In this document: positions 1 to 64,000 of the stretch, piece by piece
Position numbering within the stretch: the first letter of the stretch is position 1
Layout of the letters: each line of letters opens with the position of its first letter
Origin: Cyclobacteriaceae bacterium
Lineage (GTDB): Bacteria > Bacteroidota > Bacteroidia > Cytophagales > Cyclobacteriaceae
Assembly: GCA_019638285.1 (NCBI GenBank)
Contig: JAHBUB010000010.1
Location: 42,205-106,204 of the forward strand
Length of the DNA: 64,000 nucleotides
Direction of reading: 5' to 3'
Position numbers and translations under genes: made by a program
The notes under the pieces: model-generated
The model's database searches: none
Seen by the model: the letters and a program-made list of their open reading frames with translations, nothing else
What the model was told of the DNA's origin: nothing

Positions 1-1889
1 GCAGCAATTTGATTTTCTGCTGGCACCTCCATTTCTTTTGTATCCCAACCTTTTACCAACCGGAATGCATTCCAGATTTTGTTGGAGAAATTTCTTCCCT
101 GCTCACAAAGTTTTTCATCAAACAATAAGTCGTTGCCTGCCGGGGAGCTGAAAAGCATCCCTGTTCTTACACCATCAGCTCCGTACTTTCCAATAAGCTC
201 AAGAGGGTCGGGAGAGTTGCCCAGTGATTTCGACATTTTTCTTCCCTGTTTGTCGCGGACAATTCCTGTCAGATACACATCTTCAAAGGGACGTTCGTCC
301 ATGTACTCATACCCCGCAATGATCATTCGAGCTACCCAGAAAAATAATATCTCAGGAGCAGTGACAAGCACTTGGGTAGGATAGAAGTAATTAAGATCAG
401 CATTGGCATTGCGGTCGACTTTACCTTTTTCATGGTCAAAACTCTTATCATCAAAACCATGAAACACTTCGATGGGCCATAGCCAAGAGGAAGCCCAGGT
501 ATCTAATACATCAGGGTCTTGTTGAAGGTCACTTTCTTTGATGGTTCTTCCTGATTTTTGTGTAGCGAGTGTCACTGCTTCTTCGATTGTTTCAGCAACT
601 ACAAAGTCGTCATCACCCTCTCCATAAAAATAGGCCGGAATGCGATGTCCCCACCAAAGTTGACGTGACACACACCAGTCTCTCACGTTTTCCATCCAAT
701 GGCGATAAGTATTTTTGAACTTAGCCGGATGTAATTTGATATCATCTTTCTCTACTGCTTGATAAGCCTGTTGAGAAATTGCTTTCATCTTCACAAACCA
801 CTGTAAAGAGAGCTTGGGCTCTACCACAGTATTCGTTCTTTCCGAGCGACCGATGCGGGTGATGAATTCCTCTTCTTTGACAAGGTCACCTGATTCTTTC
901 AGGTCTTTTACTATTTGTTTTCTAACGGCAAATCGATCCTGTCCTACAAATTTAGGAATCTCACATTTTTCGTTGAGGGTTCCATTATCATTAATGGTAT
1001 CGATCACAGGCAGGTGGTGCCTTAATCCAATTTCATAGTCATTCACATCATGGGCAGGTGTCACTTTTAAGCAACCTGTTCCAAATTCCTTATCCACATA
1101 ATCATCAGCAATTACTGGGATTTCGCGATGGATGAAAGGCACTACAACTTTTTTGCCGATTAGATTTTTGTACCGTTCATCGGTAGGGTTGACTGCGATG
1201 GCCACATCTCCCATAATGGTTTCGGGGCGTTGCGTGGCAATGATCACCCAGTCGTCTTCGCTGTCCTTCACTTTATACCGCACCGAGTAAAGAATAGACT
1301 TTTCACCATCCTCCTTATAAATTACTTCTTCATTGGATAATGCGGTCTTCGCCTCTACATCCCAATTGATCATTCTTAGTCCACGGTAGATGTATCCTTT
1401 TTTGTGGAGATCTACGAACACCCTGATTACTGCTTTGTAGTAATCTGGATCCATCGTAAAGGAGGTACGCTTCCAGTCACAGGAGGCTCCTAATTTTTTC
1501 AATTGTTCCAGTATAATTCCACCGTATTTTTCTTTCCAGATCCAGGCGTGCTTCAAAAAATCTTCCCGGCTTAAATCAGACTTTTTTATACCTTTTTCTC
1601 GAAGCATTGCTACTACCTTGGCTTCCGTAGCTATAGAAGCATGGTCGGTGCCGGGTACCCAGCAAGCGACTTTGCCCTCCATCCGGGCTTTGCGAATAAG
1701 TACATCCTGAATTGTATTATTGAGCATGTGCCCCATGTGGAGCACTCCAGTAACATTGGGAGGGGGAATAACTATGGAATAGGGTTCTTTATTGGGGTCA
1801 GGTTGGGCATGGAACAAATCGTTTTCATTCCAATAGGTATACCATTTATCTTCAACTGAGGCGGGGTTGTATTTGGTCGGGAGTGACAT
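1..1889 (-). CDS. valS: Valine--tRNA ligase (partial, C-terminus beyond window)
   Basis: Charges tRNA-Val with valine in the cytoplasm. About 629 N-terminal codons lie in the window and the rest runs off the left edge. The start is ATG at 1889 (MSLPTKYNP). The class I HIGH motif appears as HMGH inside [15 protein letters not shown], and KMSKSLGN is encoded near 209-240. PPPNVTG plus the large insertion between the two motifs (editing domain) fit ValS rather than IleS or LeuS. A TAnnTTTG box lies 29 bp upstream. The gene is divergent from the permease at 2059. The identification is secure; only the C-terminal anticodon-binding and tail regions are unseen. Confidence 0.96.
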
Positions 1890-1917
1890 TTAAGGAAGCG
1901 ATGGTTAATTTGAGTGG

Positions 1918-1925
1918 CAAAAATA
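1918..1925 (-). promoter_or_regulatory. Putative -7 promoter box for valS
   Basis: Reads TATTTTTG on the minus strand, matching the Bacteroidota sigma-ABfr -7 consensus TAnnTTTG. It ends 29 bp before the valS ATG. No clear -33 TTTG box is visible. Confidence 0.5.
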
Positions 1926-2058
1926 GAAAAATTGGCCCTATTGATAGAGTATTCACTGCGAAATCCAAGATATCAGTCAACTGCATATATTAGCAAACCA
2001 ATTCAATTCAAAGTTGTTATCTGAATGAATTTTAGATGTTTTAAATAGAAATAATGGC

Positions 2059-3189
2059 GTGAACGAGGAATTAGCAAAAACTTCTAAGCTCGAAAGCATA
2101 CAATGGAAACAATTATGGAGCCTGGCTTCTCTTTATGGTTCAATAATTATTGGGTGGATTGCTTACGAGAATTACCAGCCGAAACTTTTGGCTCAGTTTC
2201 AGTTTACGGATTTTAGTTTTTTATTGTATGTGGTTCAGGGTTTTATACTGTTAGTAACACCTATTTATGCAGGGAAATTAGGGGATAAATTTAGGTTTAA
2301 TAATGGCCATCGTCTGCCCATTATTAGCTCAGGGATCAGCTTTGCTGCTATGATTTTTATGGCGCTAGCTTTTACACTTTTTAGCAGCCCGGGGGAAGTG
2401 ATTAAATGGATATTGCCAATCCTTATTGTAGCCTGGCTTGTAGCCATGAGTATATTCACGAGTCCTGCACTCTCTACGCTGGAGTTGTTTACTCCTGTGG
2501 AAAAACTACCGAAAGCGATGGCAGTCTTGACCATAGTTGCTAATTTGATTTATTCGCTTGAACCTGTAATTGTTGATATCATAGATTACTTGGGAGCACC
2601 CGTCACATTTATGGCAGGAGGAATCATTACATTTTTAAGCGGCTATGCTTTAAGAAAAAATTCTTTAGGGTTGTTTAAACTTAATGGTGGCAATGAGGCT
2701 AAACCCATGGCATCATTTCAATTGGATTCGCAACGATCTCAATACCGATCTATTTTTTTTATGGGTATTGTGCTAGGGTTGGCCACCACTATTTTATTCA
2801 ACATCTTTCCCGATATTCTTGAGAAAAGCCTTGGGGCATTACTTAATGGGATGGAGGGTAATATTATTCTGGTATTAGTACTCGTGCTGTCTGCCATTAT
2901 CTCCCTTCCTCTAAGTGCTAAGGTGAGTCAATATGGCCTCCAACAGTCCTTCAATGTGAGTGCCGTAATTTCGTTGCTTACAATGACGTTGATCCTAATC
3001 TTTCCTGCTACCTGGATGGTAGCCATAATGATTCTTATTTTTTCATTTTCGTTTACAGTGCTGTCAGTTAGTTCGTTGCCACTGGCTATTCAAAAAGCGA
3101 ACTACTATGAAAAGGTATTTTGTGTAGGAATATTTTTTAGTGGTGTGGCCCTGCCAGACGGGATAATAGAAGCCGTGCTGGCTTATTAA
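2059..3189 (+). CDS. MFS-like multi-pass membrane transporter
   Basis: A 376-residue very hydrophobic protein with roughly 11-12 membrane segments. A loop near residues 70-85 (YAGKLGDKFRFNNGHR) resembles the MFS motif A (GxLaDrxGrR) between TM2 and TM3 and looks closest to GPH/SLC45-like sugar or cation symporters, so a cytoplasmic-membrane secondary transporter is likely. The substrate cannot be read from the sequence. The start is GTG at 2059; an ATG at 2054 runs straight into TGA (ATG GCG TGA), so it cannot be the start. The gene is monocistronic: divergent from valS and followed by 356 bp before fahA. Confidence 0.65.
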   Translation: MNEELAKTSKLESIQWKQLWSLASLYGSIIIGWIAYENYQPKLLAQFQFTDFSFLLYVVQGFILLVTPIYAGKLGDKFRFNNGHRLPIISSGISFAAMIFMALAFTLFSSPGEVIKWILPILIVAWLVAMSIFTSPALSTLELFTPVEKLPKAMAVLTIVANLIYSLEPVIVDIIDYLGAPVTFMAGGIITFLSGYALRKNSLGLFKLNGGNEAKPMASFQLDSQRSQYRSIFFMGIVLGLATTILFNIFPDILEKSLGALLNGMEGNIILVLVLVLSAIISLPLSAKVSQYGLQQSFNVSAVISLLTMTLILIFPATWMVAIMILIFSFSFTVLSVSSLPLAIQKANYYEKVFCVGIFFSGVALPDGIIEAVLAY

Positions 3190-3545
3190 TTGAATTTCAA
3201 TTTAATTCTCCAATGGGAAAGTGAGTAATGATTCAATATAATGTATCCGATTCGTTTCCCAGAAGGTCTTTTATTATCTTTTGAGAATCATTAGGTACGA
3301 ATGTCATTTGGGTACTTATCAGGGTAATAAAGGCGTAAATGATTAAATCCAAAATAGGCATAGAAATGCATGTTTCGTTCGTAGGGTTATCATGAACAAT
3401 GGAAAATCACCAACCAGGTTTGTATCTTTGCTATTGGGGATTGATTATCATATATAAATTATGAAATGACATCTTCTTTTATGTAAGTAGAATAGGGAAT
3501 CTATCTGGATAGCAAGTTAGGTTTAATAAAAAAAATAAATGTCTG
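3190..3545. other. Intergenic region before fahA
   Basis: 356 bp, A+T-rich, with no convincing ORF or RNA gene. The only recognisable element is the promoter-like box at 3423-3430. If it is used, the fahA leader would be about 110 nt. Confidence 0.6.
3423..3430 (+). promoter_or_regulatory. Putative -7 promoter box for fahA operon
   Basis: TATCTTTG matches TAnnTTTG, about 115 bp upstream of fahA. Confidence 0.4.
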
Positions 3546-4814
3546 ATGAGTAAAGCGAACAATCCAAAATTAAAGAGTTGGGTCGAAGTACCAGCCGGTT
3601 CGGATTTTCCAATTCAAAACCTACCATTTGGGATATTTAAAACACGGTACCTAACAGCGGTGGCCGGTGTGGCCATTGGCAACTATGTACTCGACTTGGT
3701 GTATCTATACGAAAAAGGATTTTTTGATGGTCTTGGGTTGCCGCCTGGAATCTTTAATCAAGAGTATCTCAATTCATTTATTGAATTGGGAAGAAAAAAA
3801 TGTAGCGAAGTAAGAGAACGCATCTCGGAATTACTCCAAATCGATAATGATGAGTTACAGGGTAATATAGCTGCACGTGAGCTCGCTTTGATACCCATGG
3901 AAGAAGTGGAGATGAAGATGCCTATTAAGATACCGAACTATACAGATTTTTATAGCAGTGAAGAGCATGCTACCAACGTGGGTACCATGTTTCGTGATCC
4001 TGAGAATGCACTGTTGCCCAACTGGAAACATTTACCAGTTGGCTATCATGGGCGCGCATCCTCCATTGTGATATCAGGCACTTCCATCTATCGTCCAAAA
4101 GGACAAATAAAACCACCAGATGCAGTGTCTCCAGTTTTTAGCCCTTGTATGAAATTAGATTTTGAACTAGAGATGGCGTTTATTACTTGTGCCAACACTG
4201 AACTGGGGTCATCCATTACTACCGAGGAGGCAGAGAATAATATTTTTGGTATGGTGCTTTTTAATGATTGGTCAGCGAGGGACATCCAAACGTGGGAGTA
4301 TGTTCCGCTTGGCCCATTTCTGGCAAAGAACTTTGCGTCTACCATTTCACCCTGGATTGTTACTATGGATGCATTGGAGCCCTTTAGAGTGGAAGGCCCC
4401 AAACAGTATCCGGAGGTATTGCCTTACCTCGCCTATAAGGGAAAGAAAAATTTTGATATTACTTTGGAGGTAACCCTGGGTGAAGGAAAAGCTAAAACGG
4501 TAATTTCCCGATCAAATTTTAAATACATGTATTGGAACATGTGTCAGCAATTGGCACATCATACGGTAAATGGGTGCAATATTCAGGTGGGTGATTTGTA
4601 CGCGTCAGGGACCATAAGCGGCCCGGACAAAGGATCGTATGGATCTATGTTGGAGATTACCTGGAATGGTAAAAACCCCATTAAACTCAATGATGGTACT
4701 GAAAGAAAATTTATTAATGACGGAGATACAGTCACATTGAGAGGAGTGGCCAAGAAAGATGGAGTAAGAATAGGATTTGGAGATTGCTCAGGAAAAATTT
4801 TACCAGCAAAATAA
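3546..4814 (+). CDS. fahA: Fumarylacetoacetase
   Basis: Hydrolyses fumarylacetoacetate to fumarate and acetoacetate, the last step of tyrosine/homogentisate catabolism (EC 3.7.1.2), in the cytoplasm. It is 422 residues, the usual family length. The N-terminal SH3-like domain covers roughly residues 15-120 and the FAA-hydrolase fold roughly 125-415. Metal and catalytic residues are visible: D134 and H141 in DFYSSEEHATNVG, the FELEMAF acidic pair, and NDWSARDIQ...GPFLAKNF with the catalytic Asp and Lys. The flavin-reductase-like gene follows after 9 bp and is probably co-transcribed. Confidence 0.95.
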   Translation: MSKANNPKLKSWVEVPAGSDFPIQNLPFGIFKTRYLTAVAGVAIGNYVLDLVYLYEKGFFDGLGLPPGIFNQEYLNSFIELGRKKCSEVRERISELLQIDNDELQGNIAARELALIPMEEVEMKMPIKIPNYTDFYSSEEHATNVGTMFRDPENALLPNWKHLPVGYHGRASSIVISGTSIYRPKGQIKPPDAVSPVFSPCMKLDFELEMAFITCANTELGSSITTEEAENNIFGMVLFNDWSARDIQTWEYVPLGPFLAKNFASTISPWIVTMDALEPFRVEGPKQYPEVLPYLAYKGKKNFDITLEVTLGEGKAKTVISRSNFKYMYWNMCQQLAHHTVNGCNIQVGDLYASGTISGPDKGSYGSMLEITWNGKNPIKLNDGTERKFINDGDTVTLRGVAKKDGVRIGFGDCSGKILPAK

Positions 4815-4823
4815 CACAGGCGC

Positions 4824-5678
4824 ATGCTAACCATTGACCCGAAAGAAGTACCCGTACCTAAAATACATGGCTATCTGCTCGGAGCAGTAGCACCAAGACC
4901 CATTGCGTTTGCAAGTACGGTTGATAAAGAAGGGAATGTCAATCTAAGTCCTTTTAGCTTCTTTAATGTTTTCAGTGCCAACCCACCCATCATGATTTTT
5001 TCTCCGGCTCGTAGGGGAAGGGACAACACCACCAAGCATACTTATGAAAATGTGAAAGTCATTCCCGAGGTGGTCATCAACATTGTGAGCTATGCGATGA
5101 TTCAGCAAGCGTCACTAGCAAGTACAGAATATGATCAGGGCGTAAATGAGTTTATAAAGTCTGGATTAACTGCGGTGCCATCACAACGAATAAAGCCACC
5201 AAGAGTAGGAGAGTCACCAGCTTCGTTTGAATGTAAGGTGAATGAAGTCATTGAACTTGGAGAGAATGGGGGGGGCGGTAATTTGATAATTTGTGAAGTC
5301 CTGCTGGCTCATATCAAAGAGGAGATATTGGACAACGAAGGTAAGATTGATCCACAAAAACTTGATGCGGTTGCTAGGATGGGAGGAGACTATTATTGTA
5401 GGGCACATGGTGAAGCCATTTTTAAAGTACCCAAACCGTTGACGACAAAGGGAATAGGAGTGGATCAAATTCCTGCTCCAATCCGAAATAGTAAAATATT
5501 GACAGGTAATGACCTTGGTATTCTTGGCAATGTAGAACAGCTGCCTGCCAAAGGTTCTTTGGATGAGGTAATAGAATATGCCAGCACAGATGAAGTTCAT
5601 GCACAGGCACAGCAATTGCTACACAAAGGCAAAGTGGAGTCTGCATGGAGACTCTTGCTCACTTACCATTATGGATAA
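4824..5678 (+). CDS. Flavin reductase-like (FMN-binding split barrel) protein
   Basis: 284 residues. Residues ~15-200 match the flavin-reductase-like split-barrel family: GAVAPRPIAFAST early, then NLSPFSFFNVFSANPP, the FMN-contact region of this family. The C-terminal ~70 residues are an extra helical tail. Position 9 bp after fahA suggests a role with aromatic amino acid breakdown, for example FMN reduction for an oxygenase, but the partner is not in the window. It ends 14 bp from convergent pdhB with no visible terminator. A run of eight G at 5268-5275 encodes a Gly-rich loop (ENGGGGNLI). Confidence 0.8.
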   Translation: MLTIDPKEVPVPKIHGYLLGAVAPRPIAFASTVDKEGNVNLSPFSFFNVFSANPPIMIFSPARRGRDNTTKHTYENVKVIPEVVINIVSYAMIQQASLASTEYDQGVNEFIKSGLTAVPSQRIKPPRVGESPASFECKVNEVIELGENGGGGNLIICEVLLAHIKEEILDNEGKIDPQKLDAVARMGGDYYCRAHGEAIFKVPKPLTTKGIGVDQIPAPIRNSKILTGNDLGILGNVEQLPAKGSLDEVIEYASTDEVHAQAQQLLHKGKVESAWRLLLTYHYG

Positions 5679-5692
5679 ATAAGGATAAGGTT

Positions 5693-6673
5693 TTAATCCC
5701 TGTACAAAACAGCTTTCACCGCGCGCACACTTCTCTCCACATTAGGCAGAATGGCTTCAATCAAGGTAGGTGCATAGGGTAGCGGAACATCCAAGCTATT
5801 GATTCTATGGATAGGTGCATCCAGGTAATCAAATGCGTGCTTTTGTATGTGATAAGTAATCTCTGAAGAGATAGCAGCCAAAGGCCATGCCTCTTCAATA
5901 ATTACGAGTCTATTCGTTTTCTTTACCGACTCTACCACCGTGGTATAGTCAATAGGGCGAACCGATCTTAGATCGATCACCTCAGCAGAGATACCTTCCT
6001 TTTGCAATTCTTCGGCAGTGCTTAATGCTACCTTCACGAACTTACCAAAAGAGACAATGGTCACGTCTGCTCCTTCCCTCTTGATATCCGCTGAGCCTAT
6101 TGGAATAAGATACTCCTCCGCAGGCACAGGGCCCTTATCAGCATACATCAGCTCAGATTCCATAAAAATAACAGGGTCATTATCCCGGATGGCTGTTTTA
6201 AGCAAGCCCTTGGCATCGTATGGATTGGATGGAATTACAACTTTAAGACCAGGACAGTTGGCATACCAGCTTTCAAAATTTTGAGAATGTTGTGAGCTAA
6301 GCATACCTGCATTACCCGTAGGGCCTCTAAACACCATAGGCACATTAAATTGCCCTCCCGACATGGACATCATCTTTGCCGCTGCGTTCACCACTTGATC
6401 AATGGCTACTAATGAGAAGTTAAAAGTCATGAATTCGATAATAGGACGGGTTCCGTTCATGGCTGCCCCTACACCTACACCTGTAAACCCTAATTCTGAA
6501 ATAGGGGTGTCAATCACACGCTTAGATCCGAATTCAGCTAACATACCTTGGCTTACTTTGTAGGCCCCGTTGTATTCAGCTACCTCTTCACCCATAAGGA
6601 AGACATTTTCATCTCTTCTCATCTCTTCACTCATTGCTTCGCGCAAGGCTTCTCTAAACTGAATTTCTCTCAT
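5693..6673 (-). CDS. pdhB: Pyruvate dehydrogenase E1 component, beta subunit
   Basis: Beta chain of the E1 heterotetramer that decarboxylates pyruvate with thiamine diphosphate and feeds acetyl groups to E2. 326 residues, normal length. Clear family features are MREIQFREALREAMSEEM at the start, GEEVAEYNGAYKVSQGM, and DTPISELGFTGVGVGAAM near residues 55-75; the C-terminal transketolase-like domain begins near residue 190. No E1-alpha or E2 gene is nearby, so the complex is encoded at dispersed loci. A 2-oxoisovalerate E1 beta is the alternative, but the sequence reads as the pyruvate type. Confidence 0.92.
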   Translation of the reverse strand: MREIQFREALREAMSEEMRRDENVFLMGEEVAEYNGAYKVSQGMLAEFGSKRVIDTPISELGFTGVGVGAAMNGTRPIIEFMTFNFSLVAIDQVVNAAAKMMSMSGGQFNVPMVFRGPTGNAGMLSSQHSQNFESWYANCPGLKVVIPSNPYDAKGLLKTAIRDNDPVIFMESELMYADKGPVPAEEYLIPIGSADIKREGADVTIVSFGKFVKVALSTAEELQKEGISAEVIDLRSVRPIDYTTVVESVKKTNRLVIIEEAWPLAAISSEITYHIQKHAFDYLDAPIHRINSLDVPLPYAPTLIEAILPNVERSVRAVKAVLYRD

Positions 6674-6719
6674 GGTGTTTTAAAAAATAAGTTTAATTAC
6701 CTGCTTTTCTCAGGTCGTG

Positions 6720-6727
6720 CAAAGGTA
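6720..6727 (-). promoter_or_regulatory. Putative -7 promoter box for pdhB
   Basis: TACCTTTG on the minus strand, 47 bp upstream of the pdhB ATG. The identical octamer precedes the lipoprotein gene (8644-8651). Confidence 0.5.
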
Positions 6728-6783
6728 GTCATACTGAGTAATTGGATGAAGTGAATGATCGTTTTTTCCATCAAAGGCTGACA

Positions 6784-6820
6784 ATAAAAAAACCCCTCCT
6801 GCAATGCAGAAGGGGTTTCT
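6784..6820 (-). terminator. Intrinsic terminator after the TPR/OmpA lipoprotein gene
   Basis: On the minus strand, AACCCCTTCTGCATTGCAG begins a GC-rich stem that closes with GGAGGGGTT and runs straight into seven T. This is a textbook Rho-independent terminator about 18 bp past the stop at 6838. Confidence 0.92.
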
Positions 6821-6837
6821 GTGGAATTATGTACCTG

Positions 6838-8610
6838 TTACTTCAGCGCGTTTCTAAAAGCGTCAGTAGTAGCAAATGCTGCAAATTCAAGGTCTGTCAA
6901 TGCTTTGTCTTTCAAGCTTGGATCAATTCTTACTGCACTGGTAAGGCTGGCAGCCACACCATCAGCATTTCCAGAACGAGCCGCTGCAACTGCAGCACCG
7001 TAGTAGGCAATGGCCATGTTGCTGTTCTTTCTAGATGCTTCTGCAAAAGAGGTAGAAGCATTAGCAAAGTCCTTATTTAGTAACTGAGCAAGACCTTTAT
7101 TGAACAGGTTAATATCGGTATCCAAAGCTGAAGATTCAGAGCGTACTGCGTCTGCATACTTAGCCATGTAGATTTCACATGCGCCTTTCACACCGTTTAC
7201 ACCGCGAGAAACATCTCCACTTGCGCCATTCAATGCTTTTGAAGCGTGACTAGCCGCTTTGTATGGATTGCCTTGCATCAATGAAACAGAAGCAAGGTTT
7301 GCGTGAACTTCAGGTGTTTCTTTTAGTCTGGCTGCAATTTCTAATTGAGCTGCTGCTTTGCTTGTCATATCGGCAAGTTTAGAGTTGTCTGCAATTGCCA
7401 TAGCAATGTAAACAGCGCCTAAGTTGTTATGTGCATTCCAGTAGCTGCCTTTCTTAGTGGCTGCAGTGTAGATGGCAGCTTTTTCATCAAGTGATGGGGT
7501 AAGTGTAGCTGCATACATCATTTCTTCGAAAGAAAGTGTGTCAGCCTTCATTTGACCTTGAGTGATTTGCTTGGCCAATACTGAAATCTCAGCATCTGTC
7601 TTCTTTTCTTTGATAGTAAGAATCTCGGTTTTAGCAGTTCTCAAACCTGGATATACATCTTTGAATACCTTACGGTAAGTAGGGAGTTTTCTTAACTGTC
7701 TCTCCTGATCTACGAAAGTACCTCCGCTATTCACGATGTTAAGATAAGCAGACTTTTCATCAGAAGTGATTCCGTCATAGGATGCCAAAGCTGTTTTAAA
7801 CTCAGCCCAGTCTTCAACCACTGGCTTAAGGATAAAATTGATGCCATCGGCCATTCCCTGGTAATCGTATTTTTTCATCTGCGCGCGATAGTATTTTTCA
7901 ATAGCAGCGGCACGGTCTTGAGAAAGACGTGTGTTGATGCGCTCAGCACCTTCTGGGGAGTGGGTACCTGTGATGGATACGGTTTTTGTTACGTTTTTAG
8001 AAGCGATAAAAGCATCTAACTGCTTTCCCTTGTCACTTTTAATTTCAGAGGGACGAAGCACTGATCTTCCTTGTTGGAAAATGAAGTCAGGGATGATTAC
8101 AGGAACAATTTCTTCCTGGTTGTTGTACCCATGATTTGCAAATGCAGCATAATAGGAGTTTTGAACCAATTTTGAAGTGGTGATAATGCCTGTAGCAACA
8201 GGCATACGAGGAGTAGTTTTGGTCTTAGCGCCTTTAACGGCTACACCTTCTACTTCTAATGTTCCAGTCTTATAAGCAGGCTGGTAGGGGAAAGAGAAAG
8301 ATTTGGTTGCTTTGGGCTCTTCCGTCTTGGCATTTGGATAGTCCTCCGCCTTGAATGTAATAGGATCCATTGCAACTTCACTGTCACCATATTTATAGAA
8401 GGTGTTCAGGTTATAGGCAGTTCCCTTTTTTAACATTTTGACAGGTAAATTGGCTGCCATTTCAAAGTCAACGGTATCCTTATGAACCTCTAAAGGGTTC
8501 GGAGTGACAGTTAAATTTTGTTTCTTAGACATCTTAATCATGCTAGGAAGCGTACACCCTGTGAAGGATAACGTCCCGATGATCAAGAATGCATACACAA
8601 ATTTTCTCAT
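6838..8610 (-). CDS. OmpA-like / TPR outer-membrane lipoprotein
   Basis: 590 residues from ATG at 8610. This start gives a clean lipoprotein signal, MRKFVYAFLIIGTLSFTGC, with the lipobox Cys at residue 19; the longer frame upstream (from 8646) would bury the signal. The N-terminal half is beta-rich. Near residues 210-245 an OmpA-like stretch (TGTHSPEGAERINTRLSQDRA) is the peptidoglycan-binding type motif. From about residue 380 on, Ala-rich helical repeats fit tetratricopeptide repeats. An envelope structural role (anchoring the outer membrane to peptidoglycan) is inferred. It is a single gene with its own promoter box and strong terminator. Confidence 0.8.
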   Translation of the reverse strand: MRKFVYAFLIIGTLSFTGCTLPSMIKMSKKQNLTVTPNPLEVHKDTVDFEMAANLPVKMLKKGTAYNLNTFYKYGDSEVAMDPITFKAEDYPNAKTEEPKATKSFSFPYQPAYKTGTLEVEGVAVKGAKTKTTPRMPVATGIITTSKLVQNSYYAAFANHGYNNQEEIVPVIIPDFIFQQGRSVLRPSEIKSDKGKQLDAFIASKNVTKTVSITGTHSPEGAERINTRLSQDRAAAIEKYYRAQMKKYDYQGMADGINFILKPVVEDWAEFKTALASYDGITSDEKSAYLNIVNSGGTFVDQERQLRKLPTYRKVFKDVYPGLRTAKTEILTIKEKKTDAEISVLAKQITQGQMKADTLSFEEMMYAATLTPSLDEKAAIYTAATKKGSYWNAHNNLGAVYIAMAIADNSKLADMTSKAAAQLEIAARLKETPEVHANLASVSLMQGNPYKAASHASKALNGASGDVSRGVNGVKGACEIYMAKYADAVRSESSALDTDINLFNKGLAQLLNKDFANASTSFAEASRKNSNMAIAYYGAAVAAARSGNADGVAASLTSAVRIDPSLKDKALTDLEFAAFATTDAFRNALK

Positions 8611-8643
8611 GGATTTTTGTTTAAAGTTTCTACAAGCGAGTTG

Positions 8644-8651
8644 CAAAGGTA
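8644..8651 (-). promoter_or_regulatory. Putative -7 promoter box for the OmpA/TPR lipoprotein
   Basis: TACCTTTG on the minus strand, 34 bp upstream of the ATG at 8610. Its position supports that start over the longer frame beginning at 8646, which would start almost inside the promoter. Confidence 0.55.
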
Positions 8652-8726
8652 TGTTTATCGATATTTTTTTGCAATTATACTCATAAAAATAAGATTTTGG
8701 CCCCTTACAGTAGGGTTTTAACCGCT

Positions 8727-8734
8727 TATATTTG
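8727..8734 (+). promoter_or_regulatory. Putative -7 promoter box for the PspC-domain gene
   Basis: TATATTTG matches TAnnTTTG, 76 bp before the ATG. Confidence 0.4.
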
Positions 8735-8797
8735 TGGATTGTTCTTAATGTCGATAAAAGGCCTTTTACTCAGGTAAATGGTTTGGTTTCAAAAAAA

Positions 8798-8804
8798 AGG
8801 AGGT
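8798..8804 (+). promoter_or_regulatory. Strong Shine-Dalgarno site
   Basis: AGGAGGT preceded by eight A residues, 6 nt before the ATG at 8810 and 9 nt before the ATG at 8813. A perfect anti-SD match is unusual in this phylum, where most genes here show none. Confidence 0.7.
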
Positions 8805-8809
8805 AATTT

Positions 8810-9040
8810 ATGATGGGCGAATTGGTAAAACGAATCCAACATTTTTTCGAAAAGTATGCTTTTGGAGTATGTACCCGGCTGGGAGAGAAACTCGGCATAG
8901 CCACCTCAAGCATTCGATTGTTCTTTATCTATGTTTCTTTTCTCACTTTGGGCTCTCCAATAATTATCTATCTCGTGCTGGCTTTTGTGATGAATATAAG
9001 AAGGCACCTGAGAAGGAGAAGCACTATTTGGGACTATTAG
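8810..9040 (+). CDS. PspC-domain small membrane protein
   Basis: 76 residues. Residues ~18-65 match the PspC fold: FGVCTRLGEKLGIATSSIRLFFIYVSF, then a hydrophobic segment (LGSPIIIYLVLAFVMNI) and a basic tail (RRHLRRRS). PspC-family proteins are inner-membrane stress proteins; the two hydrophobic stretches and positive-inside tail fit a small membrane protein. Two in-frame ATGs (8810, 8813) follow a strong Shine-Dalgarno, and the second has the better spacing. It ends 43 bp from the convergent glycosyltransferase gene. No other psp genes are nearby. Confidence 0.8.
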   Translation: MMGELVKRIQHFFEKYAFGVCTRLGEKLGIATSSIRLFFIYVSFLTLGSPIIIYLVLAFVMNIRRHLRRRSTIWDY

Positions 9041-9083
9041 CCCAAACTTTGTAGGAAAAGAACTGTCATTCTCAAATGACGAT

Positions 9084-10109
9084 TTAGGGATTGGTCCTCA
9101 GGTCGCTGAATTTGCGCGTCCTCTTTAAGTGATAGTCAAAGAGGATTGCCCCTGGGTAGATTTGCCTGGCCTTATAAGGGAGCTTGAACGGCCGCTTGGA
9201 AGTGAGGTAGAAAAAGTGAATAAGCACGTATAAGTGGGCTTTGGCCACCGCCAGAAAATCCCTGCCTTGTCCTAAAAATAAAAATTTGATTGCGGCTACC
9301 CAATCCAAACCAATCCGGATTGGCAACCTCACCAGTAACTGACTGGCGCTTAGGTTTTTAATGAGTAGAATAATCCCATTTCTGAAATTGTAATAAGTTT
9401 TTCTCGGGTTAGACTTGTTCAGTGTTGCGCCACCTACATGGTATACCGTAGATTTTCCACAATACATCATCTTATGACCAGCTCTATTCATTCTCCAGCA
9501 CAAATCTATTTCTTCCATGTGTGCAAAAAATGTTTCATCCAGGCCGCCCATGGAGTGATATAACCCAGAACGTACCACCATGCAAGCGCCTGAAGTCCAG
9601 AAAACAGGGATGGTATCATCATACTGTCCCAAATCATCTTCTATCGTATCGAAAATACGTCCGCGGCAAAATGGATATCCTAGTAAATCAATAAATCCAC
9701 CTCCGGCCCCCGCATACTCAAATTGCTGTTTGTTGTTATAAGACAAAATCTTTGGTTGTGCGGCACCAATAGAAGGGTCATTGTCCAGTAGGGCAATTAT
9801 AGGCTCCAGCCATTGACTTGTTACCTCTACATCTGAGTTGAGTAGCACATAGTAATCTGCTGTGATCTGTTTAGCTGTGATCTGTTTAAAGGCAAAGTTA
9901 TAACCTCCACAGAATCCAAGGTTGGTGGAAATGGGAATTAATAATACCTGAGGAAATGCCTGTTGAAGAAATGCTTGCGAACCGTCTGCTGAGTTATTGT
10001 CGGCTACTACAATCTGTGCGTCTCCACTAAACTGGAGTACAGCAGGAAGAAACTTTTCAAGAAGCTCTTTGCCATTGTAATTAAGAATGACAACGGCAAC
10101 CTTACTCAT
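9084..10109 (-). CDS. Glycosyltransferase family 2
   Basis: 341 residues, GT-A fold. The N-terminus KVAVVILNYNGKELLEKFLP is the nucleotide-sugar binding start of family 2. LLNSDVEV near residue 100 is the DxD-like metal site, and FFAHMEEIDLCWRMNRAG near residue 215 holds the acidic acceptor-side ED motif. It resembles rhamnosyltransferase/WsbF-like enzymes that build cell-surface polysaccharide; the acceptor is unknown. The start overlaps the ybaB stop by 4 bp (ATGA), so translation is coupled. A perfect 15-bp tandem duplication at 9859-9888 gives QITAKQITA. Confidence 0.88.
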   Translation of the reverse strand: MSKVAVVILNYNGKELLEKFLPAVLQFSGDAQIVVADNNSADGSQAFLQQAFPQVLLIPISTNLGFCGGYNFAFKQITAKQITADYYVLLNSDVEVTSQWLEPIIALLDNDPSIGAAQPKILSYNNKQQFEYAGAGGGFIDLLGYPFCRGRIFDTIEDDLGQYDDTIPVFWTSGACMVVRSGLYHSMGGLDETFFAHMEEIDLCWRMNRAGHKMMYCGKSTVYHVGGATLNKSNPRKTYYNFRNGIILLIKNLSASQLLVRLPIRIGLDWVAAIKFLFLGQGRDFLAVAKAHLYVLIHFFYLTSKRPFKLPYKARQIYPGAILFDYHLKRTRKFSDLRTNP

Positions 10110-10441
10110 CCCATGAAACTGCTAAGATCCATTCCTGGTATGTTAGGAATTAAGCCTTCTGTACTTTTCTTTATTTCCTCCCTTGCCAGTATTTCGACCT
10201 CTTCCATGGCTTTGTTAATGGCAGCTATGCAAAGATCCTGTATAAGAATTTTGTCGTCTGCTTTTAAGATGGTGGGGTCGATATCTAATTCGATGAGTTG
10301 CTTTTTCCCGTTCACAGTTGCCTTCACCATCCCGCCTCCAGACTCACCCGTAGCTTTTACATGCACCAGATTGTCCTGGGCTTCCTTCATGCGGGCTTGC
10401 ACTTCTTTCATTTTGCCCATCATTTTCATCATGTCCAACAT
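10106..10441 (-). CDS. YbaB/EbfC family nucleoid-associated protein
   Basis: 111 residues, normal for the family. MLDMMKMMGKMKEVQARMKEAQDNL is the N-terminal helix, followed by the GGGMVKATVNGKKQLIELDIDP beta core that forms the DNA-binding dimer tweezers. Members bind DNA nonspecifically; in other phyla the gene sits with recR/dnaX, but here it is coupled to a glycosyltransferase by a 4-bp overlap. A promoter box at 10468 lies 27 bp upstream. Confidence 0.92.
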   Translation of the reverse strand: MLDMMKMMGKMKEVQARMKEAQDNLVHVKATGESGGGMVKATVNGKKQLIELDIDPTILKADDKILIQDLCIAAINKAMEEVEILAREEIKKSTEGLIPNIPGMDLSSFMG

Positions 10442-10467
10442 CGCTTGTTCTGTTTTGTTTGAAGATG

Positions 10468-10475
10468 CAAATTTA
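10468..10475 (-). promoter_or_regulatory. Putative -7 promoter box for ybaB-glycosyltransferase
   Basis: TAAATTTG on the minus strand, 27 bp upstream of the ybaB ATG. Confidence 0.5.
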
Positions 10476-10543
10476 GGATAATTTTTACTGGCCAGAGAAT
10501 ATGAATAACAGCGTCTATAAACTCTAGCTTACTGATTACCAAA

Positions 10544-12439
10544 TCACCGATTCCTTCTTAACACCGCTACTGTCCCAGTTTCTTTATAGGTACGTCCCGC
10601 CAAATCTGTTACTTGTGCTGACCACACATAGGCGTCTTCTGCTACGGGTTTCCCATTGAACGTACCATCCCAGGTGTCGTCTTTTTTGTTGCTATTGAAT
10701 ATGAGTTCGCCCCACCGATTGAAGATGGACAATTCTATTTTTACGATGAACTGGCCTTTTACAAAAAAGAGGTCGTTGAGCTTATCTCCATTGGGACTAA
10801 AAGCGGTAGGATAGAATATTTTAGAATCTTTAGTAAAGCCAATGGAGTTTGAGACAGAGGCTTTGATGCCACCTTCAATGGCATTGGCTCTAATTCGATA
10901 GTTTAGGTATTGGTGGTTGGGGTCTGCTTCATCATCAATGAAGGTATTGCTGACGCCTACATTAACAGATTTAATCAGCTTGTCCTGTATATCAAATTTA
11001 TCAACAATGTATTCGAGTACCCCATTGTTCCAACCTTCATAGTCCGTCCACTTCAAAGAAATGATGTTGTCATCCATGGTGCCCGTCATGCGTATGGGAT
11101 TGATAATAATTCCTTCCGGACTTTTGTTACCGCACTCATCGGTATAGTCGATGCGATAGGTAAAACTGCTTTCTGATAAATAGGCCTTATGGAGAAACTT
11201 AGTAGTAGTAGAAGTGCCGAAGTTGCCAAAAGTTTGCCCATCATTGGCAATAAGAATGTTGTACTTGGCAGGCGCACTTGCTGGATCCTGTATCCATTCT
11301 ATGTCAAGCCCTTGTGGAGTTACCACACTACTTGCATTGTTGATGGCGGGGGGTGTAGCAACTTTGAACGACTCACCACAAAACTGAAGCGACTCACTTG
11401 TCACTCCGCCAGCATATCGGTTAATTACTCGGTAGCAATAGTTGGTTTTACACTCAATGTCAATATCGTCAAAGCCGGTAGGTGCGCCTGGTATGACCGT
11501 GTGGGTGGCGCCATCCCTTTCTACTTCTATATTCTGTATGCCGACATTGGCAGTGGTCCAGCTTAGTTTGTTGACTCCGCTTTGAATGTTTAAATCAAAT
11601 TTTGGACTGCAAATCACATTAGAGTAATTATTAAGTCCATTACAAATATCGTAGGCGCCAAGTCGAAAGCAGTAATAGTTTGCTTCCGCGTTTAGGTTGC
11701 TAACCGTAAAAGTGGCAGTATCGTATAGCGTGGCCAATTGTTGAAAAGGCCCTGCGCTATTCACAGCAATTTCCAGACGATACTGAATGTGGGGCTGCGT
11801 GATAAAGTCCAATTTTATCTGCGACTTGTCCAAGGTGGTAAGTTTGTTGATCGTAGGTGCCGGAAGGGATGCGAGTGCATTAAAAGTTTGCACTTTAGAG
11901 TCACAGTTATCAGCAGAATTAAGGTTGAGCCCTCTTACAGAAATGGATTTATTACCGGGAGTGGCATAGTCATGAAATGCGGTAGCATTATTTCCACTGG
12001 GAATAATTGTTTCCGGGATACCGTCATTGTCAAAGTCAATCACTAATTGCTGATAACTTTTTTCCAGCACTTTAATAGTCACATCCGAGTTGGCGCAGGA
12101 GTAAATCTCAAAGTCAGGTTCGGTATTTTTTACCACGGTAATAGTAATATTATCGGCACCCTGTCCCTGGTATAAAACCTGAAGATTATAAATCCCAGGG
12201 GCAGTGTACTGGAAAGTAAAAAGGTTGAGTGTTTGCTGTCCCTTTCCTTCAAAATCCATAGAACATGGATTGGCACCATTGCAATTGCCTGCAAGCAGAT
12301 TGGTTAATGTAACTGTAAAGGGAGCGCAACCTTTGATTTGGTCAACCTGAAATCGTCCTAGTGTACTCGTATAGGGCTGTGCCATTGCAACACTTACCCA
12401 TAAAAGCGCTCCAGCGATCAGTGCAACCCTTATCTTCAC
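10544..12439 (-). CDS. Secreted protein with gliding-motility-associated C-terminal domain (T9SS substrate)
   Basis: 631 residues. The signal peptide MKIRVALIAGALLWVSVAMA is followed by PKD-like and fibronectin-like beta modules. The last ~85 residues are the gliding-motility-associated type B sorting domain: FSPNGDKLNDLFFVKGQF, then LSIFNRWGELIFNSNKKDDTWDG and AEDAYVWSAQV. Such proteins are exported by the type IX system to the cell surface or medium; the function of the body is unknown. The start overlaps the hutH stop by 4 bp (ATGA), so a surface protein is coupled to a cytoplasmic catabolic enzyme, a pairing with no obvious logic. Confidence 0.88.
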   Translation of the reverse strand: MKIRVALIAGALLWVSVAMAQPYTSTLGRFQVDQIKGCAPFTVTLTNLLAGNCNGANPCSMDFEGKGQQTLNLFTFQYTAPGIYNLQVLYQGQGADNITITVVKNTEPDFEIYSCANSDVTIKVLEKSYQQLVIDFDNDGIPETIIPSGNNATAFHDYATPGNKSISVRGLNLNSADNCDSKVQTFNALASLPAPTINKLTTLDKSQIKLDFITQPHIQYRLEIAVNSAGPFQQLATLYDTATFTVSNLNAEANYYCFRLGAYDICNGLNNYSNVICSPKFDLNIQSGVNKLSWTTANVGIQNIEVERDGATHTVIPGAPTGFDDIDIECKTNYCYRVINRYAGGVTSESLQFCGESFKVATPPAINNASSVVTPQGLDIEWIQDPASAPAKYNILIANDGQTFGNFGTSTTTKFLHKAYLSESSFTYRIDYTDECGNKSPEGIIINPIRMTGTMDDNIISLKWTDYEGWNNGVLEYIVDKFDIQDKLIKSVNVGVSNTFIDDEADPNHQYLNYRIRANAIEGGIKASVSNSIGFTKDSKIFYPTAFSPNGDKLNDLFFVKGQFIVKIELSIFNRWGELIFNSNKKDDTWDGTFNGKPVAEDAYVWSAQVTDLAGRTYKETGTVAVLRRNR

Positions 12440-13926
12440 TTGTTGAGGTTAAATTCCTTGAGAAATTTTTCTGCCTTCACCATGTCATCGTGAAGCAGAC
12501 GGTCTGTTTCTATAAACGGAACGATGGCCCTGAAAGTATCTACGAATTGTTCCAATGCAGGGGAGGTCTTCAAGGGTCTCCTGAATTCAAGCGCCTGGGC
12601 CGCGGTGATCAATTCAATGGCCAGGATAGAATAAAGATTGTTTACCACCCGATACAATTTAGTAGCGGCATTGGCCCCCATACTTACATGATCCTCTTGT
12701 CCATTGGAAGAGACAATAGAATCTACAGAAGCGGGGGAGCTGAGTTGTTTGTTCTGACTTACTAAAGAGGCTGCAGTATACTGTGGTATCATCAATCCCG
12801 AATTGATACCTGGATTGGCCACAAGGTAATTGGGCAGGTCGCGTGATCCTGAGATCAGCTGGTAGGTTCTTCTTTCAGAAATACTCCCCAATTCTGCCAA
12901 AGCGATGGATAAAAAATCCATAGCGAGGGCAAGCGGCTGACCATGAAAGTTGCCGGCAGAAATGATCCTGTCTTCTTCAGGGAAGCAGTTGGGATTATCT
13001 GTGACGCTGTTTATTTCTGTTAAGAATGTTTGTGCGACAAAACCAATCACATCATCCGTTGCACCATGTACCTGGGGGATGCACCGAAAGGAATAGGGAT
13101 CTTGTACATGCTTTTTAGGTTGGGAGATAATGCCGCTACCTGTTAATATTCTCTTCACCTCCTGGGCCACGCGTACCTGACCTTTGTGGGGTCGGATGGC
13201 GTGCACCAGTTCATCAAACGGCTCAATGCGACCATCAAAACTATCGAGTGACAATGCGCCAATAAGGTTGGCCAGACTTAGCAGACGTTGTGCGTGCAAA
13301 GTAGACCACACCCCATAAGCACTCATAAATTGTGTGCCGTTCAATAAGGCCAGCCCTTCCTTGGCTTTGAATGCGATAGGAGACAAGCCCAATTCTTTTA
13401 GCAAGTCACTACCCGAATATCTTTTGTTTTTATAAAGCACCTCGCCATAACCAATCAACGGAAGGGTAAGATGTGCCAAGGGTGCAAGGTCACCGGAAGC
13501 ACCCAGCGACCCCATTTCATATACAATGGGCAACGCGTGATGGTTGTATAAGGCAACCAGGTGTTCCACGGTTTCAAGCTGTACACCAGAGTAGCCATAG
13601 GCCAGCGACTGTACTTTTAGCAAAAGCATGAGGTGAACTATTTCAGAGGGCACTTCTGGGCCAGCACCACATGCATGCGACATGACAAGATTCTTCTGTA
13701 GTTTGCCTAGCTCCTCTGTCGGGATGTTTTTGCTGTAAAGCGATCCAAAGCCTGTGTTGATTCCATACACGGGTGTAGTCGACTCACTTACCTTCTTATC
13801 CAGATAGTTGCGGCAGGTAGTTATTTTTGATACTGCCTCTTCTGATAATTTGATTTGACCATTTAATACCTCGCCTACCTCAGGGAGTGTGAGTGTTTTT
13901 GTAGAGATGGAATGCGTCTTGCTCAA
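12436..13926 (-). CDS. hutH: Histidine ammonia-lyase
   Basis: Deaminates L-histidine to urocanate, the first step of histidine degradation (EC 4.3.1.3). 496 residues, normal. The MIO electrophile comes from Ala-Ser-Gly in GSLGASGDLAPLAH near residue 143. YGINTGFGSL near residue 55 carries the catalytic Tyr, and SSNGQEDHVSMGAN near residue 410 is also characteristic. No hutU, hutI or hutG is in the window, so the rest of the pathway is elsewhere. It follows hisS by 1 bp and overlaps the downstream T9SS gene. A phenylalanine/tyrosine lyase is the alternative, but the residues read as HAL. Confidence 0.93.
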   Translation of the reverse strand: MSKTHSISTKTLTLPEVGEVLNGQIKLSEEAVSKITTCRNYLDKKVSESTTPVYGINTGFGSLYSKNIPTEELGKLQKNLVMSHACGAGPEVPSEIVHLMLLLKVQSLAYGYSGVQLETVEHLVALYNHHALPIVYEMGSLGASGDLAPLAHLTLPLIGYGEVLYKNKRYSGSDLLKELGLSPIAFKAKEGLALLNGTQFMSAYGVWSTLHAQRLLSLANLIGALSLDSFDGRIEPFDELVHAIRPHKGQVRVAQEVKRILTGSGIISQPKKHVQDPYSFRCIPQVHGATDDVIGFVAQTFLTEINSVTDNPNCFPEEDRIISAGNFHGQPLALAMDFLSIALAELGSISERRTYQLISGSRDLPNYLVANPGINSGLMIPQYTAASLVSQNKQLSSPASVDSIVSSNGQEDHVSMGANAATKLYRVVNNLYSILAIELITAAQALEFRRPLKTSPALEQFVDTFRAIVPFIETDRLLHDDMVKAEKFLKEFNLNK

Positions 13927-13927
13927 A

Positions 13928-15289
13928 TCAGAATTGAATTAGGATTTCATCCAGTGTCAAAGGCTGCTGCTCACCGGTTTTCATATTTTTAAAAGTAAGA
14001 ACTCCGCTCTTCATTTCATCCGAACCGATAACAATAACATAGGGAATCTTCTTCTTATTGGCATAGTCCAATTGCTTTTTAAGCTTGCTGATGTCAGGGT
14101 AAATCTCTGAAGCTATCCCATCGCTTCTAAGCGCTTTCAGTGCCTTCAATCCATAAAGCATTGCCTTCTCATCAAAATGAGCAATGAGCACCTTCGATGA
14201 TTGCTCGGTGTCCTCAGGGAATAAATTCAGCTCATCCATGGCATCGTAAAGTCTATCTACACCAAAAGAAAACCCTACCCCAGAGACACCTTCCAGTCCG
14301 AATACTCCGGTAAGGTTATCATAGCGACCACCACCACTCACACTGCCAATGCCCACATTATTGATCTTCACTTCAAAGATGGCACCCGTGTAATAGCTCA
14401 GCCCTCTTGCCAATGCAATATCCAATTCAAACGAATCGGCAGCGAGATCAAATTTAGAGAGTAGCTCAATGATGTGTTTAATGTCGTGGACGCCCTTCGT
14501 TCCTTTTTCGGATTGCTCCAACTTGTTTTTAAGTAATTCTATTTTCTCCAGGTTAGACCCCTTGAAATTGAGGATATCAAAGATCCGGTCAATGCTCCCT
14601 TCTTTAAACCCTTTGCTGCTCAGCTCTTCTTTTACCTTTTCCTCACCAATCTTATCCAACTTGTCAATGGCGACAAACAAGGAGGATTCGTTCCCTTTGG
14701 CTTCGGCAATTTCTGCCAAGCCGGTAAGAATACCCCTGTGGTTGATCTTTATAGAGAAATCTTCAATGCCCAACCCTTTGCACACCTCTTTGATCATCAG
14801 CACTATCTCCGCTTCGCAAAGCAGGGAGTCGGTGCCAATCACATCGGCATCGCATTGGTAAAATTCGCGGTACCTTCCTTTTTGGGGCCGATCGGCACGC
14901 CATACGGGCTGTATCTGGAAACGTTTGAAGGGAAAGGTGACCTCGTGGCGGTTCATCACCACATAGCGGGCAAAAGGTACGGTGAGATCGTACTTGAGGC
15001 CTTTTTCGGAAATATCGAAGGTGATTCCTTTTGAATCCCGAGCCTTCAACTTGTCCTCATCCGCATTCTTTAGGTAATCACCGGAATTGAGCACTTTAAA
15101 TAGGAGTTGATCTCCCTCTTCTCCATATTTCCCCGTAAGGGTGGAAAGGTTTTCCATGGCGGGGGTCTCCAGTTGCTGGAAGCCATACTTCTGAAATACC
15201 CCTTTAATGGTGCTTAATATAAATTGACGCCTGGCCATGATGACTGGCCCGAAGTCGCGTGTTCCTTTAGGTAGAGTCGGTTTTTCCAT
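13928..15289 (-). CDS. hisS: Histidine--tRNA ligase
   Basis: Charges tRNA-His. 453 residues, class II. PKGTRDFGP marks the start, GRYREFYQCDADVIG near residue 135 is motif 2, and LARGLSYYTGAIFEV near residue 300 is the histidine-binding HisA motif. The C-terminal ~95 residues (KVLIAHFDEKAM onward) form the anticodon-binding domain. HutH starts 1 bp after the stop, so one transcript likely carries both histidine-using enzymes. A promoter box at 15300 would give a nearly leaderless mRNA. Confidence 0.96.
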   Translation of the reverse strand: MEKPTLPKGTRDFGPVIMARRQFILSTIKGVFQKYGFQQLETPAMENLSTLTGKYGEEGDQLLFKVLNSGDYLKNADEDKLKARDSKGITFDISEKGLKYDLTVPFARYVVMNRHEVTFPFKRFQIQPVWRADRPQKGRYREFYQCDADVIGTDSLLCEAEIVLMIKEVCKGLGIEDFSIKINHRGILTGLAEIAEAKGNESSLFVAIDKLDKIGEEKVKEELSSKGFKEGSIDRIFDILNFKGSNLEKIELLKNKLEQSEKGTKGVHDIKHIIELLSKFDLAADSFELDIALARGLSYYTGAIFEVKINNVGIGSVSGGGRYDNLTGVFGLEGVSGVGFSFGVDRLYDAMDELNLFPEDTEQSSKVLIAHFDEKAMLYGLKALKALRSDGIASEIYPDISKLKKQLDYANKKKIPYVIVIGSDEMKSGVLTFKNMKTGEQQPLTLDEILIQF

Positions 15290-15299
15290 TGCTATAAGC

Positions 15300-15307
15300 C
15301 AAAACTA
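15300..15307 (-). promoter_or_regulatory. Putative -7 promoter box for hisS
   Basis: TAGTTTTG on the minus strand, ending 10 bp before the ATG, so the mRNA leader would be only a few nucleotides. Confidence 0.45.
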
Positions 15308-15383
15308 ACCATGATCGGGCTGATTTACATGATTTAAAGGCCGGATTAGCTTAAAATTATTTTTTAAGATTGATAGTTTCTGC

Positions 15384-15391
15384 TATTTTTG
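15384..15391 (+). promoter_or_regulatory. Putative -7 promoter box for the small basic protein
   Basis: TATTTTTG matches TAnnTTTG. A start about 6 bp downstream leaves a ~40-nt leader and rules out the longer reading frame that begins at 15370. Confidence 0.5.
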
Positions 15392-15438
15392 CGACCTCTT
15401 GCATTATAGCAGGGAATCACATTAAAAAAATTACCATC

Positions 15439-15588
15439 ATGTCAATAACCAGATTGAAGAGAAAAGCAAGAAAAGACAAGGCTAAGTCTTCTCGCAGAAG
15501 GACCGAGTTGAAAGTTCAGAATTTTAAGCCTGTGATGAAGTCTATTGATATTGAAAAGATAAAAGAAGAATTCAAGGCGAAGAAGTAA
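15439..15588 (+). CDS. Small basic protein (49 aa), unknown function
   Basis: MSITRLKRKARKDKAKSSRR and the following residues make a 49-residue, strongly basic (Lys/Arg-rich), Cys-free helical protein. The start is ATG at 15439; a longer frame from 15370 begins upstream of the promoter box. Size and charge suggest binding to RNA, ribosomes or DNA, but I do not recognise a characterised family. It has its own promoter box and shares a bidirectional terminator with the convergent phosphodiesterase, which supports it being a real gene. Confidence 0.65.
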   Translation: MSITRLKRKARKDKAKSSRRRTELKVQNFKPVMKSIDIEKIKEEFKAKK

Positions 15589-15607
15589 TTTGAATTCAAA
15601 GACAATA

Positions 15608-15637
15608 GAAAAAGTCGACCCCACGGTTGACTTTTTT
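15608..15637. terminator. Bidirectional intrinsic terminator
   Basis: AAAAAGTCGACC, a 4-nt loop CCAC, then GGTTGACTTTTTT: a 12-bp stem with one G-T wobble and A/T tails on both sides. It sits between convergent genes ending at 15588 and 15655. Confidence 0.88.
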
Positions 15638-15654
15638 AGTTTTAGGCACTTCCA

Positions 15655-16164
15655 TTAATCTATTATACTCCCTCGCTTTCCCAATTCAATCACCTGCATG
15701 TTTTTAATCTGAGCATCTATCAGCTCAAACCTTACAATCGTTTTTATGTGATGAAACCCATGATTTCCCGCAGCGCCAGGGTTTAGGTAGAGCATATTAT
15801 CAAACTTCGGATCTCGTTGCGCCTTCATGATATGGGAATGGCCACAAATCAAAAGATCAGGAGGGTGACGGAGTAGTTGATTTTTGATTCTGTCATTGTA
15901 GCGCGGGGGCGTGCCAGCAATGTGGGTAATCCAAACTTCCACTCCTTCACAGGTAAACATCCAGTCTTCAGGAAAGCGATTGTACACGGAGGCACTGTCG
16001 ATATTGCCAAACACGGCACGTACCGGTTTGAATTTTTCCAGTGTTTCGATTACAGCGACATCACCAATGTCTCCAGCATGCCATATTTCATCTACTTCTT
16101 TGAAGTACTCAAATACTTTAGGGTCGAGATAACCGTGGGTGTCGGAGAGGAGGCCTATTTTCAT
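15655..16164 (-). CDS. YfcE/MJ0936-like metallophosphoesterase
   Basis: 169 residues of the small calcineurin-like phosphodiesterase family. Metal ligands are visible in order: DTH (residues 8-10), GDIGD near 32, GN near 53, H near 80 and GHSH near 110. Related enzymes hydrolyse phosphodiesters with two Mn ions in the cytoplasm; the natural substrate is unknown. It is a single gene transcribed away from the palindromic repeat at 16288, with a promoter box 9 bp upstream. Confidence 0.88.
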   Translation of the reverse strand: MKIGLLSDTHGYLDPKVFEYFKEVDEIWHAGDIGDVAVIETLEKFKPVRAVFGNIDSASVYNRFPEDWMFTCEGVEVWITHIAGTPPRYNDRIKNQLLRHPPDLLICGHSHIMKAQRDPKFDNMLYLNPGAAGNHGFHHIKTIVRFELIDAQIKNMQVIELGKRGSIID

Positions 16165-16172
16165 GTCTGCGT

Positions 16173-16180
16173 CAAAACTA
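16173..16180 (-). promoter_or_regulatory. Putative -7 promoter box for the phosphodiesterase
   Basis: TAGTTTTG on the minus strand, only 8 bp before the ATG at 16164. Same octamer as at hisS; predicts a near-leaderless mRNA. Confidence 0.45.
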
Positions 16181-16287
16181 CCAAAGTCTTATCTTTTAAG
16201 TGCTAATTAAAATACATGAGCGACTTTTGGCTTTATGATGAAGTTGTAAATGGTAAGTATGAAACTCAGGGTTGGGTAATGATTAAC

Positions 16288-16431
16288 TGGAGTTACGCAA
16301 AAATGCAATTTAACCACAAAGATCACGGAGGTAGAACACAGAGCTACACAAAGAAAAGCCTCCGTGTTTACTCTGTGTGCACTTTTCTCTGTATATTCTC
16401 AGTGGTAAAAAATTGTTTTACGCAACTCCAA
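16288..16431. repeat. ~144-bp imperfect palindromic intergenic repeat
   Basis: Outer arms TGGAGTTACGCAAAA and TTTTACGCAACTCCA match at 13 of 15 positions. Inside, CACGGAGG (16324) pairs with CCTCCGTG (16359) and ACACAGAG (16336) pairs with CTCTGTGT (16371) in an interleaved, not nested, order. Its word composition (ACCACAAAG, ACACAGAG, CACGGAGG) resembles a dispersed intergenic repeat I have seen in many unrelated bacterial genomes. A 72-codon frame crosses it but looks spurious. Confidence 0.7.
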
Positions 16432-16469
16432 TGATTAATAAGAGTGTGGTAATTTTATGTAGTTAACTA

Positions 16470-17942
16470 CTAATTCTTCACCAAACGAACAGTACGCAAT
16501 TGTTGCCCATCAAATATTCGAACTAAGTATATGCCAGAAGGTTGATTGACGAGCGATATCTGTGTGTCGCTACCAGTGTTAATCGTGAATTGTACCTTTT
16601 GCCCTAGATTATTAAATACCTGAACTTGCTCTTCAGTCAGCCGCATTTGAGGGATTGTGAATATTCCTGTAGAAGGATTAGGAAATACCTGTATTGTTGA
16701 GGCGCCCTCATAATGTACAGCTACAATAGGGGAGTAATCCACCTGTCCATCAAAGTCTGTTTGTTTTAAACGATAATAAGAAACCCCCTGAATGGGCTGG
16801 TTGTCGTATCGCAGATATTGAATGGGTTCGTTGGAGTTTCCAGCACCTTTAATCTTATCAATTTCTGTCCAATCTTCAGGACCCGTGGATCGTTGAATTT
16901 GAAAGAAATCGTTATTGATTTCTGTAGCTGTCTTCCATTCAAGCAGGATTGCATCAGCTTGGGGGGTGGCTTTGAAGGACACCAGTTTTACGGGCAGTGG
17001 ACTGCCTAGATTGGTGTTACCCAAAGTGAAACGATCTCCATTTTGAAAGTTAACCCCAGAGAATACCACCTTGTTGTTGGAGTATGAACCTACAATTGGC
17101 GTCACGTCATTGTCGGCAAATCCATCTCCATCACGATCAATGAGCAACAATAAGTTAGAGCCGAGAAAGGAGCCAGCCAACATACTTACATCGAACGAAA
17201 CGGATACATTTCCCACATCCCCTGTCTCACTCACCGCCCATATTCTGTTGAGCCGCTCTTGTATGATTGTTCCATCCACAGCGGTACCTACTGCAGTGGT
17301 GGAGCTATTGTAGATAGCATTATTATGTCCCCACATCAAGAATTCTCCATCTCCGAGATCCCTTGGGTGCCACATGCGAACTACCCCGGTGCCTTTTGCA
17401 TCTCTATGGTAAGACCCATCAGCAGCCTGCCCCACACCGGCTACTTCATGATCGAAGTCTGTACCTGTGTTGTCCATGGTGTACACATCGTTGAGGGTAA
17501 GTGCAAAATTGTATTTGGCGGCCAGGTAATTATTAATGAGTATCACTTGTGCGGCATTGGTTACTTTGCTGTACATGATCACCTCACCAATACGCCCAAG
17601 GAAATAGAAATTGGGGCCTGCTTCATTTTGTCCTGCGCCTACGCGGGTATTCGTTGTGTTGTTGAATACAAATGTTGGTGTTGCTGTTACCGCAGCTCCA
17701 TTTTGAATGGAGAGGGATTTGCTATTGGCTGTAGCATCATAGGTAAACGCCTGTGAAGCCCAGGTGCCAGCGGTGCTGCTGGCATTAAGTTGATCCCATC
17801 CGGTTCCCTTTCCATTCCAGAAGGTCCAGGTGTCGCTGTTAGGTATACTGTAGAGCATGTAACCCCCGGTAGGACTTGCTTTTCTGCTAGATATCACTGT
17901 TTTATAGGCTGTTGAGTGGGTCACATTATTGGCAGAGAACAC
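16470..17942 (-). CDS. 3' part of frameshifted T9SS surface protein: LamG-like module and type A sorting domain
   Basis: Downstream portion of the protein beginning at 20182. The frame stays open upstream of its first ATG (17942) to about 18085 and there reads DFTVGNGAVFKTNAVNSYS, continuing the LamG/concanavalin-like module left unfinished in the upstream frame. A conserved module (FLMWGHNN, RIWAVSE, LLIDRDGDGF) follows. The last ~80 residues are a Por/type A sorting domain: VFPNPSTGIF, then QVFNNLGQKV and PSGIYLVRIFDGQQLRTVRLVKN. That domain directs type IX export and surface attachment. With no signal peptide of its own, it is functional only if joined to the 5' part. Confidence 0.8.
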   Translation of the reverse strand: MFSANNVTHSTAYKTVISSRKASPTGGYMLYSIPNSDTWTFWNGKGTGWDQLNASSTAGTWASQAFTYDATANSKSLSIQNGAAVTATPTFVFNNTTNTRVGAGQNEAGPNFYFLGRIGEVIMYSKVTNAAQVILINNYLAAKYNFALTLNDVYTMDNTGTDFDHEVAGVGQAADGSYHRDAKGTGVVRMWHPRDLGDGEFLMWGHNNAIYNSSTTAVGTAVDGTIIQERLNRIWAVSETGDVGNVSVSFDVSMLAGSFLGSNLLLLIDRDGDGFADNDVTPIVGSYSNNKVVFSGVNFQNGDRFTLGNTNLGSPLPVKLVSFKATPQADAILLEWKTATEINNDFFQIQRSTGPEDWTEIDKIKGAGNSNEPIQYLRYDNQPIQGVSYYRLKQTDFDGQVDYSPIVAVHYEGASTIQVFPNPSTGIFTIPQMRLTEEQVQVFNNLGQKVQFTINTGSDTQISLVNQPSGIYLVRIFDGQQLRTVRLVKN

Positions 17943-18028
17943 AGAGAAATTGGCCGGATTTAATGCGGCAGTATAGGCGCGTTGAAAGTAATGAGAGGTA
18001 CCATTGAAATCAAGTACTGAGTAGCTAT

Positions 18029-20182
18029 TTACAGCATTGGTTTTGAAGACAGCTCCATTCCCAACTGTAAAATCATAGTGTATCCAGATAGGTCAGTCCA
18101 TGAAGTAATGGTGGCATCATTGGCACCGCTTAGTTTTGTAGCATCCAACCACAGTACCAAGGAGGTGGTTCCGTCAGTGGCACCCACTCCTGCTGGGCCC
18201 GTGTTGCCCAAGATCACAGAGCCTGTTCCTATAGTAGGGAATGTTCCAGCGCAGCCTGCTCCTATACAACTGATAGTAAATGATGAACAAACCTGATTAA
18301 TGGTGCCACTGTTTGAAAACGTGATGGTGCTTCCTGCTCCATTTTGCAAAATGGTAGAGCCGGTACCACATAAGGTGGCATCTGTATGATCAATAATGAT
18401 GTCGTCAGATGAAGTAGAGTTGGTGTTGATGATGGTAATGCTATTGCCCGTTAATACAATATCATCCAATGTGCTGAGGATAGAACCTGCCTCTGCCTCC
18501 AGATAGCCTGTATTCACGAGACTCGATCCTGTAGTGAGTGTTCCACCGCTGGCAATCTCTGTATAGCCTCCGATCATCGTTTCTATGCCAGTTATTGATA
18601 GGGTGCCCTCAATGCGAATGTCTCCTGTTTGATAGAACATGGAAATGTTGGAGGCAACGAAAGGGCCAATATTGCTTTTCCCGAGATCATCGGGTTTCAT
18701 GCCTGCATAGCCATTGTCTGCTACATTATCTACTGTAATTGTATGTCCTGCATGGATTACCACGTTGTCTCCTCTACCTGGAAACACACCTGCTGGTAGT
18801 GCGCCAGTCGAGCCATCCGAGCTCAGGCTCCAGGAGGTATTGGCTTCCCATGTGCCACTGGCAATAGAGTAGTAGGTGTTGACCACATCGGTGCTCAGGG
18901 TGAAGCGGGTGCCATTGGCTATTTGTGTAACCCCTGCAAACTGATAGATATTTCCGCTCACATGGGTAGCCCCGGCAATGGGTGTTTCGTCAGCAAATGA
19001 ATTGTCATTGTTTGTGTCTACCAGCAGACGAAGGTCTGCAGGGGTAATGGTACCAAATCCCGTAAGGTCAAAACGAATATCTATTGCTCCAACGTCCACA
19101 GCAGTTCCTGAAGCATTCACTTCGTTCACCCGCCATACCCTGGAAAGTCTTGAGACGATTCCGGTAGGAACATCCGTGGTGGTTAATGTGGTTTTTGGTT
19201 GTCCATCGTGCCCCCAAAATAGAAACTTATTATTGGTAAGATTAGTAGGGTTAAGAATACGTACGATGCCGGTTCCCTGTGCATCGTTGTGAAGGTTGGA
19301 GGCATCTATTCTACCAATACTCGCCACATCAAAATCATAATCGCCATTGGCTGGATCGTCCATGGTGTATAAATCATTCGCGCCCAATGTTACATTGTAC
19401 TTGGCGGCCAGATAGTTTTGAACAATGATCATCTGTGCATCATTGAGTGCGGTGTAATACACAATCATTTCACCCACATCTGCTGTGGGAAATTCGCCAC
19501 CACCGCTATATTTTCCTGAGAAGAAAGTCTGTGTGGGCAGTGCACTATTTGCTGAGTTGCGTTGGGCATTGACACCTCCATTGAGATAGGTCTGCATGCC
19601 ATTGGTCGTGTTTCTTCTATAGCGCGCCCCGCCTATATTATTAGTACTTGCCACAAGGCCACTGGCTACACCTCCTCCTGTGCCTCCGTCACTGGAAGAA
19701 ATAAATACCTTAGAAGCGCTCCATGGATAGACAACAAATGTTCCGTCAGAGTTCTGAAACCTGATTAGCGACTGATATTCGGTTCCGTTTGCCACTACAA
19801 AAAAAGTAATGTTGTCAACACCCGGCCCGGAAAACGAGGAGGTGAAGAATTGTGAACTGGAACCTGTATAACGAATTATTGGTCTACCATTTAATGCAGC
19901 AGAGGTAGCAGTCGTAGGTCTGTTCCCCGCTGTTGCTTGAGAAAGATTATTTCCATATCCGGATTGGTCCCCCCAAGCACTCACCACGCCTCCCGAGGAA
20001 GTTACTCCTGTATCACCTCTCCACCACGCATGCAAAGTGGAAGCGCCATCGGCTGCGCCAACCCCGCCTGGGCCAGTTTGAGAGTAGCCAACCTGGGGAA
20101 ATAGGCAGCAAGCCCATGCCAACAGAATTAATTTTAGTGATTTGATGCTTAAGCCCAAATTGGGTAGAGAAGTCATCTTCAT
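18029..20182 (-). CDS. 5' part of frameshifted T9SS surface protein: signal peptide and LamG-like modules
   Basis: The start is ATG at 20182 (MKMTSLPNLG, signal ending near GYSQ); the longer frame to 20200 starts with TTG. A LamG-like jelly-roll module begins at residue ~45 (AWWRGDTGVTSSGGVVSAWGDQSGYGN). It is followed by a module with FLFWGHDG, RVWRVNE and LLVDTNNDNSF, then a beta-helical region and a second LamG start (LVLWLDATKLSG) that is cut off at a premature stop at 18029. The frame continues at 16470-18085 in the other phase. The two halves repeat the same module order, an internal duplication. Likely a secreted adhesin or matrix protein (inference). Confidence 0.78.
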   Translation of the reverse strand: MKMTSLPNLGLSIKSLKLILLAWACCLFPQVGYSQTGPGGVGAADGASTLHAWWRGDTGVTSSGGVVSAWGDQSGYGNNLSQATAGNRPTTATSAALNGRPIIRYTGSSSQFFTSSFSGPGVDNITFFVVANGTEYQSLIRFQNSDGTFVVYPWSASKVFISSSDGGTGGGVASGLVASTNNIGGARYRRNTTNGMQTYLNGGVNAQRNSANSALPTQTFFSGKYSGGGEFPTADVGEMIVYYTALNDAQMIIVQNYLAAKYNVTLGANDLYTMDDPANGDYDFDVASIGRIDASNLHNDAQGTGIVRILNPTNLTNNKFLFWGHDGQPKTTLTTTDVPTGIVSRLSRVWRVNEVNASGTAVDVGAIDIRFDLTGFGTITPADLRLLVDTNNDNSFADETPIAGATHVSGNIYQFAGVTQIANGTRFTLSTDVVNTYYSIASGTWEANTSWSLSSDGSTGALPAGVFPGRGDNVVIHAGHTITVDNVADNGYAGMKPDDLGKSNIGPFVASNISMFYQTGDIRIEGTLSITGIETMIGGYTEIASGGTLTTGSSLVNTGYLEAEAGSILSTLDDIVLTGNSITIINTNSTSSDDIIIDHTDATLCGTGSTILQNGAGSTITFSNSGTINQVCSSFTISCIGAGCAGTFPTIGTGSVILGNTGPAGVGATDGTTSLVLWLDATKLSGANDATITSWTDLSGYTMILQLGMELSSKPML

Positions 20183-20289
20183 ACAGCCTGGAATTAACAA
20201 ACAATTTAATCTTTAAAGGTACAGCCTTTTTACTACCATGCGGGTAAGGTAGTTGTACTATTTTTCTGATAGTAGTAATATAACATGGC

Positions 20290-20541
20290 GCCTGACTGAG
20301 TAAAATGGGGACATAGTACCGCAGATTCAGGGGATGGTAGCGCAGCATCAGGACATGGCACCGTAGGTTCAGCGTCTGACTGCGTAGGTAGAAAAGATGA
20401 CAGCGCATTTTCTGCGACTGACTGCGCACAAACAAAACCTGTCACCGAAACTTCCGCGGATGACACCGTACCTCCAAGACCTGACAGCGTAGCTTCTGCG
20501 TATGACACCGTCAGTTTAGGACCTACCACCGAGGATTTGAC
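20290..20541. repeat. Twelve-unit degenerate 21-bp tandem repeat
   Basis: Twelve consecutive units of exactly 21 bp with a shared core xxTGACAcCGTAGx. Examples are GGATGACACCGTACCTCCAA in unit 9 (from 20458) and ACCTGACAGCGTAGCTTCTG in unit 10 (from 20479). Units diverge widely outside the core but keep strict spacing, two DNA helical turns. The array ends about 110 bp upstream of the surface-protein start. Confidence 0.85.
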
Positions 20542-20732
20542 ACTGATTGACCGGTCGTTCTGATGCTTTAAAAAAAAAGTTAAAATATTTTAGAAGATTT
20601 TTCTGAATTATGAAACCTTTTGATTAAGGAATTCCGTATTAAAAGTATGTATAACAATGTAAACTTTTACAAGTCATGTCACATGTAAAAAACGCAGACG
20701 TCTACTCTAGGTTAGTAGGAACATGCACCGGG

Positions 20733-20751
20733 CCTGCCTGCGGTAGGCAGG
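20733..20751. repeat. Small GC-rich palindrome CCTGCCT-N5-AGGCAGG
   Basis: Perfect 7-bp arms around GCGGT. A related core (GCCTGCCTG...CAGGC) forms the stem at 30029-30066, so this may be one copy of a dispersed short palindrome. It lies within the open frame upstream of the gene at 20800. Confidence 0.55.
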
Positions 20752-20799
20752 TACGGAGGTAAGTATAACCCCGGTCGCCAGACCCTCCAGCTTAAAGCA

Positions 20800-21423
20800 A
20801 TGAGAGCTTTACTCACAGAAGTACAAAGTTCATTGCAAGATGTTTCACAAAAACGGAATGCCCTGAGTGGTGTTACCAACGAAAGGACAAAGGCGCACAA
20901 AGACCTTGACCCTCTCATCGGTCGGATCATTGGCACTTTTAAGTCTTCGCAGATTGCTGGCGATACGCTTGCCAATGTTCGCTACTACACCCGTCTGGTC
21001 AACGGGAGAATGAAAGCGGGCAGTAACAGGCCTGCAGTAGCCAGTGAGAACAATGAGGTGGAGTCGTTGATCAAACGCCCGCAGACGCAGCAAAGTTATG
21101 TGGTCAAAGCCTTCAACTTTATGCGGTTGGCGCAGTTGATCGAGAAGGTTCCAGGCTATGCGACTGCTGCTGCGGATCTGCAACCTGCTGCCTTGATGAA
21201 AGAGGCGGAGAGGCTGATGGCGCTCAATGTGTCTTGGTCCGATGCAAAAGTAGCACTCGTCAATGCACGCATCCAACGCGATACCTTGTTGTACAAAGGT
21301 GTTGATTCGTTGGTTAGCAATGCGATGGCAGTCAAAAACTACTTACGCGTGGAATTTGGACCTCAAAGTCTACAGGCCGCACAACTGTCTGAACTAAGTT
21401 TCACTAAACGTAAAATCAGATGA
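20800..21423 (+). CDS. Conserved hypothetical protein, probably missing its native N-terminus
   Basis: 207 residues from ATG at 20800, helical, soluble, no signal peptide. I do not recognise a named function. The frame stays open upstream to 20719 without an ATG and reads YNPGRQTLQLKAM just before the annotated start. A YxPG...L start is what I recall for a family of ~210-residue Bacteroidota proteins of unknown function, so the true N-terminus may begin there and have been disrupted by the palindrome at 20733. It ends before a strong bidirectional terminator. Confidence 0.55.
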   Translation: MRALLTEVQSSLQDVSQKRNALSGVTNERTKAHKDLDPLIGRIIGTFKSSQIAGDTLANVRYYTRLVNGRMKAGSNRPAVASENNEVESLIKRPQTQQSYVVKAFNFMRLAQLIEKVPGYATAAADLQPAALMKEAERLMALNVSWSDAKVALVNARIQRDTLLYKGVDSLVSNAMAVKNYLRVEFGPQSLQAAQLSELSFTKRKIR

Positions 21424-21442
21424 ACACTTTCGTAAACAATTG

Positions 21443-21476
21443 AAAAACCCTTGTATGCATCATACGAGGGTTTTTT
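21443..21476. terminator. Bidirectional intrinsic terminator
   Basis: AAAAACCCTTGTATG, loop CAT, then CATACGAGGG followed by six T: a long stem with one wobble. It sits between convergent genes ending at 21423 and 21491. Confidence 0.92.
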
Positions 21477-21490
21477 GTTTTAGAGAGTCG

Positions 21491-23551
21491 TCACTTACTC
21501 CGGGAAAGGCTCAAATCAAATTGAATTCCTGCATAGTAATTTCGCCCAGCAGCGGCATTGAAATAACGCCCTCCAAATGCATTTAAGTCATTACCCAAGC
21601 TATAGACTTCGTCTAGTAAATTATCGCCACCTACAAAGAAATTGATTGGCATCCCCGCAATGAAGGACGACTTATATCCCAGTCGGCTTCCAAGCAATGT
21701 ATAGGAATTGGCAAACACACTATTCGCATCATCCAGTGGCATCGAAGAAGTATAGTTTACAGTAAGGTGCCAGTAAAAGCCTTTTTGAAATTCCATGTCC
21801 AACCCACCTGTTAGGATTTCCCCTGGAACTCCAGTGAGGGCATTACCACCATAGAAGTCGCTGCCCTTCACGTAGTCTACAAATTTGTAATCATTCAAAG
21901 TTACACCTGTCCAGATTTTAAAGTGGGTAAAAACAGAAGGGTGAATGGAAGGTTGCCAGTGGAGCAGTACCTCTATTCCATTTTGGTCTGTGGCACCAGC
22001 ATTCACAAAATAATCCGCCCCATCGTCTGCTCTTCGCACTACAATGGTTTGATCCAAGGCAAAATGATAGACTGCCGCATCTACAAAGAACTTTCTATTC
22101 AGGAAATAACCGCGCGTTCCTATTTCAAATTGTACTCCTTTTTCAGCTTCTAAGGAGTTGTTAAATATTCCATTCGAAGGTATTACTTCTGCGAGGGTAG
22201 GGGGAGCAAATCCCCAACTGATATTGCCGTAAGCAGAGAGGGCCTTATTAATTTTTTTCAATACGGCCAAACGGGGGGCCACAATGGGGTCGTATGAAAC
22301 TTGTTGTTGCTGTACCGGATCGTTGGAGAGTGCTAGTAATTTATAACCTACCCAGTTTACACTTAACCCACCTGTTAGAATCCAGTCCTTCTTAGTAAAT
22401 TCTCCTTGACCAAATACGTTGTATTGAAGTGTTTTCACTTCATCATCACCAAGCAGCGCACCTGGAAAGCCCTGTAGGTTTTGATAATTTTTTATGGGAG
22501 AGAAGCCACTCATCAATTCACCACCGCCAATAAGTTTGGCCTGCCAATCGCCCAAATTAAAAGTAAAGTCTGTTACTGATCGCACGCCATGATTTTGCTC
22601 GCTTCTGCGCTCATAGTTGCGGATGGATGGGTTTTCGAACTGCACAAAGTTTCCATAAACACCGGTGCGGTTATGCACTTGTGGAGTGAACTGATATTGA
22701 TTGGAGATTCCTGTATAAAAAGATTTGAGGGAAACACCGGCATTGGCGACAATGGCGCTGGGCTGGAAAGCACTTCCCGTACGTGCCTGTCGAGGGTCAG
22801 CATCATATTCAGCCTGGGTAAGGCCACCTGGAGTTTGATAGTATAAGTCGGTATAGAAAATGGCGGCTTCCAACTCCTCCTTATCGGAGACAGAAAGCCG
22901 GTGGGTGCTGATGAATTGATCGCTAACCATACGCGTTTGTTCGCGGTAGCCATCGGATTGCTGGTGTTGATAGCTCAGATAATGGGTACTGTTCTCCTCG
23001 CCAGCTTGCAGTGCTATCTGATAATTTCTTTGACCATAGCTTCCTTCTAGCCATCCACCTGTAAGCTTTTTTTGCATGACTGGTTCTGGCGACTTCAACA
23101 AGATCACACCGCCTGTGCCAGATCCATATACACTGGAACCTGGGCCTTTGATAATTTCAATCTGATCAATAGCATTGGCATCGAATTGATTCAGATAAGT
23201 ATTTCCTCCCGCATCAGTTACAGGGAGTTCGTTCCAATAGACTTTTACATTGCGCACACCAAAAGGCGACCGCAACGAGCTACCGCGAATAGAAAACCGA
23301 TAACTCCCCGGTGAGCGTTCTTCCATGCGAATGCCAGGAAGCGTATTTACTGCTGAAACAATTGAAGTGTTGCTGAATCGTGTCAGGTCAGTATTTAGTA
23401 CGAGCCCTACGGAAGCGGGCACTTCAAGCAATGGACGATCTGATTCATAAGATCGGATAACGACCTCAGGTAAGACCCGAACTGTATCCTGCTTTTGGCC
23501 AAATACCGGAAATGTGAAAGGAAGCAGAAGTATTACCCAAAGACATTTCAT
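21491..23551 (-). CDS. TonB-dependent outer-membrane receptor
   Basis: 686 residues. A signal peptide (MKCLWVILLLPFTFPVFG) is followed directly by a plug domain: VLPEVVIRSYESDRPLLEVPASV, then SAVNTLPGIRMEERSPGSYRFSIRG and IDQIEIIKGPGSSVYGSGTGGVILL. From residue ~160 there is a 22-stranded barrel with aromatic girdle residues. It lacks the carboxypeptidase-like N-terminal extension of SusC-type transporters, so an iron/siderophore or cofactor receptor is more likely than a glycan importer. No SusD partner or binding protein is nearby, so the ligand cannot be named. Energised by TonB-ExbBD. Confidence 0.92.
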   Translation of the reverse strand: MKCLWVILLLPFTFPVFGQKQDTVRVLPEVVIRSYESDRPLLEVPASVGLVLNTDLTRFSNTSIVSAVNTLPGIRMEERSPGSYRFSIRGSSLRSPFGVRNVKVYWNELPVTDAGGNTYLNQFDANAIDQIEIIKGPGSSVYGSGTGGVILLKSPEPVMQKKLTGGWLEGSYGQRNYQIALQAGEENSTHYLSYQHQQSDGYREQTRMVSDQFISTHRLSVSDKEELEAAIFYTDLYYQTPGGLTQAEYDADPRQARTGSAFQPSAIVANAGVSLKSFYTGISNQYQFTPQVHNRTGVYGNFVQFENPSIRNYERRSEQNHGVRSVTDFTFNLGDWQAKLIGGGELMSGFSPIKNYQNLQGFPGALLGDDEVKTLQYNVFGQGEFTKKDWILTGGLSVNWVGYKLLALSNDPVQQQQVSYDPIVAPRLAVLKKINKALSAYGNISWGFAPPTLAEVIPSNGIFNNSLEAEKGVQFEIGTRGYFLNRKFFVDAAVYHFALDQTIVVRRADDGADYFVNAGATDQNGIEVLLHWQPSIHPSVFTHFKIWTGVTLNDYKFVDYVKGSDFYGGNALTGVPGEILTGGLDMEFQKGFYWHLTVNYTSSMPLDDANSVFANSYTLLGSRLGYKSSFIAGMPINFFVGGDNLLDEVYSLGNDLNAFGGRYFNAAAGRNYYAGIQFDLSLSRSK

Positions 23552-23631
23552 AGATTAAAAGTAGTGAGATGATGTGCATAATTATAAGGAAGTTATACCA
23601 ATGGTGGGCGCAGAAAGAATGCAAAGTGCTA

Positions 23632-25152
23632 TTACAGCTTCTCCGTCAATACCCCCACCATCGTTTCAATGCCCTCGAAGAAATTACCTACCCGTATGTT
23701 TTCATTCGGACTGTGAATGCTGTTGTCGGGATTGGGAATGCGCACGGAAACAGCAGGAATATTAAGTGTCTTAATGAAGGGTGCAATCGGTTGAGATCCA
23801 CCTGTAGTTATCATTTTCACAAATTGATCTCCAAACATCTTTTGGTGAGCGCGCGAAAGCCACTCACCTAGTTCTGTGTTGAGGTTAGTTCGAAACGGTT
23901 CTGATCCTAATTTGTATGCCATGGAAGCTAGCTTTGGATATTTGGCCCGCTCGCTATCTGTAGGTTCACCCTCCACCAAATGAAACCCCTCATCTTCAAT
24001 GTACTTTTTAAGTAGCCTTATCTGCCTCTCACCCGGTGTCTCGACTACCAAACGCATGTCTATTTCGGCAATGGCTTCTTCGGGTATGATGGTGCGCACT
24101 TCTTTTCCTACCCAGGCTGCGCGAATGCCTCTCACATTAAGACTTGGGTATTGCATGGCCTCCTGATAGGTAGCGCCAATGCCCTCTGGTTTGGCAATGC
24201 CCAGGGTGCTGTTTATTTCTGTTTCATCTTCGGGTATACTGTTCAATGCTTTTTTGTCTGCCTCGCTTAGGTGGATGCCTTCATAAAACCCGGGAAGTGT
24301 TACTCTTCCTTCGTCATCTTTCAACCCAGCCAATAGTTTGGACATGGCAAACACAGGGTTGGGAGCATAGTTTCCATATTGGCCACTGTGCAAGGCATTC
24401 CTGGGTCCGTAAACTTTTATAGTGGCAGTGGCAATACCACGTGCGCCAAAACAAAGGGTTGGTAAATTGGACACGTGCCGGGTGCCGTCCATGATCAGCA
24501 CCATATCGGACTTTAGAAGTTCCTGATTGTTTTGCACTACCCAGGCCAGTTGAGGTGAGCTCAACTCTTCCTGAAGATCCATAATCACTTTGATATTGAA
24601 ATTGGGTTTTACTTTATGTTTTTCGAGAATGGACAATGCTGTGAGAAAACACAAGGCCGGGCCTTTCGAATCGGAAGCAGAGCGGGCGTAGATGCGCCAA
24701 TCAGGATTGAAGCTCTCGTTGAAGTTACTCCAGTCGATTTCCTGCCATTGGCCGTTCTTCTCTTCTTTCAACGCTGCCTTAAAGGGGCTTTCCTGATCCC
24801 AAGCGGAAGGGTCTACAGGTTGCCCATCTATTTGAAGGTAGAAGAGCACGGTTTTCCCTTTCTTTACGAATTGCTTCTCCGCGTACACATGAGGTGCGCC
24901 CGGTGTTTTTATCAACTGGGTTTTAAACCCCCGACTTTCAAATGCTTGGGTGATCCAATCCCTATTGGCATCGATTTGTTCGGGGTAGTGTCCGTCATTG
25001 GGTATCTGAAGAAACGAGCGAAAGTCAGCAACAGCTTTTATGAATTCACCTTTAGTTGCCTTTTCAATTTCAGGAACAGTTTTGAGTTGTGCTAAGGAAG
25101 TGATGGTCGGGAGTGATAACAGCAGTGTTGTGATAAGCAGGCGAGGGTACAT
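23632..25152 (-). CDS. M20-family metallopeptidase, diverged metal site
   Basis: 506 residues with a signal peptide (MYPRLLITTLLLSLPTITSLA), so periplasmic or exported. The M20 layout is clear: FYLQIDGQPVD near residue 107, ARSASDSKGP, QEELSSP, MDGTR, the dimerisation part with LHSGQYGNYAPNP, and a final His in SIHSPNENI. The canonical first ligand motif GHxD is Q107-I-D109 here, so one zinc-ligand His is replaced by Gln, while the other expected Asp, Glu and His positions remain. A dipeptidase-like or amidohydrolase role is inferred. A perfect 20-bp palindrome lies 12 bp upstream. Confidence 0.82.
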   Translation of the reverse strand: MYPRLLITTLLLSLPTITSLAQLKTVPEIEKATKGEFIKAVADFRSFLQIPNDGHYPEQIDANRDWITQAFESRGFKTQLIKTPGAPHVYAEKQFVKKGKTVLFYLQIDGQPVDPSAWDQESPFKAALKEEKNGQWQEIDWSNFNESFNPDWRIYARSASDSKGPALCFLTALSILEKHKVKPNFNIKVIMDLQEELSSPQLAWVVQNNQELLKSDMVLIMDGTRHVSNLPTLCFGARGIATATIKVYGPRNALHSGQYGNYAPNPVFAMSKLLAGLKDDEGRVTLPGFYEGIHLSEADKKALNSIPEDETEINSTLGIAKPEGIGATYQEAMQYPSLNVRGIRAAWVGKEVRTIIPEEAIAEIDMRLVVETPGERQIRLLKKYIEDEGFHLVEGEPTDSERAKYPKLASMAYKLGSEPFRTNLNTELGEWLSRAHQKMFGDQFVKMITTGGSQPIAPFIKTLNIPAVSVRIPNPDNSIHSPNENIRVGNFFEGIETMVGVLTEKL

Positions 25153-25163
25153 GGTTGCTTCAG

Positions 25164-25183
25164 TTTTTAAGTTAACTTAAAAA
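25164..25183. promoter_or_regulatory. Perfect 20-bp palindrome upstream of the M20 gene
   Basis: TTTTTAAGTTAACTTAAAAA is fully self-complementary and starts 12 bp upstream of the ATG at 25152. It could be an operator or just A/T-rich symmetry; no regulator gene is adjacent. Confidence 0.4.
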
Positions 25184-25231
25184 CAAGGTAAGCATAAGAG
25201 GGGCACCGGGGCAACGGGTATCTTTGTCTGG

Positions 25232-25681
25232 CTAATTGGCGGAAGTTTTGTCCTTCCTTCTTTTTTCATCCAAAGAAAACTTACCACTTCCAAAAACCAT
25301 AAAAACGATAAGGCCTGCCAGCACAATCAGTGAGATTTCCAGCTCCATGTGATTGTCGAAGGAAAAGAATCCCTTGGGATAGTTTACAAATATCACTGCA
25401 CCAATTAATATGGGCACCTGTATGAGGCTAACAATTCGGGTGTAAAGCCCGAAGAAAATAAGAGGTCCACCTAAGACGTGTGCAAAAATAATGTAATGGG
25501 CCACTGCCACTCCGCTGTACATCACGGCCATTCCCGCGGTGGTGCTCTCCAGGGACTCTATGTTGACCATAAAATCAAAGCCCCTGTAGGTAATGAAGAT
25601 GCCAAGTGCGATTCTAAAAATATCCAACCAGCCTGGTCTGTGGGTATCCCCCCAACTCTCAATTTTAGTAACTAGGTTCAT
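25232..25681 (-). CDS. DoxX family membrane protein
   Basis: 149 residues from ATG at 25681 (MNLVTKIESWGDTH); the longer frame to 25735 adds an unlikely N-terminal stretch. Four membrane helices: DIFRIALGIFITYRGFDFM, then a pair around YSGVAVAHYIIFAHVLGGPLIFFGLYTRI and VLAGLIVFMVFGSGKFSLD. The GGPLIFFGLYTRIVSLIQVP loop is characteristic of DoxX. Family members are poorly characterised quinone- or redox-associated membrane proteins. It is a single gene on the minus strand, 79 bp downstream of which the M20 gene's promoter region lies. Confidence 0.82.
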   Translation of the reverse strand: MNLVTKIESWGDTHRPGWLDIFRIALGIFITYRGFDFMVNIESLESTTAGMAVMYSGVAVAHYIIFAHVLGGPLIFFGLYTRIVSLIQVPILIGAVIFVNYPKGFFSFDNHMELEISLIVLAGLIVFMVFGSGKFSLDEKRRKDKTSAN

Positions 25682-26072
25682 GCTACTATGGATTAATGAG
25701 ATACAAAGTTTACTAAAAAATAAGCTAACAATCAAGGTGCTGAGGCTTGATATGACACCCTTTCTCTTTTATCGGGCTGAGCACCTCTCGGTTTGAAATT
25801 TGTTAAAAAAGTGCCATTTTCTTACGTAACTACCTTATAACCAACTCATTTTAAATGATTGTTGTGTTAATTGACTAGATTGGTATTCGTGTTTGCTTAT
25901 AAATAGTCATAAAAAACACCTCAGCACTCGATTTTATGATTCAGCGATGATCATTCATCGAATGAATGTTTAATTAGGCGACATATTTGAGGATTCACTT
26001 TAAATGGCTATTATAAGTCCACTCGTAAAGTTAGGTTTGACATCCTTCAATAATTATTAATCTAAATCTGCT
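25682..26072. other. Divergent intergenic region
   Basis: About 390 bp of A/T-rich sequence between doxX and the coiled-coil gene. Apart from the -7 box at 26032-26039 I see no ORF, repeat or RNA gene. Confidence 0.5.
26032..26039 (+). promoter_or_regulatory. Putative -7 promoter box for the coiled-coil membrane protein
   Basis: TAGGTTTG matches TAnnTTTG, 33 bp before the ATG. Confidence 0.5.
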
Positions 26073-26672
26073 ATGAAATTCACACTCTCCATTTTCATTT
26101 TACTCATCTCCTTCGGAGCCATGGCACAATTGCAAGCCGCAGAAGCACTGGAAAAAGACACCAAGACCCTTAGCGAACGGTATGCCGTAATGAAGAACAA
26201 ATCGGAAACCTTCAATGAGTATAAAGTAATTAAAGAGTTCATTCTTGATGGAATGTGGAAATTAACCACAGATTCAATAAAAAAAGTACACAGCGACCTG
26301 GCTGAGGCAAAGGCTGAGTCCGTGCAACTTCAATTGAAACTGGATGCGGCAATGGCCGAGGTGAAGCACAAAGAAAACTCAATGGCGGAAGTAGAACATG
26401 CGGCTACGCACATCTCCGTGTTGGGCATGGATTTCAGCAAAAGCTTCTTTGTCGGCCTGGTTGGATTTGTGCTGTTGGGCATGATCCTCCTCATTGGTCT
26501 GGTTACTGGAAGATTAAAAATGATATACCAATCCCTCAAAGAGAAGATGGAAATGGAGAATATAATCAGCAAGGAATTTGAAAACTATAAGCGCAAAGCA
26601 CTTGAAAAACAGATGAAGCTTTCCAGGGAACTTCAGAATGAACGTAACAAGATGGCTGAAATGGGAAGCTAA
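26073..26672 (+). CDS. Coiled-coil membrane protein of a Bacteroidota-specific family
   Basis: 199 residues: signal peptide MKFTLSIFILLISFGAMA, a helical stretch with FNEYKVIKEFILDGMWKL, a coiled coil (residues ~72-115), one membrane helix (FFVGLVGFVLLGMILLIGLVTG, ~127-148), and a C-terminal coiled coil ending FENYKRKALEKQMKLSRELQNERNK. I recall this family being labelled tRNA (guanine-N1)-methyltransferase in databases, but nothing here resembles an SPOUT methyltransferase, so that label should not be used. The function is unknown; topology suggests a periplasmic coiled coil anchored to the inner membrane. Confidence 0.75.
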   Translation: MKFTLSIFILLISFGAMAQLQAAEALEKDTKTLSERYAVMKNKSETFNEYKVIKEFILDGMWKLTTDSIKKVHSDLAEAKAESVQLQLKLDAAMAEVKHKENSMAEVEHAATHISVLGMDFSKSFFVGLVGFVLLGMILLIGLVTGRLKMIYQSLKEKMEMENIISKEFENYKRKALEKQMKLSRELQNERNKMAEMGS

Positions 26673-26829
26673 TAGTAACGCGCTTAAGCTACTTTAATTA
26701 AGGAAGGGATTTGCATAGACTAATCCCTTTCTACATTATACGCCCTTGCCTGATTAGAGAGGCCATCCGGCTGCCTACAAATTAATCATTATTTTTATTG
26801 GATAGAGTTTGTAACCATTCTGCAAAGTA

Positions 26830-27447
26830 GTGGTTTCCCTGCATGAACCGATTCTGATTTTGGATAAGCTTTCCGACAATGCATTGATGAGCAGCGTTCG
26901 CGATGGAGGCCTGGATAGACTGGGACTCCTTTTTGAACGCTATAAAAGACCGTTGTATGGTTTCTTTTATGGTATGAACAGGGATCAGGAATTGAGCGAG
27001 GACCTTGTTCAAAACACCTTCTATCGGGTGATAAAATACCGTCATCTCTTTCAAGCCCGGCTGCCCCAAGACGGTTCGGACGGGCAGAGAGAGGGTGAAT
27101 TCAAGACCTGGTTATTTCACATAGCGCGAAATGTGCGATATGACCACTTTAGAAAGGATAAGATCAAAGGAAAGGATCCGATGGAGAATTGGGAACATAA
27201 GCTGGGGCACTCGGAAAACAAGTCAGAAGAAATGCAGCATGATGAGGAACACATGATGCTGAACCTGGCCATGGACAGGCTTTCGCCAGATAAAAGAGAA
27301 GTGTTGTTGCTGAGCAAATACCAGGAAAAGAAATACAAGGAGATAGGTGAGATTTTGGGGTGCACCGAAGGAGCCGTCAAAGTAAAAGTTTTCAGGGCAT
27401 TGCAAGAGTTAAAAACTGTGTACGAGAAATTAGAAAAACAAATGTGA
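26830..27447 (+). CDS. ECF-family RNA polymerase sigma factor
   Basis: 205 residues. Region 2 spans ~25-100 (LLFERYKRPLYGFFYGM, LSEDLVQNTFYRVIKYRHLF, WLFHIARNVRYDHFRK), and region 4 spans ~145-200 (LSPDKREVLLLSKYQEKKYKEIGEILGCTEGAVKVKVFRALQEL, a helix-turn-helix that reads -35 DNA). The start is uncertain: GTG at 26830 fits the usual start before LSDNALM, and the next ATG (26887) would cut into region 2. The anti-sigma gene follows after 1 bp, the standard sigma/anti-sigma arrangement. Confidence 0.92.
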   Translation: MVSLHEPILILDKLSDNALMSSVRDGGLDRLGLLFERYKRPLYGFFYGMNRDQELSEDLVQNTFYRVIKYRHLFQARLPQDGSDGQREGEFKTWLFHIARNVRYDHFRKDKIKGKDPMENWEHKLGHSENKSEEMQHDEEHMMLNLAMDRLSPDKREVLLLSKYQEKKYKEIGEILGCTEGAVKVKVFRALQELKTVYEKLEKQM

Positions 27448-27448
27448 T

Positions 27449-28231
27449 ATGGAAAAGAAAGAGGTTGAGGCGCTTATTACAAAATACAATAAAGGACTGA
27501 CAGATCCTGCTGAGACTTATGAGTTGGAGCGTTTGATTGAGGATGGGATAGTACCACTTACCGCGCTTAGCAATTTATCACAACTGGGTGACAGGATAAT
27601 GGTTGCCCCCGATGCCCAACCGTCAATGGCGCTGGACAGCAGGTTTTATGCCATGCTGAAAGAGGAGCAACGGAAAGCAAGTAAAAGCACCTTCTCTTTT
27701 CCGTGGCTGCAATGGAATTTTCTGGCACCCCGATTGGCTTTTGCTACGGTTTTACTTATTGCAGGATTTTCCAGTGGATACCTTTGGAATAGGTCGCAAG
27801 AGGAGGGTGATGTGACTTCTCTAACAAAGGAGGTGAATGATTTGAAAGAGATGGTGATGCTCTCTTTACTAGGGAAGGAATCAGCAACGGATCGGTTGAA
27901 AGCAGTAAGCCTTACCAGTGAGATGGACAAGGCCAGTAATAAGGTGACTGACGCATTGATTCAAACACTCAATGAGGATGACAATATAAACGTGAGGCTG
28001 GCGGCCCTTGACGCGCTACGGCCTTATACATATGAAAGTAGTGTCAGGGAGTCTCTTATAAGGTCCATCTCTAATCAAAGTTCCCCTATGGTTCAGGTGG
28101 CTTTGGCCGAATTGATGGTAGAGATTCAGGAGAAAAAATCGGTAAAGGAGTTGCGCAAGCTGCTTGAAAAGGAAGCTACTCCGAACGATGTGAAGCAAAG
28201 AATTGAAGAGAGTATTCAAGTTTTAATTTGA
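27449..28231 (+). CDS. Membrane anti-sigma factor with HEAT-like repeats
   Basis: 260 residues. The N-terminal ~85 residues are cytoplasmic (likely sigma-binding) with no Cys zinc-finger motif. One membrane helix lies near 92-112 (APRLAFATVLLIAGFSSGYLW). The periplasmic part has HEAT-like helical repeats: TDALIQTLNEDDNINVRLAALDAL, then RESLIRSISNQSSPMVQVALAELM and KSVKELRKLLEKEATPNDVKQRI. Called from topology and its position 1 bp behind the sigma gene. The HEAT part probably senses or holds an envelope ligand, perhaps the DUF4097 products encoded next (inference). Confidence 0.75.
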   Translation: MEKKEVEALITKYNKGLTDPAETYELERLIEDGIVPLTALSNLSQLGDRIMVAPDAQPSMALDSRFYAMLKEEQRKASKSTFSFPWLQWNFLAPRLAFATVLLIAGFSSGYLWNRSQEEGDVTSLTKEVNDLKEMVMLSLLGKESATDRLKAVSLTSEMDKASNKVTDALIQTLNEDDNINVRLAALDALRPYTYESSVRESLIRSISNQSSPMVQVALAELMVEIQEKKSVKELRKLLEKEATPNDVKQRIEESIQVLI

Positions 28232-28238
28232 TAAAAAG

Positions 28239-29135
28239 ATGAAAAACATAATAATGACAACAACATTGATGTTCATTTATTGGTCTGGCTTTGCCCAGCA
28301 GTTTAATGAGACCATTAAGAAAGAGTTGGCTTTTGAAAAGAAGTCAGACAATAATGCCTTGATGATCGCCAATATAAATGGAAGCATTAAAGTGGAGGGT
28401 TATGATGGAGATAAAATAGTGGTAGAGGTGAGCAAGGAGATTATAGCCAAAACCAACGAACGATTGGAAAAAGGTAAAAACGAAATTCAACTGGGTGTAA
28501 TTGATTTGGCAGATACTTTGATTCTTTATGTAAAGGGAACCTGCAGTGATTTTGGAAGAAGGAACCAACAATATCATCGTGATGAAAGAACGGGTAAGGG
28601 CTGGAATTACAATTGGTCTGGCTGGGGCAAAGATGAAGATTGTAAGGAGGAGTACCAATACCTGATGAATTTCAGGGTGAAGGTTCCTTATGGTATCAAT
28701 CTTGCTGTGAGCACCATCAATGATGGCGATATCGATGTGAAGAAAGTGAGTGGAGGATTGTATGCAGATAATATCAACGGCAGTATCAAGCTCACACAAA
28801 TATCCGGAGCAACTAATGTTTCATCCATCAATGGAAATATCGATTTGGAATATGACCTTAACCCAAGTTTGCCTTGCAGGTATTACGCGCTCAACGGTGA
28901 CATTAACATTCATGTAAAGAAAGGACTGGGTGCCAGCGTAAGCTTTGAAAGTTTTAATGGGAATTTATATACCAACTTGGAAGCGATAGAGCCCTTACCG
29001 GTAGCACTTGAGAAAAAACCAAAGAAGGATGGCGTTGAGTATAAGATCAATGGCAATCGATACAAAGTGGGTAGTGGAGGAGTATGCCTTGATATCGAGA
29101 CATTTAATGGGAATGTCTATCTAAAAGAAATTTGA
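28239..29135 (+). CDS. DUF4097-type beta-helix protein (1)
   Basis: 298 residues with a signal peptide (MKNIIMTTTLMFIYWSGFAQ). The mature part repeats short strands ending in NG: ANINGSIKVEG, STINDGDIDVKKVSGGLYADNINGSIKL, SSINGNIDLEYD, ALNGDINIHV, SFNGNLYTNL, TFNGNVYLKEI. Such ladders are typical of the DUF4097 adhesin-like beta-helix. It is exported; exact role unknown. It is third in the sigma-anti-sigma operon (7-bp gap), so it is probably part of, or a target of, that response. Confidence 0.85.
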   Translation: MKNIIMTTTLMFIYWSGFAQQFNETIKKELAFEKKSDNNALMIANINGSIKVEGYDGDKIVVEVSKEIIAKTNERLEKGKNEIQLGVIDLADTLILYVKGTCSDFGRRNQQYHRDERTGKGWNYNWSGWGKDEDCKEEYQYLMNFRVKVPYGINLAVSTINDGDIDVKKVSGGLYADNINGSIKLTQISGATNVSSINGNIDLEYDLNPSLPCRYYALNGDINIHVKKGLGASVSFESFNGNLYTNLEAIEPLPVALEKKPKKDGVEYKINGNRYKVGSGGVCLDIETFNGNVYLKEI

Positions 29136-29141
29136 TTGAAA

Positions 29142-29984
29142 ATGAAAAAATTTATGAAACATATAGTAATAACAATGAAGGTGATGATGGTGGTGTTGAC
29201 GCTAAACTTACTTCCATCCTACGCACATGCACAGACTGAGGGAGAATTTACAATCCCACTTACTGACCCAGGAAAAAGAGGACAATTGATTGCTCAGTTA
29301 AATACTGGATCAATAACAGTGAAGGGTACTCAAAGAAAGGATGTATTGATAAAATACATGGTTGTAGATGGTAATGAGCATAAGGACAAGGGGGAAGAAT
29401 CTAAAAATGGCCTAAAGCGAATCAGTGGTGGAACGATGGATCTTGATGCTTCTGAAAACAGCAATGTAGTAAAAGTGGGTTCTGATTCGTGGAGTAATAA
29501 GATGAACCTTTTTATCGAAGTGCCATCCGGAATTGATGTGAAGGTAAAGGCTTATAATGATGGTGACATCTTGATTACAGATATACAAGGTGAAGTGGAA
29601 ATCACCAATTATAATGGTGAAATTACAGCGAATAATATTTATGGTTCGGCCGTAGCATCCACATATAACGGTAACATCAAAATTACTTTTGATAAACTTA
29701 CAGAAGGAACACCCATGTCCTACAGCACTTATAATGGTGATATTGATCTTACTTTTCCCTCCACATTCAAAGGCTCTTTGAAAATGAAGACAGAGCGGGG
29801 AGAGATATTTACTGGGTTTGATGTAAACCTGGTAAAGACAGGACCTGTACAAAAGAAGGAAACAAAATCAGGTACCTACAGGGTAACGATTGACGATTGG
29901 GTAAAGGGCGATGTCAATGGAGGTGGCCCAGAGTTTACCATGAAGAATTACAATGGAGATATCTTGATAAGAAAAAAACAATAG
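29142..29984 (+). CDS. DUF4097-type beta-helix protein (2)
   Basis: 280 residues from ATG at 29142; the reading frame begins with TTG at 29136, abutting the previous stop, but the ATG two codons later is the better start. Signal peptide through SYAHAQ, then the same NG-strand ladder: AYNDGDILITDIQGEVEITNYNGEITANNIYG, STYNGNIKITFD, STYNGDIDLTFP, and a final NYNGDILIRKK. A paralogue of the preceding gene and the last in the operon. A palindromic terminator follows about 45 bp downstream. Confidence 0.85.
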   Translation: MKKFMKHIVITMKVMMVVLTLNLLPSYAHAQTEGEFTIPLTDPGKRGQLIAQLNTGSITVKGTQRKDVLIKYMVVDGNEHKDKGEESKNGLKRISGGTMDLDASENSNVVKVGSDSWSNKMNLFIEVPSGIDVKVKAYNDGDILITDIQGEVEITNYNGEITANNIYGSAVASTYNGNIKITFDKLTEGTPMSYSTYNGDIDLTFPSTFKGSLKMKTERGEIFTGFDVNLVKTGPVQKKETKSGTYRVTIDDWVKGDVNGGGPEFTMKNYNGDILIRKKQ

Positions 29985-30378
29985 TTCAAAAGGAGAACTA
30001 GAGGACGATGTCACAAAAGTCAGGAACTGGATCGCCTGCCTGTCGCAGGCAAGCGATCCTTTTTTATTGCTCTTTTTTTGAGGATTACCAACCTGTAGCC
30101 TCTTCGGAAAAGATAGGTTTTACCTTGTTTGCAATGACAGAAATAAAGTTTGGATCAGTTATAAACTACACGCCTTGCGAGCTATTGAAGGAAGAGTGTA
30201 GACCTTGCCGAAGCAATCACCCAGAGAGAGGATGAGGCTCCTTTCGGATCGGTGATAACACCGCCTGATGACTGAACAGAATGGCAGAAATACGCACCGT
30301 GCCAATGCGTCTGATCCTTTTATTTTTGTAACTCTTTTTAATTCAAATTTTAAACCGAATTATACCATTCCCTTTGAA
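29985..30378. other. Intergenic region after the sigma operon
   Basis: About 394 bp. It holds the terminator at 30029-30066. The rest contains no convincing gene; the 75-codon frame from 30008 runs through the terminator stem and lacks coding character. Confidence 0.6.
30029..30066 (+). terminator. Palindromic intrinsic terminator of the sigma-DUF4097 operon
   Basis: GGATCGCCTGCCTG, loop TCG, CAGGCAAGCGATCC (one C-A mismatch), then six T. Its GCCTGCCTG/CAGGC core is shared with the palindrome at 20733, suggesting a dispersed palindrome adopted as a terminator. Confidence 0.85.
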
Positions 30379-31611
30379 TTAAGGTCTAATCGCCTCCAGT
30401 CTTTTTAGTAAAGGTGGATGTGAATAATGGAAAAACACATAGGTGGGATGTGGGTATAGGTTACTTAAAGAATCTACCGATAGTTTTTTCAATGCGTTGG
30501 CTAGAGCAGTCCCACCGAAAGTTTCTTTCGCATAAGCGTCTGCCTCAAATTCGTTTTTGCGACTGTACATACTGGTAAACATGCCTGTGATACCTGAAAT
30601 GGGAGAAAACAGGATCATAAAGACAACGAGATTGAGATGGATGGCTTGGACCTGTCCCCCCAAGGCAAGAGACATATTTTGATTAAAGACCATAAGGGAA
30701 AGCACAAATAGCATAAAAAATATTTGAACCACAGAAAGTACATAACTCCACACAATGTGTTTCTTTTTGAAGTGACCAACTTCGTGCGCCAATACTGCCA
30801 CCAACTCTTCGGTGGTGTGGTTTTCAATGAGCGTGTCAAACAGCACTATTTTCTTTTTCTTTCCAATGCCCGAGAAAAATGCGTTGGCTTTTTTTGATCT
30901 TTTTGATCCATCCATGATAAAGATGTTGTCAAGAGGGAAGTTGACCTTTTTAGCGTAAGCTTCAATGGCTGTTTTCAATTCACCCTTACCAAGTGGGGTT
31001 AGTTTATTGAATAGTGGAAGTAACAATGTGGTATAGAACATATTCACAAACAAGATGAATACGGCCGCCAGGACTCCAAACCAAATCCAAAAATTGGGCC
31101 CGATGCGATTAATAGAAAAGATAAGTAATGCAAGCAATGCCCCGCCTATGAGCCCTCCAAGCAAATACCCTTTGAGCTTATCAGTCATAAAAGTTTTGAT
31201 GGTGGTTTTATTAAAGCCATATTTCTCTTCGATACCAAACGTAGCGTGCCATTGAAAGGGCAGGGTGAGTATATCGGATCCGATTATGATTACCGCGAAA
31301 AATCCAAGTGCCAGTGATATTTCGTTATCAAAATAAGGCCGAAGCATGGCGTCAATCCAACCGAAGCCTCCAAACAGCAGCATGCTAAATGATATCGCAA
31401 AACTGAATGCGGAAGTTAAAAAGGAAAAGCGTGTTTGTTCTTTGTGGTAGTCAAGAGACTTAAGATATTTTTCCTTATCGTAAAATGAAGCAATCTCATC
31501 AGGAATATCTTTGCGTTGTGCTTTTAGATTGATATAGTCCAGTGCCTGACTAAACACATAACTGATGGCAGAAATAGCCAAAACGATATATAAAATAGTA
31601 TTGGAATTCAT
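30379..31611 (-). CDS. M48 metallopeptidase (Ste24/CAAX-prenyl-protease-like)
   Basis: 410 residues, multi-pass inner-membrane protein. An N-terminal extension with membrane helices (residues ~65-200) precedes the catalytic part. The zinc site HEVGH is at residues 276-280 in VAVLAHEVGHFKKKH, with the third ligand in NEFEADAYAKETFGG near residue 355. The architecture matches the Ste24-like M48A branch rather than HtpX, which is shorter. Probably a membrane-protein quality-control protease (inference). It is transcribed in the same direction as argH, 63 bp past it, without a clear terminator between them, so read-through is possible. Confidence 0.88.
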   Translation of the reverse strand: MNSNTILYIVLAISAISYVFSQALDYINLKAQRKDIPDEIASFYDKEKYLKSLDYHKEQTRFSFLTSAFSFAISFSMLLFGGFGWIDAMLRPYFDNEISLALGFFAVIIIGSDILTLPFQWHATFGIEEKYGFNKTTIKTFMTDKLKGYLLGGLIGGALLALLIFSINRIGPNFWIWFGVLAAVFILFVNMFYTTLLLPLFNKLTPLGKGELKTAIEAYAKKVNFPLDNIFIMDGSKRSKKANAFFSGIGKKKKIVLFDTLIENHTTEELVAVLAHEVGHFKKKHIVWSYVLSVVQIFFMLFVLSLMVFNQNMSLALGGQVQAIHLNLVVFMILFSPISGITGMFTSMYSRKNEFEADAYAKETFGGTALANALKKLSVDSLSNLYPHPTYVFFHYSHPPLLKRLEAIRP

Positions 31612-31674
31612 TTTTTGAAATTCTAATTAATTGGAAATCGTGGCGAATTTACAAAGGTGTGGAGCCGTTTCAAA

Positions 31675-33006
31675 CTACTTAATTAAACGCTCCAACTTTT
31701 GGTTCACAACATCAAATTGGAAAGATTGAATTTCCGTGTTCATCATTCTCTGAATTTCGTCATTGCATAAATTACCTATGCTTCCTTCGTGGGTGTGAGT
31801 GAGGTTTTCAGAATGATTGAATTCTCCTTTTGCAATAGACTGCCCAATTATTCTGTATGCATCCCGAAAGGGAATGCCTTGCAGCACCAATTTGTTTACT
31901 TCCTCTACACTAAATAAGTATTTGTATTTTTCATCCTTTAACAAATCTTGTTTCACTTCTACATTGGAAAGCATCAAGTGCGTCATGCGTAAACAATCTT
32001 TTAATTGACTGAAGGCAGGAAATAGCTTTTCTTTGAGTAGTTGTAGGTCTCTATGATACCCTGAAGGTAAATTTGTGGTGATTAGGGTTATCTCTTGCGG
32101 TAATGCCTGAAGGGTGTTGCATCGGCTTCGAATCAACTCAAATGCATCCGGGTTTTTCTTGTGAGGCATAATACTGGAGCCTGTGGTAAGTTCCTCCGGA
32201 AAACTGATAAATCCAAAGTTTTGGTTGAGGTACAGACAGGCGTCCATCGCTAGTTTGCTCAGGGTGCTGGCTACATTGCTGATTGCAGCGGCCACCACCT
32301 TTTCGGTTTTGCCCCTTCCCATTTGAGCATACACTACATTATAGTTGAGGTCACTAAAGCCGAGTAACTCAGTGGTCATTTTGCGATTGAGTGGAAAGGA
32401 TGATCCATATCCTGCAGCAGAACCTAACGGATTTTTATTGGTGATTTTGTAAGCGCTTTGTAGTGAGATCACATCATCTACAAGGCTTTCCGCATAGGCG
32501 CCAAACCACAGCCCGAAGGAAGAGGGCATGGCCAATTGCAAATGAGTGTAGCCGGGAAGTAGTGTGTCTTTATGTTTTTCACTGAGTGAAATGAGTAAGT
32601 CGAATAGTTTCTTTGTTTCATTGACCAACTCCTGAATCTCATTTCTGAGAAATAACTTGATATCCACCAGCACCTGATCGTTCCGTGAGCGGCCGCTGTG
32701 GATCTTTTTTCCGATTTCACCAAGTTGAGAGGTAAGTATCATTTCAATTTGGGAGTGAATATCTTCTACTCCCTCTTCGATCTTAAAATTTCCATTCAAG
32801 ATTTCTTGAAAGATCTCTTTTAGTGCTGAGGTGAGTTTATCCAACTCACTTTTTTCAAGGAGCCCAATGGATGCAAGCATTTCAATGTGGGCAAGTGACC
32901 CCAGCACGTCAAAAGGTGCAAGAAACAAATCCAGCTCATTGTCTTTCCCTATGGTAAATTGACTTACTTCCTTTAGTGCGTCTTTATCTTTTTGCCAAAG
33001 CTTCAT
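31675..33006 (-). CDS. argH: Argininosuccinate lyase
   Basis: Splits argininosuccinate to arginine and fumarate, the last step of arginine synthesis (EC 4.3.2.1). 443 residues. The fumarase-superfamily signature GSSIMPHKKNP near residue 270 contains the catalytic Ser loop, and HSGRSRNDQ near residue 105 and YTHLQLAMP near 155 are also diagnostic. It is the last gene of the arginine operon, 4 bp after the deacylase gene. Confidence 0.96.
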   Translation of the reverse strand: MKLWQKDKDALKEVSQFTIGKDNELDLFLAPFDVLGSLAHIEMLASIGLLEKSELDKLTSALKEIFQEILNGNFKIEEGVEDIHSQIEMILTSQLGEIGKKIHSGRSRNDQVLVDIKLFLRNEIQELVNETKKLFDLLISLSEKHKDTLLPGYTHLQLAMPSSFGLWFGAYAESLVDDVISLQSAYKITNKNPLGSAAGYGSSFPLNRKMTTELLGFSDLNYNVVYAQMGRGKTEKVVAAAISNVASTLSKLAMDACLYLNQNFGFISFPEELTTGSSIMPHKKNPDAFELIRSRCNTLQALPQEITLITTNLPSGYHRDLQLLKEKLFPAFSQLKDCLRMTHLMLSNVEVKQDLLKDEKYKYLFSVEEVNKLVLQGIPFRDAYRIIGQSIAKGEFNHSENLTHTHEGSIGNLCNDEIQRMMNTEIQSFQFDVVNQKLERLIK

Positions 33007-33010
33007 ATGC

Positions 33011-34084
33011 TTAATACCTGGGTTTTAATTCCTGAGCCAGCAACCTGATCAGTTGAATGTAATCTAAAGTTCCGTTTTTAATCTCATCAAGATAAATGAA
33101 TTCATCAGCAGCATGAGATCGAGCGGAGTCGCCAGGGCCCATTTTGATGGAAGGTACAGGGATCAGTGCCTGATCTGAAGTGGTAGGAGATCCGTACATT
33201 TCTTTTTTTAATAGTTGCCCTGCTTTGACCAATGGATGTTGCCTATCAATTCCTGATGGACGCAACCTGACACTTCGCGGTTTCACTTCACATGACACAT
33301 TCTCTTTTATAATGTCTATTACTTCCTCGAGGGTATAAGCATCAGTTACCCGACAGTCAACTGTAAACTTACATTCTTCCGGTGCTTGGTTGTGAGCTTG
33401 TCCGGCTTGTATGATGGTGACTGACATTTTAACATCACCCAGTGTAGGCGATGTTTTTGGGAATTTGAAATCGCGAAACCACACGATGTCTTTCATGGCT
33501 TTGTAGATGGCATTTTCTCCTTCTTCTCTGGCTGCGTGCCCAGCCTTGCCTTTACTCACACAGTCCAAAACCAAAAGTCCTTTTTCTGCAATGGCAATAT
33601 TCATTCCTGTAGGCTCACCAACAATCGCAAAATCAATATCGGGTAGATCATTCCAGATGCTTTCTATTCCGCCTGATCCTGATATTTCTTCTTCGGCAGT
33701 AGCAGCCATCACTATATTAAATGGGAGCGATTCATGTGAATCGAAGTGCAGGAAGGTGGCAATGAGTGAAACCAAGGCACCGCCCGCATCATTGCTTCCC
33801 AAACCAAAGAGTTTCCCCTCTTCAATGGAAGGAGAGAAAGGATTTCGGGTATACCCAGCATTGGGCTTCACGGTATCATGATGTGAATTGAGAAGTAAAG
33901 TTGGTTTTTTCACATCGAAGTGACGATTGATCGCCCACACATTGTTGCCTAATATTTCAGGTTTAATGCCTCTCGAGGAGAAAAAATTGGCAATAGCATC
34001 TCTGGTGTTGTCCTCCGTTTTACTGAAAGAAGGAATAGCAATGAGTTGCTTTAGTAGGTTTGTTGAGAGGCTTTCTTGCTCCAT
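33011..34084 (-). CDS. M20 deacylase of arginine synthesis (acylcitrulline/acetylornithine deacetylase type)
   Basis: 357 residues from ATG at 34084 (a GTG one codon earlier overlaps the argB stop). The M20 metal site is intact: LLNSHHDTV near residue 82, GSNDAGGALVSLI, ATAEEEISGSGG, VGEPTGMNIA and a C-terminal HAADEFI. Because the operon encodes an acyl-ornithine carbamoyltransferase, the likely substrate is N-acetyl- or N-succinyl-citrulline rather than acetylornithine (inference from pathway logic). It lies between argB and argH with gaps of 2 and 4 bp. Confidence 0.85.
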   Translation of the reverse strand: MEQESLSTNLLKQLIAIPSFSKTEDNTRDAIANFFSSRGIKPEILGNNVWAINRHFDVKKPTLLLNSHHDTVKPNAGYTRNPFSPSIEEGKLFGLGSNDAGGALVSLIATFLHFDSHESLPFNIVMAATAEEEISGSGGIESIWNDLPDIDFAIVGEPTGMNIAIAEKGLLVLDCVSKGKAGHAAREEGENAIYKAMKDIVWFRDFKFPKTSPTLGDVKMSVTIIQAGQAHNQAPEECKFTVDCRVTDAYTLEEVIDIIKENVSCEVKPRSVRLRPSGIDRQHPLVKAGQLLKKEMYGSPTTSDQALIPVPSIKMGPGDSARSHAADEFIYLDEIKNGTLDYIQLIRLLAQELKPRY

Positions 34085-34086
34085 CA

Positions 34087-34878
34087 CTATTTGCGAATCA
34101 ATGTGCCTTCAGTTTCTTCTCCCATATTTTTGGTAAGATCCGATGCGCTTCCAATCAATACTTCATTGACTCCACTACGCAAGGCATCAAATGCATTTTC
34201 AAGTTTGGGTAGAATACCATCAAATAGTACTTTTTGTTCCAGTAATTCATCGTAGGATTTGCTATCCATGTTTTTGATTACAGATTCTTCATTCTTGATA
34301 TCCGTAAGTACTCCTTTTTTCTCAAAGCAGTAGATTACTCTGATTTGAAAATGTTTACTCAGTGCCACAGCTAATACGGAAGCAATGGTATCAGCGTTGG
34401 TATTCAGTATGCCATGTTCAGGGCTATAAGTAAGTGGGGCAAAGACGGGGATTATATTTTGCTTCAGTAGAAAATAAAGGAATGAAGTATTGACATCTTT
34501 TGGCGCAATGTCCCCTACAAACCCAAAATCAATTTCACCAACAGGGCGCCTGGTAGCCTTAATTACATTTCCATCAGCACCTGTTAGCCCCATCGCATTG
34601 CATTGATGTGCTTGCAATTGGGTTACAATCTGTTTATTGATCAAACCACCATATACCATTGTAACAAGATCCCGAGTAGGCCCATCGGTTATGCGTCTGC
34701 CGTTAAAGTAGTTGGATTCGATACCCAACTGATTGCCAATTTTGGTGGCAATCTTTCCGCCTCCATGAATTAAAATTTTTGGATACTGAATGCTGGCAAA
34801 GTCTTTAAGAAAGGAAGCCAAGGCGACCTCGTCATCCAAAACATTTCCACCTATTTTAATGATATACAGCTTTTGCAT
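34087..34878 (-). CDS. argB: Acetylglutamate kinase (acyl-glutamate kinase)
   Basis: Phosphorylates the gamma-carboxylate of N-acylglutamate with ATP (EC 2.7.2.8). 263 residues, amino-acid-kinase fold. Visible are IKIGGNVLDD at the N-terminus (ATP-binding Lys), LIHGGGKIATKIGNQLG near residue 40, and NTNADTIASVLAVALS near residue 165. It lacks the extended N-terminal helix found in hexameric arginine-inhibited enzymes, so it is probably not feedback-inhibited by arginine (inference). Confidence 0.95.
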   Translation of the reverse strand: MQKLYIIKIGGNVLDDEVALASFLKDFASIQYPKILIHGGGKIATKIGNQLGIESNYFNGRRITDGPTRDLVTMVYGGLINKQIVTQLQAHQCNAMGLTGADGNVIKATRRPVGEIDFGFVGDIAPKDVNTSFLYFLLKQNIIPVFAPLTYSPEHGILNTNADTIASVLAVALSKHFQIRVIYCFEKKGVLTDIKNEESVIKNMDSKSYDELLEQKVLFDGILPKLENAFDALRSGVNEVLIGSASDLTKNMGEETEGTLIRK

Positions 34879-34880
34879 GA

Positions 34881-35831
34881 TTAATTATTTTTAAGGATTT
34901 CTGATAGTACCGCTTGCGCAGCCCAAACTCTGTTGCCGGCTTGTTGGATGACAATGGATTGAGAACCATCTAACACTTCATCTGCGATTACTAGGTTTCT
35001 CCGCACCGGAAGACAATGCATTACTTTTGCCTTATTGGTGCCGTCCAGTTTTTTGTTTGTCATCATCCATGCTGGTTCAGTATTTAACATCTGCCCATAT
35101 TTTTCGTAGGAAGACCAGTTCTTTACATACACAAAGTCTGCTCCTTGAAGCGCTTTGTCCTGATCGTATTCGATGGTACTACCACTGGTAAATTTTTTAT
35201 CCAGCTCGTATCCTTTAGGGTGCGTAATAACAAAATCCACCTCATCCCAATTGCCCATCCATTGAGCAAATGAGTTAGGTACTGCTTGTGGTAAGGGTTT
35301 GATGTGTGGTGCCCATGTTAATACTACCTTGGGCTTTTTGGAGGTGCTGAGTTCTTTTATGGTCACGGCATCAGCAAGACTTTGTAGTGGATGTAATGTT
35401 GCGCTTTCAAGGCTTATCACAGGTACACCCGCATATTTCACAAATTGATTGATGTAGTGTTCACTGTAATCTTCTTCCTTGTTAATGAGTTCGGGAAATG
35501 TTCTGATTCCGATAATGTCAAAGTATTGACCCATTACGGAAGCGGCTTCTTTCACATGTTCTGCCTTGGTTCCCGTCATCACGGCCCCATCTTCAAATTC
35601 AAGTTGCCAGCCTTCCTTATCCAAATTAAAAACAATCACTTCCATTCCCAGATTGCGCGCAGCCCGTTGAGTACTGATGCGGGTGCGCATACTTGGATTT
35701 AGAAATATCATTCCCATTGTTTTGTCTTGTCCAAGCAATTTGTCTTTAAATGGATTGACTTTATAATCCAGCGCTGATTGAACGAGTGCTTTGTAGTCGG
35801 TTACACTTTCGATGGATAAAAAATGTTTCAT
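34881..35831 (-). CDS. argF': N-acyl-L-ornithine carbamoyltransferase
   Basis: Transfers the carbamoyl group to N-acetyl- or N-succinyl-ornithine, giving acylcitrulline. 316 residues. NPSMRTRIST near residue 45 is the carbamoyl-phosphate loop, HPLQSLADA near 147 is also typical, and MHCLPVRRNLVI near 270 is the acyl-ornithine form; normal OTCases have HCLP without VRRN. From memory, the residue that separates succinyl (Pro90, Bacteroides fragilis) from acetyl (Glu92, Xanthomonas) enzymes aligns with Ala90 here (GTKAEH), so the acyl group cannot be assigned from that site. Confidence 0.92.
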   Translation of the reverse strand: MKHFLSIESVTDYKALVQSALDYKVNPFKDKLLGQDKTMGMIFLNPSMRTRISTQRAARNLGMEVIVFNLDKEGWQLEFEDGAVMTGTKAEHVKEAASVMGQYFDIIGIRTFPELINKEEDYSEHYINQFVKYAGVPVISLESATLHPLQSLADAVTIKELSTSKKPKVVLTWAPHIKPLPQAVPNSFAQWMGNWDEVDFVITHPKGYELDKKFTSGSTIEYDQDKALQGADFVYVKNWSSYEKYGQMLNTEPAWMMTNKKLDGTNKAKVMHCLPVRRNLVIADEVLDGSQSIVIQQAGNRVWAAQAVLSEILKNN

Positions 35832-35832
35832 G

Positions 35833-36810
35833 CTAGTGAACGGTTGCTTTTAATTTCAATCCAGCGGTTTCATCCAGTTCGAACATTAGATTCATGTTTT
35901 GAACCGCCTGGCCGCTTGCACCTTTTAAAAGGTTGTCCGTAGCAGTGTGGATGACCAGATTACCTTCAACCTTTTCCAGATGAATAAGGCATTTGTTGGT
36001 GTTGACTACTTGTTTCAAATCGATCATCGTTTCAGACACATGCGTGAAAGCAGCCGACTTGTAGAAAAAGCTGAATAACTGACAGGCTTCTTCCAGTGAA
36101 AGTGAGGACTTCATCACGGAGCTCACATAGATGCCTCGGCTGAAAGCTCCTCGCCAAGGAACAAAATGGATCGCCTCTTCAAATTGAGGTTGAAGGCCTT
36201 TTAACGTTTGATTGATTTCTTTGAGGTGTTGATGGGTCAGGGTTTTATACGCAGAAACATTATTGGCTCGCCAACTGAATTGAGAGGTCTCCTGTAGTTT
36301 TTGGCCTGCTCCGGTTGAACCAGTGATACCTGTAGTATGTACCTCACCAAGTAGGCCTTGACTGGCCAATGGCAATAATCCCAGTTCTATTGTAGTGGCA
36401 AAACATCCGGGGTTGGCAATGTTATTAGCTTGTTTTATTTTTTCTTTTTGCAACTCAGGGAGACCATATACAAAATCACGCTGCTCTGATTTTTCACCTA
36501 AGCGAAAGTCCTGACTTAAATCAATGATCCTGGTTGTCAGTGGTATGTCAGCTTCGGCTAAGAAGACCTTGCTTTCCCCATGTCCGAGGCAAAGGAATAT
36601 CACATCGGCTTCGTGTTGATGTGTATTACTGAATGTAAGATCACAGTCTCCAAACAAATCACGATGGAGGTCAGACACTTTTTTACCAGCCTGACTGCGA
36701 CTTTGAATAAAAGCGATTTCAACATGAGGATGATTGACGAGTAAGCGTATCATTTCCCCTCCGGTGTAGCCGGCTCCTCCTACTATTCCTGCTTTTATTT
36801 TACTTTCCAT
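35833..36810 (-). CDS. argC: N-acetyl-gamma-glutamyl-phosphate reductase
   Basis: Reduces the acylglutamyl phosphate made by ArgB to the semialdehyde using NADPH (EC 1.2.1.38). 325 residues from ATG at 36810 (MESKIKAGIVGGAGYTGGE, Rossmann start); an upstream ATG at 36822 adds four residues. The catalytic Cys is in NPGCFATTIELGLLP. The start lies 11 bp inside argG, so translation is coupled. The next step, acylornithine aminotransferase (argD), would normally sit between argC and the carbamoyltransferase but is absent; only 1 bp separates the two genes. Confidence 0.95.
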   Translation of the reverse strand: MESKIKAGIVGGAGYTGGEMIRLLVNHPHVEIAFIQSRSQAGKKVSDLHRDLFGDCDLTFSNTHQHEADVIFLCLGHGESKVFLAEADIPLTTRIIDLSQDFRLGEKSEQRDFVYGLPELQKEKIKQANNIANPGCFATTIELGLLPLASQGLLGEVHTTGITGSTGAGQKLQETSQFSWRANNVSAYKTLTHQHLKEINQTLKGLQPQFEEAIHFVPWRGAFSRGIYVSSVMKSSLSLEEACQLFSFFYKSAAFTHVSETMIDLKQVVNTNKCLIHLEKVEGNLVIHTATDNLLKGASGQAVQNMNLMFELDETAGLKLKATVH

Positions 36811-38005
36811 TTTTTGCTTCATGCATTACCTGATGATAAATCATCATTTGATTACCAAATACTTTTGAGAATCCCCGCACATCCTCTCCGGTCCATCCCA
36901 GATTCATTTCTCCATACTTTCCGAATTTGGAGGACATCAAGTCAAAAGGTGAGTTGATCCCATTGATTTGAAAACGATGGGGAAACAGAGTGATGGACAC
37001 TTCGCCTGTTACGTTCTGTTGTGAGTTGCTAAGAAAGGCTTCTATGTCCCGCATAATAGGATCAAGGTATTGCCCTTCGTGCAGCCAGTTGCCATAGAAC
37101 TGACTGAGTTGTTCTTTCCAACTGAGTTGCCATTTGGTAAGCACATGTTTCTCTAACGCATGGTGCGCCTTGATGATAAGTACAGGAGCAGCCGCTTCAA
37201 ATCCTACACGTCCTTTTATTCCTATGATAGTATCACCTACATGCACATCTCTGCCAATCCCAAAGGGTCCCGCTATCTTTTGAAGATAGTGAATGGCATC
37301 TACCGGATGCTCAAAATTTTTATTGTTGATTTTTACCAATTCCCCTTTGTCGAAAAGTAGTTTTACATCTTCAGCCTCAGTTTTAGTAATGGGGGTGGGC
37401 CATGCTTCCTCGGGCAACATACCCATGGATTGAAGCGTTTCCTTTCCCCCCACCGAAGTGCCCCACAGTCCTTTGTTGATGGAATACCTGGCCTTTTCGA
37501 AATTAAAAACAACGCCTTTCGATTTGAGGTAATCAATTTCTTCTTCCCGGCTGAGTTGGTTGTCGCGGATAGGAGTGATGATTTCCTTGTCGGGAGCCAG
37601 TACATGAAAAATCATATCGAAACGCACCTGGTCATTGCCAGCACCTGTGCTTCCGTGCGCAATAGCGGTTGCGTTGATTTCATTGGCATAGTTTGCTATG
37701 GCCAATGCCTGAGACATGCGTTCTGCACTTACACTTAATGGATAGGTACTATTTTTAAGTACGTTTCCAAAAATCAAATAACGAATTACCTTTTCGTAGT
37801 AATTTTTTGTTTCGTCCACCGCTTTATGTGATGTCGCACCTAGCTTAAGTGCGCGTTTTTCAACTTCATCCAATTCTTCATTGCTGAACCCTCCTGTGTT
37901 TACAATGAGCGTGTGTACTTCATATCCAAGGTCATCGCTTAACAATTTGGCACAATAGGAGGTGTCAAGACCACCGCTAAATGCTAATATTACTTTTTTA
38001 TTCAT
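36800..38005 (-). CDS. argG: Argininosuccinate synthase
   Basis: Joins citrulline and aspartate with ATP (EC 6.3.4.5). 401 residues. The PP-loop LAFSGGLDTSYC is at the N-terminus, and GSTGAGNDQVRFD near residue 118 is the citrulline/ATP site. It overlaps the GNAT gene stop as TAATG and the argC start by 11 bp, making it second in the operon. Confidence 0.96.
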   Translation of the reverse strand: MNKKVILAFSGGLDTSYCAKLLSDDLGYEVHTLIVNTGGFSNEELDEVEKRALKLGATSHKAVDETKNYYEKVIRYLIFGNVLKNSTYPLSVSAERMSQALAIANYANEINATAIAHGSTGAGNDQVRFDMIFHVLAPDKEIITPIRDNQLSREEEIDYLKSKGVVFNFEKARYSINKGLWGTSVGGKETLQSMGMLPEEAWPTPITKTEAEDVKLLFDKGELVKINNKNFEHPVDAIHYLQKIAGPFGIGRDVHVGDTIIGIKGRVGFEAAAPVLIIKAHHALEKHVLTKWQLSWKEQLSQFYGNWLHEGQYLDPIMRDIEAFLSNSQQNVTGEVSITLFPHRFQINGINSPFDLMSSKFGKYGEMNLGWTGEDVRGFSKVFGNQMMIYHQVMHEAKNGK

Positions 38006-38796
38006 TACCAGAAGAAGATTTTAAATAATACATTGGCAGGCTTCTTTGCCTCGTTTTTCTTTCTTTCCTTTAGCATCACAAATTTTTTGAGTCTTACCCA
38101 GCGCTCAAATAATTTGAAATTGCCCTTGAATTCCCTCTTGCGTTTTTTACGAACACGCCCCTTGGAGGTAACAACGGTAGTTGTTGCAGGCATTTCAACT
38201 TTTGCCGCTTCTTTAACAGGATCGAAAAGCATGGCCGTACAGATGCAATTTTTACGTTGCTTCATGGTGAGAATGTCGAAGTTGACACAACTCTGGCAGC
38301 CTTTCCAGAAGCCCTCATCAGTAGTGAGTTCAGAATAGGTGACGGGCTTGTAGCCCAGACCTGAGTTGATCTTCATCACAGCGAGGCTGGTGGTAAGGCC
38401 AAAGATTTTGGAGTTAGGATATTTTTTGCGGGAGAGATCAAATATTTTGCTTTTGATTTCTTTAGCAACACCTGTGTTTCTGAAGGCGGGAGAAACTACC
38501 AGCCCGGAGTTGGCTACAAATTTTTCATGGCCCCAAACCTCGATGTAGCAAAAGCCAACCCAGGTGTTGTCGGTGGTAATTGCAATAATCGCCTTACCTT
38601 CTTCAATTTTCTTTCTTATGTATTCAGGTGATCGTCTTGATATGCCCGTACCGCGCACCTGGGCGGATAGGGCCATCTCCTCTGTGATGGTTTCGGAATA
38701 ATGCATATCGTCTGGAGTGGCCAAACGAACAATAATATTATGATCGCTCAATTTCTTAAAATTAAAGGGTGACAAAATAGAGATGTGCCAAAGCAC
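38005..38796 (-). CDS. GNAT acetyltransferase, candidate acyl-glutamate synthase
   Basis: First gene of the arginine operon. The 263-residue frame starts with GTG at 38796; TTG at 38751 (LSDHN) is an alternative start. The GNAT fold covers residues ~20-160, with the acyl-CoA loop VVSPAFRNTGVAKEI at ~100-115. It has an unusual Cys cluster C167-x2-C170-x13-C184-x-C186, then a basic linker and tail (residues ~195-263). No argA or argJ is in the operon, and a GNAT protein in this position is what Bacteroidota use to begin arginine synthesis as far as I recall, so N-acylglutamate synthase is the best guess. The Cys cluster may bind metal. Confidence 0.72.
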   Translation of the reverse strand: MLWHISILSPFNFKKLSDHNIIVRLATPDDMHYSETITEEMALSAQVRGTGISRRSPEYIRKKIEEGKAIIAITTDNTWVGFCYIEVWGHEKFVANSGLVVSPAFRNTGVAKEIKSKIFDLSRKKYPNSKIFGLTTSLAVMKINSGLGYKPVTYSELTTDEGFWKGCQSCVNFDILTMKQRKNCICTAMLFDPVKEAAKVEMPATTTVVTSKGRVRKKRKREFKGNFKLFERWVRLKKFVMLKERKKNEAKKPANVLFKIFFW

Positions 38797-38802
38797 TAAA
38801 GA

Positions 38803-38825
38803 CGAAATGCCATTACTGCATTTCG
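38803..38825 (-). promoter_or_regulatory. Hairpin just before the arginine operon start
   Basis: CGAAATGC, a 7-nt loop, GCATTTCG: a perfect 8-bp stem followed on the minus strand by TCTTT, then the GTG start. It resembles a weak terminator or translational block in the operon leader. Confidence 0.5.
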
Positions 38826-38826
38826 C

Positions 38827-38848
38827 ATAGTCATACAGATTTGACTAT
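38827..38848 (-). promoter_or_regulatory. Second leader hairpin of the arginine operon
   Basis: ATAGTCA, 8-nt loop, TGACTAT: a perfect 7-bp stem directly after the leader ORF stop codon. Confidence 0.45.
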
Positions 38849-38849
38849 A

Positions 38850-38888
38850 TCAAATACGGATTTGCCTTCGTATGCGCCTTATGGCCAT
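38850..38888 (-). CDS. Putative arginine-rich leader peptide MAIRRIRRQIRI
   Basis: ATG at 38888 to TGA at 38850 encodes 12 residues with five Arg codons (AGG, CGC, CGA, AGG, CGT). It lies 54 bp upstream of the first codon of the arginine operon and is followed by two perfect hairpins. The design matches leader peptides that sense an amino acid by ribosome stalling. Against this, the same frame stays open upstream to at least a TTG at 38987 and there reads protein-like residues (ESAGRTGLGIFAEGKLIDIL), so it may be the tail of a gene relic. No Shine-Dalgarno is visible. Confidence 0.4.
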   Translation of the reverse strand: MAIRRIRRQIRI

Positions 38889-39022
38889 AGAAGTAGAGGT
38901 GAAAAGGATATCAATGAGTTTCCCTTCGGCAAAAATGCCAAGGCCTGTGCGGCCTGCGGACTCAATGTATGTTGATGTGTTTTTCAATTCCTTTATTGCT
39001 TAGAGTGCATCCTTCTGTGGTA

Positions 39023-39030
39023 CAAATGTA
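39023..39030 (-). promoter_or_regulatory. Putative -7 promoter box for the arginine operon
   Basis: TACATTTG on the minus strand fits TAnnTTTG. If used, it gives a ~220-nt leader containing the Arg-rich ORF and hairpins. Confidence 0.45.
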
Positions 39031-39072
39031 AACGGTAATAATTCGAATAAATCAACCTTTTGTGTAAATTTT

Positions 39073-39094
39073 TTACCTAACGGGGATTAGGTAA
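39073..39094. repeat. 8-bp perfect inverted repeat after the permease gene
   Basis: TTACCTAA, loop CGGGGA, TTAGGTAA, between the 3' end of the permease gene at 39123 and the arginine promoter box. No T run follows on the minus strand, so it is not a clear intrinsic terminator. Confidence 0.4.
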
Positions 39095-39122
39095 TTGTTA
39101 GACCAGTGTTGATAGAAAGGGT

Positions 39123-41531
39123 TTACTCCTTTAAAGTACTTGTTGGGTTAGTGAGTGCAGCTTTTATAGATTGGATACTTACGGTGAGAAGGGTAATGAG
39201 TGCAATCAGTAAGCAAGCTTTCAGGTATATGAGCGGACTTATATCAATTCGATAAGCAAAGGTAGAGAGCCACTGGCTTGCTGCGTAGTAACTTATTGGA
39301 ATTATTATCACAAAGGCAATAAGGATGAGTCCAAAATATTTTCTTGTAAGCAGTAGCACCAATGAATTGACGCTGGCACCAAAAACTTTTCTAATACCAA
39401 TTTCCCGCACTCGCTGATTGACGCTGTACTCCACCAATCCAAACAGTCCCATGCAGGCCACCAGGATGGCTAAACCGGAAAAAATAGTGAAGAAGACAGA
39501 GAGCTTTTCTTCCGACTTGTACATTGCCTCAAAATTGCTATCCAGAAATTTATAGCTGAATGGAATATCAGGTATTAGTTTTTCATAGGTGGCCTTACAA
39601 AAAGCAATGGTGGATGCCATATCTTCAGGTTTAATTTTTAGGGTGAGTGTAAAGTAGGCGGGCGGAAAGATTTGCAAAACTACTGGTGACAACTGTTCGC
39701 GCAAGCTTTTGAAATGAAAATCCTTCACCACCCCAATCACTTCCCCTCTTTTGATGGTGTCACCTTCCCATTTTTTCCACATGTCCCAGTTTAGGGGATG
39801 GCCAATTGCTTCTTCTGGAGTGCCAAACCCAAAGACCTTAACAGCAGTTTCGTTGAGGATGAAACCCCTTTTTGTATCTGTCCCAAAATCTTTGGAGAAA
39901 TCTCTGCCGGCAATAATTTCAAGCCCAAGAGTCTTTACATAGTCAAAATCTACACAAAACATGTTGGTGGGAAGTTCTTTGTTCATAGTGGGATCGGTTA
40001 CCCCATCTCCCGCAACAATATCTCCGGGAAGCCCATAACCTACTGTGGCATGGGTGATATTAGAATTGCTAAGAAATCCCTGCTTTATAGCTTCGAAATT
40101 TGGGAGCGCTGCTTTATTAAGATCCAACACCATCAACTGATCTTTATTAAAACCCAAGTCCTTATTATGAAGCAGATTGTTTTGGGATAGCACAATCATC
40201 GACCCTGTGATCAGAAAAAATGAAAACATAAACTGGAGTACCACCAGTGTATTTCTATAGAAGACAGTTTCTTTTTTTGCACTATTTCGATTGTAAATAG
40301 CTGCCGCTGGACGAAACCGAGAAAGCTGAAAGGCGGGATAACTTCCGGCTAAAGTACCGAGGATTAACACAAAGGCCATTATGCCCAAAGTGAATTCAAG
40401 GCTAAATGGTGAGGCGATTGATTTCCCTGTAAATTCATTAAGGTAGGGGAAAGCCATTTGCGCAATCCCAATAGCAATCAAAAACCCCATGCTCGTAATT
40501 ATTACGGATTCACTTATGAATTGTGTGATGAGTTGGAAGCGAAAGGCACCGGCCACTTTGCGAATACCTACTTCTTTCATTCGCTTGATGGAGCGAGCAG
40601 TAGAAAGATTGATGAAATTCAAGGAGGCAATCAGCAGAATAAATATTGCAGTGCCGCTTAATACATAGATAGATTGGGCATTGCCTCGTTGGGCAATCTC
40701 CCACTCGAAATTAGAGGAATGAAGATGGATGTCTTTAATGTTTTGAATACGGGGAGTGTAAACAAAACCACTTGGCTTAGTAACCGGATGGCCGTATTTC
40801 TTTGCGAAATCGTCCAGTTTACCTTCAAACTGATTTGCGGATGTGCCCTGTTTGAGTTTTACATAGGTAAAAAATTGTTGCCAACTCCAGCTTTCGATCC
40901 TTTCACTGGAAATAAATTGAGAGAATGTAGCAAATGACATGATGTAATTGACTTGAAGGTGTGAGTTGATCGGCAACTCATCGAACACCCCTGTAACCTG
41001 GAAGTCATAATCAGAAATTTTTATTACCTCTCCTACGGGATTTTTATCTCCAAAGTATTTTTTTGACAACAATGCTGAAAGCACCACCGTGTTAGCTTTA
41101 TTTAAAGCAGAATTTTGATCTCCATACTTCAAATGAATGGTAAGCATGTCAAACACAGTCGGTTCAGCATAGATTCCTTTTGACTCTTTGATCTTTTCTC
41201 CTTCATACTCAAAAAGTTTAGCACCATAGGTGTCCAAGATCCTTAGGGTGGATTCTACCTCGGGATAGTCGTTTTGTAAAGTAGGACCAAAGGTGGGTGG
41301 AACAATGGGCAGGTAACTGGTTACCCCATCATCTCCAGTTCTAATATTATAAATCCTGAAAGTACGATCCGCATCGGGATGGTAGTTATCAAAACTGAGT
41401 TCATCCCACACATAAATAGAAATCAACAGACAGGAAGCTATACTGATTGCCATTCCTGCGATGGTGATGAAAGAAAAAAGCTTATGCTTTAACAGGTTTC
41501 TGATTCCGATTTTGAGGTAGTTTGAAATCAT
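39123..41531 (-). CDS. FtsX/MacB-like ABC transporter permease (1)
   Basis: 802 residues, one of five paralogues in the window. Layout: N-terminal TM (LFSFITIAGMAISIASCLLISIYVW, ~17-42), MacB-type periplasmic core (~45-280), three TMs (~290-400), a coupling-helix-like motif RMKEVGIRKVAGA after the first of these, a fourth TM (~430-450), a second periplasmic core (~455-675), and C-terminal FtsX TMs with REIGIRKVFGAS. Such proteins work with a cytoplasmic ATPase of the LolD/MacB type in mechanotransmission or export; no ATPase gene is in the window. Probably transcribed alone (132 bp from the next paralogue). Confidence 0.88.
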   Translation of the reverse strand: MISNYLKIGIRNLLKHKLFSFITIAGMAISIASCLLISIYVWDELSFDNYHPDADRTFRIYNIRTGDDGVTSYLPIVPPTFGPTLQNDYPEVESTLRILDTYGAKLFEYEGEKIKESKGIYAEPTVFDMLTIHLKYGDQNSALNKANTVVLSALLSKKYFGDKNPVGEVIKISDYDFQVTGVFDELPINSHLQVNYIMSFATFSQFISSERIESWSWQQFFTYVKLKQGTSANQFEGKLDDFAKKYGHPVTKPSGFVYTPRIQNIKDIHLHSSNFEWEIAQRGNAQSIYVLSGTAIFILLIASLNFINLSTARSIKRMKEVGIRKVAGAFRFQLITQFISESVIITSMGFLIAIGIAQMAFPYLNEFTGKSIASPFSLEFTLGIMAFVLILGTLAGSYPAFQLSRFRPAAAIYNRNSAKKETVFYRNTLVVLQFMFSFFLITGSMIVLSQNNLLHNKDLGFNKDQLMVLDLNKAALPNFEAIKQGFLSNSNITHATVGYGLPGDIVAGDGVTDPTMNKELPTNMFCVDFDYVKTLGLEIIAGRDFSKDFGTDTKRGFILNETAVKVFGFGTPEEAIGHPLNWDMWKKWEGDTIKRGEVIGVVKDFHFKSLREQLSPVVLQIFPPAYFTLTLKIKPEDMASTIAFCKATYEKLIPDIPFSYKFLDSNFEAMYKSEEKLSVFFTIFSGLAILVACMGLFGLVEYSVNQRVREIGIRKVFGASVNSLVLLLTRKYFGLILIAFVIIIPISYYAASQWLSTFAYRIDISPLIYLKACLLIALITLLTVSIQSIKAALTNPTSTLKE

Positions 41532-41625
41532 GGCTGGAGGTTTAAAGATATCTATTCAAAAACGTGTCCAAAACTAAGAACCAATGATTCGCAGCCAATT
41601 GAAAGTCATTGCAATGTAATAGTGA

Positions 41626-41655
41626 CCGTCTACGGACTGTTTCGTCCGAAGACGG
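41626..41655. repeat. 11-bp-arm inverted repeat between permease genes
   Basis: CCGTCT-A-CGGAC, loop TGTTTC, GTCCG-A-AGACGG: a strong stem with one A-A mismatch, 8 bp past the stop of the permease at 41664. There is no T run, so any termination would be Rho-independent only weakly; it may be a 3'-end stabilising stem. The words TGACCGT and ACGGAC also occur upstream of that gene near 44327-44355. Confidence 0.5.
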
Positions 41656-41663
41656 GCGCAAAT

Positions 41664-44123
41664 TTATTCGTACCTCAATGTGTTGGAGGGGTTGGTCATC
41701 GCGGCTTTAACCGTTTGCGTGCTCACAGTAATAAGTGCTACTAGAATAGCAGCGATACCAGACAGTAAATAGATGAGCCAGTTCGTATCAATGTGATAGG
41801 CGAAAGTGTCCAACCACTTGTTCATCAGAAACCAGGCGATGGGCCAGGCAATAAGGTTGGCTACTATAATGAGCACCACAATTTCTTTTGAAAGTAAACT
41901 CAGAATAGTTGGAACAGATGCACCCAATACTTTTCGAATTCCAATCTCTTTCACCCGCTGTAAGGTGTTGAAAGTAGCCAATCCAAATAAACCAAGGCAA
42001 GCAATGAAAATCGCTAACCCGGAGAATATGGTAAATAGTTGACTTTGCTTTTGCTCGGACTCATACAACTGGCGGTAACGCTGGTCAAGAAATTGATATT
42101 CAAACGGCCTGTTGGGTAAAAATTCTCTCCATACTTTTTCTATTTGCTGTAATCCTTCCTGGGTGTTGCCACCAGCAATCTTTACTGAAATGACATTATA
42201 CCGATTGTTTGCCATATGAAACACAATGGGAATAATGTTCTGATGGAGCGATTCAAAATGAAAATCGTTCACCACACCAATAAGTTTTCCTGTCACCCCG
42301 CCATAGGAAAAATCTTTACCAATACCTTCCTCAGGGGATGTGAATCCATACGCTTTGGCAGCCGTTTCGTTAATGATGTAACCAAGGGAGTCATCGGTTG
42401 CAACTGCTTTTGAAAAATTTCTGCCTGCAACCATCTCGATGCCATAGGTAGGGAAGAAGTCTTCGTCTACTCTTACGTTTTTAGTTGTAATTTGAGTGTT
42501 TACCAAGCTGTCTCCTTTGGCTATCCGCGGTGCACCCTGACTGTCCAAAAGCCTGCCAGTTGGCACCCGGCTCGAACGTCCTGTATTTTTTATCGATGAG
42601 GATCTTAGGAGTTCATTATGGAAAGCTTCGTAGGTTGGAACTAATTCGTTATAATAACTTAATGTCACAACCTGATCCTTGTCAAAACCAAGATCTCTTG
42701 TATTCAAATAATCAAGTTGACGGATGGTAATGGCTGTAGCAATTAATAACACCACAGAAATTGAGAATTGTGAGACAACAAGAATTTTCCGAATAGCTCC
42801 TTTTCCTTTTACCGATCCTTGTTGCCCTTTCAAAGTCAACGCAGGTTTAAATCCCGAGACAACAAATGCAGGATAAATTCCAGCGAGTATTCCAATAACT
42901 ATAGCTGATAGGGTAAGGCCAATAAGTAACTCCGGATGTTGGAGAAAATTCATGGATAGATTTTTTTGGGTGAACTGGTTTATCCACCCCAATCCCAGCC
43001 ACCCCAATCCCAGGGATATAACCATCGCCAAAAATGCGATCAGTATAGATTCACTGAGGTATTGACCAATCAATTGGCTTCTAATTGCGCCAACTACCTT
43101 TCTCAATCCAACTTCTTTTGCTCTTTTGGTAGCGCGCGCAGTTGAAAGGTTTACAAAATTGAAACTGGCTATCAATAAAATAAATAATCCGATTACACTC
43201 ATCATGTAAACATTATTGATGTTACCGTTAACTTCTATTTCATAATCTAAATGAGAGTGTAAATGAATGTCGGCAACTTTTTGAAGGTTTAAGGTGGTGA
43301 CTTTTGAGGCAACAAAATCCTGAGGCGCACCGAAATTAGCAATCGCATACGGGCCATAGTGCTTATCCAGAAAGGCTGGGAATTGTGCTTCCAATTTTTT
43401 GGGATCGGCTCCAGCTTCAAGTAATACATAGGTGCCAAAGGCGTTGTTTCCCCAGTTCGATTCCAGTCCGGTTCGACCATAAATATTGTCATTCTCCAAA
43501 GTTGTGAATGAAACCAAAAATTCGGGGTGCCAATGTGCCTGTGAGGGAAAATCTTCATACACGCCTGTTACCTCAATATCAAAAGCATTGTTGGCGCGTA
43601 GTCTTTTGCCTATAGCTTTTGTTTCATCATCGAAATATCGTTTGGCTGCCGATTCAGATAGCATTACGGTAAAGGGGCGATCGAGTGCTTTTTCAGGATC
43701 TCCAGATTTTACTTTGATGTCGAATATTTTAAATATGGCAGGCTCTGCCACAAACAAAAAGTTTTCGGTAAAATTCTTTACCAATTCACCATTTTCCTCC
43801 AAACCAATTACAAGTCCAAAATTTATCGTGCGTGCAAGGACTTCAATTTCCCCGTAATCATTTTTTAGCAAAGGTCCGATAGGAGGGGCAACATTGCCCA
43901 AGTGCAGGTTAACTGACCCATCAGGTGATTTAAAATCGCGAGTGATTCGATAAATCCGATCTGCCTTGCTGTTGTATTTATCGTAACTTATTTCATCGGT
44001 TATATACAAGTAGATAAGCAGGGCGCATGCCATGGCCAGTGCCAGCCCCGCAATATTAATAAAAGCCGTAAGCCTGTTTCTAAAAATACTGCGGAAGGCA
44101 ACTTTGAGGTAGTTACTGATCAT
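41664..44123 (-). CDS. FtsX/MacB-like ABC transporter permease (2)
   Basis: 819 residues with the same architecture as its neighbours: first TM LTAFINIAGLALAMACALLIYLYI, periplasmic core to ~290, TM block with RAKEVGLRKVVGAIRSQLIGQYLSES, second core from ~460, and C-terminal FtsX domain with QRVKEIGIRKVLGASVPTILSLL. It ends AAMTNPSNTLRYE, the family's typical NPxxxLR tail. Separated from both flanking paralogues by 132 and 231 bp, so likely its own transcript. Substrate and ATPase partner unknown. Confidence 0.88.
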   Translation of the reverse strand: MISNYLKVAFRSIFRNRLTAFINIAGLALAMACALLIYLYITDEISYDKYNSKADRIYRITRDFKSPDGSVNLHLGNVAPPIGPLLKNDYGEIEVLARTINFGLVIGLEENGELVKNFTENFLFVAEPAIFKIFDIKVKSGDPEKALDRPFTVMLSESAAKRYFDDETKAIGKRLRANNAFDIEVTGVYEDFPSQAHWHPEFLVSFTTLENDNIYGRTGLESNWGNNAFGTYVLLEAGADPKKLEAQFPAFLDKHYGPYAIANFGAPQDFVASKVTTLNLQKVADIHLHSHLDYEIEVNGNINNVYMMSVIGLFILLIASFNFVNLSTARATKRAKEVGLRKVVGAIRSQLIGQYLSESILIAFLAMVISLGLGWLGLGWINQFTQKNLSMNFLQHPELLIGLTLSAIVIGILAGIYPAFVVSGFKPALTLKGQQGSVKGKGAIRKILVVSQFSISVVLLIATAITIRQLDYLNTRDLGFDKDQVVTLSYYNELVPTYEAFHNELLRSSSIKNTGRSSRVPTGRLLDSQGAPRIAKGDSLVNTQITTKNVRVDEDFFPTYGIEMVAGRNFSKAVATDDSLGYIINETAAKAYGFTSPEEGIGKDFSYGGVTGKLIGVVNDFHFESLHQNIIPIVFHMANNRYNVISVKIAGGNTQEGLQQIEKVWREFLPNRPFEYQFLDQRYRQLYESEQKQSQLFTIFSGLAIFIACLGLFGLATFNTLQRVKEIGIRKVLGASVPTILSLLSKEIVVLIIVANLIAWPIAWFLMNKWLDTFAYHIDTNWLIYLLSGIAAILVALITVSTQTVKAAMTNPSNTLRYE

Positions 44124-44354
44124 TGATTTATCGTTTAAAGATATTGTTAAAGGAATCCTTGAGCTATATAGACAGCTTATACGAGTTCAAGTTGCATGCC
44201 ATTATGCTTTATAATGTTTTAATTTAGAATTTATGGAACATAGATTCGCAATTCAAGTGAATTTATTGTGTTTACCGTCAAAAACTGCCACAGCCGATAA
44301 ATAATTACCATAATGAATGTGCGATAATGACCGTTCATTTACAATTACGGACAG

Positions 44355-46721
44355 TTACTCTACACGCAGTGAATCCACAGGGTTGCTCATTCCAGCACGT
44401 ACCACTTTATAACCAACGCTAAGAATGGCTATAGTTAAAATGCCAAGTGCGGCCACTACAAAAATTCCGGCAGAAATATTTATGCGATAAGCAAAGTCGC
44501 CCAACCATTGTTGCATGGTATAATAACCGGTAGGTATGGCTATGATAATGCCCACCAATACCAACAGTACCAAATCTTTGGCGAGCATAAACGTTATCGA
44601 TTTTACGGAAGCTCCCATCACTTTGCGGATGCCGATTTCTTTGATTCTTTGCTCTGTCATAAATGCCGCTAAGCTGAAAAGCCCGAGGCAGGCAATAAAT
44701 ATTCCTATAAATGTGAAGTAGCCAACCAACTTGCCTAATCTTTTTTCGGCATCGTAAAGTTTACCATACGTTTGGTCAAAGAATGTATAAGTAAGCGGAT
44801 GGGTTGGATCAAATTTAGCCCACGTATTTTCAATAGTCTCAAGGCCTGCCTCCAATTGATTTGTTTTGATTCGAACGGTATAATAACTGGCCCAACTGAT
44901 GGGGGGAATAAAAAGAACAACGGGTCCTATTTTCTCTTTTAGCGATCGAAAATGAAAATCTTTAATAACACCAACAACAGGCGCAACGGGTCTTCCTACA
45001 GCGGGCATGCTCATACTGTGATTTAGTGGATCTGTCCATCCCAATTGGCGGGCTGCTTCTTCGTTAATAATGTAAGCTGACGAGTCGCTACCGAATGCCT
45101 TCGAAAAATCTCTACCTTCGATTATTTCCATTTCAAAGGTTTTGACAAAATCTTCATCCACCGCTAATACCCGAAGTGAAGGGACCTGTCCCGGTTCCAT
45201 CCCTTCGATTGAAATAGGGATGCCCCAATCATTTCCACCCGGTTGCCCCCCGGAAATGGATACACTTTCAATGGCAGCATGTGAAAGCAATTCTTCTTTT
45301 ATTATTTCTGATTTCGTGCGTAAATCATTTTCCTGAATGGGTATAGTGATTAACTCTGTTGGATTAAAGCCTAAATTTTTTCCTTGAATAAAATTCAGCT
45401 GTTGAAATATGATGGCAGCAGAAATAATCAGGAAAGCTGAAATGGCAAATTGACCTACAACCAAAATTTTTCTTACCCTGTTGTTTCCTGCCGATCTTGT
45501 TTTTCCTTTTAATACTTCAGCGGGTTTTTGCTTGGCAAGATACAGGGCTGGGTAACTACCGGATATCAATCCCACGATGGTGGTGGCTGCTACGGCTAAT
45601 CCAAAGAAGTAAAAGTTCCCACTAACCAATGTGAAGTTTTTATTTACCAGGGTATTGAATGAGGGTAAGAAAAGATACAGCAGCAAGAAGGACATACCAA
45701 GTGAAACATAAGTGATGATCAGAGATTCACTTAAATACTGTGCTACTAATTGCGTTTGTATGGCCCCTGAAGTTTTTCGGATGCCCACCTCTTTCATTCG
45801 GTTAAGCGCTCTCGCTGTAGTAAGGTTTATAAAATTGATGGCTGAAATAATCAGTATCAATGCTCCAATCGCTCCAAAAATATAGAGATAGGTGATATCA
45901 GAATTGGCTTCCATTTCTCTGAATAAATGAGAGCCAAGGTGTATCGATGGAAGTTTTTGAAGAAAGGGAACATTGGATGCAGCCCGTTGTGCATCCAGGT
46001 ATTTGGGAAGTAAATCTTTGAATTTATTGGCAACTATTGTAGGATCAGCACCCTCCTTTAGCAATAAATAAGTATAGAACTGATTCCATTCGATCCAACT
46101 GTCCTTTTGCGGATGATTGTATCCCGACATGGGCAAAAGAAATGTGAAGGAGAAATGTGAATTGGATGGAACGTCCTCCATTACTGCGGTTACTACTACT
46201 TCCTTCTCGTTGTTTAAAGTAAGGGTTTTGCCCAATGGACTTTGATCGCCAAAATATTTCGTGGCAAGACTTTGGGTGAGAACGATTCCATCGGGTCTTA
46301 CGAGTGCTGTTTTTGAATTACCATTGATGACGATAAAGTCAAAAATATCAAATACAGTAGAGTCAGTAATGAGTCCATCATTTTCGTAGAATTGCAAATC
46401 ATTTTTTGTAAATAAGGTCTGCCCGGCAATGACAAATCGGGTCATACGCTCCACTTCTGGTAATTCAGTATTGGCAGTGGGTCCCCAGGGCCCATTCACT
46501 TTGGCAATACCTCCATAAGTAGTTCCAGTCACCTCAGTTGCCAACCGATAGATGCGATTCTTTTTTTGATGATACGTGTCATAACTCAGTTCATCCTGAA
46601 TATAAAGGAAGATGGCGAGGAAGCATGTTAGTCCCAGCGCAAGTCCTGTAATAGAAATAATTGAATATCCTTTGTATCGCGACAGATTGCGAAGAGCAAT
46701 TTTCAAATAATTGGTTATCAT
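44355..46721 (-). CDS. FtsX/MacB-like ABC transporter permease (3)
   Basis: 788 residues. First TM YSIISITGLALGLTCFLAIFLYI, core ~45-270, TM block with RMKEVGIRKTSGAIQTQLVAQYLSES, second core from ~445, and C-terminal FtsX part with QRIKEIGIRKVMGASVKSITFML, ending NPVDSLRVE. The three tandem copies at 39123-46721 look like old duplications: similar in plan but clearly diverged in the periplasmic cores, which are the parts expected to recognise cargo or partners. Confidence 0.88.
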   Translation of the reverse strand: MITNYLKIALRNLSRYKGYSIISITGLALGLTCFLAIFLYIQDELSYDTYHQKKNRIYRLATEVTGTTYGGIAKVNGPWGPTANTELPEVERMTRFVIAGQTLFTKNDLQFYENDGLITDSTVFDIFDFIVINGNSKTALVRPDGIVLTQSLATKYFGDQSPLGKTLTLNNEKEVVVTAVMEDVPSNSHFSFTFLLPMSGYNHPQKDSWIEWNQFYTYLLLKEGADPTIVANKFKDLLPKYLDAQRAASNVPFLQKLPSIHLGSHLFREMEANSDITYLYIFGAIGALILIISAINFINLTTARALNRMKEVGIRKTSGAIQTQLVAQYLSESLIITYVSLGMSFLLLYLFLPSFNTLVNKNFTLVSGNFYFFGLAVAATTIVGLISGSYPALYLAKQKPAEVLKGKTRSAGNNRVRKILVVGQFAISAFLIISAAIIFQQLNFIQGKNLGFNPTELITIPIQENDLRTKSEIIKEELLSHAAIESVSISGGQPGGNDWGIPISIEGMEPGQVPSLRVLAVDEDFVKTFEMEIIEGRDFSKAFGSDSSAYIINEEAARQLGWTDPLNHSMSMPAVGRPVAPVVGVIKDFHFRSLKEKIGPVVLFIPPISWASYYTVRIKTNQLEAGLETIENTWAKFDPTHPLTYTFFDQTYGKLYDAEKRLGKLVGYFTFIGIFIACLGLFSLAAFMTEQRIKEIGIRKVMGASVKSITFMLAKDLVLLVLVGIIIAIPTGYYTMQQWLGDFAYRINISAGIFVVAALGILTIAILSVGYKVVRAGMSNPVDSLRVE

Positions 46722-46958
46722 AGACTGAGTGTTTACCCTAACACTCCACTTTTAGGGAATGGTTACTGAAATTTAATCAATTCCCACCATCATTTCCCAG
46801 AAGAAATAATTTTGCTCTTTTTACAATTTCAATGAATATGCAACTTTCATAATCCATTTTTGTAGGCGGCCATCTGCCTTTTAATTCCTTAATTTTATTA
46901 ACACACTACTTGCCACACACTCATTGCATTACAAATAATGGCATGATAATAAATTGAT

Positions 46959-49502
46959 TTACATGGGTTGTACCTGCTTCGCAGATAGAATTTTCTCTGC
47001 CCTGAAGAGGGGATCTGCAGATTGGAGTAACTTATTTTTAAGGTTTTGAGATAAGTGTGGATTGTCATTCAAAAACTGTCTTACAATGTCTGCCGCTTCC
47101 TTGGATTGATAGGAAGATACGGTTTGGTCTACCCATCCTTTTGGAAAAAATATATCTCCTGTAAGTTGAATTTCCTTTAACATATCGAGGCTTGGTTTGA
47201 TGTACTTTACCGATTGCTGTGCCCGCAATGGATGATGAAGAAAACCAAGTGCCTGCAGTACCCATGGCTCATGGGTGCGGTTTTGAGGATTTTTTAAGCT
47301 TTCAAAAAAGGCATCGCGTTGGGACACTTCATTTGATAATGCAGGCATTATAAACTCCATGGCCTGTTTACGATCAGGATTCTTTGTGTTGGCAAGTTGA
47401 GTTTTAAGGATTTCATCACTTTCTTTATCACCTCTCACCGCTATTTCGTATGCCAGATCAATGTGATCTTGTTCAGACAACTCCAAGCCCAATGTCATCT
47501 CGTCTCTCAAGAATTTTTTAAGATTGTTGATGCCTTCTTTGCTATTGACGGTATGGCGATAGCAATTGAATAATATCCGCTTTAACGAATTGTCTTTCTC
47601 AAGCGCCATCAACTCAAACAAGGTGTCATCCATATTGGCACTGATCAATTGGCGATCTTCATTTGTGGTGAATTGCCAATAGATATCACTCATTCTGTTG
47701 GTGATGTACTCAAGAACCAATGGGTTCTTTTCGGTGGATATTCCTGAAAGTATTGTTTCAAGCGTTTGTTTTGAATCCAATTCACCTCTTAACACATACT
47801 CCCAGATATTGAGCCATATGCCTGTGCGTGCCTCAGGATCTTCTACACTGGTTACAGTGGTGAGCATATAATTTCTGTTGGCCTTGTCAGCCGAAAAGTA
47901 TCCATATCCTCTTCCTTTATAATTTGGAATAATCTTAATGTCGGCCTGGCTTATCGGGGTAGTGTAGCCCTCTGGGCCATCAATCACGATTTCCTTTATT
48001 TCTTTAGTGTCTCCAATTAGTGCATATGCGAAAGTTTGTGGCCAAACAATGCCCGCACTGTCGTTGGTAACCTTAATGGTAAGTTGGTCGCTGGATAGAT
48101 AACCTATGTCTGGCATTCCTTTACTTTTGATCCATGCCTTGTTCCACAGTGTAAGATCTTTATTGGTAAACTTTTTTAATGAGTTTATAAGGTCATCCCA
48201 TGTAGCATTGCCATAGCTGTATAGCGATAAATAATCACGCAGGCCATTTTTAAAATTATCTTCTCCCATCATCGTCTCGAGGTTTCGCATCATAATGGGG
48301 GCCTTTTGATATATAATGGCACCGTAAAGCGTCCCTGCATTTTTTAAATTGTCTAACTTTTGTTGGATGGGATGTGAGCCGCTACTTCTGTCAATATCAT
48401 AAGCAGAAGGATAGTGCGCCATTAGAAAGCGTAAATCGTGATTAATTTCCGGAAACTGTGGGTTGACAATCTTGGCTGCCATAAAGTTGGCAAACACCTC
48501 TTTGAGCCATACATCTTCAAACCATTTCATTGTTACCAAATCACCAAACCACATGTGGGCCGTCTCATGTGCAATGAGACTTGCCCTGTTCATTTTTTGG
48601 TTGACTGAAGCGGATGGTTCAAGAATTATGCTGCTCTCTCTGTAGAAAATACTACCGGGATGTTCCATGCCGCCATATTGGAATGTGGGGATCAAAGCAA
48701 AATCAAATTTTGAAAAGGGATAGGAGATGGTGGTGTAGTTTTTTAACCAGTTCAGCGATTGAGTGTGCAACTCAAAAATCTCTTTTAGGTTGGCTGCCAC
48801 TTTCGCAGAATCTGTTTCCCGGTAATACATGGTCATTCCAGAAACAGCATCAGTTGCCTTTTCGAATTTGCCGGCTGCAAATGCGAATAGATAGGTGCTG
48901 ATGGGCTTAGTAGGAAGGAACTGATAATTCTTTCTATTTTCGGATGAAGAAATCTCAGCCTGTTGGTTAGAGACTGCCTCCCATGTTTTTGGAACGGACA
49001 ATGAAAGTGTAAAAGAGGCCTTTAGGTCAGGTTGGTCAAAGCCCGGAAAACATGTGGAAGCACGATCAGGTACAAATAAGGTGTATAAATATTCATCGTT
49101 TCTGTTTAACGATAGGTCGCCCGCAATAAACTCGATTTCAATTTCATTTTTTCCAGTGATTAATAAATTATCAGGAATGGCGATATGCTCATTTTCAATA
49201 ACAACTTCTGCTTTTTTTTGGTTGACTTTAACCGACTTTAGGTGGTCCGCGCTCACATTGAAGTCGAGGTAGAGATTTTTAGAGACATTCCTTTTATAAA
49301 GAAAGTTGATTGTGTTTTTTCCTGGTATGTTTTCGTTTTGGTTTTCAGGAATGTCAAAATGCAGTGAGTATTGAATGTCCTTGATACTCTCCTTTCGCAG
49401 TTGTGCCTGTTCATAAGAAACTCCTTTCTCTACTTTTTCCTGAGTGCAGGAAAAGAATAACGTGGAAAGAAATAATAAGCCCACAAATTGAATCCATTTC
49501 AT
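46959..49502 (-). CDS. M1-family aminopeptidase, lipoprotein
   Basis: 847 residues from ATG at 49502; the frame's first codon at 49511 is TTG. The signal MKWIQFVGLLFLSTLFFSC has a lipobox Cys at residue 19, so the enzyme is membrane-anchored. M1 signatures: YGGMEHPGSIFY (exopeptidase GxMEN-type motif, His for Asn) and HETAHMWFGDLV near residue 310, with the third zinc ligand Glu in WLKEVFANFMA. A C-terminal HEAT-like helical domain fills ~520-847. It removes N-terminal residues from peptides, probably in peptide nutrition (inference). The ATG overlaps the stop of the small frame at 49499-49861 as ATGA. Confidence 0.92.
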   Translation of the reverse strand: MKWIQFVGLLFLSTLFFSCTQEKVEKGVSYEQAQLRKESIKDIQYSLHFDIPENQNENIPGKNTINFLYKRNVSKNLYLDFNVSADHLKSVKVNQKKAEVVIENEHIAIPDNLLITGKNEIEIEFIAGDLSLNRNDEYLYTLFVPDRASTCFPGFDQPDLKASFTLSLSVPKTWEAVSNQQAEISSSENRKNYQFLPTKPISTYLFAFAAGKFEKATDAVSGMTMYYRETDSAKVAANLKEIFELHTQSLNWLKNYTTISYPFSKFDFALIPTFQYGGMEHPGSIFYRESSIILEPSASVNQKMNRASLIAHETAHMWFGDLVTMKWFEDVWLKEVFANFMAAKIVNPQFPEINHDLRFLMAHYPSAYDIDRSSGSHPIQQKLDNLKNAGTLYGAIIYQKAPIMMRNLETMMGEDNFKNGLRDYLSLYSYGNATWDDLINSLKKFTNKDLTLWNKAWIKSKGMPDIGYLSSDQLTIKVTNDSAGIVWPQTFAYALIGDTKEIKEIVIDGPEGYTTPISQADIKIIPNYKGRGYGYFSADKANRNYMLTTVTSVEDPEARTGIWLNIWEYVLRGELDSKQTLETILSGISTEKNPLVLEYITNRMSDIYWQFTTNEDRQLISANMDDTLFELMALEKDNSLKRILFNCYRHTVNSKEGINNLKKFLRDEMTLGLELSEQDHIDLAYEIAVRGDKESDEILKTQLANTKNPDRKQAMEFIMPALSNEVSQRDAFFESLKNPQNRTHEPWVLQALGFLHHPLRAQQSVKYIKPSLDMLKEIQLTGDIFFPKGWVDQTVSSYQSKEAADIVRQFLNDNPHLSQNLKNKLLQSADPLFRAEKILSAKQVQPM

Positions 49503-49861
49503 AATTTGCAAATTAAGAATTTTGATGAATTTGATCTTTTCCGGCTATCACTTCTCTTTATTATAAGCAGACCATCGGGGTAGCCTTGCCAATGCCAGGT
49601 GAAAGTGCCTCTTGTTTGAGCCAATGCGGTTTTTCCCCGAGGATTTTTATCAAGAGGTATAAATGCAGTCGGTCTTAGAGCCAATTTTTCAAGCCCTTTC
49701 TGTGGTGCAGTCCAGAACCAGTAGGTTTGTTCTGAAAATGCTGTTATGGGGGTACGTTTTGTGAATGCCGAACAGTCTACGTTACTCATTGATTTACAAT
49801 TTTGAGTCGATGGTTGTGTTGATTGATTATATACACCGATCATCCCAATTGTTGTATGCAA
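49499..49861 (-). CDS. Uncertain 120-codon ORF upstream of the M1 peptidase
   Basis: No family recognised. It encodes a polar sequence rich in Trp and Thr in its second half (YWFWTAP, GTFTWHWQGYPDG) and has no signal or membrane segment. Two points favour a real or once-real gene: codon use is ordinary, and its TGA overlaps the peptidase ATG as ATGA. Against it: odd low-conservation-looking composition and no ribosome site. An internal ATG (MSNVDCSAF) is an alternative start. It may be a gene fragment. Confidence 0.3.
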   Translation of the reverse strand: MHTTIGMIGVYNQSTQPSTQNCKSMSNVDCSAFTKRTPITAFSEQTYWFWTAPQKGLEKLALRPTAFIPLDKNPRGKTALAQTRGTFTWHWQGYPDGLLIIKRSDSRKRSNSSKFLICKL

Positions 49862-49904
49862 GGGCTATCTATTTCAATAAATTGACCTCAAATTTTAATT
49901 AAGT

Positions 49905-49912
49905 CAAATTTA
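49905..49912 (-). promoter_or_regulatory. Putative -7 promoter box for the ORF/M1 peptidase
   Basis: TAAATTTG on the minus strand, 44 bp upstream of the ORF at 49861 and overlapping the region just before the divergent VPS10-like gene. Confidence 0.35.
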
Positions 49913-49916
49913 AGCA

Positions 49917-52900
49917 ATGATAAAGTTTATTCTACGAAAAGCACATGTCATAACCTTACTTCTAAGTGTTGTGATGTCTCCTTTGCTGGCTCAAACCTAT
50001 GACCCAGCTGTATTTAAGGAGATGAAATACCGTTTTATTGGGCCAGAAGGGAACCGCGCCATAGCCATTGTGGGAGTGCCGGGAAATCCAATGGTGAACT
50101 ACATTGGGGCAGCCTCAGGTGGTTTGTTTAAAACCGATGATGGCGGTGTAACATGGAAGTCAATTTTTGATGATCAAGAAGTATCATCGGTCGGTTCTGT
50201 TGCACTGGCACCTACAGATCCTTCCCAGGTTTGGGTAGGTACTGGAGAAACATTTATTATCAGACCTGCACACTCTATCGGTAATGGTATTTATCTTTCT
50301 AAAGATGCCGGTAAAACCTGGAAGAATATGGGGCTTGAAAAAACCGGACGTATTGGTCGTGTGGTCGTGCACCCTAAAAATGAAAACATTGTGTATGCTG
50401 CGGCATTAGGTCATGTATATGGCCCACAGCAAGAACGCGGTGTTTATCGCACAAAGGATGGAGGTAAAACCTGGCAGCGTGTACTTTTTGTAGATGAAAA
50501 TACGGGTGCAGCAGATATTGCGATTGACCCTCAAAACCCAAATATTTTATTTGCATCAATGTGGTCGATCCACATTAATACCTGGGGTCTGACCAGCGGT
50601 GGCGTAGGAGGGGGTGTTTACCGATCAACAGATGGTGGTGACACATGGGAGCCAATGAATACCAAGGGATTACCAGGGGGTGTAAAACAACCCGTAGGAA
50701 AGACCAACGTAGCAATTTCATATAGCAATCCAAAAAGGGTATATGCGCTATTTGAAGAAAAAAGCCCTTTGCTTTACCGATCAGATAATGGTGGTGAAAC
50801 TTGGCAGTTCATGAGCAACAACCATGATATGGCAGAGCGTGCACCTTACTATACGCGCATGACCGTTTCTACTGACAATCCAGATGAAGTTTATTTCATG
50901 AGCGTTCGTTTCGCCCAATCGCTGGATGGCGGTAAGACTTTGGAGAAAAACCCTCCACGCGGTGGTGGAGATAACCATGATTTATGGATAGACCCATTGA
51001 ATCCGGCCAGGATGATGGTAGCCCATGATGGTTGCGCAAGTATCTCCCTTAATAGGGGCAAGACATTTCAGCGTGTAGTTCTTCCCATTGCACAGATGTA
51101 CCATGTTGAAGTGGATAACCAGATACCTTATTTCGTTTATGGCAATCGCCAGGATGGATGGTCCTACCGTGGCCCAAGCAATAGTATGCAAGGATACATT
51201 CCTTTGGGATTGTGGAAAGGTGTTGGAGGTTGTGAGAGTGGATTTGCTCGTCCTGATCCGTTTGACAATAATATTATTTGGTCAGGTTGCTATGACGGTG
51301 GCTTACAACGCCATGATCTTAGAACAGGACATTCTCGTGAAGTGCGTGTATGGCCTGAGGCTGGATATGGATGGGCTCCTGCCGATTTGAAATACAGATG
51401 GCACTGGAATTTTCCACTGTCGCATTCACCCCATACTCAGCACAGGGTATATGTAGGTAGTCAATTTGTTCATAAAACGGATGATGAGGGCCAAAGTTGG
51501 CAGATCATTAGCCCGGATTTGACTACCAATGACAAGACACACCAGCAGAATTCAGGTGGAATTGCAACAGATAACCTGATGACTTTTGATGGAGCAACAC
51601 TTTTTGCCATTGAAGAATCAAAGGTTCAAAAGGATTTGATTTGGACGGGATCTAATGATGGACAAGTAAACCTGACACAGGATGGTGGAAAGACCTGGAC
51701 GAATGTTTCTAAAAACATCGCCATGCCGGCATGGGGTACTATTGCCAATATAGAGCCTTCGCGCTATGATGCAGCTACTGCTTATATTTCTGTAGATATG
51801 CACCAAATGGGAGATTTCGATCCCTACATATTTAAGACCACAGATTATGGAAAGACCTGGACGAAAATAAGCAATGGCATTCCAAAATCGATTCTAAGCT
51901 TTGTTCATGTGGTAAGAGAAGACCCTAAACAAAAGGGACTACTGTATGCTGGAACAGACAACGCACTATATGTATCATTTGATGATGGAAAGAACTGGAT
52001 GTTGTTTAGAAACAACATGCCTCCAGCCCCAGTTTACTGGTTGGTTATTCAGGAAAATTTTGATGATCTAGTGGTGAGTACTTATGGCCGTGGTTATTAT
52101 ATCATGGACGATATTTCTCCGTTGAGAGAATATGCTGCTGCAGCGCAACAATCCAGCTATGTGTTTAATATCCGTAAAGCCTATCGCTTTCAGGAAGTGG
52201 AGGCCATTAAGACAGATGCCCCAAGCCCGAACTCAGGAGTGAATCCTCCTTATGGTACTCCTATTAATTACTATCTGAAAGACAAAGTGAATGACGATGT
52301 TCAAATTGAAGTTTATAACGATCAACAAGAACTGATACGAACATTAAAGGGTACTAATACAGCAGGTATTAATAGAGTGTGGTGGGATTTGCGATATGAG
52401 CCTACCTTCCAGCCTAAGCTGCGAACAAAGCCTCCTGGAAGACCATGGGTAGAAATGCATGGGGAAGGCTGGAGACCTTTGGTGACATGGGATCTTGATT
52501 TGTGGAAAGGCCAATTGGGACCACGGGTTGCTCCTGGGAAATTCACTGCTAAGATAAAAATTGATGGTAAAGAATTTACAGAGACATTTGATGTCTTAAA
52601 GGATCCAAACACTACCGGAACGGAAAAAGAAATTCAGGAACAGGTAGTGTTTTCGTTACAGTTGAGGGATGCTATGAATACAGTTGTAGAAATGATTGAC
52701 AGGATGGAGTGGATTCGCAAGGAGCTGGGGGACATAATTCCTACTACAAAGAACTCAAAATTGAAGAAGGAGCTGATGACCATGGAGACACAGGCTGAAG
52801 GGATTTCTGCCAGACTGTATGATATCCATCTAACAGGAGCAAGAGAAGATGCCTTCCGTTCTCCAATGCAACTATATGGAAGATTGAGTGCATTAGCCAG

Positions 52901-53081
52901 TGACATCACTGCCAATGGGGTCGATTTTAGACCTACCGATCAGCAAGGAGAAGTATATGGTGTGTTGAAAGGCAGAATGGATAAGGTACAGAAGGAATAC
53001 ACAACTCTTCTAGAGAAGCAACTACCACAGATCAACAATAAACTCCCTGACCAGAAGATTAATTTGGAGAAAAAGAATTGA
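49917..53081 (+). CDS. Secreted VPS10/BNR-repeat beta-propeller protein
   Basis: 1,054 residues with a signal peptide (through SPLLAQ, ~26). Repeated Asp-box (BNR) motifs SxDxGxTW run through residues ~70-700: KTDDGGVTWKS, SKDAGKTWKN, RTKDGGKTWQR, RSTDGGDTWEP, RSDNGGETWQF, TQDGGKTWTN, TTDYGKTWTK, SFDDGKNWML. These form the sortilin-type propeller. A beta-sandwich (~750-900) and a helical C-terminal part (~905-1040) follow. Proteins of this type in Bacteroidota are annotated as glycosyl hydrolases without proof; ligand binding or scaffolding is equally likely. A strong terminator follows. Confidence 0.88.
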   Translation: MIKFILRKAHVITLLLSVVMSPLLAQTYDPAVFKEMKYRFIGPEGNRAIAIVGVPGNPMVNYIGAASGGLFKTDDGGVTWKSIFDDQEVSSVGSVALAPTDPSQVWVGTGETFIIRPAHSIGNGIYLSKDAGKTWKNMGLEKTGRIGRVVVHPKNENIVYAAALGHVYGPQQERGVYRTKDGGKTWQRVLFVDENTGAADIAIDPQNPNILFASMWSIHINTWGLTSGGVGGGVYRSTDGGDTWEPMNTKGLPGGVKQPVGKTNVAISYSNPKRVYALFEEKSPLLYRSDNGGETWQFMSNNHDMAERAPYYTRMTVSTDNPDEVYFMSVRFAQSLDGGKTLEKNPPRGGGDNHDLWIDPLNPARMMVAHDGCASISLNRGKTFQRVVLPIAQMYHVEVDNQIPYFVYGNRQDGWSYRGPSNSMQGYIPLGLWKGVGGCESGFARPDPFDNNIIWSGCYDGGLQRHDLRTGHSREVRVWPEAGYGWAPADLKYRWHWNFPLSHSPHTQHRVYVGSQFVHKTDDEGQSWQIISPDLTTNDKTHQQNSGGIATDNLMTFDGATLFAIEESKVQKDLIWTGSNDGQVNLTQDGGKTWTNVSKNIAMPAWGTIANIEPSRYDAATAYISVDMHQMGDFDPYIFKTTDYGKTWTKISNGIPKSILSFVHVVREDPKQKGLLYAGTDNALYVSFDDGKNWMLFRNNMPPAPVYWLVIQENFDDLVVSTYGRGYYIMDDISPLREYAAAAQQSSYVFNIRKAYRFQEVEAIKTDAPSPNSGVNPPYGTPINYYLKDKVNDDVQIEVYNDQQELIRTLKGTNTAGINRVWWDLRYEPTFQPKLRTKPPGRPWVEMHGEGWRPLVTWDLDLWKGQLGPRVAPGKFTAKIKIDGKEFTETFDVLKDPNTTGTEKEIQEQVVFSLQLRDAMNTVVEMIDRMEWIRKELGDIIPTTKNSKLKKELMTMETQAEGISARLYDIHLTGAREDAFRSPMQLYGRLSALASDITANGVDFRPTDQQGEVYGVLKGRMDKVQKEYTTLLEKQLPQINNKLPDQKINLEKKN

Positions 53082-53136
53082 TTGAACCTTATCAACGGGT
53101 TGGTCTCCAATAGTTGATTAATTGAAACAAGTGACG

Positions 53137-53168
53137 GGGAGTGGAGCAATCCACTCCCTGTTTTTTTT
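53137..53168 (+). terminator. Intrinsic terminator of the VPS10-like gene
   Basis: GGGAGTGGA, GCAA tetraloop, TCCACTCCC (perfect 9-bp stem), then TG and eight T. Confidence 0.95.
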
Positions 53169-53240
53169 GATGTCAAAAATCAGTGTTGTAATTGATAGTA
53201 ATTGCTACTAATTTTCAAAATTCTAATCTAGCAATCAATT

Positions 53241-54308
53241 ATGGAAAGAAGAGAATTTATCAAACAAGCATCTGCTGCTACTGCCGGACTGGCGATGTTA
53301 CCCAACTTTTTATATGCCAAAGACGCTCCATCAGGCTTTGTCTTTGATGCCATGGGAGAAGTTCGCGACATCTACACGATGGATCTCATAGATAAAATTC
53401 TCGCCAGTGGTACTCGGGCTATTGCCATTACCCTGACGGATCCAAAAAATTATGGACATGAAGCTTACGATATCTTGTTGAAGGACCTTGCTGCTTATGA
53501 TAAATACTTTTATGATCACCCTTCTCACTTTATAAAAGCCACACGCCTGTCAGATATCAATCGGGCGATAAAGGAAAAGAAACTGGCCGTGTTCTATATT
53601 ATCCAGAGTTCTGAACCTATTGAAAAAGACCTGTCCAGACTGGATGTGTTGTATAACCTGGGCTTGCGCAGCGTGCAGATGACTTATAACACCCGCAACT
53701 ATGTGGGCGATGGCTGTTATGAGCGCACCGATGCCGGACTTTCTAATTTTGGTTTGGAACTTGTGGCGCGTTTGAATGAAAAGAACATGCTGATTGATCT
53801 GTCACATGCAGGCATGAAGACGATGGAAGAAACGATCAAAGCCTCTAAGAAACCGGTGATCATTTCTCACTCTACTTGTCGTGCATTGTTCTACCATCTT
53901 CGCAACACTACTGACGAAAATATGAAACTGCTGGCCGACCGTGGAGGAGTAATAGGCATGTGCCAGATGCGCACTTTTATGACTACAGAGAAAACCAATA
54001 ACCTGGAAGTGTATTTCGATCACATCGATCACGCAGTGAAAACAGCGGGAATCGATCACGTAGCTATCGGCAGCGACCGGGACCACCGCGTGATCCCTGA
54101 CACCGAAGAGGAAATTAAGATATTACTGGAAGAGGAGGGAGCACAATTTAAACCCACCGACTGGCCATTGTATTTAGAGAAACTCAATGGGCCTTCAAGG
54201 ATGAATGTGATCCGTGAAAACCTGGTGAAGAGAAAGTATACGCAATCTCAGATCGATAAGATCATGGGAGGGAATCTTTATCGGTTGTATGAGGAAGTGG
54301 TGGAGTAG
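53241..54308 (+). CDS. M19 (renal dipeptidase-like) homologue with Tat signal, altered zinc site
   Basis: 355 residues. The twin-arginine-type signal ERREFIKQASAATAGLAMLP suggests folded export. Family landmarks: LGLRSVQMTYNTRNYVGDG, GLSNFGLELVARLNEKNMLIDLSHAG, ISHSTCRAL, and IGSDRD near residue 276. The ligand His pair (DLSH, ISHS) and that Asp are kept. The first metal motif DGHxD reads DAMGE (His to Met, Asp to Glu), and the bridging Glu of the usual EG reads Gln (IIQSSEP). It is therefore either an inactive homologue or an enzyme using one metal; M19 dipeptidase activity should not be assumed. Confidence 0.82.
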   Translation: MERREFIKQASAATAGLAMLPNFLYAKDAPSGFVFDAMGEVRDIYTMDLIDKILASGTRAIAITLTDPKNYGHEAYDILLKDLAAYDKYFYDHPSHFIKATRLSDINRAIKEKKLAVFYIIQSSEPIEKDLSRLDVLYNLGLRSVQMTYNTRNYVGDGCYERTDAGLSNFGLELVARLNEKNMLIDLSHAGMKTMEETIKASKKPVIISHSTCRALFYHLRNTTDENMKLLADRGGVIGMCQMRTFMTTEKTNNLEVYFDHIDHAVKTAGIDHVAIGSDRDHRVIPDTEEEIKILLEEEGAQFKPTDWPLYLEKLNGPSRMNVIRENLVKRKYTQSQIDKIMGGNLYRLYEEVVE

Positions 54309-54550
54309 GATTTTTGTAGTTGCATTTTACAGCAGAGGCGCTAAAACATTAAGTGGGTATTTTCTTGTCATTGTCTCTCATCTATGGTTCGTTTCTTTAC
54401 TGTAAGGGTACGAACCAAGGGTAAAGGATGTCTATATCTCGCTCTGTGGAGTGATTGCCATACTTTGCGCCACAGCGCGATTAAGCATTTGCGATAAAGC
54501 CACAGTTTATAGAATAGACCCACAGGTTCATATATCCTACCCACCCCTCC

Positions 54551-54838
54551 AGGTCATTATGTGCACCCCAATAGCAAAACCATCCACACCGTCAGTGCAT
54601 TCCACCCACACCAATAGCAAAACTATGTACACCAAGGGTGCATTATGTGCAGTGCTCTAGCAAAACCAACCACCCCAAAGGTGCATTGTATGTGATGCTC
54701 CAGCATTCCCAACCACCCCATGGGTGCATTCTACCCACTGCTAGTGCAAAGCCAACCACCCCGAGTGTACATTGTACCCACCGCTTGTGCAAAACCATGT
54801 GCCTCGTGTGCACATTCAACCACATGATATGCACATAT
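54551..54838. repeat. 43-bp degenerate tandem repeat, about 6.7 units
   Basis: Units start at 54551, 54594, 54637, 54680, 54723, 54766 and a partial one at 54809. The consensus starts GGTGCATTnTACCCACnnCT and continues AGCAAAACCAACCACCCCAA. Each unit is itself a dimer: GTGCATTCTACCCAC in the first half and GTGCAAAGCCAACCAC in the second, giving a ~21-22 bp half period. Confidence 0.88.
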
Positions 54839-54865
54839 ACTGATCCGCCAGAAAGCTCTTACCTT

Positions 54866-54940
54866 TTTAACCCAGATTATGAATAATCTGCACATGGGCT
54901 GACGAATACTGACGGCATCGTCAGCATTGTCAGGGTTAAA
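54866..54940. repeat. 75-nt three-way-junction palindrome
   Basis: Outer stem TTTAACCC (54866) with GGGTTAAA (54933). Inside it are two perfect stems: AGATTAT/ATAATCT (54874-54889) and GCTGACG/CGTCAGC (54898-54925). The symmetry could act as RNA or as cruciform DNA. It lies upstream of the promoter box at 54991, so it is probably not part of the downstream mRNA. Confidence 0.65.
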
Positions 54941-54990
54941 CCTTGGCCATGAAAGTACTGCTATAGGGTTTCTATTTCATAATTACAGTT

Positions 54991-54998
54991 TAATTTTG
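54991..54998 (+). promoter_or_regulatory. Putative -7 promoter box for the methyltransferase
   Basis: TAATTTTG matches TAnnTTTG and ends 8 bp before the ATG, predicting a near-leaderless mRNA. Confidence 0.45.
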
Positions 54999-55006
54999 CT
55001 GCCGCT

Positions 55007-55522
55007 ATGAATCCAACAGAAGCACGTCAGCTGATAGAACCAGCTATTCCCAATAAAACCACCGCCACCTGGGCAGACCTGGGATGTGGTGCCGGTACTT
55101 TTACCTATGCCGTAGCTGAGCTATTGGGTAATGGAAGTAAGATATGGGGGGTAGATAAACTTACGCAGTACCTTGGCGCAAAGAGGGGTGAGGTAGAAAT
55201 TGAATTTCTTCAGGCAGATCTCGAGCGACAACTGCTGCCATTAAAAGCGCTGGATGGGATCATTATGGCCAATACTTTGCACTACATCAAAGACCAGGCA
55301 GATTTTCTCCAACACCTGCGTTCCTATCTGAAAGACAATGGCAAATTGATTTTGGTAGAGTACGATACGGAGCGCAGCAATCAATGGGTTCCTTTCCCCG
55401 TGACGTACGAGATGGCTCACGCACTTTTATCGAATGCCGGATTTAAAGATATCGCCAGAATAGGAGAGTACCCATCAAGCCTCCGCAGCGAAATGATCTT
55501 TGCGTGTGTAGCACACAAATGA
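55007..55522 (+). CDS. Class I SAM-dependent methyltransferase
   Basis: 171 residues, a short single-domain Rossmann methyltransferase. The SAM-binding motif I is WADLGCGAGTFTYAVAELLG (~23-42), with an acidic residue after strand 2 (WGVDKL). Motif IV-like IIMANTLHYIKD is near residue 82 and LKDNGKLILVEYD near 105. The substrate is unknown; a small molecule is more likely than RNA or protein given the compact size. It stops 2 bp from the convergent GIN-domain gene, with no terminator between them. Confidence 0.85.
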   Translation: MNPTEARQLIEPAIPNKTTATWADLGCGAGTFTYAVAELLGNGSKIWGVDKLTQYLGAKRGEVEIEFLQADLERQLLPLKALDGIIMANTLHYIKDQADFLQHLRSYLKDNGKLILVEYDTERSNQWVPFPVTYEMAHALLSNAGFKDIARIGEYPSSLRSEMIFACVAHK

Positions 55523-55524
55523 GT

Positions 55525-56265
55525 CTAATCCCGCTTCACTTTGATGTCCGCCCTACCAAGAATAATATTCTTATTGATATGTGCGGGGCCACTTAATCTA
55601 ATTTCAGGCTCGCCAAAGGCGGTAATCTTTAATTCGTCATTGGCATTGATGGTAAGGCGGCCTTCTCCATAGATGCGTGAGGCAGTGGTGTTGCTGGATA
55701 GGTGCTGGGTATTGATCTTATTCTCACCAAACAAACGGTACAATTGATGTCCGGCTGTTCCTGATTTAATTTCAATATCATTGGATCCATACACTGAGGC
55801 CTTGAACTTATTGGTTTGAAGAGAGGCCAACGTTACCCTGGTTTCACCATATACCTTCAGTTTGAAATGATCGGCATTGATGGCTCCGTTACATACCAGC
55901 TCTTCTTCTCCTCTTATTTCCAACCCACGTAGTTCTTTATAAGTGATATAGGCTGTTACCGAGCGGCCACGATACATGCTTCGTGTTTGCTTCGTTCTGT
56001 TGTAGTAGAATTTCTCTTGCTTACCCACCAGCTTGGCATCCTCCAAATAGATGTGCAGTTTTTTGCGCCTTACTTTTACATTCACTACGTCAGGGTCAAC
56101 ACCGGCATATTCCAGCCGGATGGATTCCTTCTCACCCTTTTCTAGGAATACATTGACATATTGCGAGGCTACGATTCGATCAAATGAATCCAACGGCTTT
56201 TCTTCTGATTGTGCAAATAGGAGGGTAGATGCCATTAAGAAGGTGAGAAGTAGTGTCTGTTTCAT
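55525..56265 (-). CDS. GIN/DUF2807-type secreted auto-adhesin-like protein
   Basis: 246 residues with a signal peptide (MKQTLLLTFLMASTLLFAQ). The body starts with the family pattern FDRIVASQYVNVFLEKGEKESIRLEYAGVD and continues as a beta-helix of short strands (LEIRGEEELVCNGAINADHFKLKVYGETRVTLASLQ, SVYGSNDIEIKSG, RIYGEGRLTINA). Usually called a head GIN or putative auto-transporter adhesin; function unproven. Related in fold to the DUF4097 proteins at 28239-29984. Confidence 0.85.
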   Translation of the reverse strand: MKQTLLLTFLMASTLLFAQSEEKPLDSFDRIVASQYVNVFLEKGEKESIRLEYAGVDPDVVNVKVRRKKLHIYLEDAKLVGKQEKFYYNRTKQTRSMYRGRSVTAYITYKELRGLEIRGEEELVCNGAINADHFKLKVYGETRVTLASLQTNKFKASVYGSNDIEIKSGTAGHQLYRLFGENKINTQHLSSNTTASRIYGEGRLTINANDELKITAFGEPEIRLSGPAHINKNIILGRADIKVKRD

Positions 56266-56298
56266 ATGTCTTGAGTTAGATAATGCGCATAAATACCC

Positions 56299-56315
56299 TA
56301 AAGATGCACTTTAGC
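56299..56315. repeat. Short inverted repeat CTAAAG-N5-CTTTAG
   Basis: Perfect 6-bp arms in the gap between the permease 3' end (56349) and the GIN gene start (56265). Could be an operator or a weak stem for the GIN gene promoter region. Confidence 0.3.
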
Positions 56316-56348
56316 ACCCAATGGTTGCATTTACCCTGAATAAAAAAT

Positions 56349-58724
56349 CTATTCTGATCGCAGGGATTTCACAGGGTTGTCTATAGCAGCTTTATATGCC
56401 TGTAAGCTGACGATGCCAACGGCCATGATTAGGGCAAGACATCCTGCCAGCGGGAATGTCCACCAAGGGATGGCAATCCTGATGGGATAGCGATCCAGAA
56501 AAGAATCGAGAAAATGCCAGGCTATAGGAGCTGCAATAACGAAAGCGACCAGCACTAATTTTGTAAAATCTCTTGAGATCATCACCACCACAGTAATCAC
56601 GGAGGCACCCAGCACTTTTCGTATGCCAATTTCTTTCGTTCGCTGCTCAGCGGTGAAGGCAGCCAGTCCAAATAACCCCAGTCCGGTGATCAACAGGGCA
56701 AGAAAGGCGAACAGGTTGGCCAGCTTGCCAATCAGATCAATGGTGGTGAATTTCTTACTGAACTCCACATCAGCGAAATCGTACTCGAATGGATAAGCTG
56801 GATTTAGTTTTTTAAATACTTCCTCTACCTTGCTGATGGATCCTTTTAGGTCGTTGGTCCTGGAAAGTCGAATGGAAACGGAACTGATCCATTCCGGGTC
56901 AAAAACCATAAACAACGGGGACACCGCGCGGAAGGGTGAGCCCATCAGCGTGTTGTCGACTACACCAATCAGTTCGCGTTCGCCTCCCCATAGGTCAAGC
57001 TTGGTACCAATGGGGTTTTCCAAATTCATTAAGTCAAGTCCTGCTTTGTTGATAATAATAGCGGACGAATCACTTTTAAAATCTTCAGAGAAATCCCTTC
57101 CCATTAGCATTTTAATGCCCATGGTTTTGGTGTAATCGTATTCGGTTGCCACCGTGGAGAAGATTACCCTCAGGTCCTCGGGTTTACCTGGCCATCCTAA
57201 GAAGTTGTTGGACCAGATTTCTGTAATAGGGCTATTGGATCGGGTGACCGCTTCCACTACGCCTGTGCGCAAAAGCTCTTTTTTAATGATGTCGTAGTTC
57301 TCTCTCAGTTCATCGTTATATTGTACGGAAATTAAGTTTTCCTGATTGTAGCCCAGGTCCCTGCTTTTCACATGTTGAATCTGATAGTATATTACAATGG
57401 TACCCACAATAAGAATGATAGAAAAACCAAACTGCAATACCACCAATACCTGTCTTGGAATGCTGGCGCTTTTACCCACTTGTATTTTTCCCTTCAATAC
57501 TTTTACTGCGCTAAAGGACGACAAGTATAAAGCGGGATAGCTGCCCGACAAAAGTCCGGTTACGGATATTATGACTAGTGCAAAAACCCAAAACTGTGGA
57601 GTGAGGTAAGGTATGTACAGTTGCTTTTCAACCAGATCATTGTAAAAAGGCAGCGTGCCCTCAACAAGAATGAGCGCCAAAACAAATGAAATAAATGCGA
57701 TAAGTAGTGACTCACCTAAAAATTGAAAGATCAGTTCCTGCCGTTTGGAACCCACGGATTTTCTGATGCCCACTTCACGCGCCCGCTTTTCTGATCGGGC
57801 GGTGGCAAGATTCATAAAATTGATGCAAGCAATGATGAGAATAAAAACGGCTATGATAGAAAACAAATTAACGTAGTCGATCATACCACCGGTTGCTACC
57901 CCATTTTCAAATGTGGAGCGCAACCGCCAATCCTTCATTGGATGTAGAAACAATTCCTTTTTGAAACTGTCATCATCATCATCCCCTTTCTCCATCAATA
58001 TACTTTTGATCTTTTGATCTACCTGTGCTTTGCTGGTTCCTTCCGGCAGTTCGACAAAGACCTGAAAGGAACTATTGCCCCAGTTGTTTTCAGCATTTTT
58101 AGCCCATTCTTGTGTGGCCAGCATCAAACTGAATGGCACCAGATAATCAAACTCAAAGGAAGAGTTGGTTGGAATGTCTTTCATTACACCCGTCACTTTC
58201 ACATCTGCATCACTGTCCAGTCGGATGATTTTATTGATGGGGTCTTCATCACCAAAGAGATTCTTTGCCGCTGATTCCGTAAGTACGATAGAGTAGGGCT
58301 CATCGAGTACGGTTTCTGCTGATCCTTTTAGCAGGGGAAATTCAAACATTTCTAAAAACTCCGAGCTTACAAAGTATCCCCGCTTGTTGAGCTTCATATC
58401 CCCAACGGTTAATAAATGCGTGCCTCCCCATTCTGAGATAGTAGCATTTTTAATGTCGCTAATCTCTTCCTGCAAAGCATTCTTCAGGGGTTGCGGAACG
58501 GAGATCCATGAATTGATCTTGCCATCGAAATAGGCATTGGTCCACACCTGATACAGCCTGTTGTACTTGGGCTGAAATTTATCATAAGAAGTTTCGTCAT
58601 TTACCCATAAAAGAATGAGAATACTGCATGCAATACCTACCGCGAGTCCGGCAATATTGATGAAAGAATAAACCGAGTTTTTCATCAAACTCCGGATGGC
58701 AATTTTGATATAGTTCTTTAGCAT
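56349..58724 (-). CDS. FtsX/MacB-like ABC transporter permease (4)
   Basis: 791 residues, same two-core FtsX plan. First TM VYSFINIAGLAVGIACSILILLWVN, TM block with KRAREVGIRKSVGSKRQELIFQFLGES, and C-terminal domain QRTKEIGIRKVLGASVITVVVMIS, ending NPVKSLRSE. The first periplasmic core carries an acidic run (KGDDDDDS, ~247-254) absent from the other four copies. It follows permease 5 by only 9 bp, so these two form an operon and may act as a heterodimer (inference). Confidence 0.88.
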   Translation of the reverse strand: MLKNYIKIAIRSLMKNSVYSFINIAGLAVGIACSILILLWVNDETSYDKFQPKYNRLYQVWTNAYFDGKINSWISVPQPLKNALQEEISDIKNATISEWGGTHLLTVGDMKLNKRGYFVSSEFLEMFEFPLLKGSAETVLDEPYSIVLTESAAKNLFGDEDPINKIIRLDSDADVKVTGVMKDIPTNSSFEFDYLVPFSLMLATQEWAKNAENNWGNSSFQVFVELPEGTSKAQVDQKIKSILMEKGDDDDDSFKKELFLHPMKDWRLRSTFENGVATGGMIDYVNLFSIIAVFILIIACINFMNLATARSEKRAREVGIRKSVGSKRQELIFQFLGESLLIAFISFVLALILVEGTLPFYNDLVEKQLYIPYLTPQFWVFALVIISVTGLLSGSYPALYLSSFSAVKVLKGKIQVGKSASIPRQVLVVLQFGFSIILIVGTIVIYYQIQHVKSRDLGYNQENLISVQYNDELRENYDIIKKELLRTGVVEAVTRSNSPITEIWSNNFLGWPGKPEDLRVIFSTVATEYDYTKTMGIKMLMGRDFSEDFKSDSSAIIINKAGLDLMNLENPIGTKLDLWGGERELIGVVDNTLMGSPFRAVSPLFMVFDPEWISSVSIRLSRTNDLKGSISKVEEVFKKLNPAYPFEYDFADVEFSKKFTTIDLIGKLANLFAFLALLITGLGLFGLAAFTAEQRTKEIGIRKVLGASVITVVVMISRDFTKLVLVAFVIAAPIAWHFLDSFLDRYPIRIAIPWWTFPLAGCLALIMAVGIVSLQAYKAAIDNPVKSLRSE

Positions 58725-58733
58725 GAGTAGGAG

Positions 58734-61184
58734 TTATTCGGTTTTTAATGAAATTACGGGATTGCCAATGGCAGCACGAAAAGATTCAAAGCCAACAGTA
58801 ATCCATGCAATGGCAAAGGAGATTACACCAGCCAGTACGAATACAAATACGCCCAATGTGGTTTGATAGGCAAAACTTTGAAGCCACTGCCCCATAGCGT
58901 AGTATCCCAAAGGGGCGGCAATTACAAAAGCGATGAGAATTAATTTGAGAAAGTCCGTTGTGAGCAGGCTTACAATACCTGTTACACTCGCGCCTAAAAC
59001 TTTTCTTATCCCAATTTCTTTTATTCTGCGCTCTGCCATGTATACGGACAGACCGTAAAGACCCATGCATGAAATAATAATGGCGATCAGGGTGAAGCTG
59101 GTCATGATAGAGGCTACCCGTTGATCTTCCTCGTATTGCTTGTTCACACTGTCAGAGAGAAAGGTGCTTTCAAAAGGAGTGGAGGGTACTTGTGCTTTCC
59201 AGTAGCTCTCCAATTGACTGATGATGTTTTTATAGTCAGCGGTTGCAACACGCATGGTAATGAAAATGAAATTCTTTTTTGATTCAGGTATCTTGAACAT
59301 GAACGGTACAATTTTATCATGAAGGGAGAATTGGTGAAAATTCTCAACTACGCCAATGATTTTATGGTATCTGATTTTACCATCAAAATCACTTAGTAGT
59401 GTTGTGCCTACGGCATCTTTCAGGTCAATGTTGTATTCTTTTAAGCTCGCCTGATTGACAATTACGTTTATTGTTTCGTCATCTTCTTTGTAGCTATCCC
59501 TTTGGTCGTCAAAGTCTCTTCCTGCAATCAGGTTGATCTTTAGCAGGTCAAAATAGTTCTCATCTGTGTTGATCATCCTGTGTAAAATCGAGTGATCCGC
59601 ACTTGAGCCTTGTATGTATAATCCATAGTCTCTCAACAGAGGTGTTGAAGGCAAGCTGGTGGTAGCTGAAACCTGGGTGACATCTGCTATTTGCTGAATG
59701 CTGTTTTTCAATTCTACATAGCTGCTCCGTGCCTCGATGGTTCGCATGGGGATCACGATATTTTGTTCGGGACTAAAGCCCAAGGCTTTGTTCTGGATAA
59801 AATTCAACTGCTTTTTTATAATAAGAATAGAAGAGATAAGAGAAATTGAGACGATAAATTGAAATACAACCAATGACTTTCTCAACCATTGACTTCCTCC
59901 TGAAAGCCTTTTGTCTTTTAATACTTTAGCAGGCTGAAAGGAGGAAAGAAAGAAAGCGGGGTAACTACCTGCAACAAACCCTGTAACAATGGAAATGCCC
60001 AACATGAAAAGGGCTACATAAACGGCCGTGCTGCCATTGAGGGAGAGGCCTTTGTGCGTCACCTGATTGAAGAAGGGGAGCACTAACATAATGATCACCC
60101 CGGAGATCAGCATTGAGACGATTACAATAGTGAAAGACTCTCCCAGAAATTGACTTATTAAGTTTTGCCGGGATGCCCCCAATGATTTTCTTACGCCTAC
60201 TTCTCCAGCCCTTTGTGCGGCCTTGGCTGTAGTGAGATTCATAAAGTTGATGCAGGCAATAAGCAAAATGAAAATACCAATGGAGCCCAGGATATAGACA
60301 TACATGATATTGCCATTGGTATCATCAAACTGAAAGCCATCGTTAAAATCGGAATAGAGATGGATGTCACTCAGTGCCTGCAGGTGCAAATCCTTTTTCA
60401 TACCAGCGCCTCGTAGTACGTCTCCGGCATATGTTTCAATAAGTTGAGGAAATTTCTCATCAACGGTTTGTGGGGAAGTATTAGGAACTAAGCGCACATA
60501 CCCGGAGACAAAGTTTTGCCATGCCCAGGAGTCTACAGAGTTAATGAATGTTCCCCAGCCTTCACTTCTAAGCGATATATAGAAGTCGGCATCAAGGTGC
60601 GACTTGGATGTGTAGGGAGCAAGTACGCCCGTAACCATAAAGGTGTCTTTTGAAGGGCCACTGTTGATAATGAGCCATTCATTCAGAGGTGATTTATCAG
60701 GAAATATCTTTTTGCTGAGTTTATCGGAGAGTACCACCGAAGCAGGCTGGTCCATGGCTGTCTCACGGTTTCCTTCTTCGAATTTGTAATCAAAAACATC
60801 AAAAAAAGTAGAGTCTACCAGATAGCCGTGTTTTTCGTAATACAATTGATCGCCATATTTAATTAAGTGCTGCTCTACCTCAGGTGGGTTGATGACGCGC
60901 GTTGCAATCTCAACCTCAGGTATCAGATGAGGGAGCGCAGTGGCAATGGGGGGTGATGTGCGCGGGTAGCTTTCGGGTATTCCGTCTTTGGTAAATGTGG
61001 TGTATATCCGATAGATACGGTCCCTGTTGGTAAATTTATTTTCATAGCTAAATTCATCTTTTATATATAGGGCCAGCAAGACACAGCAGGCAATACCTAC
61101 AGAAAGTCCTATTATATTTATGGCAGAAAAAGTTCGGTGCTTAAGGAGGTTACGCACTGCTATCTTGAAATAATTCTTTAGCAT
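58734..61184 (-). CDS. FtsX/MacB-like ABC transporter permease (5)
   Basis: 816 residues. First TM FSAINIIGLSVGIACCVLLALYI, TM block with QRAGEVGVRKSLGASRQNLISQFLGES, and C-terminal FtsX domain ERRIKEIGIRKVLGASVTGIVSLL, ending NPVISLKTE. Upstream gene of the pair with permease 4 (9-bp gap). GCCAAT-N7-ATTGGC lies in the 128-bp gap to kup and could be regulatory. Confidence 0.88.
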   Translation of the reverse strand: MLKNYFKIAVRNLLKHRTFSAINIIGLSVGIACCVLLALYIKDEFSYENKFTNRDRIYRIYTTFTKDGIPESYPRTSPPIATALPHLIPEVEIATRVINPPEVEQHLIKYGDQLYYEKHGYLVDSTFFDVFDYKFEEGNRETAMDQPASVVLSDKLSKKIFPDKSPLNEWLIINSGPSKDTFMVTGVLAPYTSKSHLDADFYISLRSEGWGTFINSVDSWAWQNFVSGYVRLVPNTSPQTVDEKFPQLIETYAGDVLRGAGMKKDLHLQALSDIHLYSDFNDGFQFDDTNGNIMYVYILGSIGIFILLIACINFMNLTTAKAAQRAGEVGVRKSLGASRQNLISQFLGESFTIVIVSMLISGVIIMLVLPFFNQVTHKGLSLNGSTAVYVALFMLGISIVTGFVAGSYPAFFLSSFQPAKVLKDKRLSGGSQWLRKSLVVFQFIVSISLISSILIIKKQLNFIQNKALGFSPEQNIVIPMRTIEARSSYVELKNSIQQIADVTQVSATTSLPSTPLLRDYGLYIQGSSADHSILHRMINTDENYFDLLKINLIAGRDFDDQRDSYKEDDETINVIVNQASLKEYNIDLKDAVGTTLLSDFDGKIRYHKIIGVVENFHQFSLHDKIVPFMFKIPESKKNFIFITMRVATADYKNIISQLESYWKAQVPSTPFESTFLSDSVNKQYEEDQRVASIMTSFTLIAIIISCMGLYGLSVYMAERRIKEIGIRKVLGASVTGIVSLLTTDFLKLILIAFVIAAPLGYYAMGQWLQSFAYQTTLGVFVFVLAGVISFAIAWITVGFESFRAAIGNPVISLKTE

Positions 61185-61312
61185 AAAACAGTTGAGTTTC
61201 GAGAGTAATACCTAAAAAGATGCCAATAGTTACAATTGGCCTAAAGACCCTCTAAGTAGAGAATGGATGCTTGGAATAATTTTTTTCTGAACACTTAACT
61301 GTTCGAAAATGA

Positions 61313-63298
61313 TCAATTGCCTTCGTAATAGCGTATTTCTTTTTCACGCTCCAGGTCGGGCCGTTCACGTTTTATCCTTACTTTGGCGGGAGGCCCCACC
61401 ATGATGGGTACTTTTTCTACTTCCACATTGGCCATCTCCAGTCCGTATTGTGCTTCAGCAGAGAGGCTGTGTTTCTTGATAAATCGGTAGCCCTGTATGA
61501 TCAGACTGTCGAAAGTAGAAATTTCACTATCGATAGAAGCCAGAGAATGAAGGATGATAAACTTAAAGTCTGCTGGCATACTGTGCTTTTTCAGCGAGTC
61601 GTAATGGCTTACCAAATCAATCTCACCATTCTCTGCCAGGTCGTGCAGAATTCTGCTAAATAAAATATTTACCCTGTGATCTGATTTAAATCCAAGTTTG
61701 ATTCTGATAAAGAAACATTTTTTCGGAATGATAGTATCCACAGAATATTTACTTGTGTAGGGGCTATCTACCGTATCCACATGGATGAACCAATAGACAT
61801 CAGCTCTTTTGGGTCTTTTTTTGAATATTGAATATATAATATTTGAATCGATGGCCCGCTGGCTATCTGCCACCGCCATATACACGAGATTAGTGGCTTC
61901 TTTGTGAATGGAAGTATCTGCCTGCAGATCCTGCATCATGGGTATATAGTGTTTCAGGTCAACAAACTCTGTATGTCTGTCTCGAAGGCCGCGGGCTTTC
62001 ACCAGCGTAAACATGAGTAAGAAAAAGAACAACGCAATCATGAAGGTAAACCAGCCTCCATGCTCAAACTTGCTGAGGTTGGAAACCAAAAACATACCTT
62101 CAATCGAAAAGAACACCAGTGCAATTGTTGCAGATCTAAGCCTCGATTTTTTTACGGTAGTGAAGAAGTAAACGAGAAGTGTGGTAGTCATCAGCATGTC
62201 AAAAGTGATGGCCAAACCATATGCACCCTCCATGGCTGAAGACTCTCTAAAAATAAGTACGACCAATATTGTTCCTGCCAGCAACATCCAATTGATAGTA
62301 GGTAAATAGATCTGTCCTTTTATCTGACTTGGGTAGCGCACCTTCGTAATTGGCCATAGCTTCAATTTCATGGCCTCATTTACCAATGTGAAGGTGCCGG
62401 ATATCAGTGCTTGACTGGCGATGACTGCCGCCATGGTAGCAATAGCAATACTGAATATTAATAGACCTTCAGGAACTATTGCATAAAAGGGTATTTGTCC
62501 ATTTAAAGTAGAGCCCTCCAGTGTGAGCAACCAGGCTGCTTGGCCAAAATAGTTTATCAGTAAACACACCTTTACAAACCCCCAACCCACTCTGATATTG
62601 TTTTTACCGCAATGACCCAGATCAGAATATAACGCTTCAGCTCCTGTGGTACAGAGAAAAACGGCACCCAAAAGCCAGAAACCACCTGGATAATTGACCA
62701 AAAGATTGATGGCATACATCGGATTCAGTGCCTTTAGTACTGAAGGGTTTTGTGAAAGGTGAATCATGCCAAATACACCCAAAGTGATAAACCACACCAT
62801 CATGATGGGGCCAAATGTTTTCCCTACCACACTGGTGCCAAATTGCTGAAAGAAGAACAGAAGGATTAGTATGATAATGACAATAGGTACTGTGGGGATG
62901 CCTGGATTATTGATTGTAAGCCCCTCGATCGCTGAGGAAATACTAATTGCCGGTGTAATAAAGCCATCGGATATCAATGTAGCGCACCCTATTATGGCGA
63001 GGTAAACCACCCATTTTGCCTTGTATCGTCTTACCAGTGCGTAAAGGGCAAATATTCCTCCTTCCCCTTTGTTGTCTGCGTTAAGGGCAAGGTATATGTA
63101 TTTGATAGTAGTAATGAGGGTAAGAGTCCAAAACACACAGGAGACACCTCCTAAAACAAGATCTTCTGTGATTATACCTTCACCTACTATGGCTTTAAAT
63201 ACGTACAACGGAGAGGTGCCGATGTCTCCATAGATAATTCCCATGGAAACAAGGACTCCTGCCGCGGATACCCGTTGTTTGATTGTTCCTGAATCCAT
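61313..63298 (-). CDS. kup: Kup-type potassium uptake protein
   Basis: Low-affinity K+/H+ symporter of the KUP/HAK/KT family in the cytoplasmic membrane. 661 residues, normal length. Family sequences: ALGIIYGDIGTSPLYV-like start (VSMGIIYGDIGTSPLYVFKA, ~18-37), NADNKGEGGIFALYALVRRY, GDGFITPAIS-like (SDGFITPAISISSAIEGL) and CTTGAEALYSDLGHCG. About 12 membrane helices end near residue 435, followed by a ~220-residue cytoplasmic domain. It starts 1 bp past the NADH dehydrogenase stop. Confidence 0.95.
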   Translation of the reverse strand: MDSGTIKQRVSAAGVLVSMGIIYGDIGTSPLYVFKAIVGEGIITEDLVLGGVSCVFWTLTLITTIKYIYLALNADNKGEGGIFALYALVRRYKAKWVVYLAIIGCATLISDGFITPAISISSAIEGLTINNPGIPTVPIVIIILILLFFFQQFGTSVVGKTFGPIMMVWFITLGVFGMIHLSQNPSVLKALNPMYAINLLVNYPGGFWLLGAVFLCTTGAEALYSDLGHCGKNNIRVGWGFVKVCLLINYFGQAAWLLTLEGSTLNGQIPFYAIVPEGLLIFSIAIATMAAVIASQALISGTFTLVNEAMKLKLWPITKVRYPSQIKGQIYLPTINWMLLAGTILVVLIFRESSAMEGAYGLAITFDMLMTTTLLVYFFTTVKKSRLRSATIALVFFSIEGMFLVSNLSKFEHGGWFTFMIALFFFLLMFTLVKARGLRDRHTEFVDLKHYIPMMQDLQADTSIHKEATNLVYMAVADSQRAIDSNIIYSIFKKRPKRADVYWFIHVDTVDSPYTSKYSVDTIIPKKCFFIRIKLGFKSDHRVNILFSRILHDLAENGEIDLVSHYDSLKKHSMPADFKFIILHSLASIDSEISTFDSLIIQGYRFIKKHSLSAEAQYGLEMANVEVEKVPIMVGPPAKVRIKRERPDLEREKEIRYYEGN

Positions 63299-64000
63299 TT
63301 ATATTTCTTCTTTGGGCCTACCTATTATCAATCGATTGCTTCTGTCGTAAGAGAAATAACTCCACAACCAACTGAAGAAAGTGAATACTTTATTTTTGAA
63401 ACCCATGATAGACATCAAATGAACGAACATCCAGATGTACCATGCAATAAATCCTTGCATTTTTATTGCCTTTGTATCCACTACCGCCTTATTTCTACCA
63501 ACTGTTGCCATACTGCCTTTGTCCCTATAGGTGAATGGCTTCATTTGCTTTTTGGCAATGAGTTTGTTTAGGTTGTCTGCAAGTAGCACTCCTTGTTGCA
63601 TGGCTGGTGGTGCCATCATCGGATGACCATTTGGGAATTTCTCATCGCCTTCCATGATAGCAGCATCTCCAATGGCAAAAATATTTTCATGTCCTTTTAC
63701 CCTGTTAAACCTGTCTACCCATAGACGGTTGCCTTTTGAGACACATTCCTCACCCAGTCCTTTTATGGGATTTCCTTTTACGCCTGCGGCCCATACTAAT
63801 GTGCGGGTTTTAATCTTCTCTCCATTGTTGAATACAGCCTCATATCCGTTGTAGGATTTTACAGCTACATTGAGATGTACCTTTACTCCCATTTTTTTTA
63901 AATACAGAAGGGCTTTTTCTCCTGCCTTGTCACTCATTCCATTTAAAAGACGTGGTGCGGCTTCCACCCGATGGATATCCATGGAACTTATGTCTAACTC
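63299..64000 (-). CDS. ndh: Type II NADH dehydrogenase-like FAD oxidoreductase (partial, N-terminus beyond window)
   Basis: C-terminal ~233 codons; the N-terminal FAD-binding half lies past 64000. KKMGVKVHLNVAVKSYNGYEAVFNNGEKIKTRTLVWAAGVKGNP is the second dinucleotide-domain strand region. NIFAIGDAAIMEG is the FAD ribityl-contact motif (GDxA). PAMQQGVLLADNL and the amphipathic, hydrophobic tail (FIAWYIWMFVHLMSIMGFKNKVFTFFSWLWSYFSYDRSNRLI) fit NDH-2 membrane attachment. It passes electrons from NADH to quinone without proton pumping and precedes kup in an operon. Confidence 0.85.
   Translation of the reverse strand, partial: ELDISSMDIHRVEAAPRLLNGMSDKAGEKALLYLKKMGVKVHLNVAVKSYNGYEAVFNNGEKIKTRTLVWAAGVKGNPIKGLGEECVSKGNRLWVDRFNRVKGHENIFAIGDAAIMEGDEKFPNGHPMMAPPAMQQGVLLADNLNKLIAKKQMKPFTYRDKGSMATVGRNKAVVDTKAIKMQGFIAWYIWMFVHLMSIMGFKNKVFTFFSWLWSYFSYDRSNRLIIGRPKEEI

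Follow-up and report, generated by a model that had tools for sequence, protein, structure and literature searches.

The arginine operon and its leader region

The window, that is, the whole 64,000-nucleotide stretch that was analysed, carries an arginine operon on its minus strand, preceded by a leader region on whose other side an 802-codon ORF ends at 39123. The gene order is GNAT, argG, argC, N-acetylornithine carbamoyltransferase, argB, an ArgE/DapE-type deacylase, which scores below its family cut-off, and argH (Table 1). Judging by the gene spacing, the genes from GNAT to argH would form a single transcript. GNAT most likely starts at TTG 38751 rather than at GTG 38796, as suggested by an alignment of 25 loci in which TTG or GTG is conserved at that place. 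Both the leader ORF (38987) and GNAT (38751) apparently begin with TTG in an A-rich context. The loci gathered for this GNAT number 298, including some duplicates (loci are designated L and genomes G, each with a number); in a set of 235, again with a few duplicates, argG lies downstream of GNAT 210 times.

Table 1. Features of the leader region and the arginine operon, with positions in the window
Feature	Position	Strand	Basis
Possible -33 element, TTG	39055-39053	-	sequence
Promoter -7 box, TACATTTG (TAnnTTTG type)	39023..39030	-	sequence; TAnnTTT invariant in 25/25 aligned loci
Leader ORF, TTG start, 45 codons, LKNTSTYIESAGRTGLGIFAEGKLIDILFTSTSMAIRRIRRQIRI then stop	38850..38987	-	sequence, alignment, synonymous-only change at end
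Hairpin P0, AGGCC-GCACA-GGCCT, inside leader ORF	38941..38955	-	terminator-like, tail TGGCATTTTT
12-codon ATG frame, MAIRRIRRQIRI then stop, forming the conserved, Arg-rich last part of the leader ORF	38850..38888	-	codon comparison
Hairpin P1, CAAAT-CCGT-ATTTG, over last Arg codon and stop	38851..38864	-	sequence, RNAalifold
Stem 1, ATAGTCA/TGACTAT, after stop	38827..38848	-	sequence; different-sequence stem in L031
Hairpin T1 (regions 3:4), GCGAAATGC/GCATTTCGT, +23 from stop	38802..38826	-	sequence, shuffles
Small hairpin P3, GTGC-TTTG-GCAC	38785..38796	-	similar GTGC/GCAC stems in some relatives
GNAT N-acetyltransferase, first operon gene	38005..38751	-	one weak NCBIfam match, far below cut-off
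argG, argininosuccinate synthase	36800..38005	-	TIGR00032, above cut-off
argC, N-acetylornithine carbamoyltransferase, argB, ArgE/DapE-type deacylase, argH	31675..36822	-	rest of the operon

Upstream of the leader ORF, the promoter box proposed in a preliminary description of this DNA is present and invariant in its core (Table 1). It fits TAnnTTTG, which we take to be the consensus of the Bacteroidetes promoter -7 box. Positions 39010-38993 of the window read ATGCACTCTAAGCAATAA, and a conserved GAATGCCTTTTATCTAA-like 5′ end occurs in many relatives (L004-L009, L018-L022); in several relatives it can be read as a tiny ORF encoding MPFI.

Three hairpins lie 3′ of the leader stop in the window (stem 1, T1 and P3). 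The stems CAAAT/ATTTG, ATAGTCA/TGACTAT and GCGAAATGC/GCATTTCGT, all described beforehand from the letters, were found at their minus-strand places. In a MAFFT alignment of 23 loci, RNAalifold recovered P1 as the sole stem, with five pairs, one of them changed on both sides. Within the leader ORF, P0 has a terminator-like form with a TTTTT-containing tail. Stems of other sequence at a P0-like position gave a weak signal, both in 24 loci of the genus (mean z 1.1, with z at least 1.5 in 7 of 24) and in 63 Flavobacteriaceae-type regions (mean z 1.4). Neither the window nor 16 related loci matched any Rfam family, T-box included, at gathering score.

Selection on the Arg codons and their recurrence across the phylum

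The 12-codon ATG frame had been put forward as a candidate arginine-sensing leader. Its sequence and Arg codons stand as described, but it is not supported as the conserved unit: among the 25 aligned loci, which come from the genus and its close kin and include one near-identical pair, L002 and L031, ATG 38888 occurs only in L001, L029, L030 and L033, whereas TTG 38987 is present in all 25. We therefore rejected the ATG frame as the whole leader and assign its Arg codons to the end of the 45-codon TTG frame. By reading of the alignment, 24 of the 25 loci have the TTG and the Arg end in one frame; in L007 the leader frame is broken, unlike that of its close kin L006, which is either real or an assembly error. 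Arg codons of the leader ORF stand at 38951, 38879, 38876, 38870, 38867 and 38858, five of them within the last nine codons before the TGA stop at 38850.

Changes at the end of this frame are mostly synonymous. Counted pairwise, so that the events are not independent, the differences number 26 synonymous and 0 non-synonymous in the final 11 codons of five sequences including the window (L002, a near-copy of L031, being omitted), 340 against 17 in the final six codons of 18 sequences of the RRQIRI clade, and 183 against 100 in the final four codons of 22 distinct Flavobacteriaceae-type ends. In all three comparisons the other two frames changed mostly non-synonymously. In the alignment of the relatives, conservation is limited to the Arg-rich end and the first half is freely variable, a pattern expected of a leader peptide with essential Arg codons. 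The same alignments give no sign that the frame is the remnant of a longer gene. When these 320 nucleotides of the window were dinucleotide-shuffled 2000 times and the ends of all ATG, GTG and TTG frames were counted, an equally dense Arg cluster, five in eight codons near the frame end, arose in 4 of the shuffles.

Arg clusters recur upstream of GNAT well beyond the genus. For a first test, 234 regions from the first 235 loci were cut to 100 non-redundant ones. The mean Arg cluster was 2.98 as against 1.57 in shuffles, with a z of 18.6, a value inflated, like the phylum-wide one below, because relatives are not independent. At least four Arg in eight residues occurred in 37 of the 100 regions, where 1.5 were expected, and 63 fell below that density. 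The largest scores of other residues were those of Val (z 3.4) and Ile (z -3.4). The antisense strand showed a slight excess (mean 1.86 versus 1.57 in shuffles), with at least three Arg in 22 regions versus 64 in sense and at least four in 4 versus 37. A phylum-wide set of 63 regions, cut to 47 non-redundant ones and sharing some genomes with the set of 100, gave an Arg z of 10.8, Pro being the next residue at z 3.7; at least four Arg were found in 19 of the 47 regions versus 1.6 expected, and in 2 on the antisense strand. As a specificity control, we took regions upstream of hisG. Within the genus, at least four His in eight residues occurred in 14 of 16 loci and four Arg in one of 16; in other families a His cluster was found in two of five loci. 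The claim that a peptide with Arg codons precedes the arginine operon is supported by codon-level selection and by the recurrence of Arg clusters in the phylum.

The peptides themselves differ. Their ends vary by clade and include RRQIRI, RRPHRGIRI, RRRP, FRV, HTTPFRFRS.RT., RIPRRR and others. At several GNAT loci, for example L217, L219, L221, L224, L225, L245 and L254, a clear leader is absent. Two loci of one Flavobacteriaceae genus (L274 and L277) have leaders with NRPxTSPEVRML, in which Arg is spaced rather than clustered, and these may work differently. Short ORFs are frequent in general, and the frame could in principle encode a functional small protein or have arisen by chance with no relation to arginine. 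We regard this as scarcely credible: Arg alone is strongly enriched, the first half of the frame varies, and the peptides differ among families. Taken together, the evidence, all of it computational, makes it very likely that the frame encodes a genuine arginine leader peptide, of a type widespread in Bacteroidota and with a non-canonical read-out.

We also searched for the arginine repressor. No ArgR was found in 192 genomes sampled in the order, the window's own genome (G000) included; the same search was positive in 8 of 14 control genomes, one of them a Bacteroides. This speaks against an ArgR regulon in the window's genome. In a phylum sample of 247 genomes, ArgR was present in 92, this GNAT in 103 and both in 3, a split that largely follows lineages, so that a Fisher test overstates it. 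One of the three (G248) is a weak partial match; the other two, G436 and G444, have ArgR immediately upstream of GNAT. At the latter two loci (L298 and L294), the only ones at which Arg leaders were examined in ArgR-bearing genomes, the stretch before GNAT is mostly ArgR itself and holds at best 3 and 1 Arg in eight residues. This distribution suggests that ArgR and the Arg leader may replace each other at the arginine operon.

Candidate read-outs of the leader

With its Arg codons against the leader stop, the frame, if translated, would make the ribosome a sensor of charged tRNA-Arg, a role for the codons that we hold to be highly probable. When arginine is plentiful, the ribosome would reach the stop and depart, and the operon RNA would be cut short or destroyed; when arginine is scarce, it would park on the Arg codons, holding the end of the ORF and the hairpins, and the operon would be expressed. 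This direction of control, from shortage to expression, follows the logic of a biosynthetic operon and is probable, if slightly less so than the sensing itself. The overall explanation, a leader peptide with the ribosome as arginine sensor, we consider likely.

In classical attenuation, a ribosome stalled at the Arg codons would leave region 2 (38859-38851) available for pairing with region 3, at the expense of the terminator T1 (3:4). Hairpins resembling T1 are indeed found at +20 to +33 from the stop in 26 loci, their sequence changing and their place kept. They were identified locus by locus, which is weaker evidence than an alignment, since RNAalifold recovered P1 only. In a weak test against shuffles, the window's T1 was matched by 3 of 100, and 13 of 25 loci lay at or below 5 of 100, the other 12 above. 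The terminator, T1 and switch tests were all run on 25 loci, without L002, L007 and L017; of these loci, L029-L031 and L033 come from named MAGs.

The terminator that such a mechanism requires is mostly lacking. Of the His leaders scored in the genus, 14 of 14 are followed by a canonical intrinsic terminator (z at least 3), with a mean score of 41.7 and a mean z of 6.5; among the Arg leaders the count is 2 of 25, with a mean score of 21.5 and a mean z of 1.6. The 14 are those of the 16 genus hisG loci that have a His leader, L348 and L356 having been dropped and the partial loci L357-L359 of G013 left unused. Thus the preliminary idea of a terminator hairpin is not supported, with the reservation that the window's T1, with its tail TCTTTAGTG, stands at z 2.9, just under the cut, where a few others also lie. 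A listing of terminator-like sites in the window contains none at T1. Among Arg leaders of other clades, represented by the first 60 non-redundant loci outside the 25-locus list, 3 of 60 have a canonical terminator. The hisG locus of the window's own genome (L353, on contig C23 of G000) fits the textbook picture of a his attenuator, its His leader, which ends in NNHGHHHHHISHIWSGWPMF, being followed by a strong intrinsic terminator, and the hisG loci of the same genus among L336-L356 show the same arrangement.

The spacing of the control codons also differs. Measured in regions with at least four Arg (42 of 100) or at least four His (16 of 21), the last Arg codon lies a median of 2 codons from the stop, 29 of 42 within three, as against a median of 11 for the last His codon, with 0 of 16 within three (14 from the genus, 2 from other families). 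Since the Arg codons abut the stop, the spacing needed by a classical switch is compressed.

Equilibrium folding gave a mixed picture. A switch between 2:3 and 3:4 pairing is predicted in L033 (0.07 to 0.84), L029 (0.16 to 0.99), L031 (0.25 to 1.0) and L004 (0.01 to 0.59), and also in L015 and L022. None is predicted in L018, L019, L021, L111 and L112, and the reverse is predicted in L006, L008 and L016. In the window no switch is predicted either, the modelled P(3:4) being 0.93 to 0.97 in every state of a transcript ending after T1, but the best predicted fold of a longer window stretch pairs region 2 with region 3. By reading of the alignment, a G-to-A difference in the window's region 3 weakens the 2:3 pairing. 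Averaged over loci, the predicted P(3:4) was 0.64 with the ribosome stalled and 0.79 with it at the stop. The alternative pairings noted in the preliminary description are not conserved in the relatives. The second CAAAT copy, a candidate antiterminator part, is lost in L033, L029, L030 and L031 by reading of the alignment; the CGCATA/TATGCG pairing, the other candidate, is kept in L033 and L029 (with G-U) and broken in L030 and L031. With 23 of 25 loci below the terminator cut and all His leaders above it, the compressed spacing and the uneven predictions, classical attenuation appears unlikely, the conserved place of T1, its borderline score in the window and the switches predicted in six loci notwithstanding.

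Masking of the GNAT start was likewise considered and rejected: its predicted openness differs by more than 0.2 between the stalled and stop states in 0 of 24, 0 of 70 and 0 of 42 loci. With a canonical terminator and start masking both set aside, the remaining candidates are termination by a factor, decay of the RNA, and a weak terminator missed by the score.

Other clades carry conserved RNA motifs at the leader. Several Cytophagales families other than the window's have, after the hairpin at the stop, a second one with the apex CCUAYGnGG. In a 36-locus alignment, 95.6% of cells pair, a figure partly built in because the loci were chosen for having the stem (at least five consecutive stem pairs at CTAYG, with seven near-copies removed by hand), and 68 two-sided changes were counted against 17.6 in shuffles; sliding destroys the pairing signal. 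A model of this motif matched in 17 of 98 genomes of the order, once per genome and with GNAT adjoining in 17 of 17; five of the matches lie outside the training alignment (G034, G039, G041, G080 and G102), G034 having a near relative inside it. The model found no match in the window's genome. Many Flavobacteriaceae loci (59 of 108) share a nearly invariant post-stop hairpin, UGGAAWUAGGUGnGUCCAWUUCC, and a search with this pattern matched in 20 of 149 genomes of the family, again once per genome and with GNAT adjoining in 20 of 20.

Two further readings were weighed. TnaC and SpeFL are arrest peptides that sense their own ligands, and the nascent peptide might similarly sense free arginine or ornithine itself. 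The strong conservation of RRQIRI before the stop in the window's clade and of RRRP in Flavobacteriaceae would suit such an arrest; however, conservation is confined to clades, the peptides of the phylum have Arg and little else in common, and the RRRP end falls inside a conserved hairpin, which together make nascent-chain arrest quite improbable. Alternatively, the position of the ribosome could govern decay or processing of the operon RNA. Hairpins flank the stop, and in two other clades the second of them has a conserved apex and no U tract; a precedent is offered by Salmonella orf34-speF and RNase G, as described in PMC6386406. We consider decay or processing a doubtful candidate, on a level with classical attenuation and with a weak, non-canonical terminator that 2:3 versus 3:4 pairing would switch.

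Premature, factor-dependent termination of the Rho type we rank first among the read-outs, tentatively. The genome has a rho gene, and C exceeds G in 88 of 100 leaders versus 25 of 100 GNAT coding stretches, most strongly just after the second, CCUAYGnGG-type hairpin (33% C and 7% G in 39 loci). Against this reading, the window's own leader is not rut-like, ranking at percentile 41 within the window, and a shortage of G ahead of start codons may be a general trait. In its broadest form, the proposal is that ArgR-less Bacteroidota have widespread terminator-less Arg leaders, at which a parked ribosome and clade-specific hairpins would control Rho or an RNase; this we put forward as a possibility with somewhat less than even support. 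If true, it would explain, in a form open to testing, how a large group of ArgR-less Bacteroidota sense arginine, and would suggest that repressor and leader peptide are interchangeable at one operon. It would also add conserved RNA motifs to which these scans found no Rfam counterpart, and provide a natural matched pair within one genus, a His leader with a terminator and an Arg leader without.

Relation to known systems

The his, leu and thr operons are controlled by ribosome-mediated leader-peptide attenuators, and the Gelfand and Lyubetsky groups have reportedly carried out earlier comparative work on attenuation. Like those attenuators, the Arg leader is an ORF rich in the pathway's own amino acid, placed directly before the operon and followed by hairpins. 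Unlike them, most Arg leaders have no canonical terminator, and their control codons abut the stop. Because a terminator was tested for and not found, being borderline in the window, we place the Arg leader as a variant outside the classical attenuators. Other arginine responses are of a different kind: ArgR, a DNA-binding protein, has no match here, and arginine T-boxes are described in other bacteria in PMC1262725.

Within Bacteroidota, leader-peptide attenuation before amino-acid biosynthesis operons was inferred in Flavobacterium psychrophilum (PMC9723704), and the section of that paper on conserved structured elements names pheA and hisG and no arginine operon. Leader-peptide-like sORFs are reported in 5′ UTRs of B. 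thetaiotaomicron in PMC7366714. An arginine leader in Bacteroidota appeared in no title among the matches listed in our literature search, subscription journals, preprints and supplements lying outside its scope.

Sensing of arginine by leader-peptide Arg codons has precedents elsewhere. According to PMC13009471, Arg codons in the leader peptide of Staphylococcus aureus rbfL report arginine shortage; there the gene controlled is a biofilm regulator, through blocking of its ribosome binding site. A further likeness is to Salmonella orf34, a member of the SpeFL family upstream of speF, in which, as set out in PMC6386406, arginine is sensed through consecutive Arg codons in the leader ORF, with Rho and RNA folding as read-outs. 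By the same account, orf34 differs in that it controls a decarboxylase, encodes a single conserved peptide domain (DUF2618) and belongs to gamma-proteobacteria, and its sensing Arg codons occupy positions 12 and 13 of 34.
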